Part shown: positions 1 to 63,763 of the stretch, piece after piece
Layout: each line of letters opens with the position of its first letter
How positions within the stretch are numbered: the stretch's first letter is position 1
Assembly: GCA_016841365.1 (NCBI GenBank)
Contig: JAENZI010000002.1
Coordinates: 308,517 to 372,279 of the forward strand
Direction: 5' to 3'
Source of the DNA: Anaerolineaceae bacterium
GTDB lineage: Bacteria; Chloroflexota; Anaerolineae; Anaerolineales; Anaerolineaceae
DNA: 63,763 nt
Program-made: the position numbers and the translations under genes
Notes under the pieces: generated by a model
The model's database searches: none
Seen by the model: only the letters and a program-made list of their open reading frames with translations
What the model was told of the DNA's origin: nothing

Positions 1-2
1 GG

Positions 3-941
3 TCACAGCAGGCTTACCTGAAGGCATCCAACGCTGAAGCAGACGATCGTTTTGGAAATTCTGTCGCCATCTCAGGGGACACAATTGTGGTTGGAGCCGA
101 ATATGAGGACGGGGATGGCAGTGATGAAGGGATTAATGGCGCAATAAACGCTGGTGCAGCCTATGTGTTTGTGCGCAGCGGAACTGCCTGGTCACAGGAG
201 GCCTACCTGAAGGCATCCAATGCCGAGGCAGTTGATACTTTAGGATATTCAGTCAGTGTCTCAGGGGACACGGTTGTGGTTGGAGCTGTGTATGAGGATG
301 GTGACGGCAGTGACGAGGGAAATAACAGCGCAAGCGGTGCTGGTGCAGCTTATGTGTTTGTGCGCAACGAAACCGCCTGGTCACAGCAGGCTTACCTGAA
401 GGCATCCAACGCTGAAGCAAGTGATTATTTTGGCAGATCCGTTGCCATCTCAGATAATACGGTTGTCGTTGGCGCTTTTTGCGAGGATGGTGACGGCAGT
501 GACGAGGGAAATAACGGCGCAAGCGGTTCTGGTGCAGCTTATGTGTTTGTACGCAGCGGTACCGCCTGGTCACAGCAGGCTTACCTGAAGGCATCCAACG
601 CTGAAGCATTTGATTATTTTGGCCATTCTGTCGCCATCTCAGGGGACACGGTTGTGGTAGCAGCTTATGGCGAGGATGGTGACGGCAGTGATGAGGGAGA
701 TAACAGCGCAGATCACGCTGGTGCAGCCTATGTGTTTGTGCGCAGCGGGATCGCCTGGTCACAGCAGGCTTATCTGAAGGCGTCCAATGCCGAAACATGG
801 GATCTTTTCGGTAATTCAGTCGCCATCTCAGGTGAGACGGTTTTGGTTGGATCTCATTTTGAGGCTGGGAATGGCAGTGACGAGGGAGATAACAGCGCTG
901 GTAATGCTGGAGCGGCTTATGTGTTTGTTAAGCGTGGCCCC
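3..941 (+). repeat. 189-bp in-frame tandem repeat (5 units)
   Basis: Five direct units start at 3, 192, 381, 570 and 759 with identical 189-bp spacing. They are highly similar at DNA level, for example in the stretch encoding the SQQAYLKASNAEA-like segment. The repeats are coding and correspond to propeller blades. The last unit runs into the unique C-terminal tail. Confidence 0.9.
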
Positions 942-971
942 GTTTACTATCTACCGCTCTTTGTGTGGTAA
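3..971 (+). CDS. FG-GAP repeat protein, 3' part (5' end outside window)
   Basis: The frame is open from the first complete codon at position 3, so the gene begins upstream of the window; the GTG at 87 is internal. The visible 322 residues are five repeats with a period of exactly 63 residues (189 bp; the SQQAYLKASNAEA-type unit begins at 3, 192, 381, 570 and 759). Each repeat holds an FGxSVAIS strand, an EDGDGSDEG loop that resembles the calcium-binding loop of FG-GAP repeats, and a GAAYVFVR strand. The FG-GAP family folds as beta-propellers, usually seven blades, so about two blades would lie upstream. The protein ends VYYLPLFVW, a tail also seen on the two other large secreted proteins here. 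Secretion is inferred from this similarity because the N-terminus is not visible. Substrate and role are unknown. Confidence 0.85.
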   Translation, partial: SQQAYLKASNAEADDRFGNSVAISGDTIVVGAEYEDGDGSDEGINGAINAGAAYVFVRSGTAWSQEAYLKASNAEAVDTLGYSVSVSGDTVVVGAVYEDGDGSDEGNNSASGAGAAYVFVRNETAWSQQAYLKASNAEASDYFGRSVAISDNTVVVGAFCEDGDGSDEGNNGASGSGAAYVFVRSGTAWSQQAYLKASNAEAFDYFGHSVAISGDTVVVAAYGEDGDGSDEGDNSADHAGAAYVFVRSGIAWSQQAYLKASNAETWDLFGNSVAISGETVLVGSHFEAGNGSDEGDNSAGNAGAAYVFVKRGPVYYLPLFVW

Positions 972-1224
972 ATTGGCAGACCGGCGAAAATTTGAAAAAT
1001 ACGTTAGCGTAAACAGAGAATGTGGTTCACACAATGTCATCTGGGCTGTAAAGGCTTGCTCTGGTTCTGTTTGTGAATAAGATTTTATTCTTTCAGGCAT
1101 TTCATTGGTTTGGGTCATCAACGAGAATTTATTATTATATAATGGTTGATGAATTTACAAAAATTCCGATAAAGACAAATTAATCACTGAGAGACAGTAC
1201 GAATTCTACAAAGGAGCTAAAGAG
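972..1224. other. Intergenic region with possible -10 box
   Basis: This stretch between the FG-GAP gene and the DUF3592 gene contains no supported ORF. A TATAAT hexamer lies at 1138-1143, about 80 nt before the next start codon, and could be a -10 box. No convincing -35 or terminator hairpin is visible. Confidence 0.35.
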
Positions 1225-1725
1225 ATGAATATCCTGTGGGTGATGGTGTTGGTTGCTGCTTTGGCAATCCTGTTTTTCGGCATTGGAGTTGTGCTGATCT
1301 TGATCAATCAAAGAAATCAGCGTAAGGCTAATGATAGCCAGCAATGGCCTGAATCAAAGGGCACTGTGGATAGGTCGCAAGTGCAAGTGCAGGATGATGT
1401 TTTTAGCAGTGATGAGCAGAGCGCCAGCCAGCCGATGTATTCTGCTGATGTTGCGTATTCATACCAGGTAAAGGATATGATTTACACATCTGACCGGATT
1501 TCCTTTGGCGGGAAATCATCCTACTCTAACCGATTGCGGGCAGAGGAAATTGTAGATCGTTACCCGGAGGGCTCTGAAGTCACCGTGTATTTTGATCCTG
1601 CCAAACCCCAAGAGGCTGTGTTGGAAAGGACATCCAAAGGCTCAAGGGTATTCCTGGGGGCTGGGATAAGCTTCATCGCTGTTGGCGTGATCATATTGAT
1701 CGTTGCTCTGATCATCATACTTTAG
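1225..1725 (+). CDS. DUF3592-like membrane protein
   Basis: 166 residues with one hydrophobic helix at each end (about residues 4-27 and 142-166). A soluble domain between them contains YSADVAYSYQVKDMIYTSDRISFG and a YPEGSEVTVYFDPAKPQEAVLE segment (quoted with gaps in function, not as a motif). This layout, with the VxVYFDPxxPxxAVLE ending, is typical of the DUF3592 family, whose function is unknown. The start is supported by AAAGGAG about 9 nt before the ATG. It stands alone between the FG-GAP gene and the oxidoreductase gene. The family assignment is from memory of the pattern. Confidence 0.75.
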   Translation: MNILWVMVLVAALAILFFGIGVVLILINQRNQRKANDSQQWPESKGTVDRSQVQVQDDVFSSDEQSASQPMYSADVAYSYQVKDMIYTSDRISFGGKSSYSNRLRAEEIVDRYPEGSEVTVYFDPAKPQEAVLERTSKGSRVFLGAGISFIAVGVIILIVALIIIL

Positions 1726-1955
1726 TAGGCCAGGGGGAAGAGGGGATTTGTAGAGATCATCACTCAATGATTGATGAATCTTTTCCGCTTTTACACCATA
1801 AAAGAAGATAAAATTGTGGTTTAATTGAAGCAACCTTTGCGCGCAAGTTAACCGGGCGTAGGGTCAATACATTATGATTATGGTCGGATGTTCAACAAGA
1901 TGAAATGAGGGATAAAGAATCTTGTGGTTGCGCAGTAACAAATGAGAGGAAAAAC

Positions 1956-2987
1956 ATGAAACCTTATAGGGTTGGCATTATTGGCGCAGGGATGTATGGC
2001 AAGGTGCTTGGACGCTGTTTGAACCAGGATGGGCGCGCACAGATTGTGTGGGTCAACAGCGCCAGCGAAGCGACCACGAAGACTGCTGCGGAGGAATTGA
2101 ACGCCGCCAAATGGACGCTGGATTATCGCGACGTGCTGGCTGACCCGCAGGTAGACGCGGTCATCATTGCGACACCGCCCTTCTTGCATGCGGAGCATTT
2201 TGAGGCAGCCATTAAAGCAGGGAAACACGTTCTGCTCGAAAAACCCCTGGCAGAGTCGCTTGAAAGTGTTGAGAAAATTGTTGAGACAGCAAAGCAGGCG
2301 GAGGGACTGGTTGTGCTGGAGGCTTCTGCCCGGCATACCCGCCTGACCCGCAAGTTCAAACTGATCAAAGGGATGATCGATAACGGTTTGCTCGGGGAAA
2401 TTTATCATATCCATCATAACCACCTCATTCGCACAACTTTCATCGAATGGAATCCTAAAGGGTCCTGGGCGATGAATAAAGACCTGGCAGGTGGGGGTCC
2501 GTTTGTGGACTGGGGCGTGTATGATCTTTCCTTCCATCTTGGCTTGCTGGATGATAAACCCGAATTGATCTCTGTGCAAAGCATCACCCGCAATGATTTG
2601 CGTGACGTGAGTCACCTGGTCGAATTCAGTGATGTGGAGCAGCATGGCGCTGCCTGGCTGAAGTTCAGCGGCGGCCTGACTTATTATTATGAACGCGGGG
2701 CGGGCGTGCACGGCGAGACGAACAACGAAACACGCCTGTATGGCACAAAGGGCGGATTGAGATTTCAATTCACCAGTTGGGACAGTGACGAGATCGAATT
2801 CTTTTATGACGAGGGGGGACAGCCAGAAAAGGAGATGATTTTGGTGGACAACAAGGATGCTGAAGATGACAGTATGGCTATCGTCCGCCACTTTTTGGAT
2901 TGTTTGGAGGGCAATACGCAGCCCTTGATGACGGTTGAAACCGCTGCAAAACACATGCGCATCTTGTTTAAGATATTGTATGGATAG
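1956..2987 (+). CDS. Gfo/Idh/MocA family oxidoreductase
   Basis: 343 residues. The N-terminus MKPYRVGIIGAGMYG is the Rossmann NAD(P)-binding start of the family. The EKPLAES segment near residue 95 is the family's conserved EKP motif. The C-terminal half is the alpha/beta substrate-binding domain. I chose the ATG at 1956, not the in-frame ATG at 1905, because GAGAGG lies just upstream and the protein then starts directly with the first beta strand. The enzymes of this family oxidise or reduce sugars, inositols or related compounds; the substrate here cannot be told. No sugar operon surrounds it. A long antisense ORF across it is a shadow. Confidence 0.9.
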   Translation: MKPYRVGIIGAGMYGKVLGRCLNQDGRAQIVWVNSASEATTKTAAEELNAAKWTLDYRDVLADPQVDAVIIATPPFLHAEHFEAAIKAGKHVLLEKPLAESLESVEKIVETAKQAEGLVVLEASARHTRLTRKFKLIKGMIDNGLLGEIYHIHHNHLIRTTFIEWNPKGSWAMNKDLAGGGPFVDWGVYDLSFHLGLLDDKPELISVQSITRNDLRDVSHLVEFSDVEQHGAAWLKFSGGLTYYYERGAGVHGETNNETRLYGTKGGLRFQFTSWDSDEIEFFYDEGGQPEKEMILVDNKDAEDDSMAIVRHFLDCLEGNTQPLMTVETAAKHMRILFKILYG

Positions 2988-3349
2988 CTGTCCGAATATT
3001 TGGGGATATATGTGTGATGTTAGGAAATAAGTCAACGACACCAGTAACGTTCTCACAAAATTAATGTATAATTGGCACGCAGGATGTGTACCTGATCAAG
3101 AAACTGGTTTGAATTTAGGTTGTCGCACGCAAAACCTGTTCAACCTGGTGTTGTTACATCTTCAAGTTAGCAGATCAGGCTGAGACCTGGTCTTGACTTC
3201 GATGAACCATCAAATGAAAGCGTAGGTCTTATTTTACTGAACATATATTTTGTTCTTGTGAGGCTTTCGTAAAACAACGAGGAGGTGGCGATACAGAATA
3301 TTCCCCCAACATTTTTAACTTTCAAATCATTTATCCAGGAGAATGCGTT
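2988..3349. promoter_or_regulatory. Putative promoter and long leader of the subtilase gene
   Basis: A TATAAT box directly preceded by TG lies at 3067-3072; a start point shortly downstream would give a leader of roughly 270 nt before the ATG at 3350. The leader contains an imperfect hairpin (GATCAGG at 3173-3179 with CCTGGTC at 3186-3192). I do not recognise a known riboswitch. AGGAG before the ATG serves as the ribosome binding site. Confidence 0.35.
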
Positions 3350-6300
3350 ATGAAAAAGATGTTGTTAAGACTATTTAGTTTATTATTGTTGGCAAGTTTC
3401 ATGGTATCTCCCGCAATTGCACAATCCGATGATCGTGATCCGCGGATCAAGGGGTTGGGAGACCCTGAACCGATGCAAGCTAAGATCTTGGGCAGCACCC
3501 AACGGGTGGATAGCTACATCATCCAGCTGGAAGATGCCTCATTGATCACCTATCGCGGCGATATACCAGGATTTCCTGCGACAAGCCCGGCGGTCACAGA
3601 TGGTGACGTGGATGTTAAGAGCGATGCAAGCATTAATTATCTGAAGTATCTCAAGGGAAAACAGGATGCTTTTATTGCTCTGGCAGAGACCGTCGTTAGC
3701 CGCAGCCTTGAAGTCACCCATCGTTATGATGTGGTGTTGAACGGCTTTACCGCCAAGATGTCTGCCGAAGAAGCAGCAAGGCTGGCTGACCTCGATGGTG
3801 TGCGAGCGGTTTACGCCAATGAAATCTGGGAGCTTTCAACAGATGTGAGCCCAGAGTTCATCGGTGCAACATCACTTTGGGAGGATACGGCAAGCACGCC
3901 CAGCACACTGGCAACACAAGGTGAAGGTATGCTGGTGGGTATCCTTGATACCGGCATCAACATGGATCATCCTTCATTTGCGGATGTCGGCGATGACGGT
4001 TATGATCACACCAACCCCTTTGACGCAGGCGTCTATAAAGGGTTATGTGCGTCAGAACCAACAAACTTCATTTGTAACGACAAGCTGGTGGGCGTTTATG
4101 CCTATACTCAGGCAGATGAAACACTATATGGTGAAGATGCTCATGCCCATGGTTCGCACACAGCCTCCACGGCTGCAGGCAATGTTTTGATCGATGTGGA
4201 TTTCAATGGTATGCCTGTGACCATCTCCGGTATGGCGCCGCACGCCAATATTATTGCGTATGATGTGTGTCACGCGAGTGGCTGCCCCAATGCTTATTCG
4301 GTGGATGCGGTTGAACAGGCGGTCCTGGACGGTGTGGATGTGTTGAATTACTCCATCGGACCCAACAGCCCGGTTAACCCCTACGAAAACGCGGTTGAAA
4401 TGGCGATGCTTGAGGCGATCGACGCGGGCATTCTGACATCAACCTCAGCAGGTAATGATGGGCCAGACCCCAGCACGGTCTATAAAGCCCCTGCATGGAA
4501 CTTGAATGTGGCTAACGTGACCCATGGACGTATTTTCGGGCATCCGGTCACCGTTCAGGAACCCGGTGGACCTCTCTCGTTATACTCGGCAGTTGCCCTG
4601 CCGGGTGTGGGACCAGATTTTACAACCGATTTGGTCAATCAACCGATCCGCTGGGCGGGTGGTGATGTCCCTGCCAATTACACGGGTTGTGCCGAATTCA
4701 GTACAGACTATTTTGCTGGCGCAATTGCATTGATCTCTCGCGGCACCTGTGCTTTTGAGGATAAAGTCAATAACGCCGCAACTGCTGGTGCAGTGGGCGT
4801 GCTGGTTTATAACAACGCTGGCGGCCCGCCGATCGTCATGGGTGGGTTAGAGACGACGACCATTCCTGCAGCGATGCTTGACAAAGAGGATGGCGATGCA
4901 ATCGTCGCTTTGATGTCTGGTTCACTGTTAACCTCAATTGGCAGTGATACTGTGCGTGCGGTTAAAGCGATCTGGGGTGATGTGGTTGCCACAGGCAGCT
5001 CACGGGGCCCTTATGAACTTTTAGATATCCTGACACCCGATGTTGGCGCCCCTGGCACGAACGTTCTGGCAGCCTATAACACACCTGGCGCCACGGCGCC
5101 TTTCGGTGGCGTTGGCACGGATGCAGAGATTAACCTGATGTCCGGCACTTCCATGGCAAGCCCGCATGGGGCTGGCTCAGCACTGTTGCTGATGGACCTC
5201 TTCCCGGATTGGACACCGATGGAGGTCAAGTCGGCGATCATGATGTCGGCTTACAATGACACAGCGCTTAAGGACGATGGCCTCACACCTGCTGACCCGT
5301 TTGATATCGGCAATGGTCGCATTGATCTGACAAAAGCTGCCCTGATCGGGTTGGTGATGGATGAAACTTCCGCCAACTTTGCAAATGCTAACCCTGCAGA
5401 TGGCGGCGATGTCAAGGACTTAAACATCCCCTCCTATCAGAATCGGCAGTGTGTGGGCGAGTGTTCCTTCAGCCGCACGGTGAAAAACGTGGCTGATGTG
5501 GCAACCACATACAATGTGACGGTGGATGGCCCACTGGGTATGGTTGTTACGCCCACACCAGCCAGCTTCACATTAGACCCAGGTGCGACGGAGATCATTC
5601 TATTCGAAATCGATGTGACAGCCGCCGAAATCGGCACATGGCAATTTGCTTACGTCAATTTTGAGACCACGAACGCCTTCACCACTTTTGAACCGATCAC
5701 CAATGCCCGTTTCCCCCTGGCTGTTTTGCCAGATGCTGGCAATATGCCTTCACTGGTTGAAAAAGATGTCTATCGGGATGCAGGCGGTGTGGTCATTGAA
5801 GATTTGTATTCTATCGAAATCACCGAACTGACGGTAGAAACCGCTGGCCTGACAGAAGCCGAACTGTTTGAATTTGAATTGACTGGTGATCCGTACAGTG
5901 ACGATCCCTTTGATAACCTTGATGATGTTTGGTACACCACATTTACCATTCCTGCTAACACAAAACGGGTCGTGATGGAAATTTTAGAGACAACAGCCAG
6001 CGACCTAGACCTGTGGTTTGGAACAGGCACAACCCCTTCGGATGCAACGTTAAAGGATTACTCTGCAACCGGTGAAACGCTTGAATACATCAGCTGGGTG
6101 GACCCGACTCCAGATGACTACTGGGTGCTGGTGCAGAACTGGGGTGGTGATACGACTCCGGATGATGTTGCCCTGGCTCTCGGTTTGGTGCCTGATGCAG
6201 GTCCGAAAAAATTTGATGTCAGTGGACCTTCGGTTGTTCCACCATTAGAATTATTTAACCTTGAACTTACCTGGGACATCGACGAGATGGAACCCCTTTC

Positions 6301-8011
6301 GGCATGGTACGGCTGGTTCAGTGTGGGCTCTGATGCGCTCAACCCGGGCAATATCGGTGAAACCGAACTGAATGTTTACCGCCCATATGATGATGTGGTC
6401 AAAGAGGTCAGCGCTGATCAGACCGAGAACGAGGATGTGGTGACCTATACCATTACCATTGCACCGAACCGAACGGATTCTGACCTGTATTACACCCTCG
6501 AAGATGTTCTGCCGGATGGCGTAACCTTTGTGCCGGGCAGCCTTGAAACGGTTGGCTCGGCGGTGATGGCGACCTATGATGATGTGTCGAATGCCATCCT
6601 GTGGGAAGGTACGGTGCCGAAGGTAGTGTTCACCTATATCCCATCCACACCCGAAACGAACCCCTATTATTGTGACACACCCTTTGGTGGTGGGTTCCTG
6701 GATCTGAAATTACTGGGTGTTATGCCATTAGCAGGCCTTGCTGGCGACTCCTTGTATTGGAACTTCGCGACCCTTGGTGCAGGCCAGGAGTATTATGGTA
6801 AGAAAATTTCTGGCACACCGACTTTCACAACGGATGGCTACTTCTATATGGGGCCATTAACAGAATGGTGGGGTTGGAACCCTCAGCAATTCCCGGATCC
6901 GATTGTGCCGAATAACATTGTCGCGCCGTGGATGTATGACCTGGAAGTTTTCTATGAGGCTGGCTCGAAAGGCGTTGGCGCGGCATCATGGGGCGGCGGG
7001 GTGCTGTGGGCGATCCAGTTTGATGATGTCATTGAGTGGAATTACCCAGATGCTGTGATGGATTTCCAGGTCTGGTCATGGCGGGATCTTGACCCTGCTG
7101 AAGGTTGGCCGGATATGGTGTTTGCCTATGATAACGTCAGCGATGATTGGATGCCATGGGGTTCCATCGGGATGGAAAACGAGGACGGTACGGTTGGGAC
7201 AGATTTTGCCTTTGAGAATTACATCCCATCCTCAGGCGATATCATCTGCTTAGACTACGCAGAAACAAACGCAAACCCGGTCGTGATCACGTTTGACGCG
7301 GTGGTGGAAACCACTGAAGAAAAATTGATCACCAACACGGTAGACCATCTAGCGGATGGATTTGGGATGCTGGAAGAACAGGCATCAGCCGAATTCACCA
7401 ACACGCCTCAGATCAAACCGATTGCGGATCCTCAGGACCTGACCACGGAAGAAGAAACACCGCTGGATATCACCCTGACAGGCTCATGGCTGGAACCTGG
7501 CCCAGAAACCTGGGAGATAGTCACCGAGCCGATGTATGGTACGCTCAGCGGCACACTGCCGAACCTGGTTTACACACCCGATGATGATTTCTATGGAGAT
7601 GATTCCTTCACCTTCCTCGTCAATGACGGGATTGAGGATTCGGACCCGGCGACGATCACAATTGAGGTGACCAATATCAACGATCCGACGCTGGCAGAGG
7701 ACGACTTCTATACGATCGATCTAAACACCGTCCTTGACGTGCCGGCACCGGGCGTGATGGCAAACGATTTTGACGCCGACCCGACCGATGATGTGTTCGT
7801 TGAGTTGAGCGAAGGCCCGATGAACGGCGATCTGGTTTTGAATGCCGATGGCTCCTTCACCTATACACCGGATGCAGATTTCTCTGGCAGTGACAGCTTT
7901 ACCTACGTCCTGCTGGGGATCCCAGAACGGTCAGAATTCTCAGATGTGGCGACAGTACATATTACCGTCACACCTGCGTTGAAGCTCTTTATGCCGATTT
8001 TTGGCTGGTAA
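3350..8011 (+). CDS. Secreted subtilisin-like serine protease (S8) with PA and cadherin-like domains
   Basis: 1553 residues, exported. The signal peptide is about residues 1-25, ending AIAQS. An I9-type propeptide follows (to about 165). The S8 catalytic domain has Asp200 (GILDTGI), His267 (HGSHTA) and Ser601 (GTSMASPHG). A PA domain is inserted at about 410-530, as in the lactocepin/cucumisin type of subtilase. After the catalytic core come a Fn3-like segment, a DUF11-like domain with VVTYTITIAPN (about 1030-1110), an uncharacterised region, and two cadherin-like/Big-type domains (about 1360-1540). The protein ends KLFMPIFGW. All three catalytic residues are present, so it should be active. 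It probably degrades extracellular protein. A strong terminator follows, so it is likely a single-gene unit. Confidence 0.95.
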   Translation: MKKMLLRLFSLLLLASFMVSPAIAQSDDRDPRIKGLGDPEPMQAKILGSTQRVDSYIIQLEDASLITYRGDIPGFPATSPAVTDGDVDVKSDASINYLKYLKGKQDAFIALAETVVSRSLEVTHRYDVVLNGFTAKMSAEEAARLADLDGVRAVYANEIWELSTDVSPEFIGATSLWEDTASTPSTLATQGEGMLVGILDTGINMDHPSFADVGDDGYDHTNPFDAGVYKGLCASEPTNFICNDKLVGVYAYTQADETLYGEDAHAHGSHTASTAAGNVLIDVDFNGMPVTISGMAPHANIIAYDVCHASGCPNAYSVDAVEQAVLDGVDVLNYSIGPNSPVNPYENAVEMAMLEAIDAGILTSTSAGNDGPDPSTVYKAPAWNLNVANVTHGRIFGHPVTVQEPGGPLSLYSAVALPGVGPDFTTDLVNQPIRWAGGDVPANYTGCAEFSTDYFAGAIALISRGTCAFEDKVNNAATAGAVGVLVYNNAGGPPIVMGGLETTTIPAAMLDKEDGDAIVALMSGSLLTSIGSDTVRAVKAIWGDVVATGSSRGPYELLDILTPDVGAPGTNVLAAYNTPGATAPFGGVGTDAEINLMSGTSMASPHGAGSALLLMDLFPDWTPMEVKSAIMMSAYNDTALKDDGLTPADPFDIGNGRIDLTKAALIGLVMDETSANFANANPADGGDVKDLNIPSYQNRQCVGECSFSRTVKNVADVATTYNVTVDGPLGMVVTPTPASFTLDPGATEIILFEIDVTAAEIGTWQFAYVNFETTNAFTTFEPITNARFPLAVLPDAGNMPSLVEKDVYRDAGGVVIEDLYSIEITELTVETAGLTEAELFEFELTGDPYSDDPFDNLDDVWYTTFTIPANTKRVVMEILETTASDLDLWFGTGTTPSDATLKDYSATGETLEYISWVDPTPDDYWVLVQNWGGDTTPDDVALALGLVPDAGPKKFDVSGPSVVPPLELFNLELTWDIDEMEPLSAWYGWFSVGSDALNPGNIGETELNVYRPYDDVVKEVSADQTENEDVVTYTITIAPNRTDSDLYYTLEDVLPDGVTFVPGSLETVGSAVMATYDDVSNAILWEGTVPKVVFTYIPSTPETNPYYCDTPFGGGFLDLKLLGVMPLAGLAGDSLYWNFATLGAGQEYYGKKISGTPTFTTDGYFYMGPLTEWWGWNPQQFPDPIVPNNIVAPWMYDLEVFYEAGSKGVGAASWGGGVLWAIQFDDVIEWNYPDAVMDFQVWSWRDLDPAEGWPDMVFAYDNVSDDWMPWGSIGMENEDGTVGTDFAFENYIPSSGDIICLDYAETNANPVVITFDAVVETTEEKLITNTVDHLADGFGMLEEQASAEFTNTPQIKPIADPQDLTTEEETPLDITLTGSWLEPGPETWEIVTEPMYGTLSGTLPNLVYTPDDDFYGDDSFTFLVNDGIEDSDPATITIEVTNINDPTLAEDDFYTIDLNTVLDVPAPGVMANDFDADPTDDVFVELSEGPMNGDLVLNADGSFTYTPDADFSGSDSFTYVLLGIPERSEFSDVATVHITVTPALKLFMPIFGW

Positions 8012-8033
8012 AACCTGACCAAACGATCAATAC

Positions 8034-8060
8034 AAGAGGCTGCCAATTTGGCAGCCTCTT
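8034..8060 (+). terminator. Rho-independent terminator after the subtilase
   Basis: AAGAGGCTGCCA pairs with TGGCAGCCTCTT (12-bp stem, 3-nt loop), followed by a T-rich tract (TGCGTTTTGTTTTC). It lies 23 nt after the stop codon. Confidence 0.85.
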
Positions 8061-8169
8061 TGCGTTTTGTTTTCTAAGATTGTACGATTTGGCTATCTAA
8101 ATCTAATTTTGCTATATAATTAAATTAGTTTAATACCAGGTGGTTTTTATTTGAACAGATGAGGAAAAA

Positions 8170-9069
8170 ATGAGCATTCAGATTATAACCGACAGCACCA
8201 GCGATATCCCATCCGCATTATTAAAAAATCTTCCAATCACTGTGGTGCCGCTGTATATCACATTAAATGGGCAGAGTTACCAGGATAATATCGATCTATC
8301 GCGTGAAACTTTTTATACCCAATTGCCGGAATCTGATCCCTATCCGACTACTGCGACGCCGTCTCCCGCGCAATTTAGAGAAGCCTTCGAGAAGGCTGCC
8401 GACGATGGGGCTACAGCCATCTTCTCGATACATATTTCAGAAACCCTATCGGCAACCTTTAAATCTGCCCAATCTGCAGCCAGTGAATTTGTGCGGGTAC
8501 CAATCCATGTGATTGACTCAGGTAACCTCTCGATGGCTGAAGGTTTGGTGGTGATTGCCGCAGCCCGCGCAGCCAGAGAAGGTAAGTCTGAAGAAGAGAT
8601 TCTGGCGCTGATTGAGGACACCATCCCGCGCACGCATGCCTATGCTAAATTGGACACAATCGACTACCTTCTAAAAGGCGGGCGGATGAGTTCCATTCAA
8701 CACAGCATCGTCAGCATTTTAGGGATCAAGCCCATTTTAAAGATGAACAATCACGTCTCTAAAATGGAAATCGCCCGAACAAAGAGCAAGGCGTTTCAAC
8801 GGGTGCAAAATACAGCTGTCGAAGCGATCCCCTGCGCAGAGCTTTTTGGGATTACCCATGCGAATGTGCCTGAGCAGGTGGAAGAGCTGATTCGATTACT
8901 CAAAGAACAATTCCCGGACATGCCTGAACCACTGGTTTCAGAAGTAACACCTGCATTAGGGGTGCATGTCGGGCCTGGCGCGCTGTGCGTGAATTGGATC
9001 GAGAGCTGTGAACATTTTAAAGCCCAACAGACGAAGAGTGTCTGGCAGTGGATCTCGGATAAGATTTAG
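8170..9069 (+). CDS. DegV family fatty-acid-binding protein (1 of 3)
   Basis: 299 residues. It starts MSIQIITDSTSDIP, the DegV opening motif, and has ISETLSATF (equivalent to the SSxxSGTY lipid-binding segment) and LLKGGRMSS (the conserved GGR motif). DegV proteins known as FakB bind a fatty acid and present it to the kinase FakA for acyl-phosphate formation. No FakA/DAK2 gene is present in this window. GAGGAAAAA precedes the ATG. A TATAAT at 8115-8120 may be its -10 box, without a clear -35. The gene is far from the DegV pair at 45-47 kb, and the three proteins are divergent, so different lipid preference is plausible but unproven. Confidence 0.92.
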   Translation: MSIQIITDSTSDIPSALLKNLPITVVPLYITLNGQSYQDNIDLSRETFYTQLPESDPYPTTATPSPAQFREAFEKAADDGATAIFSIHISETLSATFKSAQSAASEFVRVPIHVIDSGNLSMAEGLVVIAAARAAREGKSEEEILALIEDTIPRTHAYAKLDTIDYLLKGGRMSSIQHSIVSILGIKPILKMNNHVSKMEIARTKSKAFQRVQNTAVEAIPCAELFGITHANVPEQVEELIRLLKEQFPDMPEPLVSEVTPALGVHVGPGALCVNWIESCEHFKAQQTKSVWQWISDKI

Positions 9070-9159
9070 TCTGCTGATAATGGTGAATGGTCAAAAGGAT
9101 TGATGTATAACGATTATTTTCAAGGTTAGAAATCTATTTTGATTTTGTTGAGGTGACAT

Positions 9160-9510
9160 ATGAAAGTTGCGAAAGTAGTTGCCTGGTTGGGCGTGATTGC
9201 GATGACTGCTGTTCTGCTGAATGGGTTCATCCGAGGCGATTTTGCCAAAGATGGCGGTGAATTATTGGCAAACCCCTGGGGCATTGTTTCTTTGGTTGAC
9301 CTGTATGTTGGGTTCGCCTTATTTTCTTTGTGGATCGGGTTCCGTGAGAAAAATATGCCCTTGGCTGTGTTGTGGATTATTTTGATGATGGTGTTAGGGT
9401 TCTTTACAGGCAGTCTTTACGTTCTGCTGGCACTTTATCAATCGAAGGGTGATTGGCTGACGTTTTTCTTTGGCGGGCGCAAGGATCAAGTGCTTAAACC
9501 TAAAGCCTGA
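9160..9510 (+). CDS. Small membrane protein, DUF1475-like
   Basis: 116 residues with three hydrophobic helices (about 4-23, 42-63, 69-93) and a basic C-terminus. The segment NPWGIVSLVDLYVGF followed by SLWIGFRE resembles DUF1475 proteins, which have no assigned function. GAGGTGACAT lies before the ATG. It sits first in a run of three small membrane-protein genes on the same strand (9160-10609), with short gaps, possibly one transcription unit after degV. Confidence 0.7.
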   Translation: MKVAKVVAWLGVIAMTAVLLNGFIRGDFAKDGGELLANPWGIVSLVDLYVGFALFSLWIGFREKNMPLAVLWIILMMVLGFFTGSLYVLLALYQSKGDWLTFFFGGRKDQVLKPKA

Positions 9511-9550
9511 TACAGACAATATTTTTTGAAGTAAGAATTAAGGAGATCAA

Positions 9551-9904
9551 ATGGACAAGGTGTGGATGGTTTTAAAGATCGTTGCTGCTGTCGGTACGGT
9601 ATTGACAGGTTTGCTGGCGTTGGTAAGCCCGAAATCAACTTATGGGTTCACAGGTTTGAAGGCTGAAGGCGGCAGGGGCATTACGGAAATCAGGTCGATT
9701 TTGGGCGGTCTGTTCATTGCACTGGGCGGCGTTGTGTTGTATTATCGATCGCCCCAAACATTTATGATGCTGGGTGTCTCATACCTGGTGATTGCGGTGG
9801 TCAGAGCCATTTCGATGGTTGTGGATCGCTCTGTTGTTTCATCTAATATCATCAGCCTGATCGTGGAGATTGTATTTGGGGTGATCCTTGTCATCCCGGT
9901 TTGA
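9551..9904 (+). CDS. Small membrane protein, DUF4345-like
   Basis: 117 residues with four hydrophobic helices. The segment GGRGITEIRSILGGLFIALG after the first loop resembles the conserved region of DUF4345-type proteins. AAGGAG lies about 7 nt before the ATG. It is 40 nt downstream of the DUF1475-like gene and 33 nt upstream of the DUF3159-like gene. Function is unknown. Confidence 0.65.
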   Translation: MDKVWMVLKIVAAVGTVLTGLLALVSPKSTYGFTGLKAEGGRGITEIRSILGGLFIALGGVVLYYRSPQTFMMLGVSYLVIAVVRAISMVVDRSVVSSNIISLIVEIVFGVILVIPV

Positions 9905-9937
9905 TCCTTGGTGGTCACACTCTGAAAGCAGCATTCT

Positions 9938-10609
9938 ATGAAAATTAATTTCCAGGAGATTTTGGAAGAACTTAAATCGGTCCTCAAAGGTAAAACCTTT
10001 GATGCCCTTCTGCCGCCATTGTTATTCGTAGTCATCAACGCTATTTGGGGGTTGGTGCCAGCTGTGATTGGCGCCCTGAGCCTGGGATTGATTTTAGGCC
10101 TCAACCGGTTGGTGCGTAAACAGCCATGGCAGTACGCTTTAAGTGGGTTGTTGGGCGTGGGGTTGGCAGCAGGTTTGGCGCTGCTGACGCAGAATGCTTC
10201 ATCATATTTCATTCCTGCGATGATCAGCAGCGGTGTTTTTGTGGTTGGTGCTCTGATCACGAACCTGATCGGGAAACCTTTGGCGGCCTGGGCGAGCCAT
10301 CTGACCCGCGGTTGGCCCTTGGCGTGGTTCTGGCGGAAAGACGTTAAGCCCGCTTATCGAGATGTGACCTGGTTTTGGGCGTTATTTTTTGCTTTTCGCC
10401 TGGCGATCCAGATTTTTTTGTTTTCGGAAGGTGATGCAGGCACGCTCGGCTGGGTGAACACGCTGCTTGGGTGGCCTGTCACGATTGCAGTTCTGGTTAT
10501 CAGCTACATTTATGGCATCTGGCGCTTGCGCCGGTTGGGCGGGCCGGGTGTTGAGGAATTTGAAGCGGGAAAAGAGCCGCCCTGGCAAGGCCAAACAAGA
10601 GGATTTTAA
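9938..10609 (+). CDS. DUF3159-like multi-pass membrane protein
   Basis: 223 residues with about five to six hydrophobic segments. The arrangement FDALLPPLLFVVINAIWGLVPAVIGAL at the start, ASHLTRGWPLAWFWR and a late FFAFRLAIQIFLF segment agree with DUF3159, a family of unknown function common in Actinobacteria and Chloroflexota. (The first segment is residues 20-46.) The ribosome binding site is weak. The gene is followed at once by a bidirectional terminator that separates it from the convergent gene. Confidence 0.7.
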   Translation: MKINFQEILEELKSVLKGKTFDALLPPLLFVVINAIWGLVPAVIGALSLGLILGLNRLVRKQPWQYALSGLLGVGLAAGLALLTQNASSYFIPAMISSGVFVVGALITNLIGKPLAAWASHLTRGWPLAWFWRKDVKPAYRDVTWFWALFFAFRLAIQIFLFSEGDAGTLGWVNTLLGWPVTIAVLVISYIYGIWRLRRLGGPGVEEFEAGKEPPWQGQTRGF

Positions 10610-10617
10610 AAAAGTAC

Positions 10618-10643
10618 CCCGGTTCTCATTCACGAGAACCGGG
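10618..10643. terminator. Bidirectional terminator between convergent genes
   Basis: CCCGGTTCTC pairs with GAGAACCGGG (10 bp, loop ATTCAC). TTTTTTT follows on the plus strand at 10644-10650, and AAAAAAA precedes it at 10607-10613, giving a T-run for the minus strand. It serves both the DUF3159-like gene and the TPR-like gene. Confidence 0.9.
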
Positions 10644-10669
10644 TTTTTTTATTGCGTAAAATATGTTTT

Positions 10670-12487
10670 TTAGGGGAAGATCAAATCTGCAATCAGGATA
10701 TAGCCGATAACCGTGCGCTGCTCGCCTTTGTATTCAATCAGAACACATTCCCGCCCCAGTTCATCGAAAACACGATCCGGCAGGGCGATCAATGTAACCT
10801 CTTCGCCTTCAGCGATCCTTCCGACTTGGTTGGTGGTTTCGTAGCAACCGCTGTAAGCCCACAGGTTACGTGCCACGGTGCCCACAATGATTGGCGTGGG
10901 TGTGGGTGAGAAATCTGGTGTGGGCGACATTTCAGGCGTGGGTGTGGGCGTGTCGGTCGCCGTCGGTGTGATAGTAGGTGTGCCGGTTGCTGTGGCTGTA
11001 GGTGTGGCTGTCGGCATGTTGACAAGCTGTCTTTGGCGCACCAGGCTGGCAATGCCGCGCCCGCAAAACCACAAAACAAGTATTAGCAGGATGCTGGCAA
11101 TGGCACCGCCGCCATACAGAGTGATGGGGTACCAGCGCAACCGCTTCTTTAATGCGATCACTTCAGGGTCATTCGGGAAACGGGTGCGCACTGCTTTGCT
11201 GATGCGGTGAGCGTTACGCGGGAAGAAACGATTCTCTTCATTCACGGTTTGGTTCGCCCGTTTGAGGCTGTCCTCCAGGTCAATGACCTGTTGGTGTGAG
11301 TCCTGGATTTCAGATCCCAGGGATTGCGCTTGCGCTATTTCAGGCTGCAAGGTCTGTAAGGTGGTCAGCGACTCCTCTGCGGCTGTATAAGTCTCTTTGG
11401 CAGATTTAAGCGTCGCTGCAGAGTCACCCTGGCGTTTGAGGCGCTGGATCTTATCCACTAGCGTATTGGCGACTGTTGGGAGCACGATCTCCATCCGATT
11501 GCGCAGGCGTGAGATTTGTGATATCTCGCCATACTTGATCGAAAGCGTATCAAGACGCGTGCGGGCATCCGCCAATTTTTCAGGGGGAATATTGCCGCTG
11601 AGATTGACCACATCGGCTATTTCATTTAACGCGGCAAGGTCGTCGCGGATTTCATTGGCTTTATCGACATATTCCGGTAAGGCGACGGCACTGGCTGCCG
11701 TCTGCACTTTAGCCAAGCCGCCCTGCAAATCTCCCTGCTTAAGCATTTCAAGCCCTTCATTGTAAACATCATTCGCGAGCATCTGGTTTTCAAGATCCTG
11801 GCGAAGTTCTTCACCTTCACGCCAACGGTTGACGCCTGCTTCCTTCAGGCTGGCAAAGGCGTCATCCAGGTAATCGAGGGCAGTTTGATAGCGGAAAACA
11901 CGGGCAGCAGACTGCGCTTTGCCGTAAGATTTGCCCGCCTCTGGTGGAAGAGCTACGGAGGGAATGTTGCCGGTACGCAGGAATTCTTCTGCTTCATCGT
12001 GGTGTTCTTGCGCACGGGACCAGCCCGGTTCTAATTGCAGGACTTTTTCAAACAAGGGAATGGCTTTTTGGTAATTCCCTGCATAGAAGGCTTCTTCTGC
12101 ACTGTCCATCAGGCTTTCAGCTTCAGGGTCATGGCTGGAACTCAGGAATTTGCGCAGCGGGTCGTAAGCATCATCTTCGTCAAGTTGTGGTGAAACATTC
12201 ACCGTTTCAGCCTGGGATGGAGATGCAGTCTCAGCCTCAGGTATCTGTTCATTCACTGATTGTGCCCGTTGAACATCTGCCATCCTGCGGGAACGTTCGC
12301 GGCGGATTTCCCGCAACAAGCGGTTGGCATGTTCCAGTTCGGTAAAGTGAATGTCCTCAGAGATTCTTTCGGTCGCGATGGCTTCAAGATACGCGCTCAG
12401 TGCATTTTCAACCTCGACCAGGTCCTGGTCAGCCGGTTGGGATTGTTTGAGGATGTCTTGAGCTCTGCGAATGAGTTCGATTAACAT
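10670..12487 (-). CDS. TPR/coiled-coil membrane protein with C-terminal SH3-like domain
   Basis: 605 residues. The N-terminal two thirds is helical, with TPR-like repeats (for example AEEAFYAGNYQKAIPLFEKV) and coiled-coil stretches. One transmembrane helix is at about 455-480, followed by a Pro/Thr/Ala-rich linker (about 492-530, TPTATATGTPT type). A C-terminal domain of about 70 residues (NLWAYSGCYETTNQVGRIAEGEEV) resembles a bacterial SH3 domain. There is no signal peptide, so the TPR part should be cytoplasmic and the SH3-like part outside. I chose the ATG at 12487 because AAAGGAA lies about 7 nt upstream. It is 25 nt downstream of the second kinase-like gene and probably co-transcribed. 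It could be a sensor or scaffold for the kinases; this is inference. Confidence 0.8.
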   Translation of the reverse strand: MLIELIRRAQDILKQSQPADQDLVEVENALSAYLEAIATERISEDIHFTELEHANRLLREIRRERSRRMADVQRAQSVNEQIPEAETASPSQAETVNVSPQLDEDDAYDPLRKFLSSSHDPEAESLMDSAEEAFYAGNYQKAIPLFEKVLQLEPGWSRAQEHHDEAEEFLRTGNIPSVALPPEAGKSYGKAQSAARVFRYQTALDYLDDAFASLKEAGVNRWREGEELRQDLENQMLANDVYNEGLEMLKQGDLQGGLAKVQTAASAVALPEYVDKANEIRDDLAALNEIADVVNLSGNIPPEKLADARTRLDTLSIKYGEISQISRLRNRMEIVLPTVANTLVDKIQRLKRQGDSAATLKSAKETYTAAEESLTTLQTLQPEIAQAQSLGSEIQDSHQQVIDLEDSLKRANQTVNEENRFFPRNAHRISKAVRTRFPNDPEVIALKKRLRWYPITLYGGGAIASILLILVLWFCGRGIASLVRQRQLVNMPTATPTATATGTPTITPTATDTPTPTPEMSPTPDFSPTPTPIIVGTVARNLWAYSGCYETTNQVGRIAEGEEVTLIALPDRVFDELGRECVLIEYKGEQRTVIGYILIADLIFP

Positions 12488-12512
12488 TGAATTCCTTTCG
12501 TCAACGGACCAA

Positions 12513-13529
12513 TTATGCCTGGGATTTCCGTTTTTCATATAGCGATTGCAGGTCCTGGCCTAAGTCTGCTGCCGTTTTATAATGTCCCTGGAGCGCATTG
12601 GTGAGGACATCCATCTCGTCTTGTGTGAGACGTTTTTGGTCATCGTAGGTCCAGATGGGTTCATACCTCTCGGGCGCATTTTGAATTTCTTCAGGGCGAT
12701 TGGGGCCGACTTTGACAGAACCTGGCGCCTGGCGACCAGCCATTAAGTGATGCAACGCGCGTGCTGCAAATTGCAGCAGGTCAAATTGAAACACTTCTTC
12801 CGAGTTCCCGTTTGTGACGAATCGTCCAATGTTCCAATCCAGAACAAAAACTTGCTCCCGGGGCTGGTTCCAGTAGTAATGCAAGACTTTGTGGTCAAGG
12901 TAGACAATCCCTTTGTCATGTGCGGCTTCCAAAATGTGGCAGATTTGGACGGCGGCTTGCAGGGCATCGCTCATGGAGAAGCTGCGGTGGTATTCCCCGC
13001 GAGTGTAACCTGAGTCGCAGCGCAGATAAAGGTTATCTTCCCAGCGGCGGGGCAAAATCATGAAGGCTAACCATCCTTCAGCGGTTCTATCTTTGATGTG
13101 AGAAAGAAAATCCTGTGTTTCATCTGTTGAATAGAGCTCTGCTTCACCGGATAGATGCAAGGCCGATGATTTTTCAACCAGCGACGTTGACAATGGGGCA
13201 ATTTCATCCGGCCATTCCCCCTCTGCAACCTTGATAAACCCTGTGGCTAAGAGGGGCGTGATCCCGGGTACATCCTGCATTTTGTCAAGGATACGCACTT
13301 CGTTTTCAAAAAGCGGCAGGGCATAATCAATCTTATCCGGGCGCATAACTTTGATTGCGGGGTAATTGTCAAATTCACCGGTAAGAGGGGGGTAGTCCAG
13401 ACGAAAGACCCTTGCAGATGACCCGACCGCTTCAGGTACGGCAAAATCCCGCAGACCTGCAGAAAGCCAGGTATCTAAGGGTTCGGATAGTTTCATTCTT
13501 TTGTTTGGTCCAAAAGATAGTTTTTCCAT
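12513..13529 (-). CDS. Atypical protein-kinase-like protein
   Basis: 338 residues from the ATG at 13529; an upstream in-frame start at 13592 would overlap the preceding gene by 43 bp and is less likely. Kinase-like features seen: VGSSARVF near 35 (degenerate glycine loop), AIK with Lys60, ENE with Glu75/77, a catalytic-loop equivalent YLDHKVLHYYW with Asp212, Lys214 and His217, and DWN (231-233) in place of DFG. The Asn of the HRDxKxxN motif is His. The neighbouring 934-residue protein has the same His and the same downstream Tyr-Trp, so both belong to one divergent kinase group. Whether it transfers phosphate is open. No FHA or PASTA domain is present. Confidence 0.75.
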   Translation of the reverse strand: MEKLSFGPNKRMKLSEPLDTWLSAGLRDFAVPEAVGSSARVFRLDYPPLTGEFDNYPAIKVMRPDKIDYALPLFENEVRILDKMQDVPGITPLLATGFIKVAEGEWPDEIAPLSTSLVEKSSALHLSGEAELYSTDETQDFLSHIKDRTAEGWLAFMILPRRWEDNLYLRCDSGYTRGEYHRSFSMSDALQAAVQICHILEAAHDKGIVYLDHKVLHYYWNQPREQVFVLDWNIGRFVTNGNSEEVFQFDLLQFAARALHHLMAGRQAPGSVKVGPNRPEEIQNAPERYEPIWTYDDQKRLTQDEMDVLTNALQGHYKTAADLGQDLQSLYEKRKSQA

Positions 13530-13549
13530 GTTATTTGTTCCAATTCTAA

Positions 13550-16354
13550 TCAATAGGATAGCGGTGGTTCGAAAACCGCTTGTAATAACCACCGATATAA
13601 CGGGTGGTTATCAGATAAAGATAATACCCGTTCTTGGCGTGCTTTTGTAGATTCTGTCGCGAGTATGTTCTCAAGCGCAGCTTGCCATTCGGAAATACGA
13701 TGGTCATCTGCTTGGGGTAAAAGTTGACCTTCAATGACACTGAGGTGGTTGAGCAGGGTTTGCATGGTCCTGATCTGCAGATCAAAAGGTTGTTCGCTGG
13801 CATTCTCAAGCTTGGCGAAAGAAAGCTTAGCCTGACGGCTGTGTTCTGCCAGCCGGAGAAACACATTGGCAACGAGCCTGATCTCCTCAAGCTGGCTGTG
13901 GTAGAGCAAATGCGCAACACGGTCATCTGAGTGCTCATAGGATGTTCGCCATTCCAAAAATGTGTTGCGGATGAGAGATGAGGTTGTATCAAGCTCTTCA
14001 AAGATTTGTGAGTGAAAGCCTGTTTGATCGATCTTTTGCCAGGTTTGTCTGATCTCTGTGATGCTGCTGGCGATCAAAGTGATTGCTTCAGAATTGTGAT
14101 TATGAATACCCAATACTTGATAAGGCATAAGCTGGCCAAATGCTTTCAGCGCGGGTTGGATTGTCGTTTGCCAATAAGAGGTGTGTTGTTCCATATGCTT
14201 GAGGATCTGCCAATCCGGTGTGAGCAGGGTTTTCAGGACGGTGAAGGCTTTGGCAATCTCTGTGTTTTCTACATATGTGCGCCAGTTATAAGCTATCTGC
14301 AGCGCCTCAGCGCATGGCTTGAGGGCGTTGTGCGGGGGTTTCTGCTCCAAAACCTCAAATTCAGTGTGGTCGAGGGTTAACAAAAACAATTGGTGAAAGC
14401 CAGTTAAAAGGCTTTTGCAGTAAGGATAGAACTGAGGTGCTTTTTCTCTGACCAAATCCAGACCAGTATCCGGGTCTACCCAGGTTTTCATATGCTGTGC
14501 AAAATGCGAAAGGACTTTTTCCAATTCATCATCGTCCAAGGCAGGAGCAGGCTGAACGGCTGATGGCAAGTCTTTGTACGGTAACAACCAAGGGCACCAT
14601 TTGTTGAGATCATCCCTGAAATTTGAGATCGGCGCACCGTGAAGGATGCTTTCGAGAGATGCAAGCAGCGATTTCAGCCATGGCGGCGTGCCGAGCAGGG
14701 TGGATATATCGGGTTTGTTATTGAATAAGTCTGGTAAGAAAACATCCACTCTTTCGTTCCCGAACGGACCTTCTTCAAGGGCTTGGAGCCAGCCACTGAA
14801 ATCATTCAGCGCGCCTGCAACCCTTAAGATACCCCAGCGATCCGGGTCCCAGGTGGTTATTTTTCGCAAGGCGTCCGGCAGTGTATCCCACTGCGCGTTG
14901 TGCCAGACAGTGAAAAGCGTGCGAATTGCATCTTCTCCAATTGCGTGACTAATTTTTAAATCCCTTCGAACGGATGGCGGGAGGTGTGGGATGGTCTCCA
15001 TCAGATCGAAGACTTCATAATCAAAGGGGCTTTCTTCAAGATTTGTGCCTTTTGTGCGCCAATTCTGGCAGATGGTATTGATAGTTTGGGCATGTTTTAG
15101 CAGTTCGGGTCCCTGGGATTTTACCCAAGTAAGCAGGGTTTGCGATATCTGCAATGGCGGCGGTGATGGATTGCCGAGGGCTTGTTGGCGCAGAACAGGC
15201 ATAATTTTTGTCCACCAGCCCGGGCTGGGGCTTTCGTGCGCGATCAGGATCAGCGACCAAAGTGCATGCGACCAGTTTTCGCTAAAGGTATTTTTAACCA
15301 AGGATTCGAGGGCACGATGGGTGAGGATCTCCGGCATGCGTGTGTATTCACGGATTAGATGCCACGGCAGGGTCAGGTCCTCCCCAAACAGTTCAAACGC
15401 GGTTGACAGGGTGCGGACAGCGTTCTGTGTTGCATTGCTCGAAAGAGCAGCGCGGATCAGCGATTCAGCATAGGCTAAGACCTGTTCCTGATACCATGGT
15501 GCACCGATTTGCTCAAGGCGCTGTTGATATTGTTTGATGGTTTCCAATCCTATCAGCGAGGGGTTTTCTTTGAGCTCATACCGGACTAGTGATTGATATT
15601 CCATCACATTAAGCGCCATGACCTGCTGTTGATAAGCGATGCGCCTGGCAAGCACAGAAATCTGAACCGAATCCAATGCTTTGCCTTCAAATTCATCCCA
15701 ACCCAGATCGGCATACAGCTCCGGCGCGCTGCGCTGCAGGAACCCGCCAAGGGTATCAACCATTTGCTGGTAATCCTCCCAGCGCGGAGGTGTGCGCTGT
15801 CTGCCGTCCCCTTCCCGATCGAGGAAGAGCGCATTTCCCCAGTCGATCACTGATACGCCCCCGGTGGCATTGTGCCAATAGATGTGGTCGAGTTTGACGT
15901 CGTTCCACAACACGCCGGCACGATGTGCGCGTGAAAATAAATCGAATAAGGCATCCAACACGGTGATGATAACACGACGGGGGAAGGGTTTGTCCTGCAT
16001 ACGGTAGTCCGCAAGCATGTCAGCCAGGTTCCCACCCGGCGCAGTTTCGCTGACGATGAAATAGTTAGCGGTGCCTCGGGTAAACGCCGGTGCCTCATCT
16101 AAGAGGCGGGGCGGGTGGGCTTTGCCGGTTGGCAGCCCGTCCAGGCGTGCCAGGGCAAGGCTTTCTTGTGCAATCTGCCCGGCTTGCCGCTGGATCGTCC
16201 CGCCAGTGGCAATCTTTGCGGGTTTTTTCATCATCCCGGTCAGTTCGGGCTGTTCAAGGCAAACAACAGAAAACACCTCACCGGCGTCACCGCTGCCAAT
16301 CGGTGCGTCGCTGAGCTGCCAGGTGTATTGTTTGCCCTTTAATGAACGTGCCAA
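13550..16354 (-). CDS. Large kinase-like protein with long helical C-terminal region
   Basis: 934 residues. The kinase-like domain covers about residues 10-265: glycine loop GSGDAGEV (20-27), Glu64 in helix C, WNDVKLDHIYW with Asp152, Lys154 and His157 (Asn in normal kinases), and DWG at 171-173. The remaining about 660 residues look helical and match nothing I recognise. The start is TTG, with GGAGGG at 16358-16363 giving proper spacing; no ATG fits. The stop is 20 nt before the next gene's start. It is the first gene of the three-gene set 16354-10670. Annotated conservatively as kinase-like; activity is not proven by sequence. Confidence 0.8.
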   Translation of the reverse strand: MARSLKGKQYTWQLSDAPIGSGDAGEVFSVVCLEQPELTGMMKKPAKIATGGTIQRQAGQIAQESLALARLDGLPTGKAHPPRLLDEAPAFTRGTANYFIVSETAPGGNLADMLADYRMQDKPFPRRVIITVLDALFDLFSRAHRAGVLWNDVKLDHIYWHNATGGVSVIDWGNALFLDREGDGRQRTPPRWEDYQQMVDTLGGFLQRSAPELYADLGWDEFEGKALDSVQISVLARRIAYQQQVMALNVMEYQSLVRYELKENPSLIGLETIKQYQQRLEQIGAPWYQEQVLAYAESLIRAALSSNATQNAVRTLSTAFELFGEDLTLPWHLIREYTRMPEILTHRALESLVKNTFSENWSHALWSLILIAHESPSPGWWTKIMPVLRQQALGNPSPPPLQISQTLLTWVKSQGPELLKHAQTINTICQNWRTKGTNLEESPFDYEVFDLMETIPHLPPSVRRDLKISHAIGEDAIRTLFTVWHNAQWDTLPDALRKITTWDPDRWGILRVAGALNDFSGWLQALEEGPFGNERVDVFLPDLFNNKPDISTLLGTPPWLKSLLASLESILHGAPISNFRDDLNKWCPWLLPYKDLPSAVQPAPALDDDELEKVLSHFAQHMKTWVDPDTGLDLVREKAPQFYPYCKSLLTGFHQLFLLTLDHTEFEVLEQKPPHNALKPCAEALQIAYNWRTYVENTEIAKAFTVLKTLLTPDWQILKHMEQHTSYWQTTIQPALKAFGQLMPYQVLGIHNHNSEAITLIASSITEIRQTWQKIDQTGFHSQIFEELDTTSSLIRNTFLEWRTSYEHSDDRVAHLLYHSQLEEIRLVANVFLRLAEHSRQAKLSFAKLENASEQPFDLQIRTMQTLLNHLSVIEGQLLPQADDHRISEWQAALENILATESTKARQERVLSLSDNHPLYRWLLQAVFEPPLSY

Positions 16355-16594
16355 AATCCCTCCAGGGGTGGTTCGTCAATAATGATTAAATTCTACCAAT
16401 GATGATAGGAATAATGAAGGTGTTATTGTTGATAAATTTATCTATATAGTAAAAGGCGTGAGATAAACGTAATTAAATGAAATTAATTGCGATGGTCGCT
16501 ATGGAGAGAAAATGGTTGGAAGGTGGTCAGGCAGATGTAAATCAAGTAAAGACATCATGATTTGGCTGATGATTTGCACTAATTAAGCAGCAAT
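16355..16594 (-). promoter_or_regulatory. Upstream region of the kinase-like operon with 12-bp palindrome
   Basis: No ORF is supported here. A perfect palindrome GATAAATTTATC lies at 16431-16442 next to an AT-rich TATATA stretch. It could be an operator near the promoter of the kinase-like operon, but there is only one copy and the region is AT-rich. No clear terminator for ruvA is visible. Confidence 0.25.
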
Positions 16595-17170
16595 TTATGA
16601 AAAATACTGCAGCGCTTTGCGCAAGCGTGTTTCAGAATCATCGCCTGCGTTTTTCCCAATTGATTGCAGTGCAGCCTGTGCTTCGACAATTGAATAGCCA
16701 AGTGTGGTCAGGGCTTCCATCACTTCGGTGTCAGTATCATCCATCTTTGAGGCTGCTTCTAAAGGCTCAAGAGGTTGAATCTTCCCTTTTAATTCCAGGA
16801 TCATCTTTTGGGCTGTTTTATTGCCAATCCCCGGAACGCGGGAAAAGATTTCAGGCTGGTCGCCTGTTACTGCCCGGCGAATTGACTCTGGTGAGAGGGT
16901 GGAGAGGGTCGCCAGGCCAGTTCTCGGTCCCACTCCTGGTACGCTTATCAGGTGAATAAAGAGATTGCGCTCCTCCATCGTTTCAAACCCATACAGTGAG
17001 AGGTTATCCTCGCGCACGACCAGATAGGTGTAAAAAGCCTTTTTCTGTCCCGGGTGGCATGCCTGGCAGGTCTCATTGGTGAGATTGATTTGAAATCCCA
17101 CACCGCCAACATCGATGATCGCCTGGTCTTCAAATACATGGCTGATTTCACCTGTGATTGTGGATATCAT
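16595..17170 (-). CDS. ruvA: Holliday junction DNA helicase subunit RuvA
   Basis: 191 residues. RuvA binds the four-way junction and recruits the RuvB motor for branch migration. The start MISTITGEISHVFEDQAI is the usual RuvA OB-fold N-terminus, so the ATG at 17170 is preferred over the longer ORF start at 17209. Two helix-hairpin-helix motifs are visible (ISVPGVGPRTG and SRVPGIGNKTA). The C-terminal domain that contacts RuvB is present (about 145-191). It lies 4 nt after the TrmH-family gene, in the order yebC-ruvC-trmH-ruvA. ruvB is not in the window. Confidence 0.95.
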   Translation of the reverse strand: MISTITGEISHVFEDQAIIDVGGVGFQINLTNETCQACHPGQKKAFYTYLVVREDNLSLYGFETMEERNLFIHLISVPGVGPRTGLATLSTLSPESIRRAVTGDQPEIFSRVPGIGNKTAQKMILELKGKIQPLEPLEAASKMDDTDTEVMEALTTLGYSIVEAQAALQSIGKNAGDDSETRLRKALQYFS

Positions 17171-17174
17171 CTGG

Positions 17175-17975
17175 TCACTCTTTTCTACGGTTTTGGTTAT
17201 AGATCTCATAAAGCATGACGGCGGTGGCGACTGCCAGGTTTAGCGAGTCGCTGCGACCTGCCATAGGGATGGCCACGATTTGGTCGCAGGCCTCAGTCAT
17301 TTCTGCGGTCAGCCCATGCCTTTCGCTGCCCATTAATAAGATTAACGGGCGTGTGTAATCCACCGATTGATAATCTCTCGCTGCGCTGTCGGAGGTGCCT
17401 ATAAGGGTGAGATGATTGTCGTGACGCCAGGTATTAAAAGCATCCCAACCAGCCTGTGCTAAGGATAATGAGAATATTGCGCCCATGCTGGCTTTGACAG
17501 CAGTCGGGTCATAGGGATCGGTTGCGTTCCCGAGAAGGATGATCCCCCGGCTGCCAACGCCGTCGGCGGTGCGCATGATGGTGCCCAGGTTGCCCGGGTC
17601 GGCGACGGCGTCTAACGCGACCCACAAATCTTGTTTGCCAATAATGATCGATCCCAGGTCTTGCCAGTTCTGCCTGATGACTGCGCCGATCCCTTGAGGA
17701 CCCTGTTTGTGGGCGATTTTTTCATAAATCTCTGCGCTGACTTCGATCTTTTCGATCCCGTTGAGATTTGGATGATCAAGTAGTGATTGCCCAAATTCGC
17801 TGACGAGTAACTCCGGTGCGACCACCAATTGCTCGATGGGTGCGCCTGTCTGGACAGCCTCTCCCACTGTCCGGAGGCCTTCTACGAAATAAACACCAGC
17901 CTCTTGTCGGTATTTTTTCTGTTCAAGCTTCCGGATAAACTTTACTTTTGGGTTAGAGAAACTGGTGATGATCAT
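17175..17975 (-). CDS. TrmH (SpoU) family RNA 2'-O-methyltransferase
   Basis: 266 residues. The N-terminal part is the substrate-binding domain typical of 23S rRNA methyltransferases (SNPKVKFIRKLEQKKYRQE). The C-terminal SPOUT domain has ALDAVADPGNLGTIMRTADG (motif 1), ILLMGSERHGLT (motif 2) and IPMAGRSDSLNLAVATAVMLYE (motif 3, residues about 238-259), the knotted SAM-binding site. It should methylate a ribose of rRNA or tRNA; the exact position is not predictable. Its ATG overlaps the ruvC stop by 4 nt (ATGA), so it is translationally coupled between two recombination genes. Confidence 0.92.
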   Translation of the reverse strand: MIITSFSNPKVKFIRKLEQKKYRQEAGVYFVEGLRTVGEAVQTGAPIEQLVVAPELLVSEFGQSLLDHPNLNGIEKIEVSAEIYEKIAHKQGPQGIGAVIRQNWQDLGSIIIGKQDLWVALDAVADPGNLGTIMRTADGVGSRGIILLGNATDPYDPTAVKASMGAIFSLSLAQAGWDAFNTWRHDNHLTLIGTSDSAARDYQSVDYTRPLILLMGSERHGLTAEMTEACDQIVAIPMAGRSDSLNLAVATAVMLYEIYNQNRRKE

Positions 17976-18478
17976 GAGTTTTGTGCTTGTGATACGAGCG
18001 AGTTAAAGGATTGGTGGTGGATGTGGCAGATGGCAACCGCCAGTGCGTCGGCTGCGTCATCAGGTTTAGGCACTTCATCCAGGTGCAGCAAAGTTTGAAC
18101 CATCAGTTGAACTTGTTTTTTACCGGCATTGCCATAGCCGCTTACCGTTTGTTTGATCTCGTTGGGTGTATATTCATGCACCGGCAGGTGTGCTTGTGCT
18201 AAGGCAAGCATCGCCACACCCCGTGCCTGACCCACAGCGATCGCGGTTTTTACATTCTTTTGGAAAAATAATTTTTCTACCGCGCTGGTTTCGGGCTCAT
18301 GGCGAGCGATCAGGTCGGTCAGTGCCGCGTAAAGAACCTTCAGACGTTCTGCGTCTGACAACCCCGTTTTGGTGGTGATCACGCCATAATCGATGCATTC
18401 ATAATCGGTGCGGTTATGAGATTCGATCAATCCATAACCTGTGATGGCGATCCCAGGGTCAATGCCCAAAACAAGCAT
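17972..18478 (-). CDS. ruvC: Holliday junction resolvase RuvC
   Basis: 168 residues. RuvC cuts Holliday junctions symmetrically with an RNase H-type fold. The four acidic catalytic residues can be placed at Asp7 (LGIDPG), Glu68 (VEKLFF), Asp141 and Asp144 (DDAADALAVA). Length is normal for the family. It follows yebC by 5 nt and overlaps the TrmH-family gene by 4 nt. The yebC-ruvC-ruvA order is common in bacteria; here a methyltransferase sits between ruvC and ruvA. Confidence 0.96.
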   Translation of the reverse strand: MLVLGIDPGIAITGYGLIESHNRTDYECIDYGVITTKTGLSDAERLKVLYAALTDLIARHEPETSAVEKLFFQKNVKTAIAVGQARGVAMLALAQAHLPVHEYTPNEIKQTVSGYGNAGKKQVQLMVQTLLHLDEVPKPDDAADALAVAICHIHHQSFNSLVSQAQNS

Positions 18479-18483
18479 TTTTT

Positions 18484-19239
18484 CTAGCTGTTTTCCATGG
18501 CCTGGACGGCTTCTTCAGTGATATCTAAATTGGAAAAGATGTTTTGAACATCATCCAGCTCTTCCAGCGTCTCGATCGCTTTCATGACTTTGACGGTTTT
18601 TTCGACATCCAGCGAGAGCTCTTGTTTTGGTAAGAATCGAATACCCGAGTCCTCTGGTTTGATGTGTGCTTTGGAAAGCGCATCAGCGATGGTTTTAAAA
18701 CTGTTTGGTTTACCAAAAATTTCGATCAAATCATCTTCCATCTGGATATCATCCGCGCCGCCCTCAAGGGCGATTTCGAATACCGTGTCAAAATCATTGC
18801 CGTCGGTAGGAATCGCAAAATAAGCCATCCGGTCGAATTGCCAGCTGACGGAACCGGGATCACCCATTCCGCCGCCTGCCTTTGAGAGGATGTGCCTGAG
18901 TTCTGCGACTGTGCGATTGCGGTTTTCGGTGACGCATTCGATCATCAGTGCCACGCCGCTTGTTGCGTAGCCTTCGTACAAAATCTCTTCAAAATCGGCG
19001 CCTTCTTTATCTTCACCGGTGCCGCGTTTGATAGCACGATCGATGCTGTCTTTGGGCATATTGGCTGCTTTGGCTTTGTCAATTGCCAGCCCGAGACGAA
19101 CGTTAAGATCGGGGTCGCCGCCGGCTTCACGTGCTGCGATCACGATTTCGCGTGCCAGGCGGGTGAAGATCTTTCCTTTTTTGGCATCTGCAGCGCCTTT
19201 TTTACGTTTAATGGTTGCCCAGTGCGAATGTCCTGACAT
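18484..19239 (-). CDS. yebC: YebC/PmpR family protein
   Basis: 251 residues. It starts with the hallmark MSGHSHWATIKRKKGAADAK and carries the family's three-domain pattern (YEGYATSGVALMIE, GSVSWQFDRMAYF). YebC-family proteins are reported as transcription regulators and, more recently, as factors that help ribosomes through difficult motifs such as prolines; which applies here cannot be told. AAGGAG lies 6-7 nt before the ATG. It heads the ruvC-trmH-ruvA run. Confidence 0.95.
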   Translation of the reverse strand: MSGHSHWATIKRKKGAADAKKGKIFTRLAREIVIAAREAGGDPDLNVRLGLAIDKAKAANMPKDSIDRAIKRGTGEDKEGADFEEILYEGYATSGVALMIECVTENRNRTVAELRHILSKAGGGMGDPGSVSWQFDRMAYFAIPTDGNDFDTVFEIALEGGADDIQMEDDLIEIFGKPNSFKTIADALSKAHIKPEDSGIRFLPKQELSLDVEKTVKVMKAIETLEELDDVQNIFSNLDITEEAVQAMENS

Positions 19240-19381
19240 ATAAATCTCCTTGTCAATCAGGTTTTAGTGTTACTTGTAATCGTGTATGGATTATACCATT
19301 TTAGTGGAGGTTTCAGTGTATTTGTTATACCTAAATCGAAATAAAAGGGAAGTTTTTAATCTTTATTGAATCGTCAATTTC

Positions 19382-20626
19382 CTAAAGATCATCGTTTTGG
19401 GCACGTTTCCGCTCGAGCCGATTCATCCGATGATTGAAGCTCTCCTGCCAGCGATGATATTCATAGGCCGGCAGATGCTGGGAATTGAGGACGTCGAGGG
19501 CTTTTTGGGTCCAGTGGTGCGCGGCTGACAGGTCTTTTTCCCGATGTTCATAATATTTAGCCAGTTCCTCAAAGGCATATAACGCATGATTTTCAGCAGC
19601 GATCTCCCACAGGGCAATCGCCGATTCCAAGTCCGATTTTCTTTTGAGGAGAAAGGAATACCTCTCCAGCGTATCCCAGTAAAGATCCTCACGCAGGTCC
19701 TGTTCGAGTGCCTTCTGATAGAGGGCTTCGGCCTGTGAGATCTCGTCCATGGATTCGAAGAACCGGGCCAGTGCGACCACATCTTCGCCGTATTGGATGC
19801 TGTCTGAATACGGATCGTGCAGCAAGTAAGCCATATGGCTGAAGAGACCTGCCAGACTGAGGATGTCGATGGCGTTGTGGTAAAAAATACCCCCCAGCGG
19901 GCGGGCATCCTGGGTTTTCAGATATTCGAAGTACATCTCTGGGATCAGATAACCAGGCACCTCTTCATTTCCCCGTTGAACGCCGAGAATCTGGTTTTCC
20001 ACATTCCCTAAGGTACGGCTTTCAAGCCTGATCCGCCATAATCGACGGGCAAGCGGCAGCAGGTCGAAGTGGTCGATTTCGGTAAAAGGGCTGGTCATCC
20101 CCATCAGTGTGTAGCGTGTGTTGAGCAGCGGGATATCGAAGGATTTTCCATTATAGGTGACAACAGCTTTCATCCCATCCATAAACTCACTCAGGCCCGC
20201 TAAGAGGGCAGGCTCTTCACCCGGATGGCGCATGAAGAACTGCGCCAGATGGAAGCCATCCTCCGTGAACCTGCCTAATCCCACCTCAAAGGCATAGGTG
20301 CCTGTCCCGCCGGCTAATCCGCTGGTTTCAGTATCCAGGAAGATGAAGTCCTTGAGGTCTGAACGTGAAAGCGCGTTGGCATTTGCCCAGCGGCAGAGGG
20401 TTGCAATTGGTTTGGATGGAAAGAGCGGTTTGCTGCCGTGGATGTGGCTGTTCGAATAAAATTCTTCGTGGCAGAATACCTGGCCATAAATCACATCCCA
20501 GAATTTGCCTTCAACGACCTTTTCGATGGGGTGCCCTTTAGTGCCGCGTTTTTGCAGACGCTTGTCTTTGCCCATCTGCACGCCGAGGGCTTTTAATTGT
20601 TCAGAAAGTGAATGCCAATCAGTCAT
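19382..20626 (-). CDS. mrfB: MrfB/YprB-like 3'-5' exonuclease with TPR-like tail
   Basis: 414 residues. An RNase H-like DEDD nuclease domain occupies about 85-270: FLDTETSGLAGGTGT (Asp and Glu of ExoI), YNGKSFDIPLL (ExoII) and YHNAIDILSL (ExoIII). The C-terminal third is helical, with TPR-like repeats (EALYQKALEQDLREDLYW). In Bacillus subtilis YprB (MrfB) is the exonuclease partner of helicase YprA (MrfA) in a mitomycin-repair excision pathway. Here its ATG overlaps the stop of the mrfA-like gene by 8 nt, which supports the same partnership. The symbol is assigned by homology and context. Confidence 0.85.
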   Translation of the reverse strand: MTDWHSLSEQLKALGVQMGKDKRLQKRGTKGHPIEKVVEGKFWDVIYGQVFCHEEFYSNSHIHGSKPLFPSKPIATLCRWANANALSRSDLKDFIFLDTETSGLAGGTGTYAFEVGLGRFTEDGFHLAQFFMRHPGEEPALLAGLSEFMDGMKAVVTYNGKSFDIPLLNTRYTLMGMTSPFTEIDHFDLLPLARRLWRIRLESRTLGNVENQILGVQRGNEEVPGYLIPEMYFEYLKTQDARPLGGIFYHNAIDILSLAGLFSHMAYLLHDPYSDSIQYGEDVVALARFFESMDEISQAEALYQKALEQDLREDLYWDTLERYSFLLKRKSDLESAIALWEIAAENHALYAFEELAKYYEHREKDLSAAHHWTQKALDVLNSQHLPAYEYHRWQESFNHRMNRLERKRAQNDDL

Positions 20627-23141
20627 AACCGATCAACGCCTTTAATATCGCCAGGGTTTCTGCTTTACCGCCAGAGCCCTCTTCACCGATTGGGCCAACA
20701 CAGGAGGGACAGCCGTCTTCGCATTCGCACTGTGCCACGGTTTCATAAGCCTGGTGTAAGAGCTCATCATGTAATTCGTATAGGTTTTCAGAGAGTCCCA
20801 ATCCGCCAGGGATATTGTCATACAAGACCACTGTTGGCTGACCATCCCCCAGGGTTGAATTTGGATCGTAATGGACATCAATATCTTCTCCGTCGCACAT
20901 CAGCAATAAGGGGGCAAGGCTGTGACAGACATAACTGAACCCTGCCATCCCGCTGCGAATGCGCACGGAAGTCTCTGCCTGGCGGTGACAGGAGGGACAG
21001 AGGGTGATCAGGTTCTGTAGTTGATTGGCGGCTTCACGAGTCTCGAAACTGCGGAAGGGTTTGATGTGATGGACGTGAAGCGGACGTCCAGAACCTGGAG
21101 CACCGCACACCTGGCAGCGGTTGCCATCACGATTGAGAACCTTTTGCCGTATTTTATCCCAATCCGGACCGTATTCATTAGGGCTGCCCTGCCACATCAT
21201 CTGTTCTTTGAGTTTAGTGACCGTTGGATCGTCCAGCGAAATCCAGTAACCGACGGTGTTCAGGTGTGTCGGTGGTAGGTCTATATCTCCGCCGCCTAAA
21301 AACTCGTGCGTAAACCAGCGGATCTTGCGGTAGCTGACCACTTTGGAGGTGACCAATATATCCCCAAGCGTTTTAACTGCCCCTGTGACCGCTTCCTGTT
21401 TGAGGAGTGTTTTTTCTTCGACCTGGGTCTCTTTATTGGCCTGGGTGTAATAATCAATGGCAACCTGGCGAAGATAGGCTGCGCCAGCGTCAAGGTCCAG
21501 TTCTTCAACCAAATAAGAGATGCCCTCATGCAGGTAAACCGCCTCCGGGTGCACCATCCAATAGGCGCTATTCAGGTCAACCTGGCCAATGGTTTCATTT
21601 TTATAAGTCCCTTTGACGATCAGGGTGACATTGTCTGGCGTGACATTCCTGAGTGAGATGGCTGCGGCAGGATATTGATCCGCCATCCAAAAATAACGTT
21701 CACCCTGTTGATGCAATTCGCCGTTTTGCGCCAAGAGATCGAGAATTGCCCGCAATTGATCCGCTGGGATGGCACCAAAACCCTCATTGGGCTGGAAGGG
21801 CAGTTCAAAGGCAGCGCTGCGGATATGCTGGAGGAGGATCAACAGGTTGTTGGGTGCGATCAGGGCGCGTTCGGGCGAACGATCAAAAAAATAATCTGGA
21901 TGCTTTGCCAGGTATTGGTCCATGGCATTTGGCGCTGTGACCAGCACTGACAGCGAAGGCGTCAGCTTGCGGCCTGCCCGGCCGGCTTGCTGCCGGGTTG
22001 CGGCGATACTGCCCGGGTAGCCAATTAACACTGCCGCATCCATGCCGCCGATGTCAATGCCCAGTTCAAGGGCTGAAGTGGCGACAACGCCTTTGACTTC
22101 GCCGCGCCGCAGACCTTCTTCAATGGCACGTCTTTCCTTGGGAAGATAGCCGCTACGGTAACCGCGCACCTGGTTAGGACTTTCAACCGATTCACGTTGG
22201 CGCAAATAGGTCAGCAGGAGCTCAATCGTGCGGCGGGTACGACCGAAAACGATCGTCTGGATATTTTCGTCGAGCAATTCTCCCGCTAATTGTGTGCCTT
22301 CCAGTAGAGAGCTCTGACGGATGCCCAATTTTTTATCGACAAAGGGCGGGTTATAGATCAGAAAATGCTGCTCACCATGGGGTGAGCCGTCGCGTTCAAC
22401 CACCTGCACCGGTTTTTCAATTAGGCGCTCTGCCAGTTCTTGCGGGTTGGCAATGGTTGCAGAGGTGAGGATGAATTGCGGTTGGCTGCCATAAAAGCGC
22501 GTGATGCGCTTCAATCTGCGGATCACATTTGCCACATGAGAGCCGAACACACCGCGGTAGGCGTGCATCTCATCAATCACGACAAAGCGCAAAGCGGTGA
22601 AGAAGTCTTTCCACACTGTGTGATGGGGCAGGATGCCGGTGTGCAGCATGTCTGGATTGGTTAAGATGATCGAGGACTTCGTACGCAGGTTGGCGCGCAT
22701 GTGCTGGGGAGTATCGCCATCATAAATATGGGCATTGTTGATGTCCGGACGTTCGATCAAATTGAGCATCTCATGCAAGTTTGCCAGTTGATCCTGTGCC
22801 AATGCCTTGGTAGGGAATAAATACAGGGCTTTTGTCTGCGGTTGTTTGATCAGAGCGTCGATCACTGGCAAGTTGTAGCACAAGGTCTTTCCGCTGGCAG
22901 TACCCGAAACCACGGCAACATTGTGCCCATCCCTGATTTTGTCGTAGGCAAGGGCTTGATGGACATAAAGCGAATGAATACCAACCTGATCCAGATTTTT
23001 TCTAAACAGGGGTGAGAGATCGTCAGGAAACGGCGCAGTATCAGCAGGTTTGGGTGCCAGCACACGCCATTCTACGACGTTTTCGGCGATGGTTGGATGG
23101 CTGCGCCAGCGGCTCAGGATGGTTTTAACTTTATCACTCAT
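20619..23141 (-). CDS. mrfA: MrfA/YprA-like DEAD/DEAH-box helicase with inserted HNH domain
   Basis: 840 residues, superfamily 2 helicase. Walker A is SGTASGKT (79-86), motif II DEMH, motif III SAT (ILTSATIANP), motif VI QQAGRAGRK. The C-terminus is the DUF1998 domain with the cysteine cluster CECEDGCPSC. Between the helicase core and DUF1998, at about residues 660-725, lies an HNH domain: CxxC (QVCG), VHHIKPF, and a second pair CPSCH. B. subtilis MrfA, as I know it, lacks this and is about 90 residues shorter. HNH domains cut DNA, so the protein may combine unwinding with incision. It overlaps the exonuclease gene. The ribosome binding site is weak. Confidence 0.9.
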   Translation of the reverse strand: MSDKVKTILSRWRSHPTIAENVVEWRVLAPKPADTAPFPDDLSPLFRKNLDQVGIHSLYVHQALAYDKIRDGHNVAVVSGTASGKTLCYNLPVIDALIKQPQTKALYLFPTKALAQDQLANLHEMLNLIERPDINNAHIYDGDTPQHMRANLRTKSSIILTNPDMLHTGILPHHTVWKDFFTALRFVVIDEMHAYRGVFGSHVANVIRRLKRITRFYGSQPQFILTSATIANPQELAERLIEKPVQVVERDGSPHGEQHFLIYNPPFVDKKLGIRQSSLLEGTQLAGELLDENIQTIVFGRTRRTIELLLTYLRQRESVESPNQVRGYRSGYLPKERRAIEEGLRRGEVKGVVATSALELGIDIGGMDAAVLIGYPGSIAATRQQAGRAGRKLTPSLSVLVTAPNAMDQYLAKHPDYFFDRSPERALIAPNNLLILLQHIRSAAFELPFQPNEGFGAIPADQLRAILDLLAQNGELHQQGERYFWMADQYPAAAISLRNVTPDNVTLIVKGTYKNETIGQVDLNSAYWMVHPEAVYLHEGISYLVEELDLDAGAAYLRQVAIDYYTQANKETQVEEKTLLKQEAVTGAVKTLGDILVTSKVVSYRKIRWFTHEFLGGGDIDLPPTHLNTVGYWISLDDPTVTKLKEQMMWQGSPNEYGPDWDKIRQKVLNRDGNRCQVCGAPGSGRPLHVHHIKPFRSFETREAANQLQNLITLCPSCHRQAETSVRIRSGMAGFSYVCHSLAPLLLMCDGEDIDVHYDPNSTLGDGQPTVVLYDNIPGGLGLSENLYELHDELLHQAYETVAQCECEDGCPSCVGPIGEEGSGGKAETLAILKALIGYD

Positions 23142-23306
23142 AAAATTCTTCGAATATTTGTTTTATTAATCATAATCGTTTTCTGATGATGATGCAATAT
23201 TTTTAGTCTGACCGGGGTTGGATTCAGACACATTGAAAATTGTTCTTGATAAAATTAGCGGTTATACTTGGATTTATCAGGTCAATTTATACGGTGGAGT
23301 GCATAA

Positions 23307-24632
23307 ATGCAAAAGAAGGCAACGGGTAGAAGATGGGTTTTTGTTATGATCCTATTCTTCTTCCTTGTGTTTCACCAACTCGACATTAACTTGCTGGATA
23401 GAATGGATACTCAAATTCGCGAGACTTTGCGAGCCAGCAATATTTGGCTTGATCCATTCTTCCCGTTAGGGTTAATCATCACAATCGTCTCATTTATTGT
23501 GTGGGGTTATTTGTATGATCGGCAGAGCCGCCGTGTGTTGATCTCATTGTCTTCACTCTTGTGGGGGATCTCGTCGTGGCTGATGGCGATCTCGCCGACA
23601 TCAGGAACATTTATTGTGTCGAACGTCTTAGGTGGTGCAGACAATGCCAGTTATTCGGGGATTTATTCACTGGTTGGCGATCATTTTGGACCACGGAATC
23701 GCGGGAAAATTCTGGGTCTATTTCATTTGACGCAACCTTTGGCTTTTTTCCTTTCCATTCTCATTTCTAATGTAAATGATGGTGGGATTTTTTGGCGCTG
23801 GCTGTTTTTATTTTCAGGCGGGATCGGGATCTTGTTTGTCTTTTTGATATATTCTAGTATCAAGGACCCAAAACGAGGTGCAAGCGAACCCGCATTGGCC
23901 AAGATCAAGTTGATGGGGGTATATCAACTAGACCGGGAATTGGCATTTGAGGAGATGAAGCGGCCGAGTTTGTTATTGATCTTTGCCATTGGATTATTTG
24001 GGATCATGCCATGGTCTGTGTTGATCGCTTACATATTTCCATTTTTAAGAGATAGCTGTAATTGCCAGGTAGGGGTAATTTACATGGATCTCATTCCTGC
24101 CCTGATCGCGATTGCACTGGGGTATCCATTGGGCGGGTTGTTCGGCGACATGATTTTCAGATTTAAACGCAATGGCCGGATATGGATCAGCCTGCTGGGG
24201 ACGCTGATCCCACCCATTTGTCTTTACTTTGCGTTCCAGAGAGCTGGGAGTCACGACCTTCAATTTGGAGCGATGATCATCGGCATGAGCTTTTTTTTGG
24301 CGTTTGTTTGGCCGAATGTACTTGCGACGATTATGGATATCTCCCTGCCAGAAGTCAGATCTACAGCGATTTCTGTGGTGTTGCTGCTTCAAGCTTTAGG
24401 TGCATTGATTGGACCCATGTTGGTCTCAAGGATCCAGGGTTTTTCTGGTCTGGGGAACGCCATTTTATTTGTATGTATTGGGGGATGGGGGATGTGTTTC
24501 TTAATGCACCTGGTTTTAATGGTCACGCTGCCAAAAGACATTGAGGCGTTGAGGCAGCATCTTGCTTACCGCAGCCAACTTGAATCGCGTTTAGAGCGCC
24601 AGCAAGGCACGACGACCCCTAAAAAAGCCTAA
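23307..24632 (+). CDS. MFS transporter
   Basis: 441 residues with about 12 hydrophobic helices. The loop GYLYDRQSRRVLISLSSL (about residues 72-89) between helices 2 and 3 matches the MFS GxxxDrxgRR signature. The pattern DNASYSGIYSLVGDHFGPRNRGKILG resembles the metabolite:H+ symporter / spinster-type subfamily (residues about 112-137). GGTGGAG precedes the ATG. It is divergent from the mrfA-like gene, sharing a 165-nt intergenic region. The substrate is unknown. A short sequence rich in Lys ends the protein. No terminator is evident before the convergent SDR gene. Confidence 0.88.
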   Translation: MQKKATGRRWVFVMILFFFLVFHQLDINLLDRMDTQIRETLRASNIWLDPFFPLGLIITIVSFIVWGYLYDRQSRRVLISLSSLLWGISSWLMAISPTSGTFIVSNVLGGADNASYSGIYSLVGDHFGPRNRGKILGLFHLTQPLAFFLSILISNVNDGGIFWRWLFLFSGGIGILFVFLIYSSIKDPKRGASEPALAKIKLMGVYQLDRELAFEEMKRPSLLLIFAIGLFGIMPWSVLIAYIFPFLRDSCNCQVGVIYMDLIPALIAIALGYPLGGLFGDMIFRFKRNGRIWISLLGTLIPPICLYFAFQRAGSHDLQFGAMIIGMSFFLAFVWPNVLATIMDISLPEVRSTAISVVLLLQALGALIGPMLVSRIQGFSGLGNAILFVCIGGWGMCFLMHLVLMVTLPKDIEALRQHLAYRSQLESRLERQQGTTTPKKA

Positions 24633-24684
24633 AAAAATCCTGGTTGTGATATCTAAATTCGTTGGATAGATCTAATATTTTTAA

Positions 24685-25500
24685 TTATTTATTCTTTTGG
24701 GCGCGGCGAACCATCCAATCCATGATCGGATAGGTGAGGTTGCCGAGCAAACCGACGAGCCGATAGAAAAGCTTGCCTTCAAAACCTGGCAAGATGACAT
24801 ATTTATTCTTCTTCAGTCCGAATAGAATTGAATCGGCAACTTGATCAGCCGTTAATGTTTTGGTGCTGCCTGCGATGGCTTTGGTCTCTTCAGGCTTGAG
24901 CGGTTCCTCAAATTCAAGCTGGGGGGTTTGGGTATCTGGTGGGAAAACGATGGCAATTTTTATCCCGTGGGGTTTCATTTCTGCACGCAGCACATCACTC
25001 AACCCGCGTACAGCGTATTTTGAGGCGCTGTAACCCGAATAACCAAAGACGCCCACAAACCCGGCTTGAGAGCAAATGTTGACAATTGTGCCTGAGCCGC
25101 GTTCGATCATCATGGGGATCAGGCAATAAATCACATGCAGGGTACCAAAGTAGTTGACATCCATCAGCCAGTGGAAGGTCTCAAGTTCAAGGTTCTGAAA
25201 GTAATCCGGGTAGGTGACGCCTGCGGAATTGATCACCAGGTCAGGAACCCCTCGTTTCTGGGTCCATTCTTTCAATGTTTGAGATAGGTCTTCATAATTC
25301 GTAACGTCACAGGAAAGCGCTTCGATGTGCTGCTCTTCACTGATGATGTGGTGTGAAATTTGTTGAATGCCGATTTTGAGTTTTTCTTGATCGCGCGCCA
25401 GCAGGCAGACATTGTAGCCTTCTCGCGCCAGGGCCTTTCCGAGCGCTAAACCGATGCCGCTCGAGCCCCCGGTGATCAGTGCAAGTTGATGATTTTCCAT
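24685..25500 (-). CDS. Short-chain dehydrogenase resembling 3-ketodihydrosphingosine reductase
   Basis: 271 residues from the ATG at 25500; a GTG five codons upstream is possible. The SDR motifs are TGGSSGIG (NADP binding), NSAG, the catalytic Ser, and YSASKYA (Tyr and Lys). After it comes VFPPDTQTPQLE and KPEETKAI, very like the PPDTDTP...KPxET segment of eukaryotic KDSR, which reduces 3-ketosphinganine in sphingolipid synthesis. A hydrophobic patch near the C-terminus and a basic tail also fit KDSR. No serine palmitoyltransferase gene is near, so function remains inferred. Translation is probably coupled to the FmdB-like gene, whose stop is 1 nt upstream. Confidence 0.85.
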   Translation of the reverse strand: MENHQLALITGGSSGIGLALGKALAREGYNVCLLARDQEKLKIGIQQISHHIISEEQHIEALSCDVTNYEDLSQTLKEWTQKRGVPDLVINSAGVTYPDYFQNLELETFHWLMDVNYFGTLHVIYCLIPMMIERGSGTIVNICSQAGFVGVFGYSGYSASKYAVRGLSDVLRAEMKPHGIKIAIVFPPDTQTPQLEFEEPLKPEETKAIAGSTKTLTADQVADSILFGLKKNKYVILPGFEGKLFYRLVGLLGNLTYPIMDWMVRRAQKNK

Positions 25501-25501
25501 G

Positions 25502-25726
25502 TTAGTGATGTCCACAAGCGCTGCACGAACCGCCAGAACAAGAACTGCATCCGCCGCTGCTGGTGATTAGCCGTCCTGCACTTGAGGCATTGAACAGGGA
25601 GATCTTGCGTATGACATGCGCCCCCTGGCAGTGTGTACACACGAGGTTATGGTCCGCATCCTGAAATTTTCGGATCAGCTCAAAATCTGTTTGGCAGTCC
25701 TGGCAATGGTATTCGTAGATTGGCAT
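25502..25726 (-). CDS. FmdB family zinc-ribbon protein
   Basis: 74 residues. It starts MPIYEYHCQDC, the FmdB/CxxC-CxxC regulatory protein signature, with the second pair in CTHC. The C-terminus is rich in Gly, Ser and Cys (SSCSGGSCSACGHH), as often in this family. I chose the ATG at 25726 because the family start is there; a longer reading from 25756 adds a non-conserved extension. The function of the family is poorly known; it probably binds zinc. It precedes the SDR gene by 1 nt. Confidence 0.85.
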   Translation of the reverse strand: MPIYEYHCQDCQTDFELIRKFQDADHNLVCTHCQGAHVIRKISLFNASSAGRLITSSGGCSSCSGGSCSACGHH

Positions 25727-25814
25727 ATGAACCCTGCTTGATTGAAGAATGAACACTAAGATTTTATATTATCCCACGCGATTTGTCTAATTATCTTTCC
25801 AAAAAGCATTCCAT

Positions 25815-26309
25815 TTAGCGGATGATTTTGCTGAAGGCATGGGCTGCTAATCCTGCGATTGGCGGGAAAATGAAGGTGATTGCGTAACGAGTAAAGGCTG
25901 CTTTGGGGCTGATCAGGGCGATTTCAACTGGCAATCGCGAGACAGACCATAAACTCCATGCGCTGATAAATCCCACCATCGCACCGAGGCCTGCGCCAGC
26001 TTGATATAACCCGCCCGCGATAGGAAATACCGCATAAGGCGATCCCGGGATCAATCCGCCTGCGACACACCCAATAAAAATCCCTTTAATGCCTGCCTGG
26101 TTCCCGAGCCACCTGGCGATCATCTCTTTGGGGATTAATACCTGGACGAGACCAGCGATTAAGAAGCTAGCCAGCAGAAGTGCAAGGTTGTTCCAGATGG
26201 TTGAACCTGCCAGCTTGACACCCTGGATTGCCAGGGATTTATCACGAAAGATGGCATACACCAATAAGATCAGGCTGATGATGACAAGAACCCAAGTGGA
26301 TAAATCCAT
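25815..26309 (-). CDS. Half-length permease-like membrane protein (PF03773-like)
   Basis: 164 residues with about five hydrophobic helices. The segments LVQVLIPKEMIARWLG and GCVAGGLIPGSPYAVFPIAG resemble the repeat unit of the permease family that includes ArsP/YraQ, whose full-length members are about 300 residues. Only one half is present here. The start at 26309 is supported by AGGAG with 7-nt spacing; the in-frame start at 26336 is not. It may work as a dimer. No second half is found nearby, nor a frameshift remnant. Substrate unknown. Confidence 0.6.
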   Translation of the reverse strand: MDLSTWVLVIISLILLVYAIFRDKSLAIQGVKLAGSTIWNNLALLLASFLIAGLVQVLIPKEMIARWLGNQAGIKGIFIGCVAGGLIPGSPYAVFPIAGGLYQAGAGLGAMVGFISAWSLWSVSRLPVEIALISPKAAFTRYAITFIFPPIAGLAAHAFSKIIR

Positions 26310-26401
26310 TTTTGTGCTCCTTTTTTGATTTTTCATGTCGCAAATTGCTCCTGAAGCATGTGAGATATTTTTTTGTATTCGTTGTGCGCTGGTTTTGAAA
26401 A

Positions 26402-26440
26402 ATGAGCCCAGAATCTTGAAACGACAAGGTCGGGGCTCAT
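26402..26440 (-). terminator. Terminator after the threonine-dehydrogenase-like gene
   Basis: On the minus strand ATGAGCCC (26440-26433) pairs with GGGCTCAT (26409-26402), with a 23-nt loop, and TTTTTC follows directly. It lies 33 nt beyond the stop of the SDR gene at 26473. Confidence 0.65.
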
Positions 26441-26472
26441 CAATGAAAGGCTTGCCTGAAAGGATTATCTGA

Positions 26473-27501
26473 TTACTTTGGCGTTTGATACCTGCTGCGG
26501 ATGGCAGGGATCAGATATTCGTGAAAAGACCGTCGGCAATCATACTCCGGAGCCCAGTCCCAATCCTTTCGTGCCGCTGAATCGTCCAGCTTTTCGGGCC
26601 AGGTATCTACGATCTTCTGGCGGCATTCATCCACCGCAAAGTGGATTTTGGCTTTTGGAAAGGCTTTCAATACGATGTCAAAGATCTCCTGTGCGGACAG
26701 GCTGAAACTGGTGACATTGTAAACGAATTGCGATAAACGGTTGCGGGGTGCCGCTTCTAATGAGACCAAGGCTTTGACGGCATCGGGCATGACCATGAAC
26801 GGAATCGTTGTCGCAGGTCGGACAAAGCAGCTGTATTCCTCGCCCTGCGCGGCAGCGTGGATCATCTCTGGGCCATAATCGCTGGTTCCGCCAGAGGGAA
26901 TGGTCTCGGAGCTGATTAGTCCGGGAAAACGGATCGATCTGAAGTCGACGGTTTCTGAAGTTCCGCAGTCGGCTGATAGTTGCCGATAATAGGTACTGTA
27001 ATAGCGGCCGAGGTGTTCACAATATAGTTTGTTGCACCCATACATTGTGGTGGGGTAACACCATTGATCTTCAGTGGCTGGACGAGCCTGCACTTTTTCA
27101 TTTAACGATGGGATGCCATACGCCGCAATTGAACTGGGGTAGATGAATTTAACTGAAGTGCCCTGCCACTGCGATTGCTCAACCGCCAGTCTGAGCAGGT
27201 TGAGTGTGCCTTCAACATTAATGCGGTGTGCCGTTTCAGGATTGTATTCAGCTTTAGTCGAAAGGATCGAAGCGAGGTGATAAATCGTAGAGATTTCATG
27301 CTCCACAACCAACCGCCCCAAGAGCATTTGATCAAGAATGTCTCCGACGATATAGGTCGAGACGAGATCACGAAGTGACTTGTCCAATGGGACGACATCC
27401 AGGGCGACGATGTTGGCACCGGTTGTGTTTGCAAGGTGTCGGATCAGGCCATGCCCGATCTCGCCATTGGCTCCTGTGATCAAAACGACTTTTTGACGCA
27501 T
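26473..27501 (-). CDS. NAD-dependent epimerase/dehydratase, SDR-type L-threonine dehydrogenase-like
   Basis: 342 residues. Rossmann motif LITGANGEIG at the start, IYHLASILS, PSSIAAYG, and the catalytic PTTMYGCNK (Tyr and Lys). The stretch RSIRFPGLIS followed by GGTSDYGPEMIHAA closely resembles the bacterial SDR-type threonine 3-dehydrogenase, which oxidises L-threonine to 2-amino-3-ketobutyrate. The partner ligase (Kbl) is not in the window. AGGAGGAG before the ATG gives a strong ribosome binding site. A sugar epimerase is the alternative, but the segment above favours threonine dehydrogenase. Confidence 0.8.
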   Translation of the reverse strand: MRQKVVLITGANGEIGHGLIRHLANTTGANIVALDVVPLDKSLRDLVSTYIVGDILDQMLLGRLVVEHEISTIYHLASILSTKAEYNPETAHRINVEGTLNLLRLAVEQSQWQGTSVKFIYPSSIAAYGIPSLNEKVQARPATEDQWCYPTTMYGCNKLYCEHLGRYYSTYYRQLSADCGTSETVDFRSIRFPGLISSETIPSGGTSDYGPEMIHAAAQGEEYSCFVRPATTIPFMVMPDAVKALVSLEAAPRNRLSQFVYNVTSFSLSAQEIFDIVLKAFPKAKIHFAVDECRQKIVDTWPEKLDDSAARKDWDWAPEYDCRRSFHEYLIPAIRSRYQTPK

Positions 27502-27603
27502 TTGCTCCTCCTGAAATATTTGGTGAGTTTAAGAGAATAGATTTCGATACGATTGTATCGCAAGTAAAAAAGATGTGACAAAGCAGCGGTGTTTGAGGAC
27601 GAC

Positions 27604-28311
27604 TTAATCATTTATGGAGAAGGACGCACTCATCCGGCGAATATTGTCGGTTGATTGGGGTGAAACAAGCAGCGCTATCACACTCATGTCATCCTTAGGA
27701 CGCCGATCGTCTAACCGGATGGAGCGGCTTAAGAGAAAATCGGCCATCTCCTGTGCGGTTGGTTCTTGTTCGTCAAATAAAGAGCCGAGGGTTGTGCAGA
27801 TATCTGCGGATTGCGTTTTTTGTCCACCTGCCTGGTAAATGCCATCTGAGAAGGCAACGATTGCCAGGTTGGGTTCAATTGGCAGTTCAATGATCGATGG
27901 GGTTATGCCTGTCCGCCCCCCGATAGGTTCACTATCCGATAACAGGCAGTCAACGTTCCCATGATTGATCAAGAAGATTGGCACGGGATTATTGCGGGAA
28001 ATGAGTATCGTGTTGGATTGCGTGTCGACACTGATCACAATCACATCTGCCTGGATATGTCCCTCATGTTCGGAAAAAATCCAGTTGGATGTTGTTCGGA
28101 TGGCGGCACCATCCAAAACACCATTGCTGATCTGCTCGATCACTTTGTGGCAGGCCATGGTCGAAATTGATTTCCTATCTTTGCCATCTTTCTGACCATC
28201 TGCCATAACAATCGAGATGCCGCCATTGGGCCGCTCGACAACCTCAACCGTGTCGCCGCTGTTACCTTCGCCGTACCGATCGATTTTTGATATTGAAATT
28301 TGAATTTCCAT
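27604..28311 (-). CDS. PP2C/SpoIIE-type protein phosphatase
   Basis: 235 residues. It has a compact PPM phosphatase pattern: VMADGQKDGKD (metal-binding Asp, normally xxDGxG), SRNNPVPIFLI, the FSDGIYQAGG segment and RPKDDMSVIALLV near the C-terminus, whose Asp pair binds metal. It lacks a sensor, PAS or GAF domain. SpoIIE-type phosphatases usually act on phosphorylated anti-sigma antagonists; PP2C phosphatases reverse Ser/Thr kinases. Either could apply. The gene stands alone. It is 11 kb from the kinase-like operon, and a functional link is only speculative. Its last residues are not conserved in the family. Confidence 0.82.
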   Translation of the reverse strand: MEIQISISKIDRYGEGNSGDTVEVVERPNGGISIVMADGQKDGKDRKSISTMACHKVIEQISNGVLDGAAIRTTSNWIFSEHEGHIQADVIVISVDTQSNTILISRNNPVPIFLINHGNVDCLLSDSEPIGGRTGITPSIIELPIEPNLAIVAFSDGIYQAGGQKTQSADICTTLGSLFDEQEPTAQEMADFLLSRSIRLDDRRPKDDMSVIALLVSPQSTDNIRRMSASFSIND

Positions 28312-28457
28312 ATCCCTATTTTACATTATAAATTCTAGCCAGTGGATTGGGTTTGGCTTGAGTTTTTCACGTCTATCGAGGTATGATGCCTGATTGGATT
28401 GTTTGGTATATAATTCTTTGAGACTTGAACACCGTATAGGAAAGCGAAAAAACAAAA

Positions 28458-30368
28458 ATGTCATTACATCGCAACCGAACTCAGAAATTGTTTAGCAGAT
28501 TAGCACCTGGTTTGATTTTGATTTTATTGGTGACCGGTTGTACGCGTCCGACCCCAGTTCAGCCATCCCCAACGGTCGGAAGTACTGCGCCACCGACTGC
28601 TACAGAAGAACCGGAAATGAAACCATCCGCCACCCAGTTGCCCGAAGGTGATACGATCTCAAAAATCCAGGGGGCTGGGCACATTTCACCCTATCGAAAC
28701 CAGAAGGTCTCTGATGTAGAAGGAGTTGTGACCGTCACAAGTTTTGACGGTTTTTATATGCAATCTATCGCGCCGGATGATGACCCGGCAACCTCTGAAG
28801 GCATTTTTGTGTTCACAGGGACGATCCCAACTGTGAGTGAAGGGGATCAGGTGATGGTCAGCGGCAGGGTTGAAGAAATGACTCCCGGCGGTGGCTACGG
28901 CAACCTTTCACGGACTCAAATTGATGATGTTGAAATCGAAATCGCCTTGCGTAACAATGATCTGCCGGCACCTACGGTCATTGGCAGGGGAGGCCGTGTG
29001 CCGCCAACGGAAATCATTGACGATGATACCAATGGCTATATCGGCGAAAATGTGTTTTTTGACCCTGAGAGCGATGGGATTGACTTTTATGAGAGCCTGG
29101 AAGGGATGCTGGTACAGGTCAATGATGCGGTCGTCGTCGGCCCAACCAACCAATTCAAAGAGATCACTGTTCTGGTAGACCGTGGGGAGGATGCCAGCGT
29201 CAGGACACCACGGGGCGGGATCGTTATTCGGGAGGATGATTACAACCCGGAAAGGATCATCCTGGATGATTACCTGCTGGAAACGCCCTTTGTCAATGTG
29301 GGTGATTACGCACAAGAACCCATCATCGGTGTGATGGATTTTGATTTTGGCAATTTCAAATTATTGGTGACCGAGCGCGTGTCCTTTGAAGATGGCGGAT
29401 TGCAGCCAGAACGGGTGAAAGCCCCGGCAGCAGAGAATCAGTTGAGAGTGGCAAATTATAATGTGATGAACCTTTCAGCAGTCCAGCCGAACCGGATCGC
29501 ATCCCTGGCTGAGCAAATCGTTTATCAGATGGACTCGCCCGACATCATCGCCTTGCAGGAGGTTATGGATAATGACGGCAGTGAAGGTGATGATGAATTT
29601 TCAGCCGATCAAACCTACCAGGGCATTATTGATGGCATCTTAGCTTTGGGAGGGCCGGTTTATGGGTTTGTGGATATCGACCCGATACCGGATGCAGAAG
29701 GCGGGATCCCGTTGGGGAATATCCGCGTGGGGTTTTTGTACCGTCTTGACCGGGGATTGAGCCTGGCAAATGCCCCGAAAGGTGACTCGAAAACTGCGGT
29801 TGAAGTGGTTGATGAGGGCGGTGTGCCCAAACTTTCACTGAACCCCGGCCGGGTCGCACCCACCAACCCTGCGTTTTACTCCAGCCGCCGGCCGCTGGTG
29901 GTCACCTTTGTGTACCAGGGAGAAACCATTTTTATTATTAATAACCATTTTGTCTCCAAAGGTGAAGACCGTGATCTGTTCGGTGAATTCCAGCCGCCTA
30001 TCCTGGATTCTGAGTACCAAAGGTTGGAGCAAGCGCAAGTCGTGCATGATTTTGTTTTAGAAATCCTGGCAATTGACCCCGAAAGCAAGGTGATTGTGAC
30101 AGGCGACATGAATGATTTTCAATTTTCTAACCCGATCAATCTTTTAGAGGGTGAAATTTTGAATAATCTGATCGAGACCTTGCCGGTCGAAGAACGATAT
30201 AGCTACGTGTATGACGGCAACAGCCAGGCATTGGACCAGATGCTGGTCTCAGACGGTCTTTTCGAGCAGTTAAGTGCCCACGAGATTTTGCACGTGAACG
30301 CAGAATTTCATTATGAAAATCGTTTCAGTGACCACGATATTTTAATGGCGACTTTTGATATGGATTGA
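28458..30368 (+). CDS. Lipoprotein endonuclease/exonuclease/phosphatase (ExeM/NucH-like)
   Basis: 636 residues. The signal peptide ends in the lipobox LLVTGC (Cys about 28), followed by a Pro/Thr-rich linker. The OB-like domain (VEGVVTVTSFDGFYMQS ... GDQVMVSGRVEE) precedes an EEP catalytic domain: ANYNVMNL, LQEV, NNHFVSKGED, TGDMNDF and FSDHD carry the usual metal and catalytic residues. This architecture is that of extracellular DNases. It should be anchored outside the membrane and degrade extracellular DNA or nucleotides. A TATAAT at 28409-28414 may be the promoter. It lacks the FMPIFG-type tail of the larger secreted nuclease at 47403. Confidence 0.9.
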   Translation: MSLHRNRTQKLFSRLAPGLILILLVTGCTRPTPVQPSPTVGSTAPPTATEEPEMKPSATQLPEGDTISKIQGAGHISPYRNQKVSDVEGVVTVTSFDGFYMQSIAPDDDPATSEGIFVFTGTIPTVSEGDQVMVSGRVEEMTPGGGYGNLSRTQIDDVEIEIALRNNDLPAPTVIGRGGRVPPTEIIDDDTNGYIGENVFFDPESDGIDFYESLEGMLVQVNDAVVVGPTNQFKEITVLVDRGEDASVRTPRGGIVIREDDYNPERIILDDYLLETPFVNVGDYAQEPIIGVMDFDFGNFKLLVTERVSFEDGGLQPERVKAPAAENQLRVANYNVMNLSAVQPNRIASLAEQIVYQMDSPDIIALQEVMDNDGSEGDDEFSADQTYQGIIDGILALGGPVYGFVDIDPIPDAEGGIPLGNIRVGFLYRLDRGLSLANAPKGDSKTAVEVVDEGGVPKLSLNPGRVAPTNPAFYSSRRPLVVTFVYQGETIFIINNHFVSKGEDRDLFGEFQPPILDSEYQRLEQAQVVHDFVLEILAIDPESKVIVTGDMNDFQFSNPINLLEGEILNNLIETLPVEERYSYVYDGNSQALDQMLVSDGLFEQLSAHEILHVNAEFHYENRFSDHDILMATFDMD

Positions 30369-30431
30369 GCCGATATCGCTATGGCGGTAATGGGCTCATT
30401 GCAATTTAATACAATGTTAATAGACATCGTG

Positions 30432-30437
30432 TATAAT
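30432..30437 (+). promoter_or_regulatory. -10 box of the tmRNA gene
   Basis: TATAAT lies 12 nt upstream of the mature tmRNA 5' end (30450) and is preceded by TG. No clear -35 hexamer at 17-nt spacing is visible. Confidence 0.6.
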
Positions 30438-30449
30438 ATTAGTCCATTC

Positions 30450-30846
30450 GGGGATGATCGGCTTCGACGGGAGAGGCTGGTCCCGGATTGCGAGTCGAGA
30501 GGTACCGACCTCGTAAAATCAGTACACCAATTAAGTGCCAATCGCACTGAATATGCAGCTCTCCCCCTCGCAGCGTAAGCTAAGAGGCTAAGAGCTACGG
30601 TCTTTAGAAAGACCTCGTCCCCCATCTTTCGTTCTCCTGGCCGGGGGTGGGTGTGGCGTCATAAAGTCAGGATGCCATGCAGGATGTCGATTAATGCATG
30701 AAAGAAGGGCTTTCGGGTCCTATCGGCTGGCAAGAGGGTCGCCCGGTTGGCTGGCTAACCTTGAGCGAGATTGAATAAGTCAACTACACTCGTAGATATT
30801 CGAGGGTCGAATCTTTCGGACGCGGGTTCGATTCCCGCCATCTCCA
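30450..30846 (+). ncRNA. ssrA: Transfer-messenger RNA (tmRNA, SsrA)
   Basis: tmRNA rescues stalled ribosomes with help of SmpB. The 5' end GGGGATGATCGGCTTCGACG is the universal tmRNA start. The 3' end has the T-arm CGGGTTCGATTCCCG and the acceptor strand CATCTCC, which pairs with GGGGATG. CCA is not encoded. The tag reading frame runs from 30537 to 30578: ANRTEYAALPLAA, then TAA; it ends in the usual hydrophobic LAA degron. The length is about 397 nt, one piece, no permutation. Confidence 0.96.
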
Positions 30847-30852
30847 CTAAGA

Positions 30853-30882
30853 AACAAGCCGCTCTGCAAAGGGCGGCTTGTT
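30853..30882 (+). terminator. Terminator of the tmRNA gene
   Basis: AACAAGCCGCTCT pairs with AGGGCGGCTTGTT around a GCAA tetraloop (13 bp with one G-T pair), followed by TTTTTTTT. Confidence 0.92.
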
Positions 30883-30899
30883 TTTTTTATAATTAGTGC

Positions 30900-30996
30900 A
30901 TGCTGAATGGAGAGAAGGAAAAAGTTAATCAGTTATTGGGCAATTAAACATTGGGAATTAGACTTTCCCTGATTCCTATTACCCAATATCCAATAC
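30900..30996. repeat. Degenerate ATTGGG / CCCAAT repeats
   Basis: The stretch contains several short near-copies of TTGGG(A/C)AAT and their complements ACCCAAT and TTCCCAA, which can form alternative hairpins. It is 3' of the rlmI-like gene. It might be a remnant of a small interspersed repeat. No clean terminator is visible. Confidence 0.3.
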
Positions 30997-32187
30997 CTAT
31001 TTCCCAACCCTAACCACCAACCCCTTCAAATAAGCGCCTTCAGGAAAGGCGAGGTGCGTCGGGTGATCTGCTGCCTGATTTAACCGCTGCAGGATTTGTG
31101 CATCCACACCGGCATCCAAAGCAGCATCCGCCACGATCTTCTGGAAGAAGGCTTCGTCTATCCCGCCAGAACAAGAAAAGGTCATCAAAACGCCGCCTGG
31201 CTTGAGGAGTTTGAACCCATACAGGTTGATGTCCTTGTAACCCCGGGCAGCCTTTTGAGCTTGAGAGGCTGTAGGTGCAAACTTGGGCGGGTCAAGGATG
31301 ATCAGGTCAAATTGCCGCCCCTGGTCGCGCAGCAGGCGTAATTCCTCGAACACATCCCCCACAATCCACTCACATTTATCAAGCGAACCCTGGTTGATGA
31401 GGGTGTTCTCCTTTGCCAAATGGATCGCTTCTTCAGAAGAATCGATAGAGAGCACTGAACTGGCACCTCCGGCAAGGCTGTTGACGGTGAACCCGCCTGT
31501 GAAGGCGAAACAATTCAGCACAGATTTGTTAGCAGAAATCGTTTGGCAAAACTGGCGGTTATCGCGCTGATCTAAATAGAACCCAGTCTTCTGTCCGCCT
31601 AAAATGTCAACTTTGTATTTGAGGTTGTTCTCTTTGATCAGGATGGGCTGATCGGGTTGTTTCCCATAAAGTAACCCGGTTCGAACGGGTAAGCCTTCCA
31701 GTTCCCGGACGGCGACATCCGATCTTTCGTAGACGGTATTCGGATTGAGGATTTCAGCCAGCAGGTGGACGATCTCGTCCCGCCAGTGCTCAATGCCAGC
31801 CGAGAGCACCTGCATCACGAGCGCTTCACCGTAGCGGTCAACGATTAGCCCGGGCAGTCCATCCGATTCGGCGTGAATCAGGCGGTGGGCGTTGGTTCCG
31901 GTCTGGTCAATCCAGGTTTCTCTCAACAGAATTGCGTTGTGGATGCGTTTTCTGAGGAAATCAGGGTCAATTTTCTGGTTTTCATCCCAGCTCCAAACAC
32001 GGGCACGGATCTGCGAGGACGGGCTGAATGCTCCCCACGCTAAAAAGCGGCCATCCACAGTGTGAATGGCAACGGTTTCGCCCAAACCCGGACTGCCTTC
32101 AACGGATTGAACTGCCCCTGAAAACACCCAGGGATGATGGCGTAGGAGTGCTTTTTCACGCCTCTTTTTCAATATCAATTTGTTCAT
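30997..32187 (-). CDS. Class I rRNA large-subunit methyltransferase, RlmI-like
   Basis: 396 residues. An N-terminal PUA domain (about 1-75, KKRREKALLRHHPWVFSGAV) precedes a Rossmann methyltransferase domain: TGFYLDQRDNR, NCFAFTGGFTVNSL (SAM-binding motif I), LILDPPKFAP (motif IV) and TFSCSGGI. This arrangement is that of RlmI (YccW), which makes m5C1962 in 23S rRNA, and of close relatives. The exact modified base is inferred. Its ATG overlaps the ligA stop by 4 nt, so it is translationally coupled to ligA. Confidence 0.92.
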   Translation of the reverse strand: MNKLILKKRREKALLRHHPWVFSGAVQSVEGSPGLGETVAIHTVDGRFLAWGAFSPSSQIRARVWSWDENQKIDPDFLRKRIHNAILLRETWIDQTGTNAHRLIHAESDGLPGLIVDRYGEALVMQVLSAGIEHWRDEIVHLLAEILNPNTVYERSDVAVRELEGLPVRTGLLYGKQPDQPILIKENNLKYKVDILGGQKTGFYLDQRDNRQFCQTISANKSVLNCFAFTGGFTVNSLAGGASSVLSIDSSEEAIHLAKENTLINQGSLDKCEWIVGDVFEELRLLRDQGRQFDLIILDPPKFAPTASQAQKAARGYKDINLYGFKLLKPGGVLMTFSCSGGIDEAFFQKIVADAALDAGVDAQILQRLNQAADHPTHLAFPEGAYLKGLVVRVGK

Positions 32188-34211
32188 GGCGTTCTTTCTT
32201 CAATCAAATTCTTCAATTCATCCTCCGAGAGAATGGGGATGTTCTTTTTCTGTGCCTGATCATATTTTGACCCAGGATTTTCGCCCAATACCAGGTAATT
32301 GGTGTTTCCGCTGACGCTGCTTGTCACCTTGCCGCCATTCGCCTCAATCAGGTCTTTAGCTTCTGTGCGGCTCAAGGTTGGGAGGGTGCCGGTGACCACA
32401 AACGTCAGGCCTTCTAAAGGCTGTGGGCATTGTTCTTCGGCGGGTTCCTCCACCGGCCAAACGCCATTCGTCTTCAACTTACGTAGGATTTCCTGATTTT
32501 CTGGAATTTCAAACCACTCAACAATTGATTCAGCGATATTCGGCCCAAAACCCTCAATTGATTCAATCTCCGATTGGGTCACCTGGCTAAGCGCTTCAAG
32601 ATCACGATATCGATCTGCCAGGTCCTGTGCGGCGACCTGACCGACGCCCCTGATCCCAAGGCCTGTGATCAACCGATAAAGCGGTTGAGACTTTGAGTTT
32701 GCGATGGCGTTGATCAGGTTGGCCGCCTTTTTATCTGCAAAACCTTCCAGTCGCAGCAACTCCTTTTTTGTGAGGGTGTAAAGGTCAGCGATATCGTTAA
32801 CCAATCCGGCATCAACCAATTGTTCGACGAGATTGATCCCCAAGCCAAAGATGTCCATGGCACTGCGTGAAACAAAATGCTCCAGGTTGCGTACCAATTG
32901 GGCAGGGCAAGCGCTGTTGGTGCAGTAATATGCCACTTCACCTTCCGGGTTCATGATCGGTTCACCGCAGGAAGGGCAGGTTTTAGGGGGTGTGTATTTC
33001 ACTTCGTTACCGGTGCGCACATCTTCAATCGGACCGATCACATAAGGGATCACTTCGCCGGCACGTTTGACCAGCACACGGTCGCCGATGCGGATGTCTT
33101 TTTCGCTGATGAAGTCAAAATTATGCAGTGTGGCTTGCCTGACGACCACGCCGCCGATTTCCACGGGTTCTAAAACAGCATAAGGTGTGATCACGCCGGT
33201 GCGGCCGACGTTGACCCGGATATCTTCGAGCCTGGTCGTGACGCTTTTGGCGGGGAATTTATATGCGATGGCGCCTCGTGGGTCTTTGCCGACCACGCCG
33301 AGGTCGTCCGCCAGATCAAGATCATTGACCTTGATCACCATGCCGTCAATCTCAAAGGGGAAGGAATCAGGGTCGGTGTCAAGGCAAATGGCAATGGCGT
33401 CGTCGATCGTTTTACATTGCTGAGATGCATCAGACACCGGGAACCCGAGCTGCCTGAGAAAATTCAATGACTCCCACTGTGTGTTGGGCACTTCACCATT
33501 TTCAGCCTCTACAATGGCATAAACAAGTAAAGTCAGGGGTCTTTTCGCCGTCATCCTTGAATCAAGCTGTCTGAGGGAACCGGCTGCGGTGTTGCGGGGG
33601 TTCAGGTAGGTCTTTTTTCCTTCTTTCTCCAAGCGCTGGTTTAGTTTTTCGAAATCATCCTTGGTGATCAGCGCCTCACCGCGCACTACCAGCCGAGATG
33701 GTGGTTGGGTGCCCTTCTCATCAACTGGAATGCGTAAAGGCAGGGCTTTGATCGTGCGCAGGTTCTCGGTGATATCCTCACCAACCTCACCGTTACCGCG
33801 TGTGGCACCTTGAGTAAAGACTCCATTCTGATAGTGGAGTACGACCGTCAGCCCGTCAAGTTTTGGTTCGACCACAAAATCGGTGTTCCGAACCCGGTCG
33901 TCCAGCCTGGCGATGCGTTCATACCAATCGCGGATATCCTCTTTGCCGAAGGCGTTGCCAAGGCTGAGAATAGGGGCGGGATGCTCAACTTTTGTGAATT
34001 TGTCCAGCGGTTCAGCGCCGGCGCGCTGTGTGGGCGAATCAGACGTGACCCAATCGGGGTGGTCAGCCTCAATCTCCCTGAGGCGTTTGAGCATTTGGTC
34101 AAATTCGTAATCGCTGACCACGGGGTCATTCAGCACATGATAGCGATAGTTGTGGGAACGGAGCTCTTCTTGTAATGCTTGGTATTCTTGTTTGAGGTTT
34201 TCAGAAGACAT
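32184..34211 (-). CDS. ligA: NAD-dependent DNA ligase LigA
   Basis: 675 residues, the usual length. LigA seals nicks with NAD+ as cofactor. The adenylated lysine is Lys117 in EPKLDG. The Zn finger is CPSC ... CTNSAC (about residues 405-430). Helix-hairpin-helix repeats and a C-terminal BRCT domain (LEGLTFVVTGTLPTLSR, about 595-675) follow. The N-terminal Ia domain is present. I chose ATG at 34211 because AAGGGG lies about 6 nt upstream; an in-frame TTG two codons earlier is possible. It is co-transcribed with the rlmI-like gene. Confidence 0.97.
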   Translation of the reverse strand: MSSENLKQEYQALQEELRSHNYRYHVLNDPVVSDYEFDQMLKRLREIEADHPDWVTSDSPTQRAGAEPLDKFTKVEHPAPILSLGNAFGKEDIRDWYERIARLDDRVRNTDFVVEPKLDGLTVVLHYQNGVFTQGATRGNGEVGEDITENLRTIKALPLRIPVDEKGTQPPSRLVVRGEALITKDDFEKLNQRLEKEGKKTYLNPRNTAAGSLRQLDSRMTAKRPLTLLVYAIVEAENGEVPNTQWESLNFLRQLGFPVSDASQQCKTIDDAIAICLDTDPDSFPFEIDGMVIKVNDLDLADDLGVVGKDPRGAIAYKFPAKSVTTRLEDIRVNVGRTGVITPYAVLEPVEIGGVVVRQATLHNFDFISEKDIRIGDRVLVKRAGEVIPYVIGPIEDVRTGNEVKYTPPKTCPSCGEPIMNPEGEVAYYCTNSACPAQLVRNLEHFVSRSAMDIFGLGINLVEQLVDAGLVNDIADLYTLTKKELLRLEGFADKKAANLINAIANSKSQPLYRLITGLGIRGVGQVAAQDLADRYRDLEALSQVTQSEIESIEGFGPNIAESIVEWFEIPENQEILRKLKTNGVWPVEEPAEEQCPQPLEGLTFVVTGTLPTLSRTEAKDLIEANGGKVTSSVSGNTNYLVLGENPGSKYDQAQKKNIPILSEDELKNLIEERTP

Positions 34212-34275
34212 GGGCAACCCCTTCTGGTTGTGTCGGTTGTGTTAAATTTTACACGATGGGTGCGTTAAATGAAAA

Positions 34276-34347
34276 TATTCCCGGTGAGATTCGAACTCAC
34301 ATGTACGGCTCCGGAGGCCGTCGCCTTATCCATTAGGCCACGGGAAC
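34276..34347 (-). tRNA. tRNA-Arg (anticodon CCG)
   Basis: On the minus strand the acceptor GTTCCCG pairs with CGGGAAT, the D arm is GCCTAATGGATAAGGC, the anticodon stem ACGGC/GCCGT holds loop CTCCGGA (anticodon CCG), and the T arm is GTGAGTTCGAATCTCAC. CCA is not encoded. Confidence 0.94.
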
Positions 34348-34352
34348 ATGCT

Positions 34353-34385
34353 GGGCAACTTAGTTGCCCGAACAAAACCATTATA
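34353..34385 (-). promoter_or_regulatory. tRNA-Arg promoter (-10) and leader hairpin
   Basis: On the minus strand TATAAT occupies 34385-34380. Between it and the tRNA lies a near-perfect palindrome GGGCAACTTAGTTGCCC (34353-34369), which would form a hairpin in the 5' leader. Confidence 0.45.
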
Positions 34386-34459
34386 CCCAAAACTGATCTA
34401 AAGCACCAAGAATACCAGATAAGAGAATTGCATATTTATTCGATCACCAGAACGGGATT

Positions 34460-35113
34460 TCAACCATTTTCGAGGGTCAATGCCGTTCGAGAAACGATGT
34501 AATCTGTGTTCGTGTATCCCATTTGGTCCAAAACTTCATCGGGGCGGCCGGTTGCGCCCTCCTCTGCCCTGAGGTGCATGCTCAGACCAACCTGGCCATC
34601 CTCAAGCGGTTCAGCCTGTAAATCGATGATCAATGGCCGCAAGTCGTAGGTTTTCTTACGGCGTTTCCGGATGATTTCATCCGATGAGAGAATTTCAGAC
34701 ACTTTTTGTTCAAGAAGGTCCTGGGATTGGGTTTCAAAGAAACGCACCGTAAATTCGCTGGCTTTCATCTGTACCTGTAGGGCGTCTTCACTCAGGTCGA
34801 TCACCTGAACTGAACGGATGATTAACCCAGCGGGGGCATTATCGGCGAGCTTCTGGTGGATTTCATCCAGGGGTCTCGGTTGATCCATCCAGAAGTCAAG
34901 CAGTTCGGATTGGCTGATAAAGCCCAGCGGGAGCGCAGAAGCCAGATTCAGCCTGGCCCGGGGGTGAAACCCCTGGGAATAGCGGATCGGCAGGCCAGTG
35001 CGGCGCAGCAGACGTTCCCACAGGCGCTGCATATCGAGATGCCCGGTAAAGCGCAGGCTGGGTCCTTTGGTGTATTCGACACGGATGCGGGTGATGTTTT
35101 CTTGTTGGGTCAT
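34460..35113 (-). CDS. TIGR03936-type radical SAM-linked protein (DUF2344)
   Basis: 217 residues. It shows the DUF2344 pattern: RVEYTKGPSLRFTGHLDMQRLWERLLRR, then LPIRYSQGFHPRARLNLASALPLG (two runs quoted as positions about 8-35 and 41-64). This family almost always accompanies a B12-binding radical SAM protein, encoded in the same operon or fused. The family function is unknown; a role in RNA or ribosome-related modification has been suggested from gene context. The ATG is 1 nt after the stop of the partner gene, indicating coupling. Confidence 0.88.
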   Translation of the reverse strand: MTQQENITRIRVEYTKGPSLRFTGHLDMQRLWERLLRRTGLPIRYSQGFHPRARLNLASALPLGFISQSELLDFWMDQPRPLDEIHQKLADNAPAGLIIRSVQVIDLSEDALQVQMKASEFTVRFFETQSQDLLEQKVSEILSSDEIIRKRRKKTYDLRPLIIDLQAEPLEDGQVGLSMHLRAEEGATGRPDEVLDQMGYTNTDYIVSRTALTLENG

Positions 35114-35114
35114 T

Positions 35115-36989
35115 TTATGGGCACTTCCATCCGCCGTTAGGGGCGGTCAATCGCAGTTCGCTGAAGTCAGAAAGGATGCCGCAGGCATAACAATTTTGCC
35201 GGCAATCCGGTCGGATTTGCCCTTCAAGGCTCCATTTATAATCGCGCTGCAAGAATGATTTACGCACACCGGCGTTGATATGGTCCCAGGGCAGGGTTTC
35301 ATCCAGGTCTTTGGCACGTTTGGTGTAGAAGTCCGGGTCGAGTTGGGCTTGCTCAAAAGCCTGCCGCCACAAATCGATGTTGAAATGCTCCGACCAGGCA
35401 TCAAAACGTGCGCCGTTCTGCCAGGCGTGGTAGATCACATTTGCCATGCGGCGGTCACCGCGTGAAAGCCATGCTTCCAAAAGTGACGCTTGCGGGTCGT
35501 TCCAGGTCATCTTGATCTTTGAGCCGTGCAAGCCATCGTGCAGCAGTGCCAATTTTGCCTCGATGGATTGGGTGTGGTCAAAGGTTGCCCATTGGAAAGG
35601 CGTATGCGGCTTGGGGATAAAGGTGCTGACACCTACATGCAACCTGGCGCGTCCGCCCACGATTCGCTTGCCTTCCTGCAGGATCGTTTTTGACAATTCA
35701 GCAATTGCAGCGACATCTTCCATGGTTTCTTGGGGGTGGCCGATCATAAAGTAAAGTTTGATCGAATTCCATCCGTGCTCAAAGATCGAGCGCACCGTCT
35801 CCATCAATTCTTGATCGCTGATCGGTTTATTGATGATATTCCGCAGACGCTCCGTTCCCGCTTCAGGCGCCAGGGTGAAACCCCCACCGGGGGAAAGAGT
35901 TTGGAGTTGGTCCATTAGCGGCTCAGAAAAGGATTCGATTCGGAGGGAGGGCAGGCTGATGTTGACCTGGCGTTCACACAGCAGTTCGCGCAGGCTTTCG
36001 ATCAACGGGACGATCTCCGTGTAATCGGACGAGGAGAGAGATAACAAGCTGACCTCCTCATAGCCGGTTTGGTCCAAACCAGCACGCAGCGACTCCAAAA
36101 TCTCTTCCAGAGGCCGCTCTCGAATGGGGCGGTTGACCATGCCGGCGTGACAGAATCGGCAGCCGCGAGTGCAGCCGCGCATGATCTCAATATTCACACG
36201 TTCCTGAACGACCTCCACATTGGGTACAAGGAATTTTGTTAATGGCTGGGGCAGCTCTGCCATGATGCGCTTGGTGACGGGCACGCTGGCTGCTAGGTGA
36301 AGGGGGGTAACTGGCAGAGGTGTACCATCCGGCGCGTAATCCACCTGATAGAGGGATGGCACGTAAACACCCGGGATTTCTGCAAGGTGAATTAGCAGTT
36401 CTCCACGAGTCTGGTTAGCGCTCACCCAAGCCTGATGGACGTCAACCACATCTAGCATGGCTTCTTCACCTTCTCCAATCACAAAGGCATCCACGAAGGG
36501 TGCGACAGGCTCGGGGTTGTAAACCGACTGACCGCCGGCAATGATCAGCGGATGATGATCCCCCCGATCTTTGCTGAAAATGGGGATTTGACTGAGATCA
36601 AGAATGTTGAGAAAATTCGTAAAAAGCGTTTCGTAAGGCAGGCTGACCCCGATGATGTCAAATTCGCTGAGGGGCCGTTTGCTCTCCAAGCTGAAAAGCG
36701 GGATATCTGCTTCACGCAAGGCGGCTTCCATATCAATCCAGGGTGAGTAGGCACGTTCTGCCAGCACATCGGACCGCTGGTTGAGGAGATCATAAAGGAT
36801 TGCCAATCCCAAGTTGGAATGTCCCAGGTCATAGATATCGGGGAAAACCAGCGCCAGGTGTGTGCGGACAGACTCCCAGTCCTTGATGACCTGGTTGAGC
36901 TCCCCGCCGACATAACGGCCAGGTTTGACCACGGTTGGCAGGATGCGCTCAATGCGCTGTCGTAGATGGTTATGTTGGAAGTCAGTCAT
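35115..36989 (-). CDS. TIGR03960-type B12-binding-domain radical SAM protein
   Basis: 624 residues. The N-terminal part is a cobalamin-binding-like domain (LALVFPDIYDLGHSNLG). The radical SAM core has CTRGCRFC at about 272-279, which binds the [4Fe-4S] cluster, after the phrase VNIEIMRG. The C-terminal region has further cysteines (CRQNCYACG) of unknown role. The substrate is not known. The partner DUF2344 gene lies immediately downstream, and a SDR gene ends 3 nt upstream of its start, so all three may be in one transcript. Confidence 0.92.
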   Translation of the reverse strand: MTDFQHNHLRQRIERILPTVVKPGRYVGGELNQVIKDWESVRTHLALVFPDIYDLGHSNLGLAILYDLLNQRSDVLAERAYSPWIDMEAALREADIPLFSLESKRPLSEFDIIGVSLPYETLFTNFLNILDLSQIPIFSKDRGDHHPLIIAGGQSVYNPEPVAPFVDAFVIGEGEEAMLDVVDVHQAWVSANQTRGELLIHLAEIPGVYVPSLYQVDYAPDGTPLPVTPLHLAASVPVTKRIMAELPQPLTKFLVPNVEVVQERVNIEIMRGCTRGCRFCHAGMVNRPIRERPLEEILESLRAGLDQTGYEEVSLLSLSSSDYTEIVPLIESLRELLCERQVNISLPSLRIESFSEPLMDQLQTLSPGGGFTLAPEAGTERLRNIINKPISDQELMETVRSIFEHGWNSIKLYFMIGHPQETMEDVAAIAELSKTILQEGKRIVGGRARLHVGVSTFIPKPHTPFQWATFDHTQSIEAKLALLHDGLHGSKIKMTWNDPQASLLEAWLSRGDRRMANVIYHAWQNGARFDAWSEHFNIDLWRQAFEQAQLDPDFYTKRAKDLDETLPWDHINAGVRKSFLQRDYKWSLEGQIRPDCRQNCYACGILSDFSELRLTAPNGGWKCP

Positions 36990-36992
36990 GAA

Positions 36993-37781
36993 TTAAAAAA
37001 GTCCTTTATAAGTGCCGCCGTCAACGGGCAGCATGACACCAGTAAGATAAGAGGCAGCCGGCGAGAGCAGGAAAGCGGCTGTTCGGGCAAACTCCTCCGG
37101 GGTTGCCATGCGCCCCAGGGGGCTTTGTTTGTTTTGTGCATTGATCTCTTCCGCCACAGAAGTACCATTGCGTTCGGCGCGGTCTTGCATCAATTGTTCA
37201 ACCCGTTCTGTCTGGGTCCATGAGGGGAGGATGGAGTTGAACCGAATGCCATCGCTGCCCAATTCAAGGGCAAGGGTTTTGGTTAACCCGGCAGTGGCTG
37301 CCCGAATGCTGTTGGAAAGCACCAGGTTCGGAATAGGTTGTTTAATGGAGATCGAGGTCACCGTCAAAACAGAAGGCGATGCAGATAACCTGAGCAATGG
37401 CAGAGCTGCTTTGATCAAGCGCACATGGCTCATAAAGGATAGCTCGATGGCGTGCTGCCAGGTATCTTCTTCGATTTCTTCAAATGGCGCAGCCGGAGGT
37501 CCGCCGGCGTTGGTGAAGAGCAGATCCAATCCGCCAAAAATTTCACTGGTTTTCTCGACTAACCTGCGAGGGGTTTCAGGATCGGTTACATCCCCGGGGA
37601 GGGTGATAACTTCCACGCCGAATTGCGCCAGTTGTTTGGCTGCAAATTCTAAACGCGCTTCGTTGCGGGCGTTGATCGCGATTCGTACGCCTTCCTGGGC
37701 TAAAACCTGTGCGGTGGCGAAGCCCAGTCCGCTGCTGGCACCCGTCAGTAGGGCGGCTTTTCCTCTTAATCCAAGATCCAT
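36993..37781 (-). CDS. Short-chain dehydrogenase with altered active site
   Basis: 262 residues. It has the NAD(P) motif TGASSGLG and NAGG at the usual place. In the catalytic region, the sequence LSNSIRAATAG replaces the normal YxxxK-AAV-G: aligned on the AAT/AAV and AGLTKTLALEL parts, Tyr becomes Ser and Lys becomes Arg. A known SDR subgroup has this LSNSxR pattern (from memory); its reaction is unclear. C-terminal motif LTGVMLPVDGG is normal. It overlaps nothing, lying 3 nt from the radical SAM gene and 12 nt from DUF503. Confidence 0.85.
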   Translation of the reverse strand: MDLGLRGKAALLTGASSGLGFATAQVLAQEGVRIAINARNEARLEFAAKQLAQFGVEVITLPGDVTDPETPRRLVEKTSEIFGGLDLLFTNAGGPPAAPFEEIEEDTWQHAIELSFMSHVRLIKAALPLLRLSASPSVLTVTSISIKQPIPNLVLSNSIRAATAGLTKTLALELGSDGIRFNSILPSWTQTERVEQLMQDRAERNGTSVAEEINAQNKQSPLGRMATPEEFARTAAFLLSPAASYLTGVMLPVDGGTYKGLF

Positions 37782-37793
37782 TGTTCTTCCTTA

Positions 37794-38081
37794 TCAGGTA
37801 AATATCTCGATTTTTTCATCCGTGAGCGGCAGATCTGGCCAGTGGCTTTCGTAAAAACGTAAAACCTGGTTCAGCGTCTTTTCCGCTTGAACCCCTTCTC
37901 GGGCAGCGCAGGCTACCAAGATCTGACAGGATTGCCACATATCATGATGGTCATATTCGACCACAGAAATATTGAACTCCTTGTGCAGGCGCGCCAAAAT
38001 GGGTTTGATGAAGCGGCGCTTTTCCTTGAGGGAGTGGCAGTTTGGGAGGTGAAACGTCAGGGTTAAAATTCCGACACTCAT
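37794..38081 (-). CDS. DUF503 (YlxP-like) protein
   Basis: 95 residues with the family pattern: MSVGILTLTFHLPNCHSLKEKR at the start (residues 1-22), then SVVEYDHHDMWQ and CQILVACAA. DUF503 proteins are small and found widely in Bacillota, Actinomycetota and Chloroflexota, often near ribosome-maturation genes. Their function is unknown. It is 12 nt upstream of the SDR gene on the same strand. Confidence 0.88.
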   Translation of the reverse strand: MSVGILTLTFHLPNCHSLKEKRRFIKPILARLHKEFNISVVEYDHHDMWQSCQILVACAAREGVQAEKTLNQVLRFYESHWPDLPLTDEKIEIFT

Positions 38082-38131
38082 GGTCTTAATTAAACCCGAC
38101 CAGGCTGAAAAGTCAATGAAAAACGATCAGA

Positions 38132-38899
38132 TCAGTGTTTTTCGTCGATCACAGGGTTGGTCAAGGTCCCCAGTCCTTCAATCGTTATGGAGACCGTCAG
38201 CCCCGAACGCAGATCGCCAACCCCTGAGGGCGTGCCTGTGAGGATCACATCGCCGGGTTCAAGGGTCATCACAGATGAAATAAAGACCACTAATTGCGGG
38301 ATGGAAAAGACCATATCCCGTGTGGAGGCCATTTGGCGTAATTCTTCCCCGGCATGGCAGGTGATTAGCGCATCTGAGGGGTCAAAGGACGTTTCAATCC
38401 ATGGACCAAGGGGGCAGAACGTATCGAACCCTTTGGCGCGCGTCCACTGGGAATCACTGCGCTGCAGATCACGAGCGGTGACATCATTGGCGACGGTATA
38501 ACCGAAAATGTACTCAGAGACGTCTTCAGGTTGAATCCAGCGGCCGCGTTTGCCGATGATCACGGCCAGCTCTGCTTCGTGCTGCACCTGTTGAGATTGG
38601 GGCGGAAGGATAATTGGGTCACCTAAACCGATCAGGCTGGATGTGGGTTTGAAGAAAATCACCGGAATATCGCCGATTTCATTATTCAGCTCTTTGGCAT
38701 GGGCGGCGTAATTCCTGCCAACGCAGATGATCTTGCCGGGTTGAGCTGGGGGCAGGATTTTGACTGTGTCCACCGGGATGTCAGGGTCGAGCCGGCGATA
38801 GGCGGTAAAGGGGTCGCCATCAATTTGGCCGATCTTATCCTCATAAAGCCAGCCATAGCGGGGCGAAAGGTCAGGTGTTGAAAAGCGCAAAAATTTCAT
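38132..38899 (-). CDS. Fumarylacetoacetate hydrolase family protein
   Basis: 255 residues. The FAH fold motifs are IICVGRNYAAHAKEL, PVIFFKPTSSLIG, EAELAVIIGKRG (metal-binding Glu residues) and GDVILTGTPSGVGDL near the end. Family members hydrolyse or isomerise acylpyruvates or 2-hydroxymuconate-type compounds with a divalent metal. The specific substrate is unknown and no aromatic degradation genes are nearby. It lies on the minus strand, divergent from tRNA-Val. Confidence 0.9.
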   Translation of the reverse strand: MKFLRFSTPDLSPRYGWLYEDKIGQIDGDPFTAYRRLDPDIPVDTVKILPPAQPGKIICVGRNYAAHAKELNNEIGDIPVIFFKPTSSLIGLGDPIILPPQSQQVQHEAELAVIIGKRGRWIQPEDVSEYIFGYTVANDVTARDLQRSDSQWTRAKGFDTFCPLGPWIETSFDPSDALITCHAGEELRQMASTRDMVFSIPQLVVFISSVMTLEPGDVILTGTPSGVGDLRSGLTVSITIEGLGTLTNPVIDEKH

Positions 38900-38931
38900 A
38901 GTAGTAATATACCATTTAATGATGACTGCGG

Positions 38932-38937
38932 TATAAT
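38932..38937 (+). promoter_or_regulatory. -10 box of tRNA-Val
   Basis: TATAAT lies 9 nt upstream of the tRNA 5' end. No clear -35 hexamer is visible. Confidence 0.5.
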
Positions 38938-38946
38938 GTTTGGGTC

Positions 38947-39020
38947 GGGCGGATAGCTCAGTTGGTTAGAGCGCTTCTCTTACACAGAAGAGGTCGCAGG
39001 TTCGAGTCCTGTTCCGCCCA
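38947..39020 (+). tRNA. tRNA-Val (anticodon TAC)
   Basis: The acceptor GGGCGGA pairs with TCCGCCC, D arm GCTCAGTTGGTTAGAGC, anticodon stem CTTCT/AGAAG with loop CTTACAC (anticodon TAC), T arm GCAGGTTCGAGTCCTGT, discriminator A. CCA is not encoded. Confidence 0.96.
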
Positions 39021-39074
39021 TTTAGTATTTAATTTGAAAGTTGTGTTTCTGGTTAATATAACTGATTACAATTA

Positions 39075-39083
39075 TGCTATAAT
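39075..39083 (+). promoter_or_regulatory. Extended -10 promoter of the acidic lipoprotein gene
   Basis: TGCTATAAT is a perfect extended -10 element (TGn-TATAAT), which needs little -35 contact. It lies 36 nt upstream of the GTG start. Confidence 0.6.
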
Positions 39084-39118
39084 ATTTCTATCAGTCAACA
39101 ATCAAAGGGAGGTGTATT

Positions 39119-39757
39119 GTGAAATTTTCCAAACCGCTATTTATTGTCTTACTCGTATTACTTATTGTCACACTGGCATGTGGCTCAACTTCAGATGTAT
39201 CTGTAGAATCACCATCAGATGTTGAAGAAGAAGACGCTCCTCAAATTGTGGAAGAAGTTGATGAACCTGAAGAAGAAGTTGTGGAAACAGAGGAAGAGCA
39301 AAATGCGGAGCCAGTAGAAGAAACGAAAGAAGTTGGTACAGCTCGAAGCAATCCAGCTCCTGTTGGGTCAGTTGTTACTGCTGATGATATGGCATTTGAA
39401 ATTTTGGGTTCCACTCGCCCTGCGGATGACATCATCATGAGCGGCAATATGTTTAATACTGAACCAGAAGAAGGAGAAGAATATATTCTTATAGAAATGA
39501 AAATTGAATGTCTAAAAGATTCAGATGATACATGCAGTATCAGTCCATTTAATTTTCAAATGATTGGCGATGAAGGTATAACATATGATGCTGAGTGGTT
39601 TGTGTCAGGTGTGGAAGGAATATTAGAAAGTGAAGAGTTTTATGGGGGAGCTGTTGTATCTGGATTGTTGCCATTCATTGTTCAAGAAACAGATGGGGAC
39701 TTAATTTTTGTCTATGATCCTCTCTGGGGTGATAAGTTCTACATGTCTGTTCAGTAA
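39119..39757 (+). CDS. Lipoprotein with acidic linker and DUF4352-like domain
   Basis: 212 residues with a GTG start supported by GGGAGG 7 nt upstream. The signal peptide ends in the lipobox VTLAC (Cys about 21). An acidic Glu/Asp-rich linker follows (about 30-70), then a beta-rich domain (FEILGSTRPADDI ... GEEYILIEMKIECLKD) like DUF4352 domains of surface lipoproteins. DNA is more AT-rich than the neighbours and codons prefer A/T, which may point to lateral origin. Function unknown. A strong terminator follows, so it is monocistronic. Confidence 0.8.
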   Translation: MKFSKPLFIVLLVLLIVTLACGSTSDVSVESPSDVEEEDAPQIVEEVDEPEEEVVETEEEQNAEPVEETKEVGTARSNPAPVGSVVTADDMAFEILGSTRPADDIIMSGNMFNTEPEEGEEYILIEMKIECLKDSDDTCSISPFNFQMIGDEGITYDAEWFVSGVEGILESEEFYGGAVVSGLLPFIVQETDGDLIFVYDPLWGDKFYMSVQ

Positions 39758-39774
39758 TTTTATTTTTGAGAAGT

Positions 39775-39810
39775 AACGCACCATCGTCGTAAATTTTGCG
39801 ATGGTGCGTT
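39775..39810 (+). terminator. Terminator after the acidic lipoprotein gene
   Basis: AACGCACCATCG pairs with CGATGGTGCGTT (12 bp), loop of 12 nt, followed by GTTTTTCC. Confidence 0.85.
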
Positions 39811-39861
39811 GTTTTTCCTGTTCTCAAATAAGATTAGAAAAATTTGGTTGTCATAAAATAT

Positions 39862-39895
39862 AATGATTCACTTTATTTAACAGTGGCGAATCATT
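39862..39895 (-). terminator. Possible terminator after the amylase gene
   Basis: On the minus strand AATGATTC pairs with GAATCATT across an AT-rich loop, followed by ATATTTTATG. The tract is not a clean T-run, so confidence is low. Confidence 0.4.
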
Positions 39896-39909
39896 GTTAA
39901 ATTTTTTTG

Positions 39910-41616
39910 TTAGCTCGAGATTGACAATAACAGAATGAATTTCTCCCAGGGTTGCAGGCTCTCAAGAAGGGGATATTCTTCCAATTCTCCGTTTTCACCA
40001 AAGCGAACAGGCTCGAATTCGCCCTCGCCCAGCAGCACCTCAACCTGATATTCCCCTGAGAGCGGGCTTTCTTCGATGGAAAGACTGCATCCCTCCAGCG
40101 TCAGCCGGCTGAGGTTGGCGACCACGATCAGCGCTTCTTCTTCGCTGACCCTCAAGACAGGGTATACCTGGGTGCAGCTTGATGTAAGCGGGAGATAACT
40201 GCCCGTGCGCAGTGCTGATTGCTGATTGCGCAAGTTGACCAGCACCCGGTATTGGTTGAGCAGTGACGATGGATCCTGATCCTGCAGGGCGACATTCACG
40301 GTTTGATAATCTTCATTGAGCGGCTGCCAGGCGTCGCCTGATGTGAATCCGCCCCCATCTTCGCCAGACCACTGCATGGGTGTTCGGATTAATTCGTCGG
40401 GCTTGTTCCCCAACATACCAATCTCTTCTCCGTAATAGATGAACGGCACACCCGGCCCGGTCAGGTAGATAAACGCGGCCAGTTTGGCTTTGTCTACATT
40501 GCCAGTGTATAAGGACATCACCCGCTGCTGATCGTGGTTGGAGAGGAACGTGCTGAAATTGAGGTCCGGGCAGTATTCAAGTGTTTCGAGGTAAGAGTCG
40601 ATGATGCGCTTTGGCTGGGGTGCAAAGACGGCGTTTTTAACATCCTCCGCCAAATCAAACATAAACAGTGAATCCATACCGTCCCCGTAGGTGGCTGTTA
40701 CCCGCAGGTTTGTCCAGACTTCACCCACGGTAAACGCCTCTGGGTTGATCGCTTTGTAATACGAACGCCAATCTTCAAACCAGGCAATTGTGCTCTTGGT
40801 ATCGCTCTGCACCACGCCATCAGCGAAGAGATAGCGTGCAGCATCTACTCTGAACCCGTCCACGCCCACCTCGTCAAGCCAGAATTTGGAAACGTTCATC
40901 ATCTCTGCGCTGACATCGGGGTTGTCGTAATTCAGGTCTGGCATGCCGCCCCAAAACACGCCATAGTAGAACAAGCCATTTTGACTGTTGCGATGCCATA
41001 CGTTTTGTGCCCAGGGTCCGGGCGTTTGTGGGTTTTGGTCAGACCAGACGTACCAATCATGGTATTCCGATGTCGGGTCGATTGCGGCTTGAAACCAGGG
41101 GTGCTCGGTGGAGGTGTGGTTGAGCACGAGGTCCATGATCACCTTGATGCCGCGCTGCTGGGCCTCTGCGAGGAACTGCTCAAAGTCTTCCATGGTGCCG
41201 TAATCCGGGTTGATGGCATAATAATCGGTGACGTCGTAGCCGTGGTAAGAGGGGGATGGGTTGATGGGCATCAGCCAGATACCGCCCACACCAAGGTCGT
41301 CGGTTGTGGTTGGGTCGCCGTCGTTGAGAAAATCTAATTGCTCAATGATCCCCTGAAAATCGCCGATGCCGTCCCCGTTGCTATCTTTGAAACTGCGCAC
41401 GAAAATCTCATAAAAGACGACATCCTTCCACCAATCCTCTGGCTGAGGAATAGTGGTGGGCGTTGGGGCGGGGGGTGGTGTGTTTGTGGCGGCTGGTTCA
41501 GCACGTGTAGATGATGGCGCAGCGGAAGGTGTCGGCTCGTTCTGCGCCATGCATGCAGTCAGCGAACTTGCAATTAAGAATACCAACAGGAACTTAGACA
41601 TTAACCGCTTGCCCAT
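39910..41616 (-). CDS. GH13 alpha-amylase family lipoprotein
   Basis: 568 residues. The signal peptide ends in the lipobox SLTAC (Cys about 22), and a Pro/Thr/Ala linker leads into the GH13 domain. Conserved regions: MDLVLNHTS (region I), GFRVDAARYL (II, Asp nucleophile), VGEVW (III, Glu acid/base) and FLSNHDQQR (IV). The start EDWWKDVVFYEIFVRSFKDSNGDGIGDF (residues about 60-87) is typical of oligo-1,6-glucosidase / trehalose synthase-like GH13 enzymes. It acts at the cell surface on alpha-glucans. The ATG at 41616 is chosen because GGAGG lies 5 nt before it. It probably ends at a weak hairpin. Confidence 0.93.
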   Translation of the reverse strand: MGKRLMSKFLLVFLIASSLTACMAQNEPTPSAAPSSTRAEPAATNTPPPAPTPTTIPQPEDWWKDVVFYEIFVRSFKDSNGDGIGDFQGIIEQLDFLNDGDPTTTDDLGVGGIWLMPINPSPSYHGYDVTDYYAINPDYGTMEDFEQFLAEAQQRGIKVIMDLVLNHTSTEHPWFQAAIDPTSEYHDWYVWSDQNPQTPGPWAQNVWHRNSQNGLFYYGVFWGGMPDLNYDNPDVSAEMMNVSKFWLDEVGVDGFRVDAARYLFADGVVQSDTKSTIAWFEDWRSYYKAINPEAFTVGEVWTNLRVTATYGDGMDSLFMFDLAEDVKNAVFAPQPKRIIDSYLETLEYCPDLNFSTFLSNHDQQRVMSLYTGNVDKAKLAAFIYLTGPGVPFIYYGEEIGMLGNKPDELIRTPMQWSGEDGGGFTSGDAWQPLNEDYQTVNVALQDQDPSSLLNQYRVLVNLRNQQSALRTGSYLPLTSSCTQVYPVLRVSEEEALIVVANLSRLTLEGCSLSIEESPLSGEYQVEVLLGEGEFEPVRFGENGELEEYPLLESLQPWEKFILLLSISS

Positions 41617-41850
41617 AACAACCTCCAATGATTAGTTCGCTAACTTTGGTGACCTGTGGATTCAGGGATGTGCTGCACTATCAGGATGTTGATGATTATA
41701 ACCGTAAAGACGTGCTGATGCTCGGGTAGGCCTATACAGGCGCGCGGGGACAATCTGGCAGTCGCAGAACCGATATTAGTTATATGACGCGCATTTTGGG
41801 GATTGTGGTGCTTTAATGACGGTGTTCTAATGATGATTCCTGAGATGATG
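41617..41850. other. Intergenic, nothing recognised
   Basis: Between the amylase gene and the small membrane protein gene. No ORF, RNA or clear hairpin is supported. Confidence 0.5.
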
Positions 41851-42240
41851 TTAGTTCTTCAATGCGATCAGGGCAATAATCCCAATATTGATCAGCAAGC
41901 CGATCAGCCCTTTTTGCACGATCAATTTGGTCGCGCCATCCCAAAAGATGATCAATACCAGCGATGAGAAAATTGATGTAACGAGCAGGGCGGTGTTTGT
42001 CCAGGCAGCATTCGTTAAGACGCCAATCCCGCTGATCACAAAACCGAGGGCAGACAGGATAAATGAGATACCGGATAATGGATTGAGAATGGCGTCACTC
42101 ATCCAGCCAGAAAACAGCCACGATTTGCCCGTCCATCCCATGTCTTGCTGGAATTCGACCCAACCAAAGCTTAGGACCATGAACCAGAGATGGACCAGCC
42201 CGTGAAGGATGACAAAAATGCCAAATAATGTAGTAAACAC
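41851..42240 (-). CDS. Small four-helix membrane protein
   Basis: 129 residues with four hydrophobic helices (about 3-25, 50-70, 78-98, 105-127). It starts at GTG, with AAGGAGG five nt upstream; no ATG fits. No family is recognised with confidence. The second and third helices flank a short loop with few charges. It stands alone on the minus strand between the amylase and the ribokinase-like gene. Function unknown. Confidence 0.7.
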   Translation of the reverse strand: MFTTLFGIFVILHGLVHLWFMVLSFGWVEFQQDMGWTGKSWLFSGWMSDAILNPLSGISFILSALGFVISGIGVLTNAAWTNTALLVTSIFSSLVLIIFWDGATKLIVQKGLIGLLINIGIIALIALKN

Positions 42241-42404
42241 CTGAACCTCCTTATCTAAAGAATAGCTGAATAAACCCCTCCACGTTAATAGAAATCGAAA
42301 CGCTACGATTAAGCATACCGGATATGTTTTCGAATTTCATCTCGGGTTTCATGATCTACAGCAGACAAGGGCGTAAATAAGGCAATCAGGCACAGACAAC
42401 CAGG

Positions 42405-43361
42405 CTATTGCAACGAAGACTGCGCCTGGTCAACTTCTTTTGCGGTAGGGAAGGAGGTTTGGGTACCAATTTTCGTGACCGAAATCGCCGCAACCAGGTT
42501 CGCAAATCGGATTGCCTCCGGGAGCGATTGATCCTGTGCTAAGGCATAAGCCAGGCTGCCGATAAAGGCATCGCCTGCACCCGTCGTGTCGACAGGCTCA
42601 ACCCTCAGCGCAGGGAAGTGTGCCTGGTGCTCAGAATCGAAAAGATAGGCGCCGTCTGCACCCAAAGTGAGAATGACTTGTTTTGCTCCTGCTGCCAATA
42701 GTCTGCCGGCGGCTTGCTGTGCGCCTTTCTGGCCTTCAACCTTAATCCCGGTCAGCACTTCAGCTTCGGTCTCGTTGGGGATGATCAAATCTGTCAATTT
42801 GATGAGTTCGTCACTGATTGACCTGGCTGGCGCGGGGTTGAGGATGGTGGTTATGCCAGCCTCCTTCGCGATCTGAAAGCCGGCGATGATGGTTTCTTCG
42901 TTGATCTCGAGCTGTGAAACGATGATTTTTGATGACTGGATCCGCTCGGCAACCCCCTGCACTTCCTGCGGTGTCAGATCGAGATTTGCACCCGGGATAA
43001 TGACGATCATGTTGCTGCCATCCTTATCAACAAAGATTGGCGCAACGCCTGAAGATTGTTCTTTCTGAATGAACACGGTGTCTGTCGAAATGCCTTCTTT
43101 GGCGAAATTTTCGATCGTCATTTTGCCAAAAACATCATTCCCTACTTTTGTGATCATGCCAACCCGCGCACCCAGCCTGGCTGCCATGACAGCCTGGTTA
43201 GCGCCTTTTCCGCCATGGCCAAGATGAAAGGAGTCGCCAATCACTGTTTCGCCCATTTTGGGCAGTTGTGAGATGTGGGAGAGCAGGTCGATCATATTAC
43301 TCCCTACGACCATCACATCGAATTTTGCCGGTGTGCGGCTTTCCATCTTTCTTTCGGCCAT
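42405..43361 (-). CDS. rbsK: PfkB family carbohydrate kinase, probable ribokinase
   Basis: 318 residues. The PfkB signatures are GHGGKGANQAVMAARLG near the start and DTTGAGDAFIGSLAY near residue 255, where Asp is the catalytic base. GGKGANQA with NPAPAR matches ribokinase, which phosphorylates D-ribose at O5. An adenosine- or fructose-type substrate is not excluded. I chose the ATG at 43361, preceded by AAAGGA at 7-nt spacing. No ribose transporter is nearby. Confidence 0.85.
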   Translation of the reverse strand: MAERKMESRTPAKFDVMVVGSNMIDLLSHISQLPKMGETVIGDSFHLGHGGKGANQAVMAARLGARVGMITKVGNDVFGKMTIENFAKEGISTDTVFIQKEQSSGVAPIFVDKDGSNMIVIIPGANLDLTPQEVQGVAERIQSSKIIVSQLEINEETIIAGFQIAKEAGITTILNPAPARSISDELIKLTDLIIPNETEAEVLTGIKVEGQKGAQQAAGRLLAAGAKQVILTLGADGAYLFDSEHQAHFPALRVEPVDTTGAGDAFIGSLAYALAQDQSLPEAIRFANLVAAISVTKIGTQTSFPTAKEVDQAQSSLQ

Positions 43362-43568
43362 TGTGAATCCTTTCAACTATCTTGGAGGTTAATTCTTAAT
43401 ATTTTTTCGAATAATGGTATCACTTTGCCCTCAAGAGCGTCAAGAAATTTTAAAATTTTTGTATTTTGCCTAATCGGCGCTTGACTGCTTATCATGGACT
43501 TCATGATAAAATTTATTTAGTCTCGTTTTCTAATGGTTTTATGTGTTTTGACCAGATCGGGAGTTCCT

Positions 43569-44738
43569 ATGGCGGCTAAATTAAGATGGTTGATTGCTCT
43601 ATCGGTGTTGTTCTTATTCTCGATGGCTTGTTCGTTCTCCGGCCAGGATGTGGTGGATGTTATCAAAACGGTCGAAGTCACCCAGGGGGTTAACCAGCAA
43701 CCAACCGAACCACGACCTGAACCAATAGCGACAATCACCAGCCTCCCGCCCACGCCGTCACCCACGCCAGAACCAGACTCTGAGCAGATTTTATTTGTGG
43801 ATCAATCTGCTGCTTACTTGCTTGATTTGGAAACGATGCAGTCAGACCTTGTTGCCGAGAACGTCCACTACAACAACGTGCGGCTCTCTCCGGATGGGCG
43901 TCTGCTCGCCTATCTTGAATCTTATCAGAACCCTGATCTCTACATGGTGGGCAGGCTGGTCGTGAAGGACCTGGAAACAGGCGAAATCGTAACATTATCC
44001 AACGTTCCGGAAGACATCGAGACCTTCACATGGTCGCCGCAACCCGGTGTGATCACCCTCACAAGACGCAATTACCGCTACTGTATGGGTGCGGAAGACC
44101 AGGGGATTTCTGGGGTCTATGCCTATGATGTTACTGCTGGGACGATTGAGACTTTGGTGGAGGGGACAGACCAATTTGTATTTTGGGTGGGTGAATGGTC
44201 GCCGGATGGAAGGTACTTGTCATTTACCAGCGGACCCGATTGCAGCGAGGGATTTAATTTTTATTTCTACGACTCCCAAACCGGCGATGTGACTGCCATC
44301 CCATTTTCGTTGGGGGCTTGGTCATCTGACGGGCGCGCGCTGGCTGTGCATAATATTGCTTATTATGACGCCTACGACATCCCCTTGGAAAAATATGACA
44401 TAAACACACAGGAAACGGAGACGATTGCCGGCAAACCCGGTTTCATGGCAGACAGCCCTGCATGGTCTCCGGTGGATGCCTGGATCGCATTTGATTATGT
44501 CTCTGTCAGCGCGTACAACCAGCGTTCATCCTGGCTGCTCAATGTCGATTCTGGCGAATTGATCGAGCTGCCAATCGAAAATGCAAGAACTGCGTTTTGG
44601 AGCCCTGATGGCGCGTTTGTCGTACTTTCCGTCTCTGAGGATCAGACTAAAGATGTGTATATTGTCGAGGCAAGCACCGGCGAATCAACCAAAATTCTGG
44701 AAGATATCACCGGTAACCCGATCCAGTGGGTGGACTGA
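43569..44738 (+). CDS. Lipoprotein with TolB/WD40-like beta-propeller
   Basis: 389 residues from the ATG at 43569, which has GGGAG upstream; the earlier in-frame ATG at 43533 would place residues before the signal peptide. The lipobox is FSMAC. A Pro/Thr linker (about 40-65) leads into repeats of the type LSPDGRLLAYLES, WSPDGRYLSFTSGP, WSSDGRALAVHN and WSPVDAWIAFDY, which is the PD40/TolB propeller signature. It is predicted to sit on the outer face of the membrane. Role unknown. The gluconokinase gene follows 10 nt later. Confidence 0.85.
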   Translation: MAAKLRWLIALSVLFLFSMACSFSGQDVVDVIKTVEVTQGVNQQPTEPRPEPIATITSLPPTPSPTPEPDSEQILFVDQSAAYLLDLETMQSDLVAENVHYNNVRLSPDGRLLAYLESYQNPDLYMVGRLVVKDLETGEIVTLSNVPEDIETFTWSPQPGVITLTRRNYRYCMGAEDQGISGVYAYDVTAGTIETLVEGTDQFVFWVGEWSPDGRYLSFTSGPDCSEGFNFYFYDSQTGDVTAIPFSLGAWSSDGRALAVHNIAYYDAYDIPLEKYDINTQETETIAGKPGFMADSPAWSPVDAWIAFDYVSVSAYNQRSSWLLNVDSGELIELPIENARTAFWSPDGAFVVLSVSEDQTKDVYIVEASTGESTKILEDITGNPIQWVD

Positions 44739-44748
44739 ACGGGAATCG

Positions 44749-45261
44749 ATGTTCGAAAAGCCGATGTTTTTGATATTAATGGGGGTTTCAGGGAGTGGAA
44801 AAACCACGCTCGGCAAAGCGCTGGCTGAGCATCTATCCCTTCCTTTTTATGAAGGCGATGATTTTCATCCTGAGCGGAATATCCAAAAGATGTCTGCAGG
44901 GAAGCCGTTGAACGATGGGGACCGAAAGGAATGGCTGGATGCTTTAGAAACGCTTATCCGGTCTCGGCTTATTGAGGGGAAGGGCGGGATATTGGCGTGT
45001 TCAGCATTGAAAAAGTCTTATCGTGACCAATTGCGGGTTAACCCGGAGCAGGTGAAATTTATTTTCCTTAAGGGCGAATATGACCTGATCTTTTCGCGTA
45101 TGCAGGCTCGCAAAGACCATTATATGTCTGCTGAGCTGTTAACCTCCCAATTTGACGACTTAGAGCCACCGGAAGATGCTTTTACGGTTAGAATTGATCA
45201 AGCAGTAGACCGAATTCTGCTAAACATTATGGAATATCTGTCTGAATTTACAAAACCATAA
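44749..45261 (+). CDS. gntK: Gluconokinase
   Basis: 170 residues. It phosphorylates D-gluconate to 6-phosphogluconate. Walker A is GVSGSGKTT (about 12-20). FYEGDDFHPERNIQKMSAGKPL is the gluconate-binding region (positions about 34-55), CSALKKSYRDQLR and KDHYMSAELL also match the family. The ORF extends upstream to 44581, but that part overlaps the lipoprotein gene and is not conserved; the ATG at 44749 is right for the family length. It is coupled to the lipoprotein gene by position only. Confidence 0.93.
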   Translation: MFEKPMFLILMGVSGSGKTTLGKALAEHLSLPFYEGDDFHPERNIQKMSAGKPLNDGDRKEWLDALETLIRSRLIEGKGGILACSALKKSYRDQLRVNPEQVKFIFLKGEYDLIFSRMQARKDHYMSAELLTSQFDDLEPPEDAFTVRIDQAVDRILLNIMEYLSEFTKP

Positions 45262-45371
45262 TATTGATAGGATCAATGGATTGTTAGTGGTCAAAAAGAT
45301 AAATTTTTCCTCTTTCAACTACGGGATCTTTCTTTCTCACGACAAACAACTCTTAATGAAAGGTAATTTAA

Positions 45372-46226
45372 ATGAACAAAATCAAGCTCGTTACTGACAC
45401 CAATGCCAGTTTGCCAGCAGCGCTTGTGGAAAAGCATGGCATAATCGAGGTCCCGATCCATATTCAATTTGGTGATGAGGCATATATCACCGGGGTGGAT
45501 ATCGATGATGCCCGCTTGTTTGAGATGATTGACGAACGGGGTGTACTACCGACCACTGCGGCGCCGTCGCCGTCTGCATTTGAGGCAGCATATCAGCAAG
45601 CTTTGGATCAAGGCGCGGAGCAAATCATTTGCGTTTGCTGCTCAAGTGAGGTCAGCGCCACATTTAACGCGGCCAATATGGCGACTGAACAATTCCCCGA
45701 GGCTGATATCACTGTAGTGGACTCAAAGCAGCTCAGCTTGGCGGAGGGTTTCCAGGTGCTGGCAGCGGCAGAAGCCGTTGACCAGGCTAAAACATTAGAA
45801 GAGGTTTTATCTGCAATTGAGTCGGTTAAGGAGAGAACTGCCGTGTACGGCGCTCTGCCAACGCTGAAATATCTGGCGATGGGAGGCCGGATGGGCAAGC
45901 TCGCTGCTGGGTTTGCGGACACCCTGGAAATCAAACCCATCCTCACTTCACGTGACGGCAAACTGGACTTACTTGAGAAGGTGCGTACCTGGCGTAAGGC
46001 GAAACAAAGGCTGATCGAGCTGGGGCTGGAAAGCGCGCAAGGCGCTGCAATTGAAAGGATTGGCATGATCCACGTCAACAATGAGCCGGGTGTGATGGTT
46101 TTGTTTGAGGAATTGAGAAGTGTTTTATCGATTGATTCAGAACCAATTGTATCGGAGTTTACACCGGGATTATCCGTACACACCGGCTCAGGTGTGATCG
46201 CATTCGTGATCTTGAAAGCGTCATAA
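45372..46226 (+). CDS. DegV family fatty-acid-binding protein (2 of 3)
   Basis: 284 residues. It begins MNKIKLVTDTNASLP, has CCSSEVSATFNAA (lipid-binding segment) and LAMGGRMGK. In this copy the normal STSD after TD reads TNAS, a divergent start motif. FakB-type proteins present fatty acids to FakA. It is followed 112 nt later by the third DegV gene, so the two may derive from a tandem duplication, although they are quite different now. AAAGG precedes the ATG. Confidence 0.9.
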   Translation: MNKIKLVTDTNASLPAALVEKHGIIEVPIHIQFGDEAYITGVDIDDARLFEMIDERGVLPTTAAPSPSAFEAAYQQALDQGAEQIICVCCSSEVSATFNAANMATEQFPEADITVVDSKQLSLAEGFQVLAAAEAVDQAKTLEEVLSAIESVKERTAVYGALPTLKYLAMGGRMGKLAAGFADTLEIKPILTSRDGKLDLLEKVRTWRKAKQRLIELGLESAQGAAIERIGMIHVNNEPGVMVLFEELRSVLSIDSEPIVSEFTPGLSVHTGSGVIAFVILKAS

Positions 46227-46338
46227 AGGATTATTTGTAACCTTTCGTATTATGAATATCATGCTATTTTGTTAGCTTAAATTTGGGTTATTACTTATAA
46301 TTTGATTTATTATTTGGTGGATGACAGGAGGAAACGCT

Positions 46339-47187
46339 TTGCTAACGATCATCTGTGACAGCACCTGCGATATCCCGGAGGAACTGCTTGAGAAATTCGG
46401 CATCATTGTGGTTCCGCATTACATCATTTGGGGAGAAGAGGAATTCCGCGACCGTGTCAATTTGACCCCCCTGGCCTTTTACCAACGTTTGGAAGAGGAT
46501 AAGCAGCGGCCAACCACGGCGCAAGCCAGCGTTGCAGATTTTTTGAGTGGCATTCAACAGGCGGTTGATCGGGGCGCTACCGAAGCGATCATCCTGACCG
46601 TCTCCAGCGCAATGAGCGGTGCCTATGCCATGGCAACAACAGCCGCTGAACAAGCCGATATTCCTGTCACAGTGATTGATTCTAAGGGGCCGACCATGTC
46701 GTTGGGGTGGCAGGTGCTGGCAGCCGCCCGCGCCAGGGATGAAGGTGCGACTGTTGAAGAAATTGTTGAAAAGGTGGCAACTGTCCGGCAGGGTATGGTG
46801 CAAATTGTCGCGATGGAAACGCTTGAGTATTTGCAGACGGGCGGAAGGATCGGTGAAGCTGCTAAATGGGTGGGGACAGTCTTGAAGGTTAAGCCAGTCG
46901 TCTCCATCAACCATCAAAAAGGCGTGGTGACGCCGGTGGGGTTAGCCCGTACACATAACGGACTGGTCAAGATGCTTTACAAAAAATTTTTCGACGCTCT
47001 TGATGAGGGAAAACGTTTGAGGATTGCTGTGTTGCATGGCAATGCGCTGGGGGAGGCTGATAAATTAGCAGAACGCATTCAAGAGGAATTTGAGCCGATA
47101 GAAATGATCATTAATATCACCGGCCCTGTATTAGGTGTCAACACCGGGCCAGGTGCTTTAGCACTATGCGGTTATGTAGAAGATTAA
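46339..47187 (+). CDS. DegV family fatty-acid-binding protein (3 of 3)
   Basis: 282 residues from a TTG at 46339. An ATG at 46321 is in frame, but AGGAGG lies inside that reading at the right distance from the TTG, and the TTG start gives MLTIICDSTCDIPEELL, which aligns with the N-termini of the other two copies. It has LTVSSAMSGAY and LQTGGRIGE as family motifs. The function is the same as for the other copies, with unknown lipid preference. Confidence 0.9.
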   Translation: MLTIICDSTCDIPEELLEKFGIIVVPHYIIWGEEEFRDRVNLTPLAFYQRLEEDKQRPTTAQASVADFLSGIQQAVDRGATEAIILTVSSAMSGAYAMATTAAEQADIPVTVIDSKGPTMSLGWQVLAAARARDEGATVEEIVEKVATVRQGMVQIVAMETLEYLQTGGRIGEAAKWVGTVLKVKPVVSINHQKGVVTPVGLARTHNGLVKMLYKKFFDALDEGKRLRIAVLHGNALGEADKLAERIQEEFEPIEMIINITGPVLGVNTGPGALALCGYVED

Positions 47188-47402
47188 CCAGTGATTTCTC
47201 AATAATGGGCAAAGGCTTAATTACTATTGTAAATGATGAGGCGGGATTTGATTAAGACGAAAACTATCAGGAAAGATCGAATTAAAAAATGATAACGAAA
47301 CCCGTGCCCAATCTTAAATCTTTCCTAGCTGAAACACATTTCGTGATATGATAGAAATAGCAATCGTTTCCACTAAAAATTAGTTATATAAGGAGTCTTC
47401 TA

Positions 47403-50400
47403 ATGGAAAACCGGCCAATAATTTTCAATTTTGTGCTGATGTTTGTCATCTTATTCAGCGCGCTTGGGTTTGCCCCCAAAGCTGCAGATGCCGCTGTATT
47501 TGTGATGATCAACGAAGTTGATGCCGACACGGATGGTACTGATGTTCTCGAATTTGTCGAGCTGTATGATGGCGGTGTGGGCAATACAGCTTTGGATGGG
47601 TATGTGCTGGTGTTTTTTAATGGCGACAATGATGACAAATCCTATGCTGCCTACGACCTGGATGGGTACAGCACAGACGCCAACGGCTATTTCTTGTTAG
47701 GAAATGCCGGTGTGGTTCCGACACCATCGATTGTTTTTCCCAGCAACGGTTTGCAAAATGGCGCAGATGCTGTTGCGCTCTATCAGGATGATGCAGCCAG
47801 TTTCCCCTCTGGAACACTTGTAACACTTACCAATCTGATTGATGCCATTGTTTACGACACCAGTGACGCGGATGATGCGGGTTTGTTAACCCTGTTAAAT
47901 GCCGGCCAGCCGCAGGTGAATGAAGCTGGCGGTGCAGGTAGCCCTGTTGATTCGAATCAACGCTGCCCGAACGGCACTGGCGGACTGCGCAATACCGATA
48001 CCTACACACAATTTACCCCAACACCAGGTGCGGAAAATTGTGTTCTGGCAATCTCTGATCCGGTGATCAATGAATTTTCAGCCAGCACCGACGGGACAGA
48101 TGTGGAGTATGTTGAATTTTATGGTGACCCGAATTCAGATTACAGCGCTTACACCATGTTGGAAATAGAGGGTGATGCAGGAACAGCGGCGGGCACTATT
48201 GATGAAGTGATCCCGCTTGGTATAACGGATGCCAATGGTTTATCTCTGGTGAGTCTGCCTGCGAATAGTCTTGAGAATGGCTCCATCTCCTTATTGCTGG
48301 TCAAGGATTTCACCGGTGCACTGAGCAGCGACCTTGATACGGATGATAACGGTGTGCTAGATGCAGAACCCTGGTCAGCCATCGTAGATTCAGTGGCTGT
48401 GGATGATGGTGAGGCAGGGGCGATCACTTACGGTACAACAACTCTGACTGTCGGTTACGATGGATTACCCTACGAGGTCGGTGGCGCTTCTCGCATTCCG
48501 GATGGAGCAGATACCGATGCCGTGACGGATTGGGTGCGCAATGATTTCGATTTGGGCGGTATCCCTGGGTATGAAGGCACGCTGATTGAAGGCGAGGCTT
48601 ACAATACCCCTGGCATGCCGAATATGGTCTATGTGTATGTAATGAGTGACCCCGTCATAAATGAATTCTCTGCCAACACTGCTGGGACAGATGTTGAATT
48701 TGTTGAATTCTACGGTGATCCGGAGACAGATTATACTGCTTACACCCTGCTGGAAATAGAGGGTGATGCGGGGACAGCCGTTGGGACGATTGACGAAGTG
48801 GTCCCGTTGGGGACAACAGACGCCAATGGTTTATATCTGGTGAGTTTGCCTGCTGGAGCCCTTGAGAATGGCTCAAAATCCTTTATATTGGTGCAGGATT
48901 TCACCGGCACGTTGAATGAAGACCTGGACACGAATGATGACGGTGTATTGGATGCAGAACCTTGGTCAGCCATGGTGGATTCAGTGGCTGTGGATGATGG
49001 TGAGGCAGGGGCGATCACATATGGTACAACCACGCTGACCGTCGGTTACGATGGATTACCCTACGAGCCTGGCGGCGCTTCACGCATCCCGGATGGAGCA
49101 GATACCGATGCCGTGACCGATTGGGTGCGCAATGACTTTGATTTGGGTGGGATTCCTGGTTACACTGGCAGCCTTGTGGTTGGCGAAGCCTATAACACCC
49201 CCGGTGAATCCAATATCGCCTTTTCGCCACCCCCGCCAGAATGCGGTGAGCCTTACACGCTGATTTCAGCCATCCAGGGCAGCGGTGCCAGCACGCCTTT
49301 CTACGGGGTGCCAGTCACCACCGAGGGTATTGTGGTAGGGGATTTCCAGGATACGAATGAGTACGGCTTCTACTTGCAGGATCTACAAAGTGCAGTGGAT
49401 GGCGACCTGAGCACTTCTGACGGGATTTTTGTTTACTACACTGGCACGGATGTCAAAGTTGGTGATCATATCCGGATCAGCGGCACGGCAACCGAATATT
49501 ACGATTTGACGGAAATTACTGATATTACGAATTTCTGGACCTGTGCGATCAAACAGAGCCTGCCCGATCCGGGCGTGGTATCGCTGCCCGTCACCAGCCT
49601 TGATGATTTTGAAGCCTTTGAAGGCATGCGGGTGACCTTCCCGCAGGACCTGGTGATTGCGGAATACTTCAATTTTGACCGCTATGGCGAGATTGTCTTG
49701 ACAACGGAGCGGTTCCTTACCTTTACTGCGGAATATGAACCCGATGTGGCTGGCTTTGCTGCTTCAAATGAAGAATACCGTTTGAACAGCATCCGGCTGG
49801 ATGATGGTTTGTCCGCTCAAAATCCCGATCCGGCCATGCACCCGAATGGGTTGGAATTCACGCTTAGCAATTTGTTCAGGGGCGGCGATTTGTTGACGAA
49901 CTTCACGGCCGTGGTGGATTATGCTTATGGCGAATATGAGTTCTTGCCGACAGAAGGCGCAGACTACACCAATGCTAACCCCAGGCCGGCAAGCCCTGAG
50001 ATACTTGAGGGCGATGTTAAGATCGCCAGCCTGAATGTCTATAATTACTTCACCACGATTGATGATGGTGTTGATATCTGCGGACCTTCAGGCACGCTTG
50101 AATGCCGCGGCGCTGATGATTTGGAAGAACTTGCACGCCAGCGGGCGAAGATTGTGGCGGCGTTAGCTGGCATTGATGCCGATATTGTGGGTTTGATGGA
50201 AATCGAAAACGACCGCCCAGGGGTTGACCCGGATTATGCGGCAGCAGACCTGGTGAATGGGTTAAACGACTTAATGGGGGCAGGCACCTACAATTATATT
50301 GCGACGGGCGCCATCGGCACAGATGCGATCAAAGTCGCCCTGATCTACAAAACCGCCAGCGTTACACCGCTGGGCGATCACGCCATTCTTGATACTTCGG

Positions 50401-51632
50401 TGGACGCACGGTTCTTTGATACTTATAACCGGCCTGTGTTAGCCCAATCCTTTACGGTTAATGACGTGAATGAAGTGGTCACAGTTGCAGTCAATCATCT
50501 AAAGTCCAAAGGATCCTCATGCGAATCGATAGGAGACCCAGATAATTCAGATGGTCAGGGCAATTGTAACCTGACCCGGTTGGCAGCAGCCCAGGCGGAA
50601 GTGGATTGGTTAGCCACCGATCCGACTGGCGCAGGAGTAAACAACTACGTGATCATCGGTGACCTGAACTCGTATGATAAAGAGGACCCGGTTGATGCCA
50701 TCAAGGATGGCTCAGATGATACCCCCGGCACGGATGATGATTTTGTCGATATGATCTATGAGGTCATCGGTGAAGGTGCTTACAGCTATCTGTTCGATGG
50801 ACGGGTTGGCTATCTGGATTATGCGATGGTCAATAAAGCTCTCGAACCTTATGTCCAGGATGTTGAAATTTGGCACATCAATGCCGATGAACCGGACCTG
50901 ATCGATTACGATACATCTTACAAGGCAGATGCTCAAGACGCGATTTATGCACCCGACCCATATCGTTCAAGCGACCATGACCCGATCATCCTCACACTGC
51001 GCTTCAACAAACCGCCGTTGGCTGTGGATGATGCCTATGAGACGGCAGAGGAAACCGAACTGGTTGTCGGTGCGGTAGAGGGTGTGTTAGCGAATGACAC
51101 CGACCAAAACGGCGACCCCTTGACGGCAATGCTCATTGATGATGTTTCCAATGGCACCCTTGTTTTGAATGCAGATGGCTCTTTCAGCTACACACCGGAT
51201 GTGAACTTCTACGGTGAGGATCACTTCACCTATTATGCTTATGATGGCGAAGTGGGTTCACTGCCGGCAACGGTGACCATCACGGTAACCGATATCAGTG
51301 ATGTGCCGACGGCTGTGGATGATACCTATGTGACAGAGATCGATACGACCTTAACCGTCACAGCCCCGGGTATTCTTGATAATGATTACAGTTTTGACCC
51401 GACAGATACTCTATCTGTTATCAGGGCACAGGATGTGGCGCATGGGGTATTGACCCTGAATGCGGATGGTTCCTTCACCTATGAGCCTGAGGCTGGATTC
51501 TCTGGCACCGACAGCTTTACTTATATAATCTTCTCAGAAGAACGGGCTGGAGACCTCTCGAATGAGGCGACGGTGACGATCATGGTACGGGCTTATCCCT
51601 TCACATTGTTCATGCCGATTTTTGGCCACTAA
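47403..51632 (+). CDS. Secreted multi-domain nuclease (LTD, EEP, cadherin-like)
   Basis: 1409 residues. The signal peptide is about 1-30 (ending ADAAV). It has three lamin-tail-domain (LTD) repeats (about 32-215, 219-415, 416-610), then an OB-like domain (TTEGIVVGDFQD ... VGDHIRISGTA, about 620-850), then an EEP nuclease domain (870-1200: IASLNVYNY, GLMEIEND, VNHLKSKG, IGDLNSYDK, SSDHDPI). Two cadherin-like domains follow (1205-1400). The tail is TLFMPIFGH. LTD plus OB plus EEP is the ExeM/NucH plan of extracellular DNases. All EEP residues are in place. It should degrade extracellular DNA at the surface. A terminator follows. Confidence 0.93.
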   Translation: MENRPIIFNFVLMFVILFSALGFAPKAADAAVFVMINEVDADTDGTDVLEFVELYDGGVGNTALDGYVLVFFNGDNDDKSYAAYDLDGYSTDANGYFLLGNAGVVPTPSIVFPSNGLQNGADAVALYQDDAASFPSGTLVTLTNLIDAIVYDTSDADDAGLLTLLNAGQPQVNEAGGAGSPVDSNQRCPNGTGGLRNTDTYTQFTPTPGAENCVLAISDPVINEFSASTDGTDVEYVEFYGDPNSDYSAYTMLEIEGDAGTAAGTIDEVIPLGITDANGLSLVSLPANSLENGSISLLLVKDFTGALSSDLDTDDNGVLDAEPWSAIVDSVAVDDGEAGAITYGTTTLTVGYDGLPYEVGGASRIPDGADTDAVTDWVRNDFDLGGIPGYEGTLIEGEAYNTPGMPNMVYVYVMSDPVINEFSANTAGTDVEFVEFYGDPETDYTAYTLLEIEGDAGTAVGTIDEVVPLGTTDANGLYLVSLPAGALENGSKSFILVQDFTGTLNEDLDTNDDGVLDAEPWSAMVDSVAVDDGEAGAITYGTTTLTVGYDGLPYEPGGASRIPDGADTDAVTDWVRNDFDLGGIPGYTGSLVVGEAYNTPGESNIAFSPPPPECGEPYTLISAIQGSGASTPFYGVPVTTEGIVVGDFQDTNEYGFYLQDLQSAVDGDLSTSDGIFVYYTGTDVKVGDHIRISGTATEYYDLTEITDITNFWTCAIKQSLPDPGVVSLPVTSLDDFEAFEGMRVTFPQDLVIAEYFNFDRYGEIVLTTERFLTFTAEYEPDVAGFAASNEEYRLNSIRLDDGLSAQNPDPAMHPNGLEFTLSNLFRGGDLLTNFTAVVDYAYGEYEFLPTEGADYTNANPRPASPEILEGDVKIASLNVYNYFTTIDDGVDICGPSGTLECRGADDLEELARQRAKIVAALAGIDADIVGLMEIENDRPGVDPDYAAADLVNGLNDLMGAGTYNYIATGAIGTDAIKVALIYKTASVTPLGDHAILDTSVDARFFDTYNRPVLAQSFTVNDVNEVVTVAVNHLKSKGSSCESIGDPDNSDGQGNCNLTRLAAAQAEVDWLATDPTGAGVNNYVIIGDLNSYDKEDPVDAIKDGSDDTPGTDDDFVDMIYEVIGEGAYSYLFDGRVGYLDYAMVNKALEPYVQDVEIWHINADEPDLIDYDTSYKADAQDAIYAPDPYRSSDHDPIILTLRFNKPPLAVDDAYETAEETELVVGAVEGVLANDTDQNGDPLTAMLIDDVSNGTLVLNADGSFSYTPDVNFYGEDHFTYYAYDGEVGSLPATVTITVTDISDVPTAVDDTYVTEIDTTLTVTAPGILDNDYSFDPTDTLSVIRAQDVAHGVLTLNADGSFTYEPEAGFSGTDSFTYIIFSEERAGDLSNEATVTIMVRAYPFTLFMPIFGH
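48057..49209 (+). repeat. 591-bp tandem duplication inside the secreted nuclease gene
   Basis: Two direct units start at 48057 and 48648 (period 591 bp, 197 codons). The parts at about 48390-48545 and 48981-49136 are nearly identical in DNA, which suggests a recent duplication or gene conversion of one LTD. Confidence 0.88.
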
Positions 51633-51650
51633 GATCAAGATTTGAGTAGA

Positions 51651-51680
51651 AAAGAGCCTGTCCGCAAGGGCAGGCTCTTT
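51651..51680 (+). terminator. Terminator after the secreted nuclease
   Basis: AAAGAGCCTGTCC pairs with GGGCAGGCTCTTT around a GCAA tetraloop (13 bp with one G-T pair), followed by TTTTTG. The design is the same as after the tmRNA gene. Confidence 0.92.
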
Positions 51681-51715
51681 TTGTATACCAAAGATGTTAA
51701 AACATGTAGATGAAA

Positions 51716-54031
51716 TTATTGTGAGGTTGTGCTCAGGAAGTTTTGCAGATTACCAGATCTGAAATATTCCCGGTAGAGCCGGTTTTCTTCAAAAAGGGAT
51801 CCAAGAATTTTTTGATAGATTTCTAGCGCGGCTTGATCTGGTGCTGAACCCTCAAGTTTGATCGTCACTGCTTCCCCTTCAAAGTCCACACATAATTTAC
51901 CTGCGGCACCCCAATAGAGCAGCCCAACTCGCGTTACCTCGGTATCCACAGCGCAGGCAGCAGCTAAATCGGTCAGCGTGGTGTTGCCGCTTTTGAATTG
52001 GGCGGCATATTTTGCTAACCCGGCGAGCCTGGCAAGCAGGGCTTTGACGGATGAGGGCTGTGGCATCTGCCCAAAAACGATGACGGTTTCAGGCTTTACC
52101 TTGCGCAGGACGTTCTGCAAAACGTTTTGGGATGGAGGTGCTGTCCAGATAACCAGGGTTGGGGCAGTGCCGAGATCGGTTCGGCTCAAACCTGCGATGC
52201 CTTCCTGCGGTTCTCCTTCGAACCAGATTGCAGCATGGGGGTGTTCTTGCAGCACCTGATCCAGCTCGCCTTGAGGTTGCTTCGATCCGCGTCGGTCTAT
52301 GATTGCAAACTTCCGGCTGGCAATTTGTTTCTGACCCTGTTCTGAAAGATGGGCATCAATCCATTCCACAGTGATCTGTGGTTCGCCCCGGTAATCACTC
52401 TTAGACAGGGTGCAGACGAGATCAAATTGCGCTTCAGGCAGGGGTTCCTCGCCGCCATTCCACCAGATAATCTTCTGGGTGTTACCGTCCTCATCCACAA
52501 CGATGATTTGGCGGTGTTCCCCTTGCTGGCCAACAGTGGTATCCGAGACCAAATTCAGGTTCCGGATCAGATAATGTAAGGGCAGGTTGCCGGCGCCAAA
52601 GGGTGCTAATCGCCGGATCTCATCAATAAAATCAAAAGTGATTTCGTCGAGGGTGATTATTTGATCGATCTCAAGCTGGGGAACCTGTTCAACTTCTCTA
52701 ACCCGCGCTTTAACTTCTGCTTGAATGCCAAATTTTACGGAAGATAATGCCTCTGCAGGTAGGGCAAGCCCTGCGGCCATCGGATGGCCCCCAAAGGAGA
52801 GCAATCGGTCCGCCTGGGTGGCGATGACTTCGGTGATATTGACCCCTTCAACAGACCGCGCTGACCCGTGGATGGGGTCCTGCCCGGTGAGCAGGATGGC
52901 GGGTTTTTGATAATCGTCAACCAGACGGCTGGCGACGATCCCAACCACACCGCCCGGCCAATCCGGGTGGTGGAGGATGATGGCTGGTGCGTGGCGGTCT
53001 TCGGAGATGTTTTGAAGCATCGCCTCGGCAGCTTTTGTGACTTGCCGGGTATCGAAACGGCGTTTAGCGTTCATCGCTTCGATCTGCGAGGCAAGCACTC
53101 TCGCCCGTCCCTGGTCTTGCGTGGTCAGGAATTCGACCATCGGGTTGGCGTCTCCAAGGCGCCCGATGGCGTTTAGCCGCGGGCCGATTTGAAAGCCGAT
53201 ATGGGATTCATTCAGATTTTGGGGGTTCAGCCCGGCATTCTGATAAAGCGTTTGTAAACCGACTCTTTTGGTTTTTCTGAGACTGAGCAGCCCTTTTTGT
53301 AAGAGATAACGGGTATCTGCAACCTGTTCTGCCACATCCGACACGATGCCTAATGCTGCCAGTTCCGTGTAGTGATCGGCATCAAAGGGCTGGCTGAGTG
53401 CGGCATAAAGGGCTTCGATCAGCTTATATGTCACACCGACACCCGGCAGTGTCCGCAGTGCGTGATCTGCTGGGAGACGCAGCGGATTGACGACGGCGTT
53501 GGCATTGGGCAGTGTTTCCCCCAACGTGTGATGATCGGTAACGATCACCGGGATATTCAGATTGCGCACGGTTTGGATGTTATCGTGTTCCGTGATACCG
53601 GTGTCGCAGGTCAGCAGCAGGTCGAAACCACGGGAAATATAATCGGATAAAAATGCTTTTTTGATGCCGTGGGATTCTTTTTCCCGGATCGGGATGTGAT
53701 AACTGACGCGAGCGCCGCAGGCTTGCAATCCCTCGACCAGGGTGGTGGTCGCGGTCTGTCCATCCACATCAAAATCCCCCCAAACCAGGATGTGCTTTCC
53801 ATCCCGAATCGCACCTACCAGCAATTCGACTGCAGTCATCATGTCAGGCAGTTCTTCAGGTGGGGAGGGTGTGTACAGGTCAGGATTCAGGAAGGCTTGT
53901 GCTGCCTCGACGGCTTGAAAGCCGCGCCGGTAGAGGGTTTCTGCCACCATCGGATGCCCGCCGATTGCGGTTTGAAATTTTTCGGGCACCTGGATTTTGG
54001 GTGTCATGACCCACTGTTTTGTGATCGTCAT
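51716..54031 (-). CDS. recJ: Single-stranded-DNA-specific exonuclease RecJ
   Basis: 771 residues, longer than the usual about 570. RecJ degrades single-stranded DNA 5' to 3' in recombination and repair. DHH motifs: WGDFDVDGQ (about 80), VTDHHTLGE (DHH), NPLRLPADH; the DHHA1 motif is FGGHPMAAGLAL (about 420). An OB domain follows, and then about 200 residues without family match. Its ATG overlaps the stop of the upstream nuclease gene by 1 nt (TAATG). It is the last gene of the 59233-51716 set. Confidence 0.93.
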   Translation of the reverse strand: MTITKQWVMTPKIQVPEKFQTAIGGHPMVAETLYRRGFQAVEAAQAFLNPDLYTPSPPEELPDMMTAVELLVGAIRDGKHILVWGDFDVDGQTATTTLVEGLQACGARVSYHIPIREKESHGIKKAFLSDYISRGFDLLLTCDTGITEHDNIQTVRNLNIPVIVTDHHTLGETLPNANAVVNPLRLPADHALRTLPGVGVTYKLIEALYAALSQPFDADHYTELAALGIVSDVAEQVADTRYLLQKGLLSLRKTKRVGLQTLYQNAGLNPQNLNESHIGFQIGPRLNAIGRLGDANPMVEFLTTQDQGRARVLASQIEAMNAKRRFDTRQVTKAAEAMLQNISEDRHAPAIILHHPDWPGGVVGIVASRLVDDYQKPAILLTGQDPIHGSARSVEGVNITEVIATQADRLLSFGGHPMAAGLALPAEALSSVKFGIQAEVKARVREVEQVPQLEIDQIITLDEITFDFIDEIRRLAPFGAGNLPLHYLIRNLNLVSDTTVGQQGEHRQIIVVDEDGNTQKIIWWNGGEEPLPEAQFDLVCTLSKSDYRGEPQITVEWIDAHLSEQGQKQIASRKFAIIDRRGSKQPQGELDQVLQEHPHAAIWFEGEPQEGIAGLSRTDLGTAPTLVIWTAPPSQNVLQNVLRKVKPETVIVFGQMPQPSSVKALLARLAGLAKYAAQFKSGNTTLTDLAAACAVDTEVTRVGLLYWGAAGKLCVDFEGEAVTIKLEGSAPDQAALEIYQKILGSLFEENRLYREYFRSGNLQNFLSTTSQ

Positions 54032-54870
54032 TAAAATTTTATCTCTGCAATATCTTCAAACGAAACGTCCAGTTCAAAGTTTTCAGGCTGTAGGCCAAAA
54101 TCCTCGAAGGTTTCAAGATCACCCGCCTGTACGCCCCGGTCACAGTGCGAACGGTAAACACAGTATCGGCATTGTTTGAGATCACTGGTGCGGAAAAAAT
54201 CTTTGGGTGCTTTATTTTTGATCTCAGCGATCAAATCATTAAAATAGGTGTGGTCTTTACGGAAATCCTCTTCGGTGTAGGGCAATGAGAGCGGCGTTTG
54301 GGGGTGATTGGCAAACCAATAATTCATTGTGACCTGCTCGGCGTTGATCTTTACCCCCGGGCTCAGGCTGGCGATGGCTTCAACCAACACAAATCGATAT
54401 AAACGGGTTTGAATCCTTTGTACCATCCATTCGCTGCGAGGCTTTTTTTGTGAGGTCTTCCAATCAAAAATGATCCAGTGATTGTTGCCGGCATCCAATA
54501 TCAAGTCATACTTTGCCACGAGGCGATGCCCTGCAAGGGCGGTGTTGAGGCTGATCTCGACGAATTTCTGGCCGACTAACAGCGGTGCGGCAAATTCGAG
54601 AAAATTATGCCACCAGAGCTTGATCTCAGCATCCGGGTCTGATTGTGCCAGCTCGTTGACCCGTTCTTCCGGCACGCCCAGCAGATATTGCTGGATCAGG
54701 CGGTGAAACCGTGCGCCGGCTTGACCGCGCTGTTCGAACTCGAAGGCATCATCCACCATCAGGGCTGGCCATTTTGTATGCATGATGTAGCGCAGGTAAA
54801 ACCGGTAGGGGCAATCCACGTAATCCTGCAGGTTGCTTTGGCTGAAATCGAAATTTGGTGCTAAGGTCAT
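54031..54870 (-). CDS. PD-(D/E)XK nuclease with predicted 4Fe-4S cluster (AddB/Cas4-like)
   Basis: 279 residues, a free-standing RecB-family nuclease. Cys20, Cys234, Cys237 and Cys243 form the C-Xn-CxxC-X5-C pattern that holds a 4Fe-4S cluster in AddB and Cas4. The active site can be placed at His56 (ARFHRLIQQ), Asp122 (KYDLIL), Asp136 and Lys138 (DWKTS). In AddA/AddB/RecB this domain is fused to a helicase; here it is a separate gene, with overlapping ends to the helicase (4 nt) and to recJ (1 nt). A CRISPR role is unlikely because no array or cas genes are near. Confidence 0.85.
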   Translation of the reverse strand: MTLAPNFDFSQSNLQDYVDCPYRFYLRYIMHTKWPALMVDDAFEFEQRGQAGARFHRLIQQYLLGVPEERVNELAQSDPDAEIKLWWHNFLEFAAPLLVGQKFVEISLNTALAGHRLVAKYDLILDAGNNHWIIFDWKTSQKKPRSEWMVQRIQTRLYRFVLVEAIASLSPGVKINAEQVTMNYWFANHPQTPLSLPYTEEDFRKDHTYFNDLIAEIKNKAPKDFFRTSDLKQCRYCVYRSHCDRGVQAGDLETFEDFGLQPENFELDVSFEDIAEIKF

Positions 54871-57113
54871 GATCTTCTCTCAAGATAATTGAGCAGTTCC
54901 AAGAATGGAAGTGCAGGTACATTCTTGTTGGAAATCCGCCCAGTGTTCCAGGTGACTGTCAGCCATGTGCGGGCACGGGTGATGCCGACAAACAACAAAC
55001 GAAGTCGTTCGCGGATGAACTCCTGCCGGGCTTCAAGTGACGCCTGCCCGGGCTGATACCAATCAAAGGGATGGTTGCCGAGCAGAGTCTTCAGTTGTGC
55101 GACCAGTTCAGCCTCGAGGTTCAATTGATCTTTGACAAACCATTTTTCCGATTGGAACATGTCATATTCCTGACCGGATGGAAAATTATAGTTATTGGCG
55201 GAGGTCAGGAAGACGCAGTCCCATTCCAGGCCTTTAGCTTTATGCATGGTCGCCACCAGAACCTTGCCAGGGTAGAGGTCTGGTTCAAACGCCTGTTCAT
55301 CCTGTGAAAATCCGAGAAACTTCCGCTCATTTTTTGCGATGTTTTTCAGTTCTTCAGCAAATTCTGGCAAGCGCCAATCCGGATGGGCGTCACTGATCTG
55401 GCGCAGCAGGGTGGATAATTTGTGGGCAAGCGCCAGTTCGGTTGAATCGAGGAACAGGTCCTGTGCAATAGTTAGAATGAGCTGGTCAATCGGCAAGAAT
55501 ATCGTGTTGTGCCATTGACGTACGACCTCACGGTATTCGTATAATTCGGAAAGAATTGAATGGCTGTCTGCGTCAGCCTCGAATTGATCGAGCCAAACCT
55601 CTCCGGCGACGGGCCACAAGTAATCCTCCACCTGGTCACATTTCTGAATTATCCTCGAAACGGACTGATGAAAAGTCCATTTATCTTCATCTTCACGTTC
55701 AGCCCGCCGCCAAACCAAGTAGGAAGATGCCAGATTGCGGCTATCGATGGGGTTGCTGAGATAGTGAAGGATGTTGGCGATCGCGCCCGTGGAAAGGCGG
55801 GTAGCTGTGGATGATCGAAGCAGGCTGTCCACATAGGGGAGCTTGCGTCGTTTGAGTTCATCAACGAACTTAAATCCACGGCTGTTGCGGGGCGATAAAA
55901 TCGCAATGGTTTTCTCTGGATGTTCTTTCAGGAATTCCTCTGCCAGGTCAACCACTTCTCGGATTTCCTGATCGGACGTCATTTGTTTTTCAATAAATTG
56001 GATGCAGTCCGGGCAATCCGGCGGGTTGGGTTGCGGGTCATCATCGGGTGTGGGTTCGATCAACGGGGGTGTGAGGGCGGCGCGCACATCCGGGTTAGGA
56101 TGCTCTGCCTGCGTCCATTCGATCAGATGGTTGGCCAGATTGATGATACTGCGTGTTGATCGGCCGCTTTCTGGCAGGGAACGGTCAACCACATTTGGCT
56201 GATCAAGGAAGTCGATCAGGTATTGTGGGCTGGCTGTTGTGAAGGTTTCGTAGATAGCCTGGTTAGGGTCACCGACGCGCACCCAGTTGCCATTTTCGCC
56301 GGCCAGCAGCGATAGGATTTCTTGCTGGAGCAGGCTGGAATCCTGCGCTTCATCTTCGAGAATATAGGGCCAACGTCGGCGCAGCATTTCGACCAGTGCC
56401 GGGTCTGACTTCAAACAGCGCAGCGCCAGGCGGATCAGATCATCAAAGTCGACACTTGCCCGGTAGACAAGTGCGTCCTGGTAAGCCTGGTAAATTTGAG
56501 CGCCCATTTCGATCAAAGGCAGGCTGGCGGGCGAATCGGATAGTCGCTTTTTGAGCATTTCGGGCGTCTGCTGCCTGTCTTTCGCCAGCCGAATGAAGGC
56601 GATCGCCAGCGTCTCAACCAGTTTTGGTAGGTTGTTGGGGTTATTATAAATTTTTTCCAACTGATAATCTTCGTAATCTAAATAGGGTTTAAAAAAGTCA
56701 ATATGGGCATTCAGCCAATCTTTGCTCACGCTTTCAATAATGCGCGCTGCTTCGGTTTCATCCATAATCTGGTAGTCGTTCCCCAACCCCGCCAGGTCAG
56801 GCCGTTCGTGGACGATATCGTTTGCCAGCCCATGCAGCGTGCGCACACGGTAGCCGATGCCAGGCATGATATTTTGTGCCTGCAACTGGGTTGAAATCCG
56901 GCTTGAGAAATTGTCAACAGCGGCATTGACCAGTGTCACCACTAATATTTCCTGGTCAGCTTCGATTTTTGCGTTTTGGATCAAGTTTGCCGCCAGATAG
57001 GAGAGAGTCCAGGTTTTGCCGCTGCCAGGCACGGCGCTGATTCCCATCTTACCCTGTTGGTATTCCAAAATGCGCTTCTGACCGGGGCGAAGTTTGATGA
57101 TGTTATCGCTCAT
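54867..57113 (-). CDS. UvrD/Rep-family (AddA-like) DNA helicase without nuclease domain
   Basis: 748 residues, superfamily 1A helicase. Walker A is AVPGSGKT (27-34), motif Ia, DEAQD (motif II), VGDPNQAIY (III), TMHKAKGLEWDCVF (V) and RLLFVGITRAR (VI), all intact, so it should translocate on DNA with ATP. There is no C-terminal PD-(D/E)XK domain; that is supplied by the next gene. The ATG overlaps the stop of the upstream gene by 4 nt, and its own stop overlaps the nuclease start by 4 nt. Best read as the motor subunit of a split AddAB-type enzyme. Confidence 0.9.
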   Translation of the reverse strand: MSDNIIKLRPGQKRILEYQQGKMGISAVPGSGKTWTLSYLAANLIQNAKIEADQEILVVTLVNAAVDNFSSRISTQLQAQNIMPGIGYRVRTLHGLANDIVHERPDLAGLGNDYQIMDETEAARIIESVSKDWLNAHIDFFKPYLDYEDYQLEKIYNNPNNLPKLVETLAIAFIRLAKDRQQTPEMLKKRLSDSPASLPLIEMGAQIYQAYQDALVYRASVDFDDLIRLALRCLKSDPALVEMLRRRWPYILEDEAQDSSLLQQEILSLLAGENGNWVRVGDPNQAIYETFTTASPQYLIDFLDQPNVVDRSLPESGRSTRSIINLANHLIEWTQAEHPNPDVRAALTPPLIEPTPDDDPQPNPPDCPDCIQFIEKQMTSDQEIREVVDLAEEFLKEHPEKTIAILSPRNSRGFKFVDELKRRKLPYVDSLLRSSTATRLSTGAIANILHYLSNPIDSRNLASSYLVWRRAEREDEDKWTFHQSVSRIIQKCDQVEDYLWPVAGEVWLDQFEADADSHSILSELYEYREVVRQWHNTIFLPIDQLILTIAQDLFLDSTELALAHKLSTLLRQISDAHPDWRLPEFAEELKNIAKNERKFLGFSQDEQAFEPDLYPGKVLVATMHKAKGLEWDCVFLTSANNYNFPSGQEYDMFQSEKWFVKDQLNLEAELVAQLKTLLGNHPFDWYQPGQASLEARQEFIRERLRLLFVGITRARTWLTVTWNTGRISNKNVPALPFLELLNYLERRS

Positions 57114-59233
57114 GATTCACCCCTTCGTGCGTTTTGCCGGGCTTCGTGGATGATGCGGATCAATAGGCCCCGGTTTTCGTAGCCGCGCACGTCCAGTTCG
57201 CTCATGCCGAGGTAAAGCTTCTCACGGCAGCGATTGAGCAATCCCAATGACATCCGGCTGAGGGTTTCGTATGCAGCCCTGATTTCGTCCTCGGCATCCC
57301 ACTTTTCGTCCTTCTCCCAGTGACGGCTGAGCACGTAGGGGTGGGTCAGGGGCTGATCAAGACGCTGATACCAGCTCGGGCTGCCAATATCAAGCCAGAA
57401 CTGAACATCGACCGGGCGGTTGCTGATCAAAAAGGTGTAGGCTGGGGCTAAGAACACCGCGTCTTCTGATTTCTCTTCCCAAGATTGAATGTACTGGGCG
57501 GCAATCACGCCATCCTGTACCATCTGCACATATTCTTTGCCGATCGAAAAGATATCGGAGGGCATTTGCGCACCCACCGCCCAGCGGAATTTTTGGATGG
57601 ACTCGATCAGGTTGGCGATGGTGTTGCCGTTGTTTAGATTGTTATGAAAACCGAACCCGGGTTGGCTGAGAACCTCACCGAACAGGCGGTTGAGGAAGAA
57701 ATCAAGGGCAAGGTTTTCGTCCTGTCGTGCCGCTTCGAGCCAACTGCGCAACATATCGTAGCGTTGACCGACCCGGTATGTGATGCGATCCCGGTGTTGG
57801 GGTGGGACGGATTCAAAGGGTTGCAACAGGCAATCCTCCGACTCGGGATGGTAGACATAGGCGGTCAGAAGCTGTGCCCTGACCAGGTCTAATCCCTCTA
57901 TGACCTGCATCAGAGCAAAAGCGAGGTTGATCCTTTTGGGCAGCATGTCCCATTCGGGGAAGGCTAAGGTCGCCAATGTGAGCATGGTCTGGGTGGCGGG
58001 TTCATCTCTCAGCGATCGGGAAGGACGATGGGATTGGTTGGGAATGTCGAGCTTATCGAGCTGGTTGGAGAGCGAAAATCGCAGCACGTCTGGCATAAAT
58101 GGCGCTAAAACGACAATTTCACCGGGCGGCACGCCCTCATCGACCAGATCTTTGATCTTCCCAGCGACCCATTTGACCATCGCAGGGAAGTAACGGATTT
58201 TTTCCTCTGGGATGCGCATCGCAGACTGTATCGAGTCAAAGGATGGCTGGGGGTTTTGTGGAGGTTCGCCTATTAGCCTGGTAATCGCATTCTGGACGCC
58301 ATCTTTAATTTGCGATATACCAGATGAGGACACCAGGTTGCCAGTAAACTGGATGTTTTCTTTACAGGTTTTCCGGACTGAAAAGGCACTCTGCACATCT
58401 GCCCCGAGGAAGAAGCGGTAACCGGCATCGGTGTCGTAGATCACCAATGCGGATTCGAAGTCGGGAATCCACTCGTGAAGGATATCGTGGGTGACGGGTG
58501 TATCCTCTTCGATATTGTCAACGATCAGGTGCCGATAGGATTGTGTCAGGTGCTGGCGGCATAAGGGGGAAGGCCAGAGATATTTGATGAAGATTTCGAC
58601 CTGTAACGAAAAATCGAGCAGGTTGTTTTCGAGGCAAAAATTACGAAACCGGCTGGCACAAAATTGAACATCATCATAAATACGCAGTTGACTGGCGTCA
58701 CCAATCCAGGCAGATTTTAAACGCTCACCAATCTCCTCTAGCGGGAACCCTACAATGGCGGATTTGTTGAGGTTGTCTAAGATTTGCGAGTAAATCCGGT
58801 TGCGGTTGATGGTCAGGCTATCGAAAAATCCCTGCTCTTCGATCAAAGATCGCACGAGATGAGCCATATAATATTGTGCTGTTTCCAGAGTAAGGAAATT
58901 CGGGGGCAGGTTGGGCTGTGCCACACCAGCAGGTTTGCTTGCAATCGGCCAAAAAAGGTCCACCATCCGACGGGCTAACCCGCCGATGGTCACCGTGTTG
59001 ACCAGACTGTTGGTCACCTGATCAAGATTTAATAGTGATTCCTGGTAAGGCGCAGCTAAAGCCCGTTGCGGGACAAATATGAGGATTTCATGCGCGGGGA
59101 TGCCTGATTCCAGCAATTTCCTCAGCCAAACCGTTCCTGCAGTGGTCTTCCCCGAGCCGGCTGGACCGTAAAGAAAAATTTTTGATGAGAGCGGTGCGTT
59201 GAGTAGTGTTTGTTGTTCGCGGGTTAATGGCAT
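57110..59233 (-). CDS. AddB/RecC-like P-loop protein
   Basis: 707 residues from the ATG at 59233. The N-terminal LTREQQTLLNAPLSSKIFLYGPAGSGKTTAGTVWL (residues 3-37) resembles the start of UvrD-like and AddB helicases; Walker A is GPAGSGKT. A Walker B-like DNIEED occurs near residue 235. Later helicase motifs are weak, as in AddB, and there is no C-terminal nuclease or Fe-S cysteine set. It is the first gene of the overlapping series with the UvrD-type helicase, the nuclease and recJ. I read it as the AddB-like subunit with the nuclease split off. The alternative is another diverged SF1 helicase. Confidence 0.7.
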   Translation of the reverse strand: MPLTREQQTLLNAPLSSKIFLYGPAGSGKTTAGTVWLRKLLESGIPAHEILIFVPQRALAAPYQESLLNLDQVTNSLVNTVTIGGLARRMVDLFWPIASKPAGVAQPNLPPNFLTLETAQYYMAHLVRSLIEEQGFFDSLTINRNRIYSQILDNLNKSAIVGFPLEEIGERLKSAWIGDASQLRIYDDVQFCASRFRNFCLENNLLDFSLQVEIFIKYLWPSPLCRQHLTQSYRHLIVDNIEEDTPVTHDILHEWIPDFESALVIYDTDAGYRFFLGADVQSAFSVRKTCKENIQFTGNLVSSSGISQIKDGVQNAITRLIGEPPQNPQPSFDSIQSAMRIPEEKIRYFPAMVKWVAGKIKDLVDEGVPPGEIVVLAPFMPDVLRFSLSNQLDKLDIPNQSHRPSRSLRDEPATQTMLTLATLAFPEWDMLPKRINLAFALMQVIEGLDLVRAQLLTAYVYHPESEDCLLQPFESVPPQHRDRITYRVGQRYDMLRSWLEAARQDENLALDFFLNRLFGEVLSQPGFGFHNNLNNGNTIANLIESIQKFRWAVGAQMPSDIFSIGKEYVQMVQDGVIAAQYIQSWEEKSEDAVFLAPAYTFLISNRPVDVQFWLDIGSPSWYQRLDQPLTHPYVLSRHWEKDEKWDAEDEIRAAYETLSRMSLGLLNRCREKLYLGMSELDVRGYENRGLLIRIIHEARQNARRGES

Positions 59234-59239
59234 GTTCCT

Positions 59240-59245
59240 ATTATA
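59240..59245 (-). promoter_or_regulatory. Possible -10 box for the helicase/nuclease operon
   Basis: On the minus strand TATAAT ends 7 nt before the ATG at 59233. If real, the transcript would be nearly leaderless. There is no clear -35, so it may be chance. Confidence 0.3.
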
Positions 59246-59281
59246 GCTGATTAGAGGACGGAAGGACTCTGGCATCTCAGG

Positions 59282-59287
59282 TATAAT
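59282..59287 (+). promoter_or_regulatory. -10 box of the acyl-CoA synthetase gene
   Basis: TATAAT lies 39 nt before the ATG at 59327. AAAGGA lies upstream of the start at a suitable distance. Confidence 0.5.
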
Positions 59288-59326
59288 TGCGGAGCATAAA
59301 AAATCAAACTGAAAGGATTCACCTCT

Positions 59327-61426
59327 ATGACAAGTGATCTGGCTCCCTTTTTCTCACCAAAAGGTGTCGCAATCATTGGCGCATCAACCAATCCCCAAAA
59401 ATTAAGCCATGGTATTTTGAAGAACTTAAAAACCTATGGTTATGACGGTGGGATCTATCCCATCAATCCGAAAGCTGAACAAATTTTAGATTTGCCCTGC
59501 TACGCTGATGTGGCTGATGTACCTGACCCCGTTGACCTGGCAGTGGTCGTGCTGCCCGCGCCGATGACGCCTGCCGTTCTGACTGCTTGCGGCGAACGGG
59601 GGATCAAGGCGGTGATCATCATCTCTGGCGGTTTCCGTGAGGTGGGTGAGGGCGGCGTGGCGTTGGAAGAAGAATGCCACGCGATTGCCAATCAGTACGG
59701 CATGCGGTTGATTGGGCCGAACTGTGTTGGGACGATGGATTTACACACCGGCTTGAACACAACCTTTATTGAAGGTGTTCCGGATACCGGGTCGATTGGT
59801 TTTTTGTCCCAATCAGGTGCGGTGTGCGGCGGTGTTGTGGATTATATTGCAGACAAGCACATTGGGTTTTCACATTTTGCCAGCCTGGGCAACGAGCTCG
59901 ATGTGGATGAAACAGATATGATCGCTTATTTTGGTGAACACCCTGAGGTGAAGGTGATTGCGGCCTATTTAGAGGGGATCCAGGATGGCGAGAAATTCCT
60001 GCGTGTGGCAAGCGAGGTTTCACGCAAGAAACCGATCGTGCTGCTCAAAGCTGGTCGGTCGGATGCGGGGGCAAAAGCGGTATCTTCCCACACCGGTTCG
60101 CTGGCAGGCGCTTATACGGCATACCAGGCCGCCTTCAAACAGGCGGGGGTGATCGAGGTTCAGGATTTGTCATCACTGTTTGATGTCGCCTGGGCTTTGA
60201 GCTGCCAACCCTTGCCAAAGGGAAGCAACGTGGCAATCTTCACGAATGCTGGCGGCCCGGCAGCCCTGGCATCGGATTCGCTGGCAGATCATGGTTTTGA
60301 TTTACCGACACTTTCGGAAGACAAGCAGGCGCAGTTAGCTGAGCGCTTGAACCCCAGCGCACAGGTAGCAAATCCCGTGGATATGCTGGGCGGTGCAGAG
60401 CCAGACGAATTTGATCACTGCCTTTCAACCTTGCTGGATGACCCGGATGTGGATGTTTTCCTTCCAATCCTTGTGCCACAAGCGCTTGTCAACCCGGCGG
60501 ATGTGGCGCGTGCGATCGTAAAGAACGCGAAGATAACTGATAAAACCGTGATCACCTGCATGGTTGGCGAACAAAGCCTGGATGAAGCGCGCCGTGTCTT
60601 ACACGAAAATGATGTGCCGATGGTGATTTTCCCTGATGTGCCCGGGAAGATTCTGGGTGCAATGGCAAAGTACCGTGATTGGTTGTCGACAGGTCAGATG
60701 CAGGCATTCGAGTTTACAAATTTACACAAAGACAGCGTTGAAGCGTTATTATCCAATTCATCGGGAAATGTGTTGGGTGAAGCAGAAACCCGGCCGATTT
60801 TAGCAGCGTACGGCATGGACCTGGTTCCCGGTTCGGTCGCATTGGACGCGGATCAGGCGATCAATATTGCTAATGAGATCGGTTACCCGGTTGTGATCAA
60901 GGTTGTTTCACCGCAGATTTTGCACAAGTCTGATTTTGGCGGGATCGCACTCAACTTGAAGATGCCACAAACTGTGCGGGAGGCTGTCCTCAATATGCAG
61001 GAAAAGGTTGCAAACAAAATGCCCGATGCTGAGATCAGGGGATTTTTAGTAGAGAAAATGACGCCTGAGGGTTTTGAGGTGATCGTTGGGATGCGTCACG
61101 ATCCGACCTTCGGCCCATTGATGATGTTCGGGATGGGGGGCGTGACGGTGGAGCTGTTCAAAGATGTTGGATTTGGGATTGCACCCTTAACAATTGAGCA
61201 GGCACAGGAGATGATCAAATCCACCAAAGCCGGGTTGTTATTGAATGGTTATCGCGGCGGTCAGGCTTATGACATTCAGGCGGTGGTTGAAGTGATTGGA
61301 CGCCTGTGCCAGTTGGTATTGGATTTCCCATCCATCTCAGAAGTCGAGATCAATCCGCTGCTGGTTCATCCCGAGGGGCAGGGCGCCAGCGTTCTGGATG
61401 CCCGGTTAATCCTTAAAGGTAAGTAA
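59327..61426 (+). CDS. acd: ADP-forming acetate/acyl-CoA ligase (alpha-beta fusion)
   Basis: 699 residues. It converts acyl-CoA, ADP and phosphate into acid, CoA and ATP, or the reverse. The N-terminal CoA-binding domain starts FFSPKGVAIIGASTNPQKLSHGI (residues 8-30). The phosphohistidine of the alpha part is in SSHTGSLAG at about residue 256. The C-terminal ATP-grasp part (about 470-699) has VIKVVSPQILHKSDFGGI and EVEINPLLVHPEG. Both subunits are fused in the alpha-beta order. In anaerobes this enzyme makes ATP from amino acid or sugar fermentation. The symbol is by function class. Confidence 0.9.
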   Translation: MTSDLAPFFSPKGVAIIGASTNPQKLSHGILKNLKTYGYDGGIYPINPKAEQILDLPCYADVADVPDPVDLAVVVLPAPMTPAVLTACGERGIKAVIIISGGFREVGEGGVALEEECHAIANQYGMRLIGPNCVGTMDLHTGLNTTFIEGVPDTGSIGFLSQSGAVCGGVVDYIADKHIGFSHFASLGNELDVDETDMIAYFGEHPEVKVIAAYLEGIQDGEKFLRVASEVSRKKPIVLLKAGRSDAGAKAVSSHTGSLAGAYTAYQAAFKQAGVIEVQDLSSLFDVAWALSCQPLPKGSNVAIFTNAGGPAALASDSLADHGFDLPTLSEDKQAQLAERLNPSAQVANPVDMLGGAEPDEFDHCLSTLLDDPDVDVFLPILVPQALVNPADVARAIVKNAKITDKTVITCMVGEQSLDEARRVLHENDVPMVIFPDVPGKILGAMAKYRDWLSTGQMQAFEFTNLHKDSVEALLSNSSGNVLGEAETRPILAAYGMDLVPGSVALDADQAINIANEIGYPVVIKVVSPQILHKSDFGGIALNLKMPQTVREAVLNMQEKVANKMPDAEIRGFLVEKMTPEGFEVIVGMRHDPTFGPLMMFGMGGVTVELFKDVGFGIAPLTIEQAQEMIKSTKAGLLLNGYRGGQAYDIQAVVEVIGRLCQLVLDFPSISEVEINPLLVHPEGQGASVLDARLILKGK

Positions 61427-61435
61427 ATCGAGGTT

Positions 61436-62239
61436 TTGATGATTTTATTAAGTATTGCGATTGTAATTGCCCTGTTGGTGACAATTGTTTTGCCAGTTGT
61501 GTTTGGGTTGTTTTTAAACAAGCGGCTTAAGGTCGCCTGGCGGGTATTGAGCTACGGCGCGCTGGGCTATTTTGTTGTTCAAGCCCTCAGTTCACTTTTG
61601 TATACCGGTATAGCTTCAATCGGGATGACGGACACACTGGGGGGTTCAGAAGTGACCCAGTCAGCCGCACAGATTGCCCTGAGTGTTGTTTTAGGCGCTT
61701 TGCTGGGGGTTCTGGTACGCTGGGGAGCGATGAGGTACATCAAAGAAGATCTGCAGAACCTGGAGGCAGCCTATGGAATTGGTGTGGGGTATGGCACAGC
61801 AGAAAGTGTGATGCTGGTTGGGTTGCCGTTGCTGGCGACTTTTGTGGCTATGCTGCAAAATATCAATATCGATCCGCTGACCACGACGCTTGAACCAGAG
61901 GTCGTTGCCCAGATCGAAGAACTCTGGCAGGTATCGTTTCATGTTCCTTTGCTGGGGGCATTGGAGCGGGTTGCCGCTTTTGTGATGCACCTGGCGGTGA
62001 CGATCTTGATTTTGCAGGTGTTCAAACGCAAGAATGCAAAATGGCTGGCAGCCGCATTTGGCCTTGAACTTTTAGTGAACGGTCTGATTGTCGGTTTGGC
62101 TGAAGCCGGCGTTCAGTATGGGTGGATCATTCTTGTGTCGCTGATATTGATGGCAGGGAATTTGTACCTGCTTTATCGCTTGCACGCCTTTGAATTCGAT
62201 ATCACCAAAGCGGGTGGAGAGGTACAGGCGGAATCCTGA
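61436..62239 (+). CDS. YhfC family intramembrane protease-like protein
   Basis: 267 residues with about seven hydrophobic helices. The motif GVGYGTAESVML contains the Glu typical of YhfC-type glutamic intramembrane proteases (PF10086), and later LGALERVAAFVMHLAVT carries Glu-Arg and His as in that group. Its substrate is unknown. It follows the acyl-CoA synthetase gene by 9 nt, so the two are probably co-transcribed, but no functional link is apparent. A terminator follows. Confidence 0.75.
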   Translation: MMILLSIAIVIALLVTIVLPVVFGLFLNKRLKVAWRVLSYGALGYFVVQALSSLLYTGIASIGMTDTLGGSEVTQSAAQIALSVVLGALLGVLVRWGAMRYIKEDLQNLEAAYGIGVGYGTAESVMLVGLPLLATFVAMLQNINIDPLTTTLEPEVVAQIEELWQVSFHVPLLGALERVAAFVMHLAVTILILQVFKRKNAKWLAAAFGLELLVNGLIVGLAEAGVQYGWIILVSLILMAGNLYLLYRLHAFEFDITKAGGEVQAES

Positions 62240-62270
62240 TTTTTATTATTATCAGTAACCACAAATAAAT

Positions 62271-62303
62271 AACTCCCCTGGTATTTAAATTGCCCGGGGA
62301 GTT
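62271..62303. terminator. Terminator between convergent genes
   Basis: AACTCCCC pairs with GGGGAGTT (8 bp, extendable with an internal mismatch) followed by TTGTTTTGG. It lies between the convergent YhfC-like and UDP-glucose dehydrogenase genes and could serve both. Confidence 0.7.
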
Positions 62304-62328
62304 TTGTTTTGGTGGTTTTTGGAATTTG

Positions 62329-63645
62329 CTATTTTTTACTGTCTGGTCTGGGCACGCCCATCCCATAATAATCAAAACCGAGGTCGTGTAGATCCCCCCC
62401 GTCCCAAATATTGCGTCCATCAATGATCACATTACCGCGCATTTTGGTTTTGATGCGCTCAAAATCTAAGGATTTGAACTCGTTCCATTCTGTGGCAAGC
62501 AGTAGTGCGTCCGCATCCTGAGCGACTTCATACGGATTCTGTCTGAGCTGCAGATCTGGGATTTCTCGCTTGCTCGCTTGCATCGCCTGGGGGTCAAAGG
62601 CCTGCACGGTCGCGCCGCGTGCCAGCAACAAGCGGATGATATCCAATGCAGGTGCATCGCGCGTGTCGTCAGTGTTAGGTTTGAAGCTGAGTCCCAGCAC
62701 GCCAATCGTACGTCCATCAAGGCCGCCAAGGGCGTTTTCAAGCTTATTAACAGCACGAATGCGCTGATTGCAGTTGATGTCCATCACTGCCTGGAGGAGT
62801 TGCGGGTGGGCACCGCGCACTTCAGCCATGTGGGCTAAAGCCTGCACATCTTTCGGGAAGCAGCTGCCGCCCCAGCCAAGACCGGCATCTAAAAAGGCAG
62901 GTCCGATGCGCTTGTCCATGCCCATGCCGCGAGCGACCTCGCGCACATCGGCGCCTAATGATTCGCAGATGTTGGCGATCTCGTTGATGAACGAGATGCG
63001 AGTGGCTAAAAAGGCGTTTGAGGCGTATTTGATCATCTCAGCGGTGCGCAAATCGGTGATCATGATCGGCGAACGCAGAGCTTCATACAGGTCAGCGACT
63101 TTTTTCGCCGCCTCAGGATTTGTCGAGCCCAAAACCACGCGATCAGGAGACATGAAATCATTGACGGCCGATCCTTCACGCAGAAACTCGGGATTTGAAA
63201 CCACACTGAACGGTGGGGGTTGATGACCGTTTAGGTCATTGATGATCTCTGCCACAAGGTCGCCAGTGCCCACCGGCACAGTGGATTTGTTGACGATGAT
63301 GATTTCGTGTGAGAGGTTCCTTCCGATTGATTCTGCTGCCATTTTTACATATTTCATCTCGGCATCACCATCGGCGTCTGAAGGTGTGCCAACTGCGATG
63401 AACGCAAATTCGGTATTCTGCAAGCCTTCGGCATAGCTGGTTGTAAACGTCAGCCTGCCGGCTTCGACATTCTGATCAACAAGCTGCTGCAAGCCCGGCT
63501 CATAGATTGGCATAATCCCCTGTTTGAGTTGTTCAATTCTGGTTTCATCAATGTCAAGGCAGGTCACATCGTGACCCATATCCGAAAAACATGTTCCGGT
63601 CACCAGGCCAACATATCCTGTACCAATAACACAAATTTTTGCCAT
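62329..63645 (-). CDS. UDP-glucose/GDP-mannose 6-dehydrogenase
   Basis: 438 residues. The N-terminal NAD domain starts [20 protein letters not shown] (residues 1-20). The catalytic Cys (about residue 262) is in [10 protein letters not shown]. The C-terminal domain has the [17 protein letters not shown] segment that binds the nucleotide sugar. It oxidises UDP-glucose to UDP-glucuronate with 2 NAD+, for capsule or exopolysaccharide building. GGAGGAG before the ATG is a strong ribosome binding site. The family is most often called ugd/udg, but a GDP-mannose or UDP-ManNAc substrate is not excluded. Confidence 0.92.
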
Positions 63646-63763
63646 TCATCTCCTCCAATGCTGGGCGGCGGCACTCGCTCAATAATTGATAGACAGGTAA
63701 TTATTATAATCGAAATTCCACGTCTCTAAAAATTATATACCATTTTTCCCAAACCCGGGTGAA
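63646..63763 (-). promoter_or_regulatory. Upstream region of the UDP-glucose dehydrogenase gene
   Basis: Two TATAAT hexamers on the minus strand (63708-63703 and 63737-63732) are candidate -10 boxes. No gene is visible in the remaining part of the window. Confidence 0.35.

Follow-up and report, generated by a model that had tools for sequence, protein, structure and literature searches.

A Very Short C-Terminal Tail on Exported Proteins of Chloroflexota as a Probable Sorting or Retention Signal

Introduction

The C-terminal domain of type IX secretion, an address on unrelated secreted proteins, is folded and some 80 residues long. The LPXTG signal of the sortase system is a C-terminal tag with a basic last residue that is found on many unrelated exported proteins. 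GlyGly-CTERM (with rhombosortase) and MYXO-CTERM (with myxosortase) are described as C-terminal sorting signals on many proteins. The PEP-CTERM signal of the exosortase system is described in PMC1569441 as a short region of C-terminal homology shared by diverse proteins with signal peptides. NCBIfam also holds two models, NF050076 (sort_motif_YLP) and NF053834 (ultrashort_CTERM), for a “YLP-box putative sorting motif-containing protein”, in which a motif of 10–11 residues is located at the C-terminus. The Chloroflexota studied so far are described in PMC13319060 and PMC7332563 as having multilayered envelopes and no BAM complex or LPS genes. The tail presented here may bear on how these bacteria place proteins in the layers of the envelope.

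The DNA analyzed here (the window) is a stretch of 63,763 nucleotides from contig C19 of an Anaerolineaceae bacterium (genome G000). The tail found at the ends of three of its exported proteins resembles the LPXTG tag in position, in the variety of the proteins that carry it, and in the usual basic last residue, and it resembles the PEP-CTERM, GlyGly-CTERM, and MYXO-CTERM signals as a short C-terminal element on many proteins. It differs from all of these in that it contains no LPXTG box, PEP, Gly/Ser box, or Cys, and in that no membrane span is present in the 4–6 residues from the tail proline to the stop codon. The tail would share with the type IX domain the role of a C-terminal address on unrelated secreted proteins, but it is made of 8 residues.

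Tails of the Three Window Proteins

Three long open reading frames of the window, all on the forward strand, end in the tail. The reading frame at positions 3–971 is the 3′ part of an FG-GAP_2 repeat protein, as assigned by translation and domain search. The 5′ end of this gene lies upstream of the window, and its signal peptide is found there, across a scaffold gap of 10 N (C19:308507–308516). The C-terminal end of the translation is KRGPVYYLPLFVW, and the tail YYLPLFVW with the stop codon occupies positions 945–971. A secreted subtilase with a signal peptide and the domains Peptidase_S8, PA, and Big_9 is encoded at 3350–8011 and ends in TPALKLFMPIFGW, with LFMPIFGW and the stop codon at 7985–8011. 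A secreted nuclease of the ExeM/NucH type, composed of a signal peptide, an LTD-like region, the nuclease domain, and two Big_9 repeats, is encoded at 47403–51632 and ends in RAYPFTLFMPIFGH, with LFMPIFGH and the stop codon at 51606–51632. All three tails were located by translation and a six-frame scan. The original prediction had given these protein ends as YYLPLFVW, KLFMPIFGW, and TLFMPIFGH, and exactly these sequences are obtained by translation. In the six-frame scan the core occurs within 8 residues of a stop at nine places in the window, and only these three are long reading frames; the other six are in frames of 9–84 codons.

The prediction that the bodies of the three proteins are unrelated held except at the C-termini of the subtilase and nuclease, where both proteins carry Big_9/cadherin repeats and share 48% identity in their final 110 residues. 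Since these repeats are homologous, only two of the three window tails are independent. The tail had also been proposed to be restricted to proteins without a lipobox. This is the case in the window, where the four lipoproteins (28458, 39119, 41616 on the minus strand, and 43569) have no tail in translation, as predicted; it is not the case in relatives, where a few predicted lipoproteins carry the tail (G104; L281 and L314). The lipoprotein at 28458–30368 on the forward strand is a relative of the nuclease with a lipobox and no tail, and its match at G000:C19:337232–338821 scores 148.6 bits, which is under the family cut-off.

Enrichment in Exported Proteins

The general form of the tail is hydrophobic-[FY]-[LIM]-P-[LI]-hydrophobic-x-[RKHW]-COOH. 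It is eight residues long, with proline at −5, and the last residue is usually Arg, Lys, or His; two of the window tails (FG-GAP protein and subtilase) have Trp at this position. In this genome the tail is present on 13 exported proteins within the 0.83 Mb that was read and on three more elsewhere. A relaxed regular expression for the tail matched 16 of the 664 gene calls in the 0.83 Mb, compared with a mean of 2.9 and a maximum of 9 when the last 14 residues were shuffled in 1000 rounds. For exported proteins alone the values are 11 of 121 and a shuffled mean of 0.7 (maximum 4). These rates are inflated, because the C1, C3, C13, and C14 pieces of the sample were picked after tail or repeat matches had been seen there. 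In C19 alone, which was fetched as the contig of the window, 4 of 48 exported proteins matched the expression, as did 2 of the 253 others; the part of this contig beyond the window contains a single real tail among its 255 gene calls.

The core [FY][LMIFV]P[LIVM][VILMFA] appears 10 times within 5 residues of the end of exported proteins and 3 times elsewhere in their 45,193 residues. In the remaining proteins of the genome sample it appears 3 times at the end and 24 times internally, and all three of the proteins with an end-located core were judged to be exported, the signal peptide having been missed at the first pass. Proline at −5, counted with no motif model, is found in 36 of 297 exported proteins and 56 of 1208 others in the pooled tail-bearing samples, and in 9 of 58 and 9 of 249, respectively, in G166, which was sampled evenly. 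The corresponding counts for exported proteins in the tail-poor comparison are 3 of 54 (G176 and G005) and 8 of 184 (non-Chloroflexota loci). These classes are defined by a crude signal-peptide caller, by which many proteins called exported look cytoplasmic by eye. Proline at −1 is commoner still in exported proteins (45 of 297). The enrichment by the regular expression in G166 is nonsignificant (1/60 vs 0/262, p = 0.19), and two broad patterns applied to this whole genome gave no signal (76 forward and 63 reverse vs 66 and 60 for controls; 248 and 235 vs 241 and 239). The predicted enrichment in secreted proteins was borne out: the tail stands at the C-terminus, is overrepresented among exported proteins, and is seldom present in cytoplasmic ones. 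Many exported proteins of the tail-bearing genomes have no tail.

Comparison with the YLP-Box Models

The tail was compared with the two NCBIfam models by model names and scores. As the models have it, the tail forms the extreme C-terminus of exported proteins, according to the scans and position counts above. The cut-off of NF053834 was reached by 4 of 10 tails tested (two from G104, one from f33, and one from L117) and by 1 of 10 further tails of this genome; that of NF050076 was reached by one of the tails that match NF053834. The tail at C13:327976 of this genome scored 15.7 bits against a cut-off of 10 for NF053834 and 14.2 bits against a cut-off of 15 for NF050076. The window proteins gave no match to either model at E ≤ 1 for the full length or at E ≤ 10 for the last 21–40 residues, in searches where the HMMER filters may hide weak matches. 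The window tails read L-F-M-P-I-F-G-[HW] and Y-Y-L-P-L-F-V-W, in contrast to [FY]-L-P-[LF]-[VI]-x-[RK] or similar for the tails that match the models. On this comparison the window tails appear to be a divergent variant of the YLP-box, and the F-M-P-I-F-G-[HW] variant suggests that the family extends beyond what the present NCBIfam models detect. The original prediction had held that the motif is not of the LPXTG, PEP-CTERM, or type IX kind; it is nonetheless not new to the field, as NCBIfam already lists it as a putative sorting motif. No description of the tail was found among the matches listed in a literature screen by title, start of the abstract, and term counts, a screen that excluded preprints and most subscription papers.

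Distribution among Relatives

A check in other Anaerolineae had been proposed, and the tail recurs there and in Chloroflexia. In six relatives, 26 reading frames of at least 90 codons end in the strict tail pattern, 23 of them with the 5′ end inside the stretch. A signal peptide is predicted within the first 100 codons of all 23, by a lenient call that also matches 55 of the 109 other genes in these stretches. No tail was detected in the sister family f2, in G176 from within the family, or among the gene calls of 60 non-Chloroflexota loci. The four matches of the regular expression in G176 (two in proteins called exported) are not tails by eye.

A matrix was derived from 31 tails of other genomes and applied at a threshold of 6 bits. 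In this genome 9 of 664 proteins reach the threshold, 8 of 90 with a signal peptide and 1 of 349 classed as cytoplasmic; the signal peptide of the latter lies beyond a stretch edge. No protein reaches it among 365 in G176 and G005 or among 727 in the non-Chloroflexota loci. The window tails score low (2.5, 1.5, and −1.3 bits; ranks 16, 18, and 24 of 664), and the best protein of the tail-poor G176 and G005 scores 2.3 bits. One of the nine matches, C3:180704 (6.0 bits), has no tail by eye.

Search for Cognate Machinery

A co-occurring sortase- or rhomboid-like gene had been suggested, and the searches did not support either. Sortase (PF04203) gave no match in G000, G168, or G255, with 0 candidates in G000 and G168; neither this genome nor a second one of its genus has a match, and a match is present in 209 of 301 genomes of the phylum. 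Exosortase (PF09721) gave no match in 40 of 40 genomes, in a search that did give a match in Methanocaldococcus jannaschii among the control genomes. Rhomboids, detected with a general model as opposed to one specific for rhombosortase, are present in 39 of 40 genomes, tail-rich and tail-poor alike, and do not track the tail. The GlyGly_RbtA and rhom_dep_M36 models matched the bodies of proteins and not the tail. Since sortase and exosortase have no match in this genome and rhomboids are present with or without the tail, these known tail-processing enzymes do not appear to explain the tail. Many exported proteins carry it in genomes where neither sortase nor exosortase is matched, which points to machinery that is not yet named.

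Blastp clustering of 165 genes that adjoin tail genes, drawn from up to eight genomes, gave no family shared by more than three of these genomes. Four of the groups have members in two or more genomes: repeat proteins (G000 and G168), regulator-type proteins (G104 and G166), ABC ATPases (G104, G208, and G000), and one pair (G000 and G168). This is a weak test because most stretches of the relatives end some hundred bases beyond the tail gene. No cognate gene for the tail was found among the neighbor clusters and the enzyme families searched.

Proposed Function and Alternatives

The C-terminal position and the enrichment in exported proteins fit a sorting or anchoring signal. The tail is probably a very short C-terminal signal for the sorting or retention of its proteins, whether it acts by docking or by processing. 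In the proposed route the tail proteins would leave the cytoplasm via their predicted signal peptides, and the last eight residues would project freely past the final folded domain, as predicted for one protein. The fixed proline at −5 suggests that the tail is read together with the free C-terminus, and the reader may be a component of the Chloroflexota envelope, either a receptor or a processing enzyme. On balance we lean toward a route of Anaerolineae and Chloroflexia, distinct from sortase, exosortase, and rhomboid, in which such a reader would place enzymes and adhesins on the outer layers or move them through these layers, and which would have been lost in f2 and G176.

A tail that docks, as a peptide, into a protein of the surface or an outer layer seems more likely than one that is cut and covalently coupled, because the tail has no membrane span by which it could be held in place for a membrane transpeptidase, and neither a sortase nor an exosortase is matched in this genome. 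A minimal CTERM-type signal, cut by a transpeptidase-like enzyme with the new C-terminus joined to a lipid, glycan, or layer protein, is a possible but rather unlikely alternative. It would account for the resemblance in position, basic last residue, and varied cargo to LPXTG, PEP-CTERM, and GlyGly-CTERM, and it agrees with the model name “ultrashort_CTERM”; the missing span and the enzyme searches count against it, and no conserved box is visible at −12 to −9. It is improbable that the tail is a degradation or quality-control tag. Proteases of the Tsp/Prc type recognize substrates by nonpolar C-termini, but the usual last residue of the tail is basic, and it would be surprising for many secreted enzymes to carry a destabilizing tag.

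The tail is hydrophobic and follows the same kind of Ig-like repeat in the subtilase and nuclease, so it could be the last strand or a hydrophobic plug of the preceding domain, with no targeting role. The domains before it vary, however: it comes after FG-GAP repeats in two proteins and after Big_9 repeats in others, and further exported proteins that carry it have no evident shared last domain. The proline position is also fixed relative to the C-terminus. In the AlphaFold model of the nuclease, the last Big_9/cadherin repeat (51300–51590, forward strand) is folded with confidence up to the tail, with mean pLDDT values of 90, 96, 93, 85, 96, 97, 96, 92, 73, and 91 for blocks of ten residues. 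The last ten residues of the protein are coil with a pLDDT of 55, which for this one protein gives no support to the tail as a strand of the domain. A purely structural role is thus very unlikely. For the window only, it is highly improbable that the subtilase and nuclease inherited their tails with the shared C-terminal repeat module, as their 48% identity would allow, and that the FG-GAP match is due to chance. A second FG-GAP protein of this genome ends in NYLPLFMR, and the tail distribution in this genome and its relatives refutes the shared module as a general account.

The nuclease orthologs of G104 and G168 end in VFLPLVRR and LYLPIIFSP, respectively, shortly after the nuclease domain, unlike the window nuclease, in which two repeats lie between this domain and the tail. 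Judged by these architectures, the tail keeps its position at the end while the preceding domains change. The phylum has 30 nuclease loci, 21 with a visible C-terminus, and the tail is present in 9 of the 21. The tail is enriched in the families f1, f4, f23, and f33 and not in f2, f18, f28, or G176 inside f1, a contrast that provides a phylogenetic profile for the cognate-gene hunt. Six nuclease orthologs of f23 end in FGGG...P and none has the tail, although f23 is tail-rich.

Tails of the Three Window Proteins

The three hydrophobic C-terminal tails of the original prediction are present in the translated window. The FG-GAP open reading frame (positions 3–971, FG-GAP_2 by Pfam/NCBIfam) terminates with YYLPLFVW, the subtilase (3350–8011, Peptidase_S8, PA and Big_9 by Pfam/NCBIfam) with KLFMPIFGW, and the nuclease (47403–51632) with TLFMPIFGH. 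The nuclease contains an LTD-like region (32 bits, below the cut-off of 34.3), an ExeM/NucH nuclease domain and two Big_9 repeats. The bodies had been described as unrelated, which does not hold for the subtilase and the nuclease: both contain Big_9, and their last 110 residues are 48% identical. Because this C-terminal repeat type is common to both, their tails are not independent.

The source genome (G000) comprises 2.86 Mb in 19 contigs and is 98% complete; the window spans C19:308517–372279. The signal peptide of the FG-GAP protein (MHSKNLWRFGKFLFVLIIIILTSLGQK...) is found upstream of a 10-N scaffold gap (C19:308507–308516, on the window's contig) that lies inside the gene just before window position 1; the gene consists of near-identical repeats. 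The four lipoproteins of the window lack the tail, as claimed. One of them (28458–30368), a relative of the nuclease, has a lipobox and no tail, and the window holds two ExeM/NucH-related nucleases, the second with signal peptide and tail. A long and a short nuclease copy also occur in G168, the second genome of the genus, and in G283.

Association with Export

A tail regex was applied to 664 genes, predicted by a simple codon-usage caller, in 0.83 Mb of G000. This sample consists of all of C19, chosen as the window's contig, and of C1, C3 (1–260,000) and parts of C13 and C14, chosen after tail or repeat hits were known there; the tail rate is therefore inflated, and this choice does not bear on how tails divide between exported proteins and the rest. 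The tail is enriched in exported proteins (11/121 vs 5/543 for the rest; Fisher exact p = 9e-6). By class, the regex matched 11/90 signal-peptide proteins, 0/31 with a signal peptide and one span, 0/41 lipoproteins, 3/349 cytoplasmic, 1/110 polytopic and 1/43 single-span proteins. By eye, 13 of the 16 matches are true tails and three are chance-like (ends WYPAIITP, LMPAAE and YIVPVFK). Three of the 13 had first been classed as non-exported: the window FG-GAP protein, a C14 protein whose signal peptide falls beyond the stretch edge, and C1:72111, where a start further upstream, at the ATG of position 72069, yields MKLTSTLTRLTVAFMVLFSQFSG..., by eye a signal peptide that the caller still does not report. 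On C19 alone the counts are 4/48 exported vs 2/253 others, and outside the window this contig has one true tail in all, among 255 gene calls. A further three tail proteins (C13:327976, C13:377377 and C16:49390), each with a predicted signal peptide, turned up in 20 stretches at pattern hits elsewhere in G000, so the list is no census.

The corresponding counts are 6/78 vs 2/285 (p = 0.002) in G104, sampled from two contigs with known hits; 1/60 vs 0/262 (p = 0.19) in the evenly sampled G166; 2/33 vs 2/140 (p = 0.16) in the evenly sampled G176, a tail-poor member of family f1; and 0/22 vs 0/170 in G005, with nine of ten stretches evenly sampled and the tenth near its nuclease.

Forty stretches from six relatives (G168, G283, G104, G208, G088 and G152), taken at listed pattern hits, contain 42 hits, 26 in frames of at least 90 codons and 16 in shorter ones. 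The 5′ end lies within the stretch for 23 of the 26, and a signal peptide is predicted in the first 100 codons of all 23 (21 plain, 2 lipoprotein-like); the same lenient call is positive for 55/109 other genes of those stretches. Of three edge-cut frames, one received a signal-peptide call. The proposed confinement to non-lipoproteins stands in the window and is not strict in the relatives.

Shape of the Tail and Relation to the Body

The consensus is hydrophobic-[FY]-[LIM]-P-[LI]-hydrophobic-x-[RK]-COOH, with 0–2 further residues in some proteins. Variants in G000 include NYLPLFMR, SFLPMVMH, IYFPIFGH, DFLPIMAK (three tandem genes), NYLPLITK and VFIPLFFK. In a motif-free count over tail-bearing Chloroflexota samples, Pro appears at −5 in 36/297 exported vs 56/1208 other proteins (G166 alone, 9/58 vs 9/249). 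It is not over-represented in G176 and G005 (exported 3/54) or in non-Chloroflexota loci (exported 8/184). The 36 exported proteins, plain non-tails included, have F/Y at −7 in 17, L at −6 in 15, L/I at −4 in 22 and R/K/H at −1 in 25.

A matrix trained on 31 tails of named loci and of genomes other than G000 and G168 gave at least 6 bits for 9/664 G000 proteins, one of which has no tail by eye; the top protein of G176 and G005 reached 2.3 bits. The three window tails score 2.5, 1.5 and −1.3 bits, which places them 16th, 18th and 24th of 664, at the fringe of the motif.

The tail had been presented as distinct from LPXTG, PEP-CTERM and type IX motifs. NCBIfam gives the name 'YLP-box putative sorting motif-containing protein' to two models that match tails of relatives: sort_motif_YLP (NF050076) and ultrashort_CTERM (NF053834). 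Four of ten scanned tails matched, all above the NF053834 cut-off and one above that of NF050076 as well; this one, the G104 nuclease tail, scored 19.4 bits (cut-off 15) with NF050076 and 17.2 bits (cut-off 10) with NF053834. The E-values are weak (0.0006 to 0.15), as expected for such short models. One of ten other G000 tails matched, at 15.7 bits (cut-off 10). The window's three proteins gave no tail-model match, NCBIfam included, in full-length and tail scans, Pfam matched none of the ten tails first scanned, and no article on the tail was among the literature matches listed. By these model scores this kind of tail is already known to curators and, since the models match the tails of relatives and not the window's three, the window form is a divergent variant.

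The bodies before the tail include FG-GAP repeats, a subtilase, a nuclease and one very long repeat protein, with others cohesin-like or beta-helix-like by our own reading without a family scan. This variation of the preceding domain shows INDEPENDENCE of the tail from the body. Among 30 nuclease loci in the phylum, the C-terminus is visible in 21 and carries the tail in nine. The G104 and G168 nucleases end SVFLPLVRR and DLYLPIIFSP soon after the nuclease domain, two repeats intervene in G000, and six f33 loci end TVYLPFVNKN or TVYMPLVTKN. The tail is absent from the other 12, including six f23 orthologs ending FGGG...P. The tailless end, a conserved FD[DH]FGGG followed by a few residues up to a final Pro, appears in L064, L065, L067, L071, L076 and L079 (f23), in L089 (f2), and in L164 and L116.

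The last repeat and tail of the nuclease were modeled with AlphaFold from an alignment with the window subtilase and five relatives. Ten-residue confidence means are 85–97 up to residue 80, then 73, and 91 up to residue 100. The final ten residues, which contain the tail, have a mean of 55 and appear as coil; in this one protein the tail is predicted to be unfolded.

Distribution over Lineages

Across 301 Chloroflexota genomes, occurrences of a 24-base pattern ([FY][LF]P-hydrophobic-hydrophobic-x-polar/basic-stop) were compared with those of its reversed form as control, and summed by hand for families f1, f2, f4, f18, f21, f23, f28, f29, f31 and f33. Enrichment is found in f1 (68 vs 25, 6 genomes, G176 contributing 1 vs 1), f4 (18 vs 2, 5 genomes), f23 (192 vs 26, 19 genomes), f33 (61 vs 21, 7 genomes) and G166 (14 vs 0). 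Not enriched are f2, of the same order as f1 (24 vs 36, 17 genomes), f18 (12 vs 18, 11 genomes), f28 (65 vs 112, 21 genomes), f21 and f29 (2 vs 1 each) and f31 (0 vs 1).

Of 50 genomes requested behind named loci, 49 were counted. The 20 behind Chloroflexota-type loci gave 147 vs 46, unevenly: 24 vs 3 in Candidatus Chloroploca asiatica, 8 vs 0 in Roseiflexus sp. 629F.7, 9 vs 2 in Herpetosiphonaceae OHK22, 14 vs 3 in Anaerolineaceae BL5_bin.16, and no enrichment in several (e.g., G303, G304, G305 and G311). The remaining 29 genomes gave 127 vs 96, with a pattern count of 0 in ten actinobacterial genomes. Okeania sp. SIO1I7 (G344, L178) has the top excess outside Chloroflexota-type loci (33 vs 12), which may reflect composition.

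Among the best 80 of 530 nuclease loci, the tail is found in 6/19 titled Chloroflexota, 1/3 titled only 'bacterium' (L137) and 0/58 in other phyla, with four off contig and about three misframed. On gene calls, the regex matched 6/196 in the first 20 loci, with which L137 was grouped after its tail was known, and 0/728 in the other 60. All six have signal peptides, and each is the nuclease.

Candidate Readers of the Tail

The tail is probably a sorting or retention signal. In these sequences it lies at the very C-terminus, goes with export, does not depend on the domain before it and is spread unevenly over lineages; the signal peptides of its carriers are predicted. That it is recognized, by a receptor or processing enzyme of the envelope, is our inference. 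A search for a co-occurring sortase- or rhomboid-like gene had been suggested. Sortase (PF04203) matches occur in 209/301 genomes of the phylum, including 17/17 of f2, a family not enriched for the tail, and seven occur in tail-poor G176; there is no match in G000, G168 or G255, all tail-bearing by pattern. In a chosen set of 40 genomes, of which pattern counts class 24 as tail-rich and 16 as tail-poor, no exosortase match was found. Both are excluded as readers in G000 as far as the models reach. Rhomboids, present in 39 of the same 40, tail-rich and tail-poor, show no link to the tail in this count. The tail contains no membrane span. Among 165 genes flanking tail genes in at most eight genomes, no family stood out. 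Within the sorting or retention reading we lean toward non-covalent docking, by which the tail would act. The Chloroflexota studied in two sources (PMC13319060, PMC7332563) have multilayered envelopes and lack BAM and LPS genes, and a sorting route of a new kind would be plausible in such a setting.

A cluster common to both genomes of the genus (C13:240496–249267, L026–L027, in G000; L285 in G168) encodes large exported proteins, another exported protein, which in G000 ends with a hydrophobic stretch and KKK, and then a small tail protein (VFIPLFFK/IFLPLIVH). Large exported proteins, some cohesin-like by our own reading without a family scan, are also clustered at C1:58685–78902 (L092–L093) of G000, where three proteins end with Pro (TSWTP, GSWTP and AGWLP). 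In the pooled Chloroflexota samples Pro at −1 occurs in 45/297 exported vs 91/1208 other proteins and outnumbers Pro at −5, and the final Pro of exported proteins is perhaps a second tail.
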